Source of the DNA: a virus
Strand: one strand, 5' to 3'
Virus record (IMG/VR): IMGVR_UViG_3300042503_000189
Coordinates: 1-24,364 of that record
DNA: 24,364 nucleotides
Part shown: one piece after another, positions 1-24,364 of the stretch
Numbering within the stretch: the stretch's first letter is position 1
How the letters are laid out: every line of letters begins with the position of its first letter
Position numbers and translations under genes: made by a program
Notes under the pieces: model-generated
What the model saw: the letters and a program-made list of their open reading frames with translations, nothing else
Told to the model about the DNA's origin: nothing
Database searches by the model: none

Positions 1-102
1 TCTCAGGACAACCGCAGGGAGGTGTTGCGCCAACAGTTAGGCAATATGACACATAAAGAAGCACAACAGATTTTGACGCAATTACGCAGAAAATATACTT
101 GA
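1..102 (+). CDS. C-terminal end of an unidentified phage structural-module gene (partial)
   Basis: An open frame runs from the first base to a TGA at 100-102, giving 33 residues of a C-terminus. The visible part is charged and glutamine-rich (it contains RREVLRQQLGNM and ends LRRKYT) and looks helical. It lies 10 bases upstream of the scaffold gene and in the same direction, so it belongs to the head-gene operon. In related phages the gene before the scaffold is the portal or a small head protein, but nothing here decides between them. The reverse-strand frame covering this region is rejected as a shadow. Confidence 0.6.
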   Translation, partial: SQDNRREVLRQQLGNMTHKEAQQILTQLRRKYT

Positions 103-112
103 GGGAGTAAGA

Positions 113-1036
113 ATGAGCGAAGCTGACAATGTTGGGCAACCAGACCGTAGAGAGCTACTATCTCAGCAGTTTGACGATGCACAACCGCAAGTAGAGGCAA
201 CACCCGCTGAAACTGTGCAATCAGAACCAGCCCCAGAACCTGCTGTATGGGAGCGTCCCCCCGCATCGTGGAAGAAGGATTATCACGAAGTTTGGCAAAC
301 CGCTGACCCAAGATTGAAAGAATACGCTTGGCAACGTGAAGAAGAAATGAAAAAAGGTGTAGAACCTTTACTTACTAAAGCTCAGTTTGCTGACCAAATC
401 CAACAAGCTATCGAACCGTATCAAAACAACATCAAGTCGCTTGGCATCGAACCAACGCAAGCAATAAAAGCGTTAATGGACGCTGATAACGTCTTGCGTC
501 ATGGCTCTGCACAACAGAAAGCGCAGATGTTTGCTACACTTTCGCAGCAATATGGTGTAAATTTAGGGGAAATCAACAATCTGCAACAACAGCCTGTTGA
601 CCCTACTGTGTCAATGCTTCAAAACGAACTATATAACGTCCGTAATGAAGTGATGTCATGGAAACAGCAGCAAGAAGCAGCACAAAACCAAGCTCTTTTG
701 GGCGAAATTAGTGCTTTTTCTGAGAAAGCTGAGTTTTTTGAAGAAGCTAGACCAACAATGATCCAACTCCTAAATTCGGGGATGGCTCAAAACTTGGACG
801 AAGCGTACAACAAAGCATTACGCCTAGATGAATCCTTGTCTAGCAAGCTACAGCAAAGCACACAAGCTCAAGCTGAAGCAGCAAAACGAGATTCAGCTAA
901 CAAAGCAGCGAAAGCTGCGAGGGCGGCAGCGGTCAGCGTAAAAAGCTCTACACCCGGAGTGAACACGGCAGCCAAAGCGCAAGACAGACGTTCATTATTA
1001 GCCGAAGCATTTGACGGACTAAATGAACGCTTTTGA
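113..1036 (+). CDS. Capsid scaffolding protein
   Basis: Predicted internal scaffold that directs capsid assembly and is absent from the mature virion. The 307-residue product is acidic and glutamine-rich at the N-terminus, with a Pro/Glu-rich linker around residues 25-45. Then comes WERPPASWKKDYHEVW, a segment characteristic of podovirus scaffold proteins. The rest is a long helical, coiled-coil-prone region rich in Gln, Ala and Glu, ending in a basic Ala/Lys stretch (about residues 255-285), consistent with the coat-binding end of scaffolds. The start is supported by GAGGGAG a few bases upstream. It lies immediately before the major capsid gene, the usual order. The family assignment rests on composition, the WERPP segment and synteny. 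Confidence 0.82.
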   Translation: MSEADNVGQPDRRELLSQQFDDAQPQVEATPAETVQSEPAPEPAVWERPPASWKKDYHEVWQTADPRLKEYAWQREEEMKKGVEPLLTKAQFADQIQQAIEPYQNNIKSLGIEPTQAIKALMDADNVLRHGSAQQKAQMFATLSQQYGVNLGEINNLQQQPVDPTVSMLQNELYNVRNEVMSWKQQQEAAQNQALLGEISAFSEKAEFFEEARPTMIQLLNSGMAQNLDEAYNKALRLDESLSSKLQQSTQAQAEAAKRDSANKAAKAARAAAVSVKSSTPGVNTAAKAQDRRSLLAEAFDGLNERF

Positions 1037-1056
1037 CAACCTAATCGGAGATTACT

Positions 1057-2055
1057 ATGGCATTTGCCAATAGCTCGATCAGCGACATCATTGCGACTAA
1101 CATTCAAAGCCGTAGTGGTGAGCTTGCTGACAACGTAACAAACAACAACGCTTTGCTGCGCCGCCTCAAAGAACGTGGCAACGTTAAGACGTTTTCTGGT
1201 GGTAACGTAATTTTGCAAGAAATTATGTATACCGATGCAGCTACCGACAACACTAACTCATATTCGGGTTACGAAGTGTTGAACGTTAGCCAGAACAGCC
1301 CAATTTCGGCTGCTCAATTCTCTATCACTCAGTACGCTGCTGCTGTGTCGATTTCTGGTTTGGAAATGATCCAGAACAGCGGCAAAGAAGCAATCATCGA
1401 CTTGCTTGATGGTCGTATGCAAGTGGCTGAAGCTCAGTTAGCTAACCGTATTTCGCAAGACATCTACGGTGACGGTACTGGCAACAGCGGCAAGAACATC
1501 ACAGGTTTGGCTGCGGCTGTTCCTGATGCGCCTTCGTCAGGCACATACGGTGGCATTAATCGTGCTACTTGGTCATTCTGGCGTTCGGTGTCGTTCTCTG
1601 GTGCTGCTAACGGTGGTGCTGTTTCTGCTTCCAACATCCAGAAGTACATGGATTCGGTTGCCGTTCAGTTGATTCGTGGAACAGACAAGCCTGACTTGAT
1701 CGTTTGCGACAACAACTACTACAGTCTGTATCTTCAGTCGTTGCAAGCTATTCAGCGTATTACTGACGGTGGTAACTCTAACGTTGGTGCTGGTTTTGCA
1801 TCACTTAAGTACTACGGTGCTGGTATGGCTTCGGATGTGGTGCTTGACGGTGGTATCGGTAACGATGCGACTGCAAACCATATGTTCTTTTTGAACACCA
1901 AGTACATGATGTTCCGTCCTCACGTTGATCGTAACTTTGTGCCGATTGGTGGAGAGCGTCAAGCTGTCAACCAAGATGCTATCGTTAAGCTGATTGGCTG
2001 GGCCGGCAACCTTACGTCCTCTGGCCCTCAGTTCAACGGAGTGCTTATAGCTTGA
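1057..2055 (+). CDS. Major capsid protein
   Basis: Predicted shell-forming coat protein of 332 residues, within the usual range for HK97-fold podovirus coats. It begins MAFANSSISDIIATNIQ and carries features typical of this family: an N-terminal segment on disordering and self-contact (LADNVTNNNALLRRLKERG), a long central helix region (EAIIDLLDGRMQVAEAQLANRI) and a C-terminal NFVPIGGERQAVNQDA segment. GGAG lies 6 bases before the ATG. Codon choice looks noticeably more biased than in neighbouring genes (many GGT, AAC and CGT codons), consistent with high expression. It is directly downstream of the scaffold and is followed by a small head protein and a strong terminator. A homing-type endonuclease gene separates it from the next head gene. 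Confidence 0.9.
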   Translation: MAFANSSISDIIATNIQSRSGELADNVTNNNALLRRLKERGNVKTFSGGNVILQEIMYTDAATDNTNSYSGYEVLNVSQNSPISAAQFSITQYAAAVSISGLEMIQNSGKEAIIDLLDGRMQVAEAQLANRISQDIYGDGTGNSGKNITGLAAAVPDAPSSGTYGGINRATWSFWRSVSFSGAANGGAVSASNIQKYMDSVAVQLIRGTDKPDLIVCDNNYYSLYLQSLQAIQRITDGGNSNVGAGFASLKYYGAGMASDVVLDGGIGNDATANHMFFLNTKYMMFRPHVDRNFVPIGGERQAVNQDAIVKLIGWAGNLTSSGPQFNGVLIA

Positions 2056-2084
2056 TTGCATAATTTTATGCAGAGTCATATAAT
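2056..2084 (+). promoter_or_regulatory. Internal sigma70-like promoter ahead of the HNH gene
   Basis: A consensus -10 box TATAAT (2079-2084) is preceded after exactly 17 bases by TTGCAT (2056-2061). Transcription would start near 2091. The -35 region overlaps a perfect inverted repeat, TGCATAATTTTATGCA at 2057-2072, which could be a protein site or an RNA hairpin of read-through transcripts. The promoter lies in the 53-base gap between the capsid gene and the HNH gene, so it would express the latter independently of the late operon. Confidence 0.6.
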
Positions 2085-2103
2085 ACCTCTACTAATTGGA
2101 GGT
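2085..2103 (+). promoter_or_regulatory. RNA hairpin sequestering the HNH ribosome-binding site
   Basis: ACCTC (2085-2089) is the exact complement of GAGGT (2099-2103), which contains most of the Shine-Dalgarno GGAGG (2098-2102) of the gene starting at 2109. In any transcript coming from the capsid gene the ribosome-binding site could be paired. A transcript starting near 2091 from the adjacent promoter would lack the ACCTC arm. The stem is only 5-6 bp, so function is inferred from its placement. Confidence 0.5.
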
Positions 2104-2108
2104 TTTAT

Positions 2109-2561
2109 ATGGCTGGCGGTAGACCGAAGTCTGATGAGAAGTTAAGGTTTTTAGCAAAAGTAAAAGTTATGGATTCTGGGTGTCACGAATGGCAAGCAGG
2201 TTTTAATCGGGGTGGATATGGAAAATTTCAAACCGAAGGAAAAGCCGCACCAGCCCATCGTGTTGCTTACAGGTTATTTAAGCAGAATCCAGAAAAGCTA
2301 AATGTTTTGCATCGTTGCGATAATCGTAAATGCGTGAATGTCGATCATTTGTTTCTAGGAACATTGAAAGATAACATTGCAGATATGGATGAAAAGCAGC
2401 GGCGTGGTACAAAAAGTAAATTAACTTATGCTGATGTTGATGTTATTAAAGGTCTTTTAAATGACCGTTATAAACAACAATATATTGCTGAAAAATTTAA
2501 TATTGACCAAACAACGGTAAGCCGCATTAAACTAGGCAAAACGTTCCTATTCAAAGATTAA
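2109..2561 (+). CDS. HNH homing-type endonuclease with C-terminal HTH
   Basis: Free-standing HNH nuclease of 150 residues. The HNH_3-type core is plain: C25/W28 and H50-R51 in the first part, then LHRCDNRKCVNVDHLFLGT with H68, C70, C75, N77 and H80. A predicted helix-turn-helix (about residues 112-143, ending in TVSRIKLGKTF) would bind DNA. Such genes are usually selfish elements that cut alleles lacking them and spread by repair. The gene interrupts the head module between the capsid gene and a small head gene, has its own promoter, and has a strong GGAGG that may be sequestered. No intron splice structure is evident, so it is read as intergenic and free-standing. Confidence 0.88.
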   Translation: MAGGRPKSDEKLRFLAKVKVMDSGCHEWQAGFNRGGYGKFQTEGKAAPAHRVAYRLFKQNPEKLNVLHRCDNRKCVNVDHLFLGTLKDNIADMDEKQRRGTKSKLTYADVDVIKGLLNDRYKQQYIAEKFNIDQTTVSRIKLGKTFLFKD

Positions 2562-2571
2562 AGGAAAAATC

Positions 2572-2868
2572 ATGGCTTATTCAGTCTCGCCAATTATTGG
2601 CACAACCATTGGTTCAACCGCTAACACTAACCTCAATTCTGCTGGAGTTGCTATTCCAACAGAAGGCCCGTTGGGTTTGCAAGCGTTTGGTTCAGATGGT
2701 CTGCTTTATGTTTTTGCAAAAGCTAACGCATCCATTCCAGCGTCAACCGCTGTTTGTACCGTTAGTCCAACAACATTCCTAGTTACTGCGACAGGTGGAG
2801 CTTACACAAGCCCCGCTTATGCGCTAGTTTCTGGTGATTTTGCTTGGTTTAGCAAAGCATCGGTGTAA
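2572..2868 (+). CDS. Small head protein, possible capsid decoration or fibre-like protein
   Basis: Product of 98 residues, rich in Ser, Thr, Ala and Gly with alternating beta-prone stretches and no transmembrane segment. It resembles small decoration or head-associated proteins in length and composition, but I do not recognise a family. The start has AAAGGA upstream. It follows the HNH gene by 10 bases and is closed by a strong intrinsic terminator at 2877, so before the HNH insertion it would have been co-transcribed with the capsid gene at high level. That expression context favours an abundant virion component over an enzyme. The overlapping +1-frame reading at 2597 is a shadow. Confidence 0.65.
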   Translation: MAYSVSPIIGTTIGSTANTNLNSAGVAIPTEGPLGLQAFGSDGLLYVFAKANASIPASTAVCTVSPTTFLVTATGGAYTSPAYALVSGDFAWFSKASV

Positions 2869-2876
2869 AATAGTAC

Positions 2877-2911
2877 AGAGGGGTTAGGGAAACCTTTCCC
2901 CTCTTTTTTTT
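2877..2911 (+). terminator. Strong intrinsic terminator with GAAA tetraloop
   Basis: AGAGGGG (2877-2883) pairs perfectly with CCCCTCT (2898-2904). Inside, TT faces TT, then AGG pairs with CCT around a GAAA tetraloop (2889-2892). A run of T follows to 2911. It ends the capsid/small-head unit and would reduce transcription into the tail genes. Confidence 0.92.
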
Positions 2912-2928
2912 ATCTACGGGAGAGGATT

Positions 2929-3474
2929 TTGGGACTAGATAGCGATATTCGTAATGCAGATTCACAATTGTTTGTAGAGTTCTACACCTTTGAGCATCCA
3001 AGTTCAGATGTGCAGAAACCTTATCAAGATATGCCTTTTGTGCGTATTGTAGTGCCAGGCGATAAGACTAACGTTGTTGAGCAACCTGTTCGTGATAGCC
3101 ATAAGCAGCGATTCCCTCGCCAATGGTTGCACTATCAAATGCAAAACAACAATGCAGAAGCAATTGGCACTCCGCTAAAAGAATGGCACGTTGCTCGTCC
3201 TGCTGAGTTTAATCAGATGCAGATGGAAGAATTGAGCATTTTGAAGTTTCAGACCGTTGAGCAGGTGGCAACAGCATCCGATATGCAACTTCAAAAGGTA
3301 GGCATGGGCGCAGCAGGCTTGCGTGAACGTGCAAGAGCGTATTTAATGAACAAAAATCAGTCTGACAGCCAAGTAGAAATGGAAAAAACGAAGCAAGAGT
3401 TAGCTGAATTAAAAGAACAGCTTGCTTCTTTCATGGCTGAAAAAAAGGTTGGTAGACCAAAGAAAGAGGACTAA
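2929..3474 (+). CDS. Podovirus virion-module protein of unknown function
   Basis: Product of 181 residues in a family I recognise from podovirus head-tail regions. It has an N-terminal beta-rich part (QLFVEFYTFEH, then FVRIVVPGDKTNVVEQPVRD and FPRQWLHYQ), a middle GTPLKEWHV segment, and a helix-hairpin-helix-like stretch (ILKFQTVEQVATASDMQLQKVGMGAAGLRERA, described in parts). A C-terminal coiled coil follows and the basic tail GRPKKED ends it. The start is taken as TTG at 2929 because GGGAGAGG precedes it and the next in-frame ATG would remove the conserved N-terminal half. The gene abuts the next start with no gap. Biochemical role unknown; placement suggests a head or neck component. Confidence 0.7.
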   Translation: MGLDSDIRNADSQLFVEFYTFEHPSSDVQKPYQDMPFVRIVVPGDKTNVVEQPVRDSHKQRFPRQWLHYQMQNNNAEAIGTPLKEWHVARPAEFNQMQMEELSILKFQTVEQVATASDMQLQKVGMGAAGLRERARAYLMNKNQSDSQVEMEKTKQELAELKEQLASFMAEKKVGRPKKED

Positions 3475-4380
3475 ATGTCAACAATGCTGCAATTAGTCAC
3501 TCAGGTGACAAATGAGTTAGGCGTAACCACACCTTCCGTTGTGGCAGGTAACACCAATCAGGACGTTGTACAAATCTTAGCTCTGATGAACGCATCAGGT
3601 TATGAATTGCTCAAAAAGCATGATTGGCGCAGAATAACTAAGCAGCATTTGTTTACAACAACGTTTACCAATACAACAGGTGACGTTGCTTTAAATACTT
3701 ACACAATTACAAATATCCCAAGTACCGCAGGATTTGATACAACGTATCAGGTAACTGGCAACGGTCTTGGAAACGCTACTTACATTGTAAGCGTGGACTC
3801 ACCAACACAAGTGACGGTTAATCAGCCCTCTACGGGAACGTATGTGGGTACTGATTTGTGCTTTATGAAAGTAAAGTATCCGTTGCCTGCTGACTACGAT
3901 GCAAGTGTTCCTAGAACGCATTGGGATAAGTCAAAGCATTGGGAGATGTTAGGCCCAACAGACGCACAGCAATGGGAATGGCTGCTATCGGGATATATCT
4001 CGACTGGCCCTCGTATCCGGTGGCGTTTGTTAGGTAACTTTTTTCAAATATGGCCTGGTGTATCAACAAATGAGCTACTAGGCTATGAATACCGTTCACA
4101 AGCATGGGCAGAAGGTGCTGACGGTACGCCTAAAAACTCGTTTACAAACGATTTAGACACTTGTATCTATCCTGATCGTGTCGTAGTTCTGATGACAAAG
4201 CTCAAGTATTTTGAGGCTAAAGGCTTTGATACGACAGCAATGTACAGAAACTTCCTGACTGAGCTAGAAACGGTTATGGGTCAAGACATGAGTGCTGCTA
4301 ACTTGTCGTTTGCGCCAAGACCGGGAACGGTTCTAATTGGATATGACAATCTGCCGGATACGGGCTACGGCCCTAACTAA
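3475..4380 (+). CDS. Head-tail adaptor / tail accessory protein (P22 gp4-like)
   Basis: Product of 301 residues with the pattern of podovirus connector-adaptor proteins that extend the portal ring. The N-terminal helical segment (residues 1-60) contains GYELLKKHDWRRI, typical of these adaptors. A beta-rich insertion follows (about 60-130), and a C-terminal part contains IRWRLLGNFFQIWPG and a region resembling the conserved LKYFEAKGFD helix. GAGGA precedes the ATG at 3475. It lies directly before the stabilisation-type gene, as in P22-like tail clusters (4, 10). The relation to P22 gp4 is judged from layout and motif memory; a profile search would be needed to fix the family. Confidence 0.68.
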   Translation: MSTMLQLVTQVTNELGVTTPSVVAGNTNQDVVQILALMNASGYELLKKHDWRRITKQHLFTTTFTNTTGDVALNTYTITNIPSTAGFDTTYQVTGNGLGNATYIVSVDSPTQVTVNQPSTGTYVGTDLCFMKVKYPLPADYDASVPRTHWDKSKHWEMLGPTDAQQWEWLLSGYISTGPRIRWRLLGNFFQIWPGVSTNELLGYEYRSQAWAEGADGTPKNSFTNDLDTCIYPDRVVVLMTKLKYFEAKGFDTTAMYRNFLTELETVMGQDMSAANLSFAPRPGTVLIGYDNLPDTGYGPN

Positions 4381-4382
4381 CT

Positions 4383-5927
4383 ATGGCTACTCGCAGAGGT
4401 GTCAATTCGTTAGTACAGAGAAACGCAGCGAAGGTTGCTTCTTTGCCTTCTCCTGTCGGCGGTTGGAACGCTAGAGATTCTATTGCAAACATGGATTTGT
4501 TAGACGCTGTTCAGCTTACTAATTTGTTCCCAAACGTTAATAATGTCATCCTAAGACCCGGCTTCACAAAATACGCAACAGGTTTACCGGGACAAGTAGA
4601 AACTTTAATAGGCTATTCTTCTGGTGAAACAAACGAATTGTTTGCTTGCGTAGGTACGGCAATCTACGATGTGACATTTGGCGGTGCAGTAGGCGCAGCG
4701 GTAGAAACAGGTCTATCAAATGCACAATGGGAATATACAAACGTCACAACCCCTGCTGGTGGCTTTGTATATGCTGTTAATGGCGTAGACCATCCTTTGC
4801 TTTACGATGGTACAACATGGTCAAATCCAACGATTACGGGTGTTGATGACACAACGTTCACAAACATCACAACTTTTAAAAACCAAGTTTGGTTTACGCA
4901 AAAAGAAACCTTGCAAGCGTGGTATTTGCCTACTTTGTCCATTCAAGGCGTTGCTGACTTCATTGACATGAGCGCAGTTGCACAACTTGGTGGATATTTA
5001 GTATCTGTAGGCACTTGGACAATTGACGCAGGCTACGGCGTAGACGATAACTTAGTATTTATTACGTCTAACGGCGAAGTCATCGTTTACGCAGGCACAG
5101 ACCCATCAGACGCTACAAAATGGGCGTTAATTGGTGTCTGGCGTACAGGTAAACCCATCGGTAAGCGTTGCTTAATTAAGTACGGTGGTGACATTGTTGC
5201 GTTGACTTATAACGGCGTTTACCCTCTTGCTGCAAGTCTGCAATCATCACGATTAGACCCTAGAATTGCTTTGTCAGACAAAATTCAAGGTGCATTTGCT
5301 AGAGCTGCACAGCTTTATGGTGATACCTTTGGTTGGCAAATGATATTTGACCCAAAGCACAATGCTTTGACTGTCAACGTTCCGGTTGCTATAGGGCAAC
5401 AACAACAATATGTAATGAATAACATTACAAAAGCGTGGTGCAACTTTACAAATTGGAACGCTAATTGTTGGGAGATTTTTAACAATGAACCCTATTTTGG
5501 CGGTAATGGGTTTGTTGGTCACGCATGGGATGACACGTTTTCGGATGATGGTGCAAACATAAACACCTTTGCTTTACAAGCGTTCAATTATTTTGAAAGC
5601 AGAGGCGTAAAAAAATACTTTACAAGAGCTAGACCTAGTATTTTTACAAATGGCATACCCTCCGTATCGATTGGAATGAACGTAGATTTCAACACGCAAG
5701 ATAGCTCAACACCAATTGAATTTGCACCATCATCCTCTGCTTTATGGGGTGTTGGCTTGTGGGATACAGCGGAATGGGGTCAAAATAACGTCATTACTAA
5801 TAATTGGCAAGGTATTACAGGGATTGGGTATTGCGGATCAACACAATTTAAATCCGCATCACAAGGGGTAACGATACTTTGGGCATCGACGGACATTGTT
5901 TATCAGACAGGCTGGGCTGGCATATAG
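4383..5927 (+). CDS. Tail/DNA-stabilisation protein (P22 gp10-like position)
   Basis: Product of 514 residues, predominantly beta with repeated Gly/Trp/Asn-rich blades. The N-terminus carries a conserved phage segment: PSPVGGWNARDSIANM followed by LDAVQLTNLFPN and a RPGFTKYATGLPG stretch. Proteins of this family sit after the adaptor in podovirus tail clusters, and P22 gp10 (packaged-DNA stabilisation, beta-propeller-like) is the functional parallel. The order adaptor, this gene, internal proteins supports a tail-hub role. The stop codon TAG at 5925-5927 overlaps the GTG start I prefer for the following GNAT gene, suggesting translational coupling. Confidence 0.68.
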   Translation: MATRRGVNSLVQRNAAKVASLPSPVGGWNARDSIANMDLLDAVQLTNLFPNVNNVILRPGFTKYATGLPGQVETLIGYSSGETNELFACVGTAIYDVTFGGAVGAAVETGLSNAQWEYTNVTTPAGGFVYAVNGVDHPLLYDGTTWSNPTITGVDDTTFTNITTFKNQVWFTQKETLQAWYLPTLSIQGVADFIDMSAVAQLGGYLVSVGTWTIDAGYGVDDNLVFITSNGEVIVYAGTDPSDATKWALIGVWRTGKPIGKRCLIKYGGDIVALTYNGVYPLAASLQSSRLDPRIALSDKIQGAFARAAQLYGDTFGWQMIFDPKHNALTVNVPVAIGQQQQYVMNNITKAWCNFTNWNANCWEIFNNEPYFGGNGFVGHAWDDTFSDDGANINTFALQAFNYFESRGVKKYFTRARPSIFTNGIPSVSIGMNVDFNTQDSSTPIEFAPSSSALWGVGLWDTAEWGQNNVITNNWQGITGIGYCGSTQFKSASQGVTILWASTDIVYQTGWAGI

Positions 5928-6325
5928 TGCAAGGCGCAGAGGTTGGCAATTGGGTTGCTGACAAGATACAAGGCGGCTACTTTGCAGAAAAGTCTAGCGC
6001 AATAGGTTTACAGAAGGACGCTAAAACAATTGCGGGTGTTATCTACGAAAACTGGAACAAGCGAACGGTTTTTTGTCACATTGCAGCAGAAGGAAGGCTA
6101 ACAAAATCGTATTTAAAAGCGATATTTGACTATCCTTTTAACGTGCTAAATGTAGAAAAAATCATTGTCCCTGTGGTCACAGATAACCAAAAAAGCATAA
6201 AATTAGTACAGAATATGGGTTTTGCAGAAGAAGCACGAATTGCAGACGGTTCACCATTGGGTGACATTATATTTATGACATTGGCACGAAAAGATTGCCG
6301 ATTCTTAGGGGTACGCTATGGGTAA
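5927..6325 (+). CDS. GNAT-family acetyltransferase-like protein of the virion module
   Basis: The product shows the GNAT fold pattern: a strand AKTIAGVIYENW, then FCHIAAEGRLTKSYLKAIFD, and the C-terminal VLNVEKIIVPVVTDNQKSIK followed by LVQNMGFAEEARI, which matches the family's acetyl-CoA-binding and closing strands. Members of this subgroup occur in the structural clusters of many podoviruses; the substrate is unknown. I prefer GTG at 5927 (132 residues), which overlaps the upstream TAG by one base. A longer reading from TTG at 5879 adds 16 residues with no family character and overlaps the previous gene by 49 bases. The next gene overlaps its end by 8 bases. Confidence 0.75.
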   Translation: MQGAEVGNWVADKIQGGYFAEKSSAIGLQKDAKTIAGVIYENWNKRTVFCHIAAEGRLTKSYLKAIFDYPFNVLNVEKIIVPVVTDNQKSIKLVQNMGFAEEARIADGSPLGDIIFMTLARKDCRFLGVRYG

Positions 6326-7931
6326 GTCAGTCGCAACGCCACCAATTCCGGATTACACGGCAATTGCTAAAGAGCAAGGTCAGCAAAACTTAACTGCGGC
6401 GCAGCAAAGCTCACGCTTGAGCAATCCAAATATGTATACACCGTTTGGAACTCAAACCGTTACATATAGCGACCCGACTTTTGATCAAACACGTTTTGAC
6501 GCTGACCAAGCCTCATATAACGCTAAAGTAAACAGAGATCAATTTTACGAAGTTGATAACGGTTACTATGGCGGCGAAGGCGGTGGCTGGGCGGGTAGCG
6601 GGGAAACTTATTTTAATGACCAAGCATACCAACGAGCGTTAGCGAACGCTGGCGCAGCACCTGACCGTAACTCCTACATGAGTGGCGGTGGCGTTCCTAC
6701 TATTACACAAACGCTGACCCCAGAAGCTCAATCCACCCTAGACGCACAAATGCGGGTGCAACGAGCGTTGGCAGGTTTGGGTGAGCAAGGTGTTGCAACA
6801 GCGCAAAATGTGATGTCAACGCCGTTCAATCCAAATTTACCCGCTATGCAAATGAATGTACCAAGTGCGGGTAACGTACAAAGTGGTTTAACAGCAGATC
6901 AATACGGCTCAGCGAGAGCAAACACACAAGCAGGAACGTATGGAACAGCTAGTGCAAACACTAGACCTGAAACTTACGGGCTAGCGGAAGCAAACGTTAG
7001 AGGTGATACTTACGGGTTGGCTCGTGGTGAAGTGCCATTGCAATATTCGCTTGATACATCAAACTTAGCTGCAATGCCAATTAATGCAGGAACAAACGCA
7101 CAAAATCTTATTTTGCAGCGGTTGCAGCCAACGCTTGACCAAGGCGATGCGTCATTTAGGCAATCTTTAGCTAACCAAGGTCTTGCACCTGGCACAAGAG
7201 CATACGACACAGCATTTCGCAATCGTGAAATGAGCAAGAATGACTTGTATAACCAAGCTGCGCTGCAAGGCATCAATTTGGATATGTCTGCTCGTCAACA
7301 AGGTTTAAACGAACAAAATACGTTAGGAACATTTGCTAACCAAGCCCAATTAGCGGGTGCAGGGTTATATAACCAAGCGTTAGCACAAAACTTTGGTCAA
7401 GGCGTTACGGCAAACGAATTGCTTAACAGAAGTAGAGCGCAAAACTTTGCTCAAGGTTCGGCGGCTGACCAAGCTAGAAACCAAGCAATTGCTCAAAACT
7501 TTGGTCAAGGTGTGACAGCCGATCAGCTCTATAACCAATCTGTTCTGCAAAACTTTAACCAAGGTTTGAACGCACAACAAGCAAACAATGCTGCACAGCA
7601 ACAATTATATGGTCAAAATTTAAGCGGAGCGCAGTTTTCTAATGCAGCAATTCAGCAGTCATTAGCGCAGCAAGCAGCGTTAAGGTCGCAACCGCTAAAC
7701 GAGATTATTGGGTTAATGGGTGGCTCACAGATTCAACTTCCGCAGTTTGCAGGATACCAAGGCGCACAAGTAGCACCACCACCAACGTTTGCAGGCGCAC
7801 AAGCAGGTTATAACGCTGCGCTAGGTGCTGCAAACGCACAAAACGCAGCTAATTCGCAATTGACACAAGGACTGTTCTCACTAGGTGGTGCTGCATTGCT
7901 TGCGCCTACTGGCACATTCATGCGTCCTTAA
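6318..7931 (+). CDS. Repeat-rich internal virion protein candidate
   Basis: Product of 537 residues, rich in Gln, Asn, Ala and Gly and almost free of Cys and Trp after residue 100. It begins MGKSVATPPIPDYTAIAKEQ. Two tandem repeat blocks are visible: four 12-residue units around TYGxAxAN (residues 195-242) and six 18-residue units around QNFxQG (residues 352-459). The C-terminus has a short hydrophobic Ala/Gly/Leu segment (about 515-530). Proteins of this kind in the post-stabilisation position of podoviruses are often internal or ejected virion proteins, which is an inference from position and composition. AGGGG lies ahead of the ATG, which overlaps the GNAT stop by 8 bases. Confidence 0.72.
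   Translation: MGKSVATPPIPDYTAIAKEQGQQNLTAAQQSSRLSNPNMYTPFGTQTVTYSDPTFDQTRFDADQASYNAKVNRDQFYEVDNGYYGGEGGGWAGSGETYFNDQAYQRALANAGAAPDRNSYMSGGGVPTITQTLTPEAQSTLDAQMRVQRALAGLGEQGVATAQNVMSTPFNPNLPAMQMNVPSAGNVQSGLTADQYGSARANTQAGTYGTASANTRPETYGLAEANVRGDTYGLARGEVPLQYSLDTSNLAAMPINAGTNAQNLILQRLQPTLDQGDASFRQSLANQGLAPGTRAYDTAFRNREMSKNDLYNQAALQGINLDMSARQQGLNEQNTLGTFANQAQLAGAGLYNQALAQNFGQGVTANELLNRSRAQNFAQGSAADQARNQAIAQNFGQGVTADQLYNQSVLQNFNQGLNAQQANNAAQQQLYGQNLSGAQFSNAAIQQSLAQQAALRSQPLNEIIGLMGGSQIQLPQFAGYQGAQVAPPPTFAGAQAGYNAALGAANAQNAANSQLTQGLFSLGGAALLAPTGTFMRP
6900..7043 (+). repeat. Coding tandem repeat, 36-bp unit
   Basis: Four consecutive 12-codon units inside the 6318 gene encode QYGSARANTQAG, TYGTASANTRPE, TYGLAEANVRGD and a diverged TYGLARGEVPLQ. 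The protein pattern is better conserved than the DNA, so selection on the protein is likely. Confidence 0.8.
7371..7694 (+). repeat. Coding tandem repeat, 54-bp unit
   Basis: Six consecutive 18-codon units inside the 6318 gene. The first four share N-Q/R-x3-QNF-x-QG-x2-A (for example NQALAQNFGQGVTANELL and NQAIAQNFGQGVTADQLY). The last two are progressively degenerate. The spacing of 18 residues suits a regular helical array. Confidence 0.85.
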
Positions 7932-7949
7932 TTCTTAATGGTGTAAAAC

Positions 7950-9203
7950 ATGGCACAACCCACAAACATGATGAACCCAATGGCTAACCTTATGGGGCCA
8001 GAGGTCACTCAGCAACAATATCAGCTTCAACAAAATCAGCGTTACGCAGATATTTTGATGCAGCAAGCGTTGCAAGAGCAACCGCAAGGACAAATGGTTT
8101 CTGGTCATTATGTGCCACCAAGTCCCGTGCAAGGGTTGGCACAAATGCTTAAGGCATATGTGGGTCGCTCTGTTGCTGACAAGATTCCTGCACAACAAGC
8201 TGCCGCTGGGCAAGCGCAATTGCAACAAATTCAAAATATGTTTACGCCAAGTGGCGGTGCAAGTGGTGGTGGCGGTCAATTAAGCAGTTTAGTGCCGCCC
8301 GGAATGAGTCCACAACAAGCAGCTTTAGTAATGGGAATTTCTCCTGATGCTTTAGTAAAGGCACTTGCAGCAAATACTTCGCCAACACCTACTGCTAAAT
8401 TGCTGCGTGAATCTGGGGTTGATCCAAATAGTCCACAAGCTCGTCAAATTCTTTCACAAGCGTTAGAGAAAGATGTTAGTCAAGTTCTTCCTCCGGGATC
8501 AACATTGCGTGGCGCTGGCGGTTCAATGCTTAATATTCCAAAAGTATCGGAAAACATACAGCTTGGCTTTAGCCCAAGTGGTGTGGCGCAAGCATTTCCT
8601 GTGGCAAACGCTGCTGAAATTACTGCTCAAAATACTGGCTTGGAAGAAAGAGCTAGGGCTGCGGCTCAAGCGGGTTTCAAGTTACAGGAAACAGCGACTG
8701 GCCCGAACCAAACGCCACAACTTCAAACTGTTGAGCAAGTGGCTACAGCTTCAGCTAGCGGTAAACCTTTATTGGCTAAACCTGATGTTAAAACTGAAAG
8801 TGCAAGAGATGTTATGTCTTTAACTAATGAAGCTAACAAATATCTTGATACAGCTTCATCAGGTCGTTTGCAAAACTTTATGACGGGTGTTTTGGAAGTT
8901 CCGGGCATTAGTACACAAGCATCAAAATCTGACGCACAACTAAAAGCCATTGCAGGTCAATTGGTTTCTAAAATGCCTCGGATGGAAGGCCCACAATCGG
9001 ATCGAGATGTTGAAATGTACCGTCAAGCTGCTGGTGATATTGCGAATGCAAATATACCTGCTGATACCCGTAAAGCTGCAATCATAACAATTAGAACTTT
9101 AAACGAAAAATACAGCGTTCCAAATCAAAATACACAAGCACCAATGATGCCTACCCGTGAGCAAGCAATTGAAATTCTCAAGCAAAGAGGACGGCAATTC
9201 TAA
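7950..9203 (+). CDS. Internal virion-type protein of unknown function
   Basis: Product of 417 residues with no recognised domain. The N-terminal 60 residues are Met/Gln/Asn-rich (MAQPTNMMNPMANLMGPE). A Gly/Ser linker follows near residues 105-115, and the remainder looks helical with a Pro/Gln-rich tail. Residues near 257-268 (TVEQVATAS) repeat a string also present in the 2929 gene product. Its stop TAA at 9201-9203 shares its last base with the ATG of the GH104 gene, so the two are probably coupled. The position between two large internal-virion candidates suggests a capsid-internal or ejected protein. The ribosome-binding site is weak (GGTG). Other frames across it are shadows. Confidence 0.68.
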   Translation: MAQPTNMMNPMANLMGPEVTQQQYQLQQNQRYADILMQQALQEQPQGQMVSGHYVPPSPVQGLAQMLKAYVGRSVADKIPAQQAAAGQAQLQQIQNMFTPSGGASGGGGQLSSLVPPGMSPQQAALVMGISPDALVKALAANTSPTPTAKLLRESGVDPNSPQARQILSQALEKDVSQVLPPGSTLRGAGGSMLNIPKVSENIQLGFSPSGVAQAFPVANAAEITAQNTGLEERARAAAQAGFKLQETATGPNQTPQLQTVEQVATASASGKPLLAKPDVKTESARDVMSLTNEANKYLDTASSGRLQNFMTGVLEVPGISTQASKSDAQLKAIAGQLVSKMPRMEGPQSDRDVEMYRQAAGDIANANIPADTRKAAIITIRTLNEKYSVPNQNTQAPMMPTREQAIEILKQRGRQF

Positions 9204-11428
9204 TGGATGCTTTTCAGCCAATTAATCCTGCCGTATCAAAACTTTTGCCCGTATTGGACAATCCAAACGTGCGTAGCTTTTTGGACATGATTTCAGCGGC
9301 TGAAGGCACTACGAAACACGGCTATAACACGTTGTTTGGTGGCGGCAAGGTTGAATCATTGGCAGACCACCCAAGGCAATTGTTTGATTTTACGGAAACA
9401 ACTGGTAGACCAAACAAAACTAGCGCAGCAGGACGTTATCAGTTTTTGTCTAATACTTGGGATGAACAAGCAAAAAAGCTAGGTTTGCCTGACTTTGGTG
9501 AGCGTAGTCAAGATTTAGCGGCGGTAAATTTGCTGCAAGAAAGAGGTATTCTTCCTGATGTTTTACAAGGAAATTGGGAAACAGCTGTAAAAAAATCTGG
9601 CCCTATTTGGGCAAGTTTGCCCTCAAGCCCTTATCCACAGCCTCGTCAATCAAATGATTTTGTCATGCAACAATTAAACAACCCAAGGCAATTGTTAGCC
9701 TCTGCAAATCCTACGTCTGATGCAAATCCGCCTGCAATGTCAATGCAGCCTGATTTTTCCAAGATGTCTGATGATCAGTTAATGGCTATTGTTAATCAAC
9801 CTACTACGCCTGACTATTCAAGTTTAAGCGATCAGCAATTGATGGAAATTGCTGGCGTAAAGCCCAAAATGACAGGAATGGAAGTTGCAGGCGAGGCAAT
9901 CACGAACTTTCCAAGAAGTGCTGTTAAGTACGGCAAAGAATTATACGAAGCCGTTACAAACCCTATAGAAACAGTTAAAAACATTGGAATGGTTGCGGCA
10001 GGTGGGCTAAAAAACATTACGCCAGAAGTAGTGCAAAGGTTTATTACTTCTATTGCAAAAGAACCCGGTCAAATTGACCAAGCTGTAGCAATGGCTAACG
10101 CTGTTGGTGGCGAATACGCTAAAAGATACGGCACTTTGGAAGGCTTTAAACAAGCCGTAGCAAGCGATCCGGTGAGCGTCCTTGGTGACTTGTCATTAAT
10201 GATGACTGGTGGCGGTTCTGTGGCAGCAAAAGTCCCTGGTCTTACACAAGCAGGAAAATTAACAGCACAAGTAGGACGCACAATTGACCCATTTAATGTG
10301 GTTACAAGTGCTGTTACAAAACCAATTAAATTAGCAGGATTGCTTGCGTCTGAGGGTGCAGGGTTTACTACTGGCGCTGGTGGTGCAGCAATACGTGAAG
10401 CAGCACAATCAGGTTTTGTCGGTGGCGAAAAAGCAAACGCTTTTCTTGATCAATTAAGATCAAATGCTCCTGTTGAAAACGTAGTCAATAGTGCAAAAGG
10501 TGCGCTTTCTGAAATGCGAGATCAGCGTAATAGTGTTTACAGGTCTGGCATGGTCGATATTAAAAACGATCAAAGCGTTTTAAATTTTAACAACATAGAC
10601 AAAACTTTAGTAGATGCTAACAAATATGCGTATTACAAAAATGCGCTTAAAAACCCTGAAGCTGCAAAAGCGTTAGATGACGTTTCTCAAGTTATTGATG
10701 ACTGGAAATCACGTCCTGCTTCTGAGTATCACACGCCAGAGGGCTTTGACCAACTAAAACAAGCTGTAGGCGGAGTTTTAGAAAAACATAAACCCGGGAC
10801 AACAGAATATCGTGCTGTGTCTGATGTCTATAACAGCATCAAAAAAGACATTTCTGCTCAAGCGCCAACCTATGCCAAAGTAATGAAAGAATATGAAATG
10901 GCAACTAAAACCTTAATGGATTTAGAAAGCTCATTAAGCATGAGCAACAGGGCAAACATTGATACGTCAGTTAGAAAGCTGCAATCAATTATGCGAAACA
11001 ATGCAAATACAAACTATGGTCGCAGAGTAGAGCAAGCAAAAATGCTAGAGGGTGCAGGTGCTAAGACCTTAATGCCTCAATTAGCAGGTCAAGCACTTAG
11101 CTCATGGACTCCTAGAAGTTTGCAAGGCATTGGTTCAGCTATTACTGCTGCGGGTTCTGCTGCGACTAATCCTGCGTATCTTGCGACTGTGCCTTTGGCA
11201 ATGCCAAGGGTTGTCGGTGAGGCTGCATATTACAGCGGAAAAGCGGCTGGTGTGCCTCAAAGACTTGCCGAAGCATTAAAACAAACAAGTGTAGGCGGCA
11301 GAGCAAACGATTTAACTTCGCAAATGATGCAAACATTGCAAAAACGTGGTGGTGCTGCATTAGACCCCTACACATTGCGTATGCTTGCGACTAAACTTGG
11401 TCAACAACAACCCGAAGAACAGAGGTAA
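9203..11428 (+). CDS. Virion-associated muramidase (GH104-like) fused to a long helical internal protein
   Basis: Product of 741 residues. Residues about 20-155 match the GH104 muramidase pattern: VRSFLDMISAAEGT with likely catalytic E34, FGGGKVESLADHPR, SAAGRYQFLSNTWDEQAKKL and DLAAVNLLQERGILPDVL. Family members cleave the glycan of peptidoglycan. The rest (about 200-741) is Ala-rich and helical with two short SDxQLMxI motifs near residues 190 and 212 (SDDQLMAIV, SDQQLMEIA) and hydrophobic Gly/Ala stretches that may contact membrane. This arrangement fits an internal or tail-tip protein that opens the cell wall during DNA entry, distinct from the lysis endolysin at 14160. TAATG overlap with the upstream gene. 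Confidence 0.82.
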   Translation: MDAFQPINPAVSKLLPVLDNPNVRSFLDMISAAEGTTKHGYNTLFGGGKVESLADHPRQLFDFTETTGRPNKTSAAGRYQFLSNTWDEQAKKLGLPDFGERSQDLAAVNLLQERGILPDVLQGNWETAVKKSGPIWASLPSSPYPQPRQSNDFVMQQLNNPRQLLASANPTSDANPPAMSMQPDFSKMSDDQLMAIVNQPTTPDYSSLSDQQLMEIAGVKPKMTGMEVAGEAITNFPRSAVKYGKELYEAVTNPIETVKNIGMVAAGGLKNITPEVVQRFITSIAKEPGQIDQAVAMANAVGGEYAKRYGTLEGFKQAVASDPVSVLGDLSLMMTGGGSVAAKVPGLTQAGKLTAQVGRTIDPFNVVTSAVTKPIKLAGLLASEGAGFTTGAGGAAIREAAQSGFVGGEKANAFLDQLRSNAPVENVVNSAKGALSEMRDQRNSVYRSGMVDIKNDQSVLNFNNIDKTLVDANKYAYYKNALKNPEAAKALDDVSQVIDDWKSRPASEYHTPEGFDQLKQAVGGVLEKHKPGTTEYRAVSDVYNSIKKDISAQAPTYAKVMKEYEMATKTLMDLESSLSMSNRANIDTSVRKLQSIMRNNANTNYGRRVEQAKMLEGAGAKTLMPQLAGQALSSWTPRSLQGIGSAITAAGSAATNPAYLATVPLAMPRVVGEAAYYSGKAAGVPQRLAEALKQTSVGGRANDLTSQMMQTLQKRGGAALDPYTLRMLATKLGQQQPEEQR

Positions 11429-11430
11429 TC

Positions 11431-12645
11431 ATGTCGTACAACGGAACTGGAACATTCTTAATCAACACAGCAGGACAACCTGTTGTTGCTAGTACGGTTA
11501 TTAGCGCAACAACGTTTAACTTGTTGACCGCTGACTTAGCAAACGGCTTGACCAACGTAATCACAAAAGACGGTCAAACAACGGTGACTGCAAACATTCC
11601 AATGAGTAATTTTAAGATTACTGGATTGGGTGCTGCGACTACTGCAAACGATGCTGTTAGATTAGAGCAACTTACAAGCGGTGCGACTAACGTTAGCTTT
11701 GGCAACCTTGCGTACACAGGCACACTCACAGGCGGCACAGGTGTTATTGCGATTGGTACAAACCAGATTTATAAGGATGCAAGCGGTAATGTGGGGATTG
11801 GTACGAGTTCGCCTGCATCTAAGCTATCGTTTGGAACGCAATTTATTGGAAATAACGGATATGCAAACGCAATTCGTGTTTATGATGACGGATCAGTAAG
11901 TGCATCTCAAACAAGCAACAGCTACGGAATTGGGTTTGTAAATAATGTGGAACTTGCACATACCGCAGGGGATGGCGGTCTTCATACTTGGTATACAGCT
12001 AACACAAAACGTATGCAAATCGAATCCTCTGGAATTGTCAGAATTGCCAATACTAATACATCACTTTGGGTAGGCTCAGAAAAATTAGCTGTTTTAGGAT
12101 TTTCTCTTTTTAAAAATGCAGGAACACCAGCACTGGTCTGGAATACAGATGCTACGGGAGGATTGATTTCTTTTTCGGTTGCAAACCGTGTTGACGTTGG
12201 TTCAATTACATCTAACGGCACTACTACTGCATACAACACAACATCCGATTACCGCTTAAAAGAAAACGTAGCACCAATGCAAAACGCATTAGCTACTGTG
12301 GCACAACTCAAACCCTGCACTTACACATGGAAATCAAACGGCTCTGACGGTCAAGGCTTTATCGCTCACGAACTTCAAGCCGTAGTCCCCGATTGCGTGA
12401 CAGGCGAAAAAGACGGGATGCGTACTGTTCAGTACGAGATCAGTCCTGCAATCCCCGCCGTACTTGGTGAGGACGGGGAGATCATTGAGGCGGCTGTAGA
12501 GGCTGTCATGGGCGAGCGTCAAGTGCCACAGTATCAGGGCATAGATGTATCGTTCCTTGTGGCTACTCTTACCGCTGCAATCCAAGAACAACAAGCCCTA
12601 ATCCAAGACCTCACAACCCGTTTAAACACTTTAGAAGGAAATTAA
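11431..12645 (+). CDS. Tail fibre/spike protein with C-terminal S74 autoprocessing chaperone
   Basis: Product of 404 residues. The N-terminal part (1-70) has a tail-fibre-like MSNFKITGLGAATTANDAV segment, followed by a beta-rich, Gly/Ser/Thr shaft (about 80-270) with NVGIGTSSPASKL repeats of the sort seen in trimeric fibres. The C-terminal ~130 residues are a peptidase S74 intramolecular chaperone: TTSDYRLKENVAPM, GFIAHELQAVVPD and a final coiled coil. The S272/K277 pair in SDYRLK corresponds to the self-cleavage region; the chaperone is normally released after trimerisation. AGAGG precedes the ATG. It probably sets host binding specificity. The antisense frames over it are shadows. Confidence 0.9.
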   Translation: MSYNGTGTFLINTAGQPVVASTVISATTFNLLTADLANGLTNVITKDGQTTVTANIPMSNFKITGLGAATTANDAVRLEQLTSGATNVSFGNLAYTGTLTGGTGVIAIGTNQIYKDASGNVGIGTSSPASKLSFGTQFIGNNGYANAIRVYDDGSVSASQTSNSYGIGFVNNVELAHTAGDGGLHTWYTANTKRMQIESSGIVRIANTNTSLWVGSEKLAVLGFSLFKNAGTPALVWNTDATGGLISFSVANRVDVGSITSNGTTTAYNTTSDYRLKENVAPMQNALATVAQLKPCTYTWKSNGSDGQGFIAHELQAVVPDCVTGEKDGMRTVQYEISPAIPAVLGEDGEIIEAAVEAVMGERQVPQYQGIDVSFLVATLTAAIQEQQALIQDLTTRLNTLEGN

Positions 12646-12646
12646 C

Positions 12647-12988
12647 ATGACCACAATTACATGGCAAATTGAACAACTCTCCTGCTACCCACAGGAACTT
12701 GGTGAAACTGACGTAGTCATCTCCGTTGCATGGCGTGTAAATGGCGTTGATGATACGTCTGGCACACCTTTGTACGCTACAGTATATGGCTCACAGACGC
12801 TTAATCCATACACACCAAAGTCACCATTCACGCCTTACGCTGATCTCACACTAGCGCAAGTAGTAGGTTGGGTACAGGACATGATGGGTTCTGAGCAAGT
12901 CGCAGCAATTAACGCTAACATCGAGCAGCAGATTGAAAATCAAGTTAATCCGCCTGTCGTTACACCCCCACTTCCTTGGGCAGCATAA
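12647..12988 (+). CDS. Small phage protein of the tail-fibre neighbourhood
   Basis: Product of 113 residues, beginning TITWQIEQLSCYPQELGETD and containing FTPYADLTLAQVVGWVQ, with a C-terminal proline-rich VNPPVVTPPLPW. I recognise this pattern from small proteins placed after tail fibres in many phages, function unknown; the first half looks like a beta sandwich. GGAA lies before the ATG, one base after the fibre stop. The last base of its TAA is the first base of the next ATG, so expression is probably coupled. It could be a fibre-tip or fibre-assembly factor, which is inferred from position alone. Confidence 0.72.
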   Translation: MTTITWQIEQLSCYPQELGETDVVISVAWRVNGVDDTSGTPLYATVYGSQTLNPYTPKSPFTPYADLTLAQVVGWVQDMMGSEQVAAINANIEQQIENQVNPPVVTPPLPWAA

Positions 12989-13134
12989 TGAAAGACATGA
13001 CAATCAGCATTGAGCTTGCAAACGCAATTCTTAACTATTTGGCAACTCGTCCCTATGGCGAAGTTTTCCAATTGATTCAAGCTATGCAAGCCGCAGCACC
13101 TAAAGAAGAAGCGCAAAAAGCAGCCGCTGAGTAA
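12988..13134 (+). CDS. 48-residue phage protein
   Basis: A short frame starts at ATG 12988, overlaps the preceding stop (TAATG) and ends in TAA at 13132-13134, overlapping the next ATG in the same way. The product has a helical core SIELANAILNYLATRPYGEV followed by FQLIQAMQ and an Ala/Glu/Lys tail. Very similar short proteins (core LANAILNYLATRPY) are found beside lysis genes in related phages as far as I recall; their role is not known. The tight stop-start overlaps on both sides and the family-like core are the reasons for calling it. Confidence 0.75.
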   Translation: MKDMTISIELANAILNYLATRPYGEVFQLIQAMQAAAPKEEAQKAAAE

Positions 13135-13742
13135 TGGAACACAAGGACACCAAAGATACGCTAATGGGCGTACTTAGTTACATCAACAGCCCGTTTAAGC
13201 TGTTCGTGGTTGTCCTCTTGGGTGTGCTTGGTTTTATTGGATACTTTGTTTATACCCATCAAGGTGTCATGGTTGGTGCTTACCTTAAAAGCAAAGAATT
13301 ACCCAAGTTAGATGAGAGTAGATTCGACATCGCTGCTTCTATGCTGTTCAGAGAAACAAAAGCAGAAACCGTTAGTATATTTGCTGTTGACCCCATCTTA
13401 AACAAGCGTGTGTTGGTCAGAGCGTATGCAAAAGACGGTGGTAGACAGAAGTTGCTTGAAGGAACAAACGTAGGTTTGTTTTCTGGCAACCATAGCAACA
13501 ATGCTGACGTTATTAAACTGATGGCTGGAGAAGTCCCTTGCGGTGCTTACTTGCGTCCACAGTCTGAAGCAGGGCTTTGGTATATCCATCAAGGTGTGCG
13601 ATTCACCTGTAGGGTATCTGTTCCCCCAGACATTAGCCAATTCATCGGTCAAATTACTTTAGGTTGGGCAGGTGAGCCAGACCTTGAATACGCTCGATCC
13701 ATTATGGAAGTTGTAGCCCGTGGGCTTGTCTTACAAAAATAG
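13134..13742 (+). CDS. Membrane-anchored protein of unknown function in the lysis region
   Basis: Product of 202 residues with a short basic/acidic N-terminus, one clear transmembrane helix (about residues 22-41, LFVVVLLGVLGFIGYFVY) and a soluble remainder. That remainder resembles a GAF/PAS-like alpha-beta domain (VSIFAVDPILNKRVLVRAYA, then a C-terminal FIGQITLGWAG). Three cysteines are present, two of them in the C-terminal part. It precedes the holin by 8 bases and may be a lysis accessory or regulator. A spanin is unlikely because the soluble part is not a coiled coil. The GAF resemblance is a secondary-structure impression. Confidence 0.68.
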   Translation: MEHKDTKDTLMGVLSYINSPFKLFVVVLLGVLGFIGYFVYTHQGVMVGAYLKSKELPKLDESRFDIAASMLFRETKAETVSIFAVDPILNKRVLVRAYAKDGGRQKLLEGTNVGLFSGNHSNNADVIKLMAGEVPCGAYLRPQSEAGLWYIHQGVRFTCRVSVPPDISQFIGQITLGWAGEPDLEYARSIMEVVARGLVLQK

Positions 13743-13750
13743 GAGATAGC

Positions 13751-14170
13751 ATGATTCTTGATATTCTGAACATTGGTGGAAAGATAATTGACAAAATCTT
13801 TCCAGACGCTAACGCTGCGGAGCAGGCAAAACTTAAGTTATTAGAGCTTCAACAATCTGGTCAGCTTGCACAACTAAACGCAGACATCACAGAGCAGCAG
13901 GAGCTTTCTAAGCGTCATCTAGCGGATATGAGTAGCGATAGCTGGCTATCCAAGAATATCCGTCCTATGACGCTTTTAATCATTTTGGGAGGCTATTTTA
14001 CGTTTGCTCTGATGTCAGCGTTTGATATGGACACCCATAAACAGTATGTTGAGTTGTTGGGACAATGGGGAATTATCATAATGTCGTTTTATTTTGGTGG
14101 CAGAACCGTTGAAAAGGTTGCTGACATGGTTGAACGTAGGAAAACAAAGGAGATTGAGAATGCAAAGTAA
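13751..14170 (+). CDS. Holin of the 3-TM / GTA-holin type
   Basis: Product of 139 residues that should accumulate in the cytoplasmic membrane and open the way for the endolysin. It has the family order: amphipathic N-terminus (ILNIGGKIIDKIFPDANAAE), a soluble helix (AKLKLLELQQSGQLAQLN), the SSDSWLSKNIRPMTLLIILG junction, then hydrophobic segments at about 72-91 and 99-116, and the FGGRTVEKV motif near the end. This corresponds to the 'holin of 3TMs' family; only two strongly hydrophobic helices are obvious. AGGAG precedes the ATG. It overlaps the endolysin start by 11 bases, the usual lysis-cassette coupling. Confidence 0.85.
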   Translation: MILDILNIGGKIIDKIFPDANAAEQAKLKLLELQQSGQLAQLNADITEQQELSKRHLADMSSDSWLSKNIRPMTLLIILGGYFTFALMSAFDMDTHKQYVELLGQWGIIIMSFYFGGRTVEKVADMVERRKTKEIENAK

Positions 14171-14696
14171 TTGGAAACAAGCGTTTGAGCAGATGCTTGC
14201 CTCTGAGGGTGGATTTACGGACGATGAGCGTGATAACGGCAACAAGCTACCAGACGGGCGTAAAGGCAGCACTATGCTTGGAGTTACCCAATTTAATTGG
14301 GAACAGCATATTGGACACCAAGTCACGCATGAGCAAATGAAGAAACTTACCCCTGCGGATGTCGAGCCGTTGTATAAAAAGAAGTATTGGGACGCTGTTC
14401 GTGCTGACGAGCTACCTAGCGGCATTGACTACATGGTGTTTGATATGGGTGTCAATGCAGGGCCTGGTCGATCAATCAAGATTCTGCAAGCTGCTGTAGG
14501 TGTACCTGCTGATGGTGGACTTGGCCCTGTTTCAATGGCAGCAATTCAAGCTGCTGACCCTGTTGAGCTAATTGAGAAATTTAGCGAGGGAAAAGAAGCC
14601 TTTTACCGCAGTCTTAAAGATTTTCAAGTTTACGGCAAAGGCTGGTTAAATCGTGTAGCGCAAGTAAAAGTTAAATCGACTTCAATGCTTGCTTAA
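14160..14696 (+). CDS. Endolysin, glycoside hydrolase family 108-like with PG_binding_3 tail
   Basis: Soluble peptidoglycan hydrolase of 178 residues. The N-terminal FEQMLASEGGF contains the expected catalytic Glu (E16). TMLGVTQFNWEQHIG and PLYKKKYWDAVRADELPSG complete the GH108 domain. The C-terminal part (MGVNAGPGRSIKILQAAVG, DGGLGPVSMAAI) fits the PG_binding_3 module usually paired with it. The ATG at 14160 is chosen over an upstream in-frame start at 14094 because AAGGAG lies 7-8 bases before it and the extra residues would sit inside the holin gene. It has no signal peptide, so release depends on the holin. Its stop overlaps, tail to tail, the stop of a reverse-strand gene. No spanin gene is visible next to it. 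Confidence 0.9.
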   Translation: MQSNWKQAFEQMLASEGGFTDDERDNGNKLPDGRKGSTMLGVTQFNWEQHIGHQVTHEQMKKLTPADVEPLYKKKYWDAVRADELPSGIDYMVFDMGVNAGPGRSIKILQAAVGVPADGGLGPVSMAAIQAADPVELIEKFSEGKEAFYRSLKDFQVYGKGWLNRVAQVKVKSTSMLA

Positions 14697-14842
14697 AAAC
14701 AGGTAGTGGTGCAGTTGCCTGAATAACAACAAATAGTGCATACGATCATCCTGCCGCCTGAAAACGTAGTGTTAGTAACGCAAGCCGCATAAGCTGCGGA
14801 GGCTGATAAAGCTAACACTACGCCAATAATGTATTTTTTCAT
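14693..14842 (-). CDS. Secreted six-cysteine micropeptide
   Basis: A 49-residue frame starts at ATG 14842-14840 with AAGGAT just upstream. The first 19 residues are a textbook signal peptide: MKKYIIG, a hydrophobic VVLALSA core and an Ala-rich AAYA end. The mature part, about 30 residues, holds six cysteines (positions 21, 35, 38, 39, 44, 48) in ACVTNTTF, VCTICCYSGNCTTTCF and no acidic residue, suggesting a disulfide-stabilised periplasmic or secreted peptide. A lipobox is unlikely since Tyr lies at -3 of Cys21. ATGA overlap with the upstream HTH-like gene ties it to the operon. It ends 4 bases inside the convergent endolysin gene. I do not know its function. Confidence 0.78.
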   Translation of the reverse strand: MKKYIIGVVLALSASAAYAACVTNTTFSGGRMIVCTICCYSGNCTTTCF

Positions 14843-15039
14843 TTTCTATCCTTTATAAAGTAACGTGCGAAACGAGTGTTTTCACCCTCAACCATCAAAG
14901 TAACAATCTTAAAACCCTGCGCTTTCAGCTTATAGATAATGTCTGCCAAGCGGGTAGCTTTATATAGCTTTATAGCCTCCCAACTTGTGATGTGTCCATG
15001 TTTTTTAAGATGCAGGTAAACAGCGTCTATTTTGGTCAT
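14839..15039 (-). CDS. Small helix-turn-helix protein (HTH_39-like)
   Basis: Product of 66 residues beginning MTKIDAVYLHLKKHGHITSW, then EAIKLYKATRLADIIYKLKA and GFKIVTL. The order (a first helix, 'HGHITSWEAIKLY', a recognition helix 'TRLADIIYKLKAQG', then a beta wing) matches the small phage winged-helix family HTH_39 (PF14090). Two ATGs lie together (15042 and 15039); I choose the second because GAGG is then 5 bases away. A longer frame reaching 15216 adds residues that overlap the upstream gene and lack a ribosome-binding site. It probably binds DNA, perhaps late in the leftward unit's regulation, and overlaps the micropeptide gene by ATGA. Confidence 0.8.
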   Translation of the reverse strand: MTKIDAVYLHLKKHGHITSWEAIKLYKATRLADIIYKLKAQGFKIVTLMVEGENTRFARYFIKDRK

Positions 15040-15046
15040 CATAGCC

Positions 15047-15262
15047 TCACAGAAACATAGCAAGAAAGATACATCCAACAACAAGCGCAGAACCAAACCA
15101 AGCTGACACAGGTATTTTGTCGCTATTGGGTTCGTAAGCACCATGCTCACTAACTCTAGGTGAGCGCAGCGTCCAGTTAGGGTGAGATTGGTTAGCAAAA
15201 TAACCGTAGTTGTCACGGTTAAGGTTGTTGTTTTCGCTTACAAATGGGCTAATTTTTTTCAT
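15047..15262 (-). CDS. 71-residue protein with a C-terminal membrane helix
   Basis: Starts at ATG 15262, which overlaps the upstream stop as ATGA, with GAAGGG upstream; an alternative GTG at 15271 is less likely. The first 50 residues are polar and Asn/Ser/Pro-rich (KISPFVSENNNLNRDNYGYF). The last 18 form a hydrophobic helix ending at the C-terminus (SAWFGSALVVGCIFLAMFL), so the product is probably a tail-anchored inner-membrane protein with its N-terminus in the cytoplasm. No family recognised. Small membrane proteins of this kind in early or accessory phage units are often host-takeover or exclusion factors; that is only a possibility here. Confidence 0.68.
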   Translation of the reverse strand: MKKISPFVSENNNLNRDNYGYFANQSHPNWTLRSPRVSEHGAYEPNSDKIPVSAWFGSALVVGCIFLAMFL

Positions 15263-15543
15263 GGCAACCACCCTTCAATTGCTGCTTCAATTTCGTTCAT
15301 AATCTCGCCAAACTCAGGCTTATGACGATTTTTGATAATGTGCTGCATGATGGTAGTGATTTCATCACCTTCGCAGATGTGATGTATCCATTCGTGGTGG
15401 CTAGTGCCGTCAGTTGTGCTGCCACCTTTTTCTATTGCAAAAATCACATCGTAGATGTCAACAGCTTCTGCACCTAAAAACTCACGGTATTCTTCGTCAC
15501 CGTGGATGTTGTCGTTTCTTCCTGATTCTGGCGATATGTGCAT
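15259..15543 (-). CDS. 94-residue acidic protein of unknown function
   Basis: Product begins MHISPESGRNDNIHGDEEYR and is rich in Glu, Asp, Ile and His. SHHEWIHHICEGDEITTIM and EIMNEIEAAIEGWLP suggest a helical protein; the His/Glu cluster might bind metal but is not a known motif. AGGAAG lies 4 bases before the ATG. It overlaps the following gene by ATGA and is separated from the previous one by a 38-base gap containing a GNRA-type hairpin. No homologous family comes to mind. Confidence 0.66.
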   Translation of the reverse strand: MHISPESGRNDNIHGDEEYREFLGAEAVDIYDVIFAIEKGGSTTDGTSHHEWIHHICEGDEITTIMQHIIKNRHKPEFGEIMNEIEAAIEGWLP

Positions 15544-15560
15544 GATTCTTCCTAAGTGAT

Positions 15561-15574
15561 GGGGCTTACGCCCC
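15561..15574 (-). promoter_or_regulatory. Short GC hairpin with GTAA loop
   Basis: Read on the reverse strand, GGGGC pairs with GCCCC around a GTAA tetraloop. It lies between two reverse-strand genes and no T run follows on that strand, so it is not a typical terminator. It may stabilise mRNA ends or pause transcription. Confidence 0.55.
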
Positions 15575-15581
15575 GTTAAGT

Positions 15582-15755
15582 TTAATTTCTAGTTTCAATT
15601 ACAAGTTTTGGTAACAAACTTTTAGCAAAAGCAACTGCGTCTGACTTTTTGTAAAAATCTTTAGATTCGTCATATTGGTTGTTTTCTTCGTTGTATGAAG
15701 TGACATACCAACATTTGTAGGACTTATCAAACCACACTTCAATTTTCGCTATCAT
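15582..15755 (-). CDS. 57-residue phage protein, first gene of the small leftward unit
   Basis: The product begins MIAKIEVWFDKSYKCWYVTS and ends with YKKSDAVAFAKSLLPKLVIE, an alternating beta-beta-alpha pattern like small DUF2188-type folds, though I cannot assign the family. AAGGAAG sits 4 bases before ATG 15755, so I prefer this start to the ATG five codons further up (15770), which lacks a good ribosome-binding site. It is the first gene after a clear leftward promoter (15796-15824). Confidence 0.68.
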   Translation of the reverse strand: MIAKIEVWFDKSYKCWYVTSYNEENNQYDESKDFYKKSDAVAFAKSLLPKLVIETRN

Positions 15756-15795
15756 GTTCTTCCTTTTCATCCTATGGCGTTGTTGCCATGTAGTG

Positions 15796-15824
15796 ATATT
15801 AAGCTAGCTAAATAATCAAATCAA
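15796..15824 (-). promoter_or_regulatory. Leftward promoter of the small-gene unit with embedded operator-like site
   Basis: On the reverse strand TTGATT (15824-15819) and TAATAT (15801-15796) are separated by exactly 17 bases, predicting a start near 15789. The near-palindromic ATTTAGCTAGCTTAAT (15813-15798) lies in the spacer and into the -10 box. It matches the repeated operator-like motif found near the Cro-like gene in 12 of 16 positions, so binding there would block this promoter. Confidence 0.68.
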
Positions 15825-15918
15825 GCGTTATTTTCACTTTTGTTGCTTTTTTGCAAAATGGGGTGCGGGTACTAACTAGGCTAAGGAGGGAGGGACACTA
15901 GCGTTCCCCGCCCGTTGA

Positions 15919-16653
15919 TTATATGTTGTTCTTCTTCTTGTAGAAAGCAAGAAGATACTGAAAACACTCCCAAGCATCAGATAAATCTTGCTCTGAATGC
16001 TCAATTAGTCGAACGTCACCAGATTCCGTGAAGTAGACGTTTGCACATCGTGCTGTAGGCTTGCCTAGACCCATCCTATACGCTGCAAGCTGCATAATTT
16101 GTTCATGGTAAGGGGTAATCTTACTCAAATCACCTTCCTTGCTTTTGAAGTCTACAACAATGTTTTCAGCTATAAGGTCAACCTTTCCACCGTATCCACC
16201 AAAGCTAAAGCTGCGTTCTGCTTCCCAATTGGCAGGGCCAAAGTGACTCTCAAGCGCAGAATGTACCCTGTAGACGTAATTAGGAAACTCAATCAGCTTT
16301 CCCTCATAAAAGCTCTCAAGAACTCCATGCAGTCTAGTACCTCTGTCTGCTGCCTCCCGTCCTGTAGATTTAGCATCAGACATCACACGTTGCAACCAGT
16401 TTTCCTCTGACTCACCTTCTGCTCTAGGTAGCGTCAGCGCAGCTAACAGAACTTGTTGCTGCAACCAGTTGGACAGACCGGGCTTTGCAAGCAATCCGCT
16501 AATAGTCGTAACGCTTGGCACTAAACCCCGTTCCCTAGCGTCAGTCAGTCGTGTATTGCGCTCTACACCGTTTTTCCCAATGATTCGATACGCTGGTTCA
16601 CCTGATTGCGTATACCAATGTCCTGACTCTGAATCTGCTGTTTTAACAATCAT
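15919..16653 (-). CDS. PD-(D/E)XK exonuclease, RecB/Cas4-like
   Basis: Product of 244 residues. The nuclease core is clear: RGTRLHGVLESF (H109) and E146 in NWEAERSF, then GGKVDLI (D159), IVVDFKSKEG (D168, K170) and HEQIMQLAAYRMG (Q188, Y192). This follows the G-x-H, h-x-D, D-h-K, Q-x3-Y signature of RecB/Cas4-like phage exonucleases. It likely degrades one strand of DNA ends for recombination, repair or host DNA breakdown. It is last in the leftward operon that also encodes an SSB-like protein, a sensible partner. The start overlaps the previous gene by 11 bases and its ribosome-binding site is weak, so coupling is likely. The 163-base gap downstream holds a promoter for the next unit and no clear terminator. 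Confidence 0.86.
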   Translation of the reverse strand: MIVKTADSESGHWYTQSGEPAYRIIGKNGVERNTRLTDARERGLVPSVTTISGLLAKPGLSNWLQQQVLLAALTLPRAEGESEENWLQRVMSDAKSTGREAADRGTRLHGVLESFYEGKLIEFPNYVYRVHSALESHFGPANWEAERSFSFGGYGGKVDLIAENIVVDFKSKEGDLSKITPYHEQIMQLAAYRMGLGKPTARCANVYFTESGDVRLIEHSEQDLSDAWECFQYLLAFYKKKNNI

Positions 16654-16879
16654 TTTTTTCTTTTCTCGCTTTTAACATTGCATCAGCTACGCCAAAACAT
16701 TCCTCTGCTAAATTATGCCATTCAGCAATTTCTTGCCAACCAATATCGTCACTCATATCAGAATAAAATTTTGAATTCATAATTGCTTGCATTGCAGCAG
16801 CAGCAAAATAATCACGCAACGTCATTCCAAGAAAAGTCTTTGGGTCTAAATATGTTGAAGAATCCGTAGGAATATTCAT
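16643..16879 (-). CDS. 78-residue phage protein with DYFAAAAMQA segment
   Basis: The product begins MNIPTDSSTYLDPKTFLG and contains MTLRDYFAAAAMQAIMNSKF, a segment I recall from many small phage proteins of unknown function, followed by a helical region (EWHNLAEECFGVADAMLKAR). It looks wholly helical and cytoplasmic. The ATG overlaps the preceding stop as ATGA and its own end overlaps the exonuclease gene by 11 bases, so it is translated as part of the exonuclease operon. A link with recombination or replication is inferred from the operon only. Confidence 0.72.
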   Translation of the reverse strand: MNIPTDSSTYLDPKTFLGMTLRDYFAAAAMQAIMNSKFYSDMSDDIGWQEIAEWHNLAEECFGVADAMLKARKEKNDC

Positions 16880-17019
16880 TTATTCACCTGTTTAGATAGT
16901 GTTTTAAGCATTTCAATTGCGTCTTGAACGTCTTGCATGGCTCTCTGGTCAAGAACCATGCCTTCGTACCATTGCTGAAGCCGCCAACTAATCAAAATAG
17001 CTTCCTCAGTTTGGTTCAA
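16876..17019 (-). CDS. 47-residue helical protein with TTG start
   Basis: A short frame opens with TTG at 17019-17017, preceded by AAGGAG 6 bases away, and ends in a TGA that overlaps the next ATG (ATGA). The product (NQTEEAILISWRLQQWYEG, then MVLDQRAMQDVQDAIEMLK) is amphipathic and helical with two Trp. The strong ribosome-binding site, the overlap and the absence of any other gene in the 150-base gap between its neighbours support it. Function unknown. Confidence 0.68.
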   Translation of the reverse strand: MNQTEEAILISWRLQQWYEGMVLDQRAMQDVQDAIEMLKTLSKQVNK

Positions 17020-17029
17020 GATAAGCTCC

Positions 17030-17674
17030 TTAAAACGGTATGTCATTGTCCATATCCGCTACAGACCCGCCAGAAGCCTCTTGGTACGCTTTAGATTGCT
17101 CACCTATGCTTCGGTACTCAGGTGACTTTTTAATCGTTTCCTTGATGTTTTCAGACAACGAATCAAACATAGTTTCGTCAAACTTATCAAGGCTAAACAA
17201 CATTGTGGTGTTAATTCCTTCTGGCAACCCCTGTTTCTTGTAAATGCTAGGTACAGCAGAAACACCTTTAAGGTCTGCATACGTCATGTCACCTTTTTGG
17301 CGGTGGCTAATGTTAACCATACAAAAGTGTCCAAGAATGTTGCTAATGTCAAAACCTTTAAGTTCGTCCTCGCTAAATGCCTTACCCCTCCAAGCCTCTA
17401 AATCACGGCGCAAGTTCGCTTTTTCGTTGAGGCTTATTGTGTACTCACGGGACTGAATTAAGGGCTTACCGTCTGATGTGAGCAACGGTTTACCGTCAGC
17501 GTCCTCACCATGCAGCTCAAAAAAGAATTTTGCTTTGCGACTCATGGTGACTTTACCTTCGTACTCACGCATTTGCGTACCTAAGTCGATAATGCGGTAA
17601 AGACGAGCTAAATGCGTTCCTGCGGGTGCAATTTGAAACTGCTTACGGTCTGAGTTTGATCCTGTGATAATCAT
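17030..17674 (-). CDS. Single-stranded DNA-binding protein-like, with acidic tail
   Basis: Product of 214 residues. It starts MIITGSNSDRKQFQIAPAGT and shows a beta-rich half: HLARLYRIIDLGTQ, KAKFFFELHG, QSREYTISL and FCMVNISHRQKGDMTYADL. It ends with a flexible Ser/Gly/Ala tail and DMDNDIPF, which is the acidic SSB tip (DDIPF-type) used to recruit partner proteins. The pattern fits a phage SSB-like OB-fold family. It would coat single strands exposed by the exonuclease encoded downstream, or act in annealing. GGAG lies before the ATG, which overlaps the preceding stop (ATGA). The OB-fold reading is inferred; the tail is directly visible. Confidence 0.82.
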   Translation of the reverse strand: MIITGSNSDRKQFQIAPAGTHLARLYRIIDLGTQMREYEGKVTMSRKAKFFFELHGEDADGKPLLTSDGKPLIQSREYTISLNEKANLRRDLEAWRGKAFSEDELKGFDISNILGHFCMVNISHRQKGDMTYADLKGVSAVPSIYKKQGLPEGINTTMLFSLDKFDETMFDSLSENIKETIKKSPEYRSIGEQSKAYQEASGGSVADMDNDIPF

Positions 17675-17865
17675 TTTGTAGCTCCAAAGATTTCATCAAA
17701 GTTATAAACGAGGGGGAGTAAGTTTTTAGGTGCTGCATTGGGTAATCCGCAAGCGTGACGGATGATAGTCATGTAATCTTCTGTAACGAAGCCTTGCTCG
17801 ACTTGGTTAAGAGCTTCCTCTAAACGCTGTTCGTATTCGTCTTGAAATTGTTTCTGTTCGTCCAT
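17671..17865 (-). CDS. 64-residue protein heading the leftward early operon
   Basis: A Gln/Glu-rich N-terminal helix (MDEQKQFQDEYEQRLEEALN) is followed by FVTEDYMTIIRHACGLPNAA and LVYNFDEIF. Length and character match small phage recombination-region proteins of unknown role. AAAGGA lies before the ATG; a near-consensus promoter starts transcription about 30 bases upstream. The last four bases overlap the SSB-like gene. As the first gene of the early leftward unit it would be made at once after infection. Confidence 0.72.
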   Translation of the reverse strand: MDEQKQFQDEYEQRLEEALNQVEQGFVTEDYMTIIRHACGLPNAAPKNLLPLVYNFDEIFGATK

Positions 17866-17890
17866 GTTTTTTCCTTTGTAGGCGTAATTG

Positions 17891-17908
17891 CCTAATACGA
17901 ATATTAGG
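17891..17908. promoter_or_regulatory. 18-bp palindrome over the leftward promoter start
   Basis: CCTAATACGAATATTAGG has perfect 7-base arms around CGAA. It covers the -10 box (17906-17901) and predicted start (near 17894) of the leftward promoter, so a protein bound here would exclude RNA polymerase. It differs in sequence from the 16-bp motif family, suggesting a second regulator, possibly one of the host or one outside this window. Confidence 0.62.
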
Positions 17909-17929
17909 ACAACTAAATATGCATGTCAA
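17901..17929 (-). promoter_or_regulatory. Strong leftward early promoter
   Basis: On the reverse strand a perfect -35 TTGACA (17929-17924) is followed after 17 bases by TAATAT (17906-17901). It faces away from the Cro-like gene and drives the operon 17865-15919. The same -10 hexamer TAATAT is used by the promoter at 15796. Confidence 0.85.
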
Positions 17930-17938
17930 GTTAAATAT

Positions 17939-17954
17939 GTTAAGATAGCTTTAT
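17939..17954 (+). promoter_or_regulatory. Operator-like motif site 1 and extended -10 of the Cro-like gene
   Basis: GTTAAGATAGCTTTAT ends on the first two bases of the Cro-like ATG. With the preceding T it contains TGTTAAGAT, an extended -10 element (TG-n-TAAGAT at 17941-17946) that needs no -35 box. The motif recurs at 18315, 19562 and 15798 (reverse complement for the last two). Confidence 0.6.
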
Positions 17955-18174
17955 GGATACTAACGAAATTATTGACATTTTGGGCGGCACAACAAAAGTT
18001 GCAAAACTTTGCAATGTTACGTTGCCAAGCGTTTCTCAATGGCGCACAAACGGCATTCCCCAAGACCGTTTGATTTTTGTTGCCGCAAGCCTTGAAAAAT
18101 TAAGTGACGGTAAATACACAAGAAAACAAATGTTTCCCTCGACATGGCAAGACATTTGGGTAGAATTGAAATAG
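17953..18174 (+). CDS. Cro/YdaS-like transcriptional regulator
   Basis: Product of 73 residues, a size typical for Cro. The helix-turn-helix is clear: MDTNEIIDILGGTTKVAKLC, then NVTLPSVSQWRTNGIPQDRL, matching the YdaS/Cro-like group in which helix 3 ends SQWRxxGIP. It should bind operators next to its own gene and the divergent leftward operon. There is no Shine-Dalgarno before the ATG, and the predicted -10 lies 6 bases upstream, so the message may be leaderless. A terminator follows directly. No CI-type repressor or integrase is seen in the window, so its role may be to shut down early transcription rather than to control lysogeny. Confidence 0.85.
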   Translation: MDTNEIIDILGGTTKVAKLCNVTLPSVSQWRTNGIPQDRLIFVAASLEKLSDGKYTRKQMFPSTWQDIWVELK

Positions 18175-18177
18175 TGA

Positions 18178-18206
18178 GCATCAGGTGTTAGCGTCCTGAT
18201 TTTTTA
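18178..18206 (+). terminator. Intrinsic terminator after the Cro-like gene
   Basis: ATCAGG (18180-18185) pairs with CCTGAT (18195-18200) around a 9-base loop, followed by TTTTT. It begins 5 bases after the stop codon and insulates the Cro-like gene from the downstream RNA region. Confidence 0.82.
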
Positions 18207-18211
18207 ATGCA

Positions 18212-18260
18212 AGCGTCTAGAATAAAGGTTCTTTGGCAAGCACCTGCACTCTTAGACGTT
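18212..18260 (+). other. Gene-free stretch: imperfect inverted repeat
   Basis: In the 295-base gap between the Cro-like gene and the 18470 gene, AGCGTCTAG (18212-18220) can pair with TTAGACGTT (18252-18260) through 9 bp including two G-T pairs. Inside, AGGT and ACCT can pair. No open frame is seen. It may be part of a processed transcript or a replication origin region; nothing decides. Confidence 0.4.
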
Positions 18261-18314
18261 AGTGTTTAATTGTCTAATGGAAATCGTGCTTTATCGAAGC
18301 TCACTTTACTTTTT

Positions 18315-18330
18315 TTTAAGATAGTTTTAT
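18315..18330 (+). promoter_or_regulatory. Operator-like motif site 2 with -10-like box
   Basis: TTTAAGATAGTTTTAT matches site 1 at 14 of 16 positions and contains TAAGAT (18317-18322). A start near 18329 would produce the structured RNA that follows and the replication operon. No good -35 box is present (TCGAAG at the right spacing). Confidence 0.55.
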
Positions 18331-18342
18331 AGTTTGTACATC

Positions 18343-18458
18343 CCTTGGCAGGGGTGATAATTCCAACAAGGCTTCACATGAATACGCAGCGAGTGTTGGC
18401 TCGTCCTGCCAGATTCCCTTAAAAAAGGAATTGCGTGTTCAGGTGAAGCCTTTTTTTT
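18343..18458 (+). ncRNA. Structured leader RNA or small RNA with terminator-like stem
   Basis: The main stem pairs GGCTTCACATGAATACGC (18370-18387) with GCGTGTTCAGGTGAAGCC (18433-18450): 17 of 18 positions pair, including one G-T, followed by eight T (18451-18458), so it can act as an intrinsic terminator. The 45-base interior carries two further hairpins, CGAG/CTCG (18390-18403) and ATTCC/GGAAT (18413-18431). Upstream TGGCAGG (18346-18352) is the exact complement of CCTGCCA (18405-18411), and CCAAC (18363-18367) of GTTGG (18395-18399); these two nest and would form a pseudoknot or competing fold with the main stem. No frame is present. It ends 12 bases before the replication gene, so it is either a small RNA or an attenuator. 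Confidence 0.72.
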
Positions 18459-18469
18459 AAAGGTTAGTT

Positions 18470-19204
18470 ATGCACTATTATCAATTCAATATCGGTGACT
18501 ACGCTAGCCACACACGATACCTTACCCCCATGCAAGACTTGATTTACAGGCGATTGTTAGACCTGTATTACTTGCATGAAAAACCTATCCCACAAGAAAA
18601 CCCCTCAATAATTATTGGTCTTAACGACTGTTCAACGGACGTTGAACGAGTGCTTAACGACTACTTTATTTTGACCGAAAAAGGTTGGATAAATAAGAGA
18701 GCAGACGAGCAAATAGCTGAGTATAAAAGCAAACAAAAGTTTGCATCAGCCGCAGGAAAGAAAAGTGCAGAGGTCAGGAAAGCAAGTAAAGATGCGGTTC
18801 TTGAACGACCGTTGAACGAGCGTACAACGAGTGTGCAACTAACCAATAACCATAAACCATTAACCATTAAACAAGAACCAAATAAACTACATACGCCTGA
18901 CGGCGTTTTGCAATCAGTATGGGATGATTTTGTTCAGCAAAGAAAAGCAAAGAAAGCCGCAATAACGGAAACCGCTTTAAAAGGCATAGAGCGTGAAGCA
19001 AGAAAAGCTAATATTTCTTTGAATGACGCTTTGCAAGAAATTTGCGCTAGAGGTTGGACGGGATTTAAAGCTGAATGGGTACTAAAAGACCAATCCAAGA
19101 AAACAGAGCATCAAATGCGGCAGGATGCTACAGCTAGAGTTTTATTTGGCGAACAATCTGCTACGGAGGTGTTTTATGAAAACAATACCAAACTCTTGGG
19201 TTGA
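18470..19204 (+). CDS. Replication initiator-like protein with DUF1376 domain
   Basis: Product of 244 residues. Residues 1-90 are a DUF1376 (YdaU-type) domain: MHYYQFNIGDYASHTRYLTP, then MQDLIYRRLLDLYYLHEKPI and KGWINKRADEQIAEY. A basic, low-complexity linker follows (about 90-145), then a helical C-terminal domain with VWDDFVQQRKAKKAAITETA and GFKAEWVLKD, typical of phage replication proteins that bind origin DNA and a helicase loader. AAAGG precedes the ATG. It is the first gene after the structured RNA and overlaps the next gene by 29 bases, fitting an initiator/loader pair like lambda O and P. DNA-binding sites inside the gene were not recognised. Confidence 0.82.
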   Translation: MHYYQFNIGDYASHTRYLTPMQDLIYRRLLDLYYLHEKPIPQENPSIIIGLNDCSTDVERVLNDYFILTEKGWINKRADEQIAEYKSKQKFASAAGKKSAEVRKASKDAVLERPLNERTTSVQLTNNHKPLTIKQEPNKLHTPDGVLQSVWDDFVQQRKAKKAAITETALKGIEREARKANISLNDALQEICARGWTGFKAEWVLKDQSKKTEHQMRQDATARVLFGEQSATEVFYENNTKLLG

Positions 19205-19559
19205 CCGAATCTTTGCCAGACTTCAAGGCATCTATGGAAGGGAATTTACAGGGCAATACAGCGTTATTGACAACAACGGCAACGACATAGGCATGGAGAA
19301 CGCTAAAACCGTCTGGGCGCAAGAATTAAGTGACTTTGCATACAACCCTGACGCTATTGGCTTTGCGCTGTTAAACCTTCCAGAACGTGTGCCAAACGCA
19401 ATTAAGTTTAAAGAAATATGCAGACTTGCCCCAAGACCTACGGTAGAAGTTCGTATGGGCTACAACAAGACAGAAGTTGATGACCAAGCTGCTGCTGAAA
19501 ACTTAAAGAAAATAAAAGAAATGATTAAAGGCATAAAAGGTATACAAATCATTTCATAA
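19176..19559 (+). CDS. Phage replication protein P-like helicase loader
   Basis: Product of 127 residues, shorter than lambda P but with the pattern of the P-like family of betaproteobacterial phages: WVDRIFARLQGIYGREFTGQ, then AKTVWAQELSDF and FALLNLPERVPNAIKF ending KEICRLAP. Such proteins deliver host DnaB to the origin. The start at ATG 19176 is fixed by GGAGGT five bases upstream; an upstream start at 19125 lacks this and would extend the overlap with the initiator gene. The overlap of 29 bases with that gene supports joint action. The C-terminal 35 residues are basic and helical. Family assignment is by pattern, without alignment. Confidence 0.75.
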   Translation: MKTIPNSWVDRIFARLQGIYGREFTGQYSVIDNNGNDIGMENAKTVWAQELSDFAYNPDAIGFALLNLPERVPNAIKFKEICRLAPRPTVEVRMGYNKTEVDDQAAAENLKKIKEMIKGIKGIQIIS

Positions 19560-19561
19560 CT

Positions 19562-19577
19562 GTTAAGCTATCTTAAC
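19562..19577 (+). promoter_or_regulatory. Operator-like motif site 3
   Basis: GTTAAGCTATCTTAAC has perfect 6-base arms around CTAT. Its reverse complement matches site 1 at 14 of 16 positions. It starts two bases after the loader stop codon and sits 17 bases before the next start codon, suggesting a regulated internal promoter; TGTTAAGCT resembles an extended -10. Confidence 0.55.
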
Positions 19578-19593
19578 CTTTAAAGAATCCACA

Positions 19594-19761
19594 ATGAAAA
19601 AACCAGAAAAAATAGACAAGTTTGACAGACCTGCATACAAAACACCCAAAACGCATACACGAACTGGCAGCATGACAGTCTTATCAGCACCAAGTCGAAT
19701 TGCTAAAACTTTGTTTTATCCAGACGGGAAGATTGAACGTGAAACTAATCCAAAAACTTAG
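19594..19761 (+). CDS. 55-residue basic protein
   Basis: A short frame starts at ATG 19594 and ends with TAG at 19759-19761. The product is strongly basic and Thr/Pro-rich: MKKPEKIDKFDRPAYKTPKT, then HTRTGSMTVLSAPSRIAKTL, ending in a LFYPDGKIERE segment. The ribosome-binding site is weak (AAAGA), but the frame fills an otherwise empty 180-base gap, and the next gene begins inside it in a coupled way. No family recognised; it might bind nucleic acid because of its charge. Confidence 0.6.
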   Translation: MKKPEKIDKFDRPAYKTPKTHTRTGSMTVLSAPSRIAKTLFYPDGKIERETNPKT

Positions 19762-19936
19762 AGAATCATGGTTAACGCACCAAGAGATTGACGAACTTGA
19801 GGAATACGTCAAACAATTAGAAATAGACGCAAACCGCTACAAATGGCTAAACAAATACACAAGTCAGCTTTTTATGGTGACTGAGGAACAGACTGACCAA
19901 CAAGTTGACCTAGCTATGGGGAAAAAGAATGACTGA
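19739..19936 (+). CDS. 65-residue small phage protein with RYKWL motif
   Basis: I place the start at GTG 19739 because GGGAAG lies 7 bases before it; an upstream in-frame start at 19700 falls within the preceding gene and has no such site. The product (KLIQKLRESWLTHQEIDELE, then a DANRYKWLNKYTSQLF segment) carries the D-A-x-RYxWL pattern I associate with many small phage proteins of unknown function. It overlaps the preceding gene by 23 bases and the next by 8, so it is an integral member of the operon. It appears helical and cytoplasmic. Confidence 0.7.
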   Translation: MKLIQKLRESWLTHQEIDELEEYVKQLEIDANRYKWLNKYTSQLFMVTEEQTDQQVDLAMGKKND

Positions 19937-20360
19937 AGATGAAGCTTGGGACGAGCTGGAACGCAAACAACAAAAGAAAGCTAAACCTGTCACGGAACGG
20001 GAAGCTCTTAGAATTGCGTACAACGCATTAATTGAGATAGATAAGGAAACACCTTACCCACTAGCAAAACACGCTGCAATGGTCATTAATGGCGTTTTAA
20101 ACGTATCTGCAACGGATTGGGAAGCTATTGCAGCAGATCAAGCTATGACTATTGCATTAATGAAAACAGAGCAATGGGACACATCCGACATGGCGCATAG
20201 ACCTAATGGTTTGACGATTGATGACGATATACAAGAATACAAAAAGCCTTGGATCGGGCTGACGGATGAGGAAATTATTGATGCTTTTGACCCGTTTTTG
20301 GGGAATATTGAAAAAGGTAGAGCCATTGAAGCCAAACTAAAGGAGCGCAACAATGGATAA
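19929..20360 (+). CDS. 143-residue acidic protein of unknown function
   Basis: Begins MTEDEAWDELERKQQKKAKP. A central helical region EREALRIAYNALIEIDKETP resembles the EALRLALEAL segment of common small phage proteins. The C-terminal half contains GLTDEEIIDAFDPFLGNIEK, also frequent in phage replication regions, with no catalytic motif. It overlaps the previous gene by 8 bases and the next by 8 (ATGG inside the last codons). I give no function; co-transcription with replication genes is the only clue. Confidence 0.7.
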   Translation: MTEDEAWDELERKQQKKAKPVTEREALRIAYNALIEIDKETPYPLAKHAAMVINGVLNVSATDWEAIAADQAMTIALMKTEQWDTSDMAHRPNGLTIDDDIQEYKKPWIGLTDEEIIDAFDPFLGNIEKGRAIEAKLKERNNG

Positions 20361-20550
20361 CCAACTAGACTTTTTTGTAGCGGCTCAACAACAACCGTTA
20401 GTTGATGAAATTAAACGATTGTCTGAATTAAACCGTTTGTTAATAACTTTGGCGCAAGAACTAATGGCAGCACCTGATGTCGCAGAGTGGGACGATGCTT
20501 GTAGCAAGCTAGCAAAAGTCATTATTGCAGAGAAAAATAATGGACTTTGA
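20353..20550 (+). CDS. 65-residue helical protein
   Basis: Begins MDNQLDFFVAAQQQPLVDEI and continues with an amphipathic helix KRLSELNRLLITLAQELMAA, ending acidic then basic. No family recognised. The start lies 8 bases before the previous stop, and AAGGAG is well placed before the ATG. The end overlaps the following gene. The coiled-coil-like pattern suggests a dimer or a partner-binding role. Confidence 0.66.
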   Translation: MDNQLDFFVAAQQQPLVDEIKRLSELNRLLITLAQELMAAPDVAEWDDACSKLAKVIIAEKNNGL

Positions 20551-20866
20551 CCCTCACGAATCAATCAATTACATCTACAAGAATGCACCGGAATACGGTA
20601 AAGCAAAGGGTAAAGTAGCTTCACTTGAAGCATATAAAAGCAGTTTAAAAGCTATTTTGATGAAACAAAGCTACGAAACTGCAATTGGGGCGCAAGAAAG
20701 AGAGGCTTACGCACACGCAGATTATCAAAACTTATGCAATGCCATTGGTGAAGCTGTAGAACACGCAGAAACGCTTAGATGGAGGCTCGAAGCGGCTAAG
20801 ATGAGGTTTGAGGCATACCGCACAGAGCAAGCAAGCAACCGACACTTAGAACGGATGACAACGTGA
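20540..20866 (+). CDS. 108-residue helical phage protein of a widespread family
   Basis: The product begins MDFDPHESINYIYKNAPEYG and has KGKVASLEAYKSSLKAILMK, AQEREAYAHADYQNL and ALxWRLEAAKMRFEAYRTEQASNR (given in parts as LRWRLEAAKMRFEAYRTEQ). This is the layout of a small all-helical protein family common in phage replication regions near Ref or resolvase genes, function not known to me. ATG 20540 is chosen over an upstream TTG at 20525. The last bases overlap the Ref GTG (GTGA). Confidence 0.75.
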   Translation: MDFDPHESINYIYKNAPEYGKAKGKVASLEAYKSSLKAILMKQSYETAIGAQEREAYAHADYQNLCNAIGEAVEHAETLRWRLEAAKMRFEAYRTEQASNRHLERMTT

Positions 20867-21129
20867 AGAAAGCGGAACGCAAGCATTACGAAAAACTTGC
20901 AGAGCTTGGCTGTGCGCTATGCAGACATTTAGGGTATGGGGAAACACCCGCACATATTCACCACATCAGACGGTTAGGCATGAAACGTGAAAATGCACCT
21001 GTAATACCGCTATGCCCCGAGCATCACACGGGTAACTCTGGTGTACATGGGTTAGGCAAAAAAGCGTTTGCAGAGCGTTATGGCGTAACCGAAGAAGATT
21101 TGCTTGAACAGACTGAGGCATTATTATGA
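20863..21129 (+). CDS. Ref-family recombination enhancement nuclease
   Basis: Product of 88 residues with the HNH-like zinc site of the P1 Ref family: C17-x2-C20 in GCALCRHLG, H31-H33-H34 in AHIHHIRRLGMKR, C51-x2-H54-H55 in LCPEHHTGNSG, then H62-x-LG and FAERYGVTEEDLLEQTE. In P1, Ref is a RecA-dependent nuclease that cuts at displacement loops and stimulates recombination; this one is shorter and lacks P1 Ref's long N-terminal extension. GTG start at 20863 in a GTGA overlap. It sits next to a RusA resolvase and a PP-loop enzyme, consistent with a recombination cluster. Confidence 0.88.
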   Translation: MKKAERKHYEKLAELGCALCRHLGYGETPAHIHHIRRLGMKRENAPVIPLCPEHHTGNSGVHGLGKKAFAERYGVTEEDLLEQTEALL

Positions 21130-21965
21130 ACCCATACCTGATTAATGAACCAACGTGTATTAGCTTTTCTGGTGGTCGTACATCAGGTTATATGTTGCAC
21201 CAAGTGTTGCAAGCACATGGCGGAAAGTTGCCTGATGAAGCAATTGTATGTTTTGCCAATACGGGGAAAGAAGAAGAAGCAACTTTAAAATTTGTGCGTG
21301 ATTGCGAATTGAATTGGAACGTAAAGATACATTGGATAGAGTACCAATATGCAGAAAAACCCGCAGACCGTTGGAAATTAGTTAATTTTGAAACGGCAAA
21401 TAGGGATGGAACGCCATTTTTTGAATTGATAGACCAAAACGGCTCACTATATTTGCCTAACCCTGTTGCCAGAATTTGCACAGCAAAGTTAAAAATACGT
21501 CCAATCCATACTTTTTTGAAAAGTTTAGGTTTTGACCATAATGAAAACATGGATTGGGTTGGCATTAGATATGATGAGCAGCGCAGGGCGGCAAAGATAG
21601 ACAGAAGCAGAACGCCCTTGGTAGCAGCAAAGGTTACAAAAGAAACGGTTGGTGACTTTTGGAAAGCGCAACCGTTTGATCTAGGTTTGCCAAACATGAA
21701 CGGCGTAACTATGCATGGAAATTGCGATTTATGTTTTTTAAAGCCCACGCATCAAATTATTAGCTTGATACGGGAAAAGCCAGAACGTGCTGATTGGTGG
21801 ATAAAAATGGAAAACCACGCACAGTCAAGCAACAAAACATATGGCGATGGAGCAAAGTTTAGAAAAGACCGCCCAAGTTACGCAAAATTAAAAGAATTTG
21901 CATTATCGCAACAAGAACTGTTTGATATGAATGAAGAAGCAATAGCTTGTTTTTGTGGAGATTAA
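21126..21965 (+). CDS. PAPS-reductase-like PP-loop ATPase with iron-sulfur-type cysteines
   Basis: Product of 279 residues. The PP-loop is SGGRTS (residues 15-20) in CISFSGGRTSGYML, followed by IVCFANTGKEEEATLKFV and WVGIRYDEQRRAAKI. Cysteines C118 (ARICTAKLKIRP), C200/C203 (HGNCDLCFLKP) and C275/C277 (ACFCGD) form a pattern like that of phage PAPS-reductase-family proteins and of the DndC group. The reaction is uncertain: ATP pyrophosphatase chemistry coupled to sulfur transfer or nucleic-acid modification is possible, whereas sulfate assimilation is unlikely for a phage. Starts in an ATGA overlap with the Ref gene and abuts the RusA gene. The 186-residue antisense frame over it is a shadow. 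Confidence 0.86.
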   Translation: MNPYLINEPTCISFSGGRTSGYMLHQVLQAHGGKLPDEAIVCFANTGKEEEATLKFVRDCELNWNVKIHWIEYQYAEKPADRWKLVNFETANRDGTPFFELIDQNGSLYLPNPVARICTAKLKIRPIHTFLKSLGFDHNENMDWVGIRYDEQRRAAKIDRSRTPLVAAKVTKETVGDFWKAQPFDLGLPNMNGVTMHGNCDLCFLKPTHQIISLIREKPERADWWIKMENHAQSSNKTYGDGAKFRKDRPSYAKLKEFALSQQELFDMNEEAIACFCGD

Positions 21966-22328
21966 ATGCTTGTAACCCTTGAGTTACCCCTTCCCCCAAG
22001 CATGAACACCTACTGGCGCAACTTCAGGGGGCGAACGGTACTTTCCGCAGGGGGTAGGGAATACAAAATAGCTGTGCAAGAGTATGTTGCAACGCACAAC
22101 TTACCTAAGTTTGGTCAAGAACGGTTAGGTGCATCAATAACCATATTTCCAAGAGACAAACGGGCTATTGATTTAGATAACCGCCTAAAGGCTCTATTTG
22201 ACAGCTTGCAGGACGCAGGACTGTTTGACGATGACAGTCAATTTGACCGCATATACATTAACAGGGGGGTGATTAAAAAAGGTGGTGGTTGTACAATTAC
22301 AGTAGCCACCATTGAAAACGAGGCGTAA
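21966..22328 (+). CDS. rusA: Holliday junction resolvase RusA
   Basis: Product of 120 residues, the usual length of RusA. It begins MLVTLELPLPPSMNTYWRNF and carries the catalytic region KRAIDLDNRLKALFDSLQDA followed by GLFDDDSQF. D69, D71, K75 and D90 correspond to the essential D70, D72, K76 and D91 of Escherichia coli RusA. It should bind and cut four-way junctions, resolving recombination or packaging intermediates. It starts on the base after the PP-loop gene's stop and is followed without a gap by the DUF5856-like gene. All key residues are intact. Confidence 0.95.
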   Translation: MLVTLELPLPPSMNTYWRNFRGRTVLSAGGREYKIAVQEYVATHNLPKFGQERLGASITIFPRDKRAIDLDNRLKALFDSLQDAGLFDDDSQFDRIYINRGVIKKGGGCTITVATIENEA

Positions 22329-22685
22329 ATGGACTATCCAGCTACTTTTGTATCAACCCTGCTGCACTCAGCGACTAATACGCATTTTCAGCATTTAATG
22401 ACAGACAGCTATGCTTGTCATGTTGCTCTTGGTGAGTATTATGATGAAATTGTGGAGCTAACAGATAAGTACGCAGAATCTTATCAGGGTGCTTACGAAG
22501 TTATTAAAAGCTATCCCAAAGACTTCCATTTGGCTAATGATCCAGTCAAATACATGAAATCTCTTAAAGCATTTGTAAAAGAAATTCGGACAGAATTGCC
22601 GAAAGACACAGAATTAAACAACATTGTTGACGAAATAGCCGATTTAATAAATTCAACGCTGTACAAGCTAAAAACATTTAAATAA
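22329..22685 (+). CDS. DUF5856-like helical-bundle protein
   Basis: Product of 118 residues with a Dps/ferritin-like look: MDYPATFVSTLLHSATNTHF, then MTDSYACHVALGEYYDEIVEL, DKYAESYQGAYEVIKSYPKD and a final long helix. The stretch TxSYAxHxALxxYYDEIVxLTDxYAESYQG is typical of the DUF5856 family found in many phages, which is predicted to form a four-helix bundle. Whether it binds iron or DNA is unknown; conserved His and Glu positions (H13, H19, H28, E33, E37) could hold metal. Placed at the end of the replication unit. Confidence 0.76.
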   Translation: MDYPATFVSTLLHSATNTHFQHLMTDSYACHVALGEYYDEIVELTDKYAESYQGAYEVIKSYPKDFHLANDPVKYMKSLKAFVKEIRTELPKDTELNNIVDEIADLINSTLYKLKTFK

Positions 22686-22716
22686 ACCCCAAAAGCTGTG
22701 CAAAGCTAATGGGGTT
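22685..22716 (+). promoter_or_regulatory. Hairpin at the end of the replication unit
   Basis: AACCCCA (22685-22691) pairs with TGGGGTT (22710-22716); inside, AGCT pairs with AGCT across AA/AA mismatches. No T run follows, so it is not a clear intrinsic terminator. It may slow transcription or protect the message end. Confidence 0.6.
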
Positions 22717-22725
22717 CTAACCAAC

Positions 22726-22742
22726 CAACTGTTAAGGAGTTG
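22726..22742 (+). promoter_or_regulatory. Possible hairpin over the second HNH ribosome-binding site
   Basis: CAACT (22726-22730) complements AGTTG (22738-22742), placing the Shine-Dalgarno AAGGAG (22734-22739) in the loop and stem just before the GTG at 22745. The stem is 5 bp, so its effect is uncertain. Confidence 0.4.
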
Positions 22743-22744
22743 AT

Positions 22745-23239
22745 GTGGATAAGTATAAGTTTATTCTGTCAAAAGAGTTATTGCAAATTCATTTTGAATA
22801 CAGAAATGGTATTTTGTATTGGAAAAACAAAGGTACTGGAATTTTACGAGAACGGTCTGGTTGGGTTGATAAGCTTGGATATGTTTGCGTTGGATTCAAA
22901 AGAAAGACGTATAAAGCGCATAGATTAATTTATTTAATGCATTACGGGTATTTGCCCAAATTTGTAGATCATATAGACGGAAACCCACAAAACAATCAGA
23001 TTGAAAACTTGCGTGAAGCGCAAATGGTTGAAAATTCATGGAATCAAAAAAAGCGCAGCACTAACACAACAGGCGTAAAAGGCATCAGTTACAGTAAAAA
23101 AGCAAAAAAATACACAGCTCGATGCATGAGCAACGGCATTAGCTTTTTTATAGGACAATTTGATAAAATTGAAGATGCAACAGAAAATTTAGTTGCGTTT
23201 AGAAACAAAGCCCACGGTTCTTTTGCTAGGCATAAATAG
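22745..23239 (+). CDS. HNH homing endonuclease with C-terminal AP2-like domain
   Basis: Product of 164 residues. The HNH_3-type core comprises YKAHRLIYLMHYG (H59, R60) and VDHIDGNPQNNQIENLR (D75, H76, N83/N84, N88). It is followed by an NTTGVKGISYSKKAKKYTAR start of an AP2-like DNA-binding domain (about residues 106-160, ending ENLVAFRNKAHGSF). This is the classic free-standing phage homing endonuclease layout. GTG start with GGAG 5 bases ahead; a second frame at 22740 is a shadow. The gene lies at the junction between the replication unit and the next virion-type genes, a common insertion point. Its family differs from the HNH at 2109, which lacks AP2. Confidence 0.9.
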   Translation: MDKYKFILSKELLQIHFEYRNGILYWKNKGTGILRERSGWVDKLGYVCVGFKRKTYKAHRLIYLMHYGYLPKFVDHIDGNPQNNQIENLREAQMVENSWNQKKRSTNTTGVKGISYSKKAKKYTARCMSNGISFFIGQFDKIEDATENLVAFRNKAHGSFARHK

Positions 23240-23247
23240 GAATTGAC

Positions 23248-23676
23248 ATGGATAACCCCGAAAAACTAGCTCAAATGCTCCAACAGCAGCAAGCTATGAA
23301 GTTTTTGAAATCTATGCAAGGTATGCAAGGTGCAGGCGCAATGTCTGATATGGACAGAATGCAAAGCGGCATGGCAAGCGGTATGCAAGGCGCAGCAATG
23401 GGTGAAGCGCAAAGGCAACCCAGTTACGACAATATGCTGCAAACACCGCAAGCAGCGGGAACACCAATGCAGAGCGATATGCCTGTAGTCAGTCCACAAG
23501 GTAACTATGCGATGCCAATGACGCAGCCTAGCTACTCAGGCAATATGCCAACTAACCCACAAATGAACCGTCGAGGAATGTTGCAAGGCGCAATCAACAG
23601 CCTTAGTCAACAAGGCGCAGGACAGGGTATGGGCGCAATGAGTAACCAAGACGCACAAATGATGCGTAGACGCTAA
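23248..23676 (+). CDS. Met/Gln-rich low-complexity phage protein
   Basis: Product of 142 residues starting MDNPEKLAQMLQQQQAMKFL and then dominated by Met, Gln, Gly, Ala and Ser (for example KSMQGMQGAGAMSD). No folded domain is evident. AGGAATT precedes the ATG. Similar glutamine/methionine-rich proteins accompany portal and internal-virion genes in related podoviruses, so a structural or assembly role is possible. Its N-terminal KLAQ-x-L motif recurs at the starts of the two following gene products. Confidence 0.66.
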   Translation: MDNPEKLAQMLQQQQAMKFLKSMQGMQGAGAMSDMDRMQSGMASGMQGAAMGEAQRQPSYDNMLQTPQAAGTPMQSDMPVVSPQGNYAMPMTQPSYSGNMPTNPQMNRRGMLQGAINSLSQQGAGQGMGAMSNQDAQMMRRR

Positions 23677-23686
23677 CAGGTGATTT

Positions 23687-24091
23687 ATGGATGAAAACTT
23701 TGATCCTAAAAAACTAGCTCAATTGTTAAGTCAACAAGGTAACAACGACAGCATCAGCAATTATTTGCGTGTCGCAGGGGGTCAGATGCCCGATATGCCA
23801 GTACCAAGAGGTGTACCAGAGGGGTTTTTAACCCCACAACAAAACTTTCAAAGCGGCATTAACGCAACTCCGCTAATGATTGGTGCAAACATCCCAATGG
23901 GTCAAGGAAGTCTGCAAGCTAACGTAATGGGCGCAAATGTAAACGCACCGGGCTTTAGTCGCACAGGCATAAACGGAGTTGGTCTTGGTTATTCCTATCC
24001 AGTAGCTGGAGGAACATTAACAGGAACTGTTAATAAACCATTGCAAGGTTCTAGTTACAACGCTACTTTGCAATACAACAAACCGTTTTGA
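23687..24091 (+). CDS. Gly/Asn-rich protein of unknown function
   Basis: Product of 134 residues. The N-terminus MDENFDPKKLAQLLSQQGNN resembles that of the preceding gene; the C-terminal half is beta-prone and Gly/Asn/Thr-rich (SLQANVMGANVNAPGF, then GVGLGYSYPVAGGTLTG). AGGTG lies before the ATG. The end is 10 bases ahead of the next gene. The composition suggests a virion or beta-structured protein; no family recognised. Confidence 0.66.
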   Translation: MDENFDPKKLAQLLSQQGNNDSISNYLRVAGGQMPDMPVPRGVPEGFLTPQQNFQSGINATPLMIGANIPMGQGSLQANVMGANVNAPGFSRTGINGVGLGYSYPVAGGTLTGTVNKPLQGSSYNATLQYNKPF

Positions 24092-24101
24092 TAGGTGAGC
24101 T

Positions 24102-24364
24102 ATGACGGACGCAGAACGATTAGCAATGGCTTTACAGCGGTCTGTGCCAATGGCAAGCCCAACGGGTGAGTTTATCCCTACGCCTCCGCTACCTATGCAG
24201 CCGCAAATTTCGCCATATAACCCAATTGGCATAGGCGAAACAGCATTAAACATTGGAACAAGCGCACTTGCACAACCAATAGCAAGTATGTACGGCGTAG
24301 GCAGTCAAATGTTTGGCGGTGACGGTAAACAAGCAGCAAACAGGCTTGCAGAAGCCTTAACTTA
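24102..24364 (+). CDS. N-terminal part of an unidentified virion-type protein (cut by window end)
   Basis: An open frame begins at ATG 24102 after AGGTGAG and remains open for 87 codons to the window edge. It starts MTDAERLAMALQRSVPMASP, again with an ERLA-x-AL motif, and continues Pro/Gly/Asn-rich (TPPLPMQPQISPYNPIG) then helical (GETALNIGTSALAQPIASMY). Long internal virion or ejection proteins of podoviruses often begin this way, but the fragment cannot settle it. Confidence 0.62.
   Translation, partial: MTDAERLAMALQRSVPMASPTGEFIPTPPLPMQPQISPYNPIGIGETALNIGTSALAQPIASMYGVGSQMFGGDGKQAANRLAEALT

Follow-up and report, generated by a model that had tools for sequence, protein, structure and literature searches.

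What kind of element fills the interval immediately upstream of the DUF1376 replication-type gene in the viral DNA studied here (the window, the 24,364 nucleotides of IMG/VR virus record IMGVR_UViG_3300042503_000189), and what does it do for the gene behind it? A preliminary description of the sequence had pointed to a structured RNA able to form a pseudoknot, with a terminator-like stem at its end and no recognised place among the named RNA classes, and had suggested either a phage small RNA or an attenuator setting the expression of replication genes. We find that an RNA of ∼115 nt on the plus strand (18339–18458) is one copy of a structured family that is genuine, widespread in phages, and apparently undescribed. 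Its placement strongly indicates a cis-acting function in the 5′ leader, and attenuation would be the likeliest mechanism.

The locus begins with a sigma-70-type promoter (18305–18333, plus strand; TTTACT, 17 bp, and TATAGT). The end of its −10 box lies 7 bases upstream of the foot of a 5′ hairpin, P0, as modelled. The motif noticed earlier as common to this site and the promoter of the Cro-like gene overlies this promoter, the −10 box there being TATAGT. P0 (18339–18356) pairs 18339–18344 with 18351–18356 around the six-base loop UUGGCA (18345–18350) and has two extra pairs upstream of its modelled foot in the window; the transcript is predicted to start at P0 or a few bases from it. The preliminary description had overlooked this hairpin, the loop of which (TTGGCA in the DNA) is half of the first pseudoknot. 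A separate terminator-like hairpin with a T run lies at 18180–18205, right behind the Cro-like gene, and separates that gene from the transcription unit of the leader.

Downstream of P0, all of the pairings proposed earlier are present. Pseudoknot 1 joins the loop strand alpha, UUGGCA(GG) (18345–18352), to alpha′, CCUGCCAG (18405–18412), and includes the complement of TGGCAGG (18346–18352) and CCTGCCA (18405–18411) that had been pointed out. Pseudoknot 2 joins beta′, CCAACA (18363–18368), to beta (18394–18399), the loop of the inner hairpin P3 (18389–18404; GCGAG-UGUUGG-CUCGU), and extends the CCAAC (18363–18367)/GTTGG (18395–18399) match. The main stem, P2 (18370–18387/18433–18450), comprises 18 positions and 17 pairs as claimed, with one A·G mismatch and one G·U, and encloses P3, alpha′, and a second hairpin, P4 (18413–18431; AUUCC…GGAAU). 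It is followed at 18451–18458 by the reported eight T, a U-tract that gives the element the shape of an intrinsic terminator. A spacer with the Shine-Dalgarno-like sequence AAAGG (18459–18469) then leads to the start codon, at 18470, of the DUF1376 gene (18470–19204; Pfam PF07120, E = 2e-18), which forms the transcription unit behind the leader and thus stands where the preliminary description had placed it; relatives of this gene carry the annotation “primosomal protein.” The strand order is P0 (loop alpha), beta′, the 5′ strand of P2, P3 (loop beta), alpha′, P4, the 3′ strand of P2, U-tract, Shine-Dalgarno sequence, and start codon.

Pattern scans and a covariance model (R1) together gathered at least 214 copies of this RNA, 179 of them with distinct cores; the model replaced an initial loose descriptor search that gave many false positives. 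The copies come from viral contigs, four complete phage records, and one Burkholderiales genome. Among the complete phage records are those of Pseudomonas phage AH02, a cultured lytic phage of Pseudomonas koreensis (PMC8567786) whose copy has its U-tract at 29.63 kb, ahead of gene 51, and of two Leptolyngbya phages, and one copy lies in the uncultured myovirus record MW202520.1. In the first two model searches, no member scored below 57 bits, a value given by a copy truncated at the edge of its contig, and the best match outside the family had 34 bits; in two later searches, with 163 matches, the only ones below 57 bits were a 45-bit second copy on contig L319 and a 27-bit minus-strand match, which was excluded from the family set. 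The Burkholderiales member was the only one in 399 genomes of that group; the plasmids searched held no copies, and 16 sequence matches from a pattern scan of genome contigs included no member by the covariance model. The larger set was partly selected for alpha, alpha′, and six T by the search patterns. Loci recruited through the DUF1376 protein alone are free of this bias; they contain diverged copies with other sequences and the same pairings, and these show the same features as the pattern-found set.

None of the Rfam 15 covariance models matched the window or the divergent copies at its gathering score, and a permissive search of the window returned only chance-level matches (E = 0.73 or worse), so the suggestion that the RNA lies outside the named classes holds for Rfam 15. 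The literature searched, a 2017 motif survey being outside its scope, yielded no description of this RNA.

Folding of the window RNA as a single strand gives −51 kcal/mol, against −32.7 ± 3.8 for shuffled sequences (z = −4.9; 0 of 200 shuffles as low). The comparative evidence rests on an alignment of 50 distinct copies that was fitted to P0, P2, P3, and P4 only, with beta left unmodelled. Across P0, beta, P2, P3, and P4, 96.1% of cells are paired, compared with 72.6% in shuffles, and the whole structure accumulates 392 double-sided changes against 113 in shuffles, a number reached by none of 500 shuffles; slid versions of the structure give 28–76. For alpha together with P0, the corresponding values are 98.9% paired and 24 double changes against 5.3. 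Every helix that had been proposed covaries in homologs, including those added to the terminator stem, and the homologs are not reduced to a bare terminator stem; the covariation of the added helices rules out a chance ordinary terminator.

Taken individually, P0 is paired in 99.5% of cells, with covariants such as UCCC/GGGA, UCAC/GUGA, GUGC/GCAC, and ACGC/GCGU. The whole of its six-base, UUGGCG-like loop pairs with alpha′: 1072 of 1074 alpha cells are paired over the 179 distinct copies, and both sides change at 3 of the 6 positions (e.g., CG/CG, UC/GA, CA/UG, AA/UU). In the P0 loop, UUG stays constant where compensated changes with the partner bases would be possible, and this constancy, together with the fit of UUGR to a YUNR U-turn, suggests some contact beyond self-pairing. 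The P3 loop, likewise over its whole length, pairs with the strand upstream of the main stem; 99% of beta cells are paired even though the helix was unmodelled, and single positions show as many as five types of pair. With P3 picked without reference to beta, an upstream match of at least 6 bp is found in 91% of copies; exchanging the loops among copies gives 14%. P3 itself, in which some copies carry a decoy UGCCAG, covaries and is paired in 100% of cells, and in P2 both sides change at 16 of the 17 modelled pairs, with 98.9% of cells paired. P4 is present in all copies with a variable loop length; its count of 73% paired is an underestimate because its register differs between subtypes.

The composition of the pairs identifies the folding molecule. 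Across P0, P2, P3, and beta, G·U cells outnumber A·C cells 119 to 7, and in alpha 27 to 1; the molecule that folds is therefore plus-strand RNA, and on these counts both a minus-strand RNA and a DNA cruciform or origin were rejected. Minus-strand matches to the model score 18–26 bits where the plus strand of the same loci scores 83–102, as weak echoes of the palindrome.

Placement of the RNA is as regular as its structure. The best sigma-70 −10 box ends 6–9 bases before the modelled P0 foot in 149 of the 179 copies (mode, 7), and a −10 box lies within 4–9 bases in 47 of 50 copies, compared with 25% in shuffled flanks; transcription should therefore start at the P0 foot or within a few bases of it. 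The U-tract has 6–9 U in 179 of 179 distinct copies, and at least 7 in those that the DUF1376 protein alone had brought up. The start codon follows 8–16 bases past the U-tract in 149 of the 169 distinct copies that have a recognised gene. All of these elements, from the promoter through the structured leader and the G+C-containing stem with its U-tract to the coding start, lie on one strand. From the two spacings it follows that the RNA is the entire 5′ leader, and since a second promoter would not fit into the 8–16 bases that follow the U-tract, the gene would depend on readthrough. No promoter can be made out at the usual spacing in AH02 or the Leptolyngbya phages, and in these the RNA may therefore lie inside a longer transcript. 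In four loci (L001, L002, L007, and L087), a CACCG…CGGTG-like inverted repeat, likely a repressor operator, sits between the −35 and −10 boxes upstream of the RNA.

The genes behind the leader fall into 31 unrelated clusters, which argues for generic expression control. DUF1376 is the commonest, with a cluster of 91 of the 168 proteins, and the others include homing endonucleases (HNH/NUMOD4 and GIY-YIG), a ParB-like protein, a helicase-methylase, ERF, and Rha/antirepressor. This range rules out a replication-specific function. The attenuator idea of the preliminary description thus stands in outline, the element filling the leader from promoter to ribosome-binding site in nearly all members, and loses its tie to replication genes.

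Most phage records carry a single copy. Four contigs (L118, L141, L321, and L319) have two, and in L118 and L141 the layout is RNA-gene-RNA-DUF1376, the inserted gene and the DUF1376 gene each having its own copy, suggesting that the inserted genes travel with the leader or duplicate it. In two comparisons (L126 and L136 with L007, and L146 with L019), near-identical promoter regions are followed by different RNA subtypes; the leader therefore appears to have been swapped as a cassette. A different element occupies L163 (4034–4139) and L166 (2401–2502), with CTTGGCGGG and CCCGCCAAG around a long terminator-like stem and without P0; in L163, a Betaproteobacteria-1 RNA (RF02932) lies ∼70 bases downstream of it.

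Several known RNAs share parts of this architecture. In the IncI/IncL RepZ-type leader (ColIb-P9), the leader of a replication gene has a hairpin whose loop, UUGGCG, pairs with CGCCAA further downstream; this pseudoknot acts on translation beside the Shine-Dalgarno sequence, in a system that also includes a leader peptide and an antisense RNA. In contrast, the partner strand in the new RNA lies inside the leader, alpha′ lying 58 bases before the start codon in the window, and a terminator stem comes after it. No leader peptide is conserved: a candidate start (AAGG-AUG inside P2) occurs in 26 of 50 copies, where the frame often stops after four codons, and leader-peptide control was rejected accordingly. 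The strand order also matches the P1-P2-P3-P1′-P4-P2′ order of HDV-like ribozymes, which likewise have a nested double pseudoknot and a P1 of ∼7 bp; but in 49 of 50 copies the lone base of J4/2 is G instead of the catalytic C, the P2 stem extends over 18 positions, and the P3 loop finds its partner on the 5′ side of P2. An HDV-like self-cleaving ribozyme was therefore rejected. The family also resembles intrinsic-terminator attenuators, with which it shares the succession of promoter, structured leader, stem plus U-tract, Shine-Dalgarno sequence, and start codon. It differs from these in having no conserved nested antiterminator helix of the classic kind, the putative competing element being the double loop pseudoknot, and we regard it as a new RNA family among the 5′-leader attenuators.

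A further RNA occupies the same position in sister phages. Many DUF1376 relatives without the new RNA have another structured leader directly upstream of the start codon, int-alpA-like by eye, and the int-alpA RNA (RF02996) scored above its gathering score in 4 of 15 tested loci (L014, L024, L060, and L075). At least two classes of RNA that are unrelated to each other thus occur in this slot. Like the new RNA, int-alpA has a loop able to pair downstream (by eye in L014), but its sequence and helix order are different, with a three-way junction and 71 positions, and the copies seen here mostly have no U-tract. The RF02996 model matched the window RNA not even at E ≤ 5 and none of the new-family members tested (window and divergent copies), being found only in sister loci without the new RNA. 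Among the int-alpA-like leaders upstream of DUF1376 in L013–L080 (e.g., L024, 4910–5000), a loop CGUUAC pairs by eye with a downstream GUAACG, and the last hairpin, AACC…GGUU, holds the Shine-Dalgarno sequence; such a leader looks like a translational switch. Eight other loci (L057, L058, L059, L062, L065, L067, L027, and L028) have more leaders upstream of DUF1376, of other sequence and apparently structured.

Our preferred reading, held with moderate confidence, is that the element is a portable, cis-acting phage 5′-leader attenuator of ∼110–120 nt with a terminated product of ∼115 nt. Transcription would begin at the P0 foot or a few bases away, and the leader RNA would span from about that point to just before the Shine-Dalgarno sequence. 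As alpha′ emerged, the P0 loop would pair with it and the P3 loop would pair back to beta′, so that a core of two pseudoknots would close around the 5′ strand of P2. Because transcription reaches the 3′ strand of P2 only after alpha′ and beta, its 5′ partner would first sit inside a closed loop, which the 18-position stem would have to wrap more than once; P2 formation should be slow, because it takes ∼1.5 helical turns on a strand held inside the loop closed by alpha and beta. Once the 3′ strand had emerged, the long stem before the U-tract would end transcription and release the ∼115-nt RNA. A fraction of polymerases would continue into the gene, and any factor that strengthens or loosens the alpha/beta core would determine how large this fraction is.

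The folding energies, which are nearest-neighbour values that cannot score pseudoknots, are consistent with such a sequence. With the RNA extended only to alpha′, the alpha helix belongs to the minimum-energy structure of 150 of the 179 copies, and in 42 of 50 copies the combination of alpha and beta is more favourable than that of P0 and P3, by a mean of 3.3 kcal/mol. The complete RNA prefers P0, P2, P3, and P4. Alpha and beta would thus be favoured before P2 completes, and the terminator fold would dominate thereafter; the two could also coexist as a pseudoknot with P2, and since all helices are compatible in one fold, the structure does not require a switch. A terminator scan did not call the window site, because the loop is far longer than the scan allows. 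With nearly all of the loop bases paired, neither a regulator nor a ligand pocket can be made out. More tentatively, and with real doubt, we picture the RNA as a topological timer in phages of Pseudomonadota and cyanobacteria: the two hairpin loops would pair completely before the terminator stem and trap the 5′ strand of P2, core stability would choose between small RNA and gene, and this family and int-alpA would be interchangeable in the slot.

Alternatively, function might reside in the terminated RNA itself, as a stable phage small RNA that acts in trans or as a protein-binding RNA, with leaky termination feeding the gene in a layout like that of type III toxin-antitoxin loci. Such an RNA would be expected to have the promoter, compact pseudoknots, and terminator of its own that are seen here, and the invariant UUG could be its point of contact. 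An independent RNA gene would not be expected, however, to stand always before a gene and at a constant 8–16 bases from the start codon, with unrelated genes behind it and one copy per gene in two contigs, and we consider this improbable. A true type III toxin-antitoxin system, with tandem RNA repeats and a conserved toxin gene, is ruled out by the single-copy RNA and the unrelated downstream genes. Less probable still is a leader that mainly protects the 5′ end of the mRNA or tunes ribosome access, its U-tract being a translation enhancer and no terminator. A stable 5′ hairpin is a known hindrance to 5′-end-dependent decay, transcripts of this family are expected to open with such a hairpin or only a few bases away from it, and a U-rich stretch beside a Shine-Dalgarno sequence can aid translation; but a simple hairpin would suffice for protection, whereas here two loop pairings are conserved and the 18-bp stem runs straight into the U-tract, in the shape of a terminator.

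We think it very unlikely that the RNA is a put-like cis antiterminator, which would bind RNA polymerase while nascent and carry it through terminators including its own. Both RNAs open early phage transcripts, and the near-promoter site and cis-only design, with presumed cis action on transcription, resemble HK022 putL (PMC9378689). Yet put RNA consists of two stem-loops in ∼70 nt without an integrated terminator (PMC9378689) and has no loop pseudoknots of the present kind, an architecture that the family does not have, and most of the phage records here carry one copy rather than one per early operon. To a DNA-level element (replication origin or operator) acting through single-strand hairpins we assign next to no probability: the RNA adjoins a replication gene in the window, but the excess of G·U over A·C, the fixed positions of promoter, U-tract, and start codon, and the many copies before non-replication genes speak against it.

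As a cis-acting leader attenuator or otherwise, this is a common phage RNA that is absent from current RNA and gene annotation, with 179 distinct copies in cultured phages of Pseudomonas and Leptolyngbya and in environmental ones. As whole 5′ leaders before many kinds of gene, its copies probably serve the general control of phage gene expression. The presence of int-alpA, a known orphan class, in the same slot gives that RNA, too, a testable role as a leader, and phage AH02 opens both questions to the bench.
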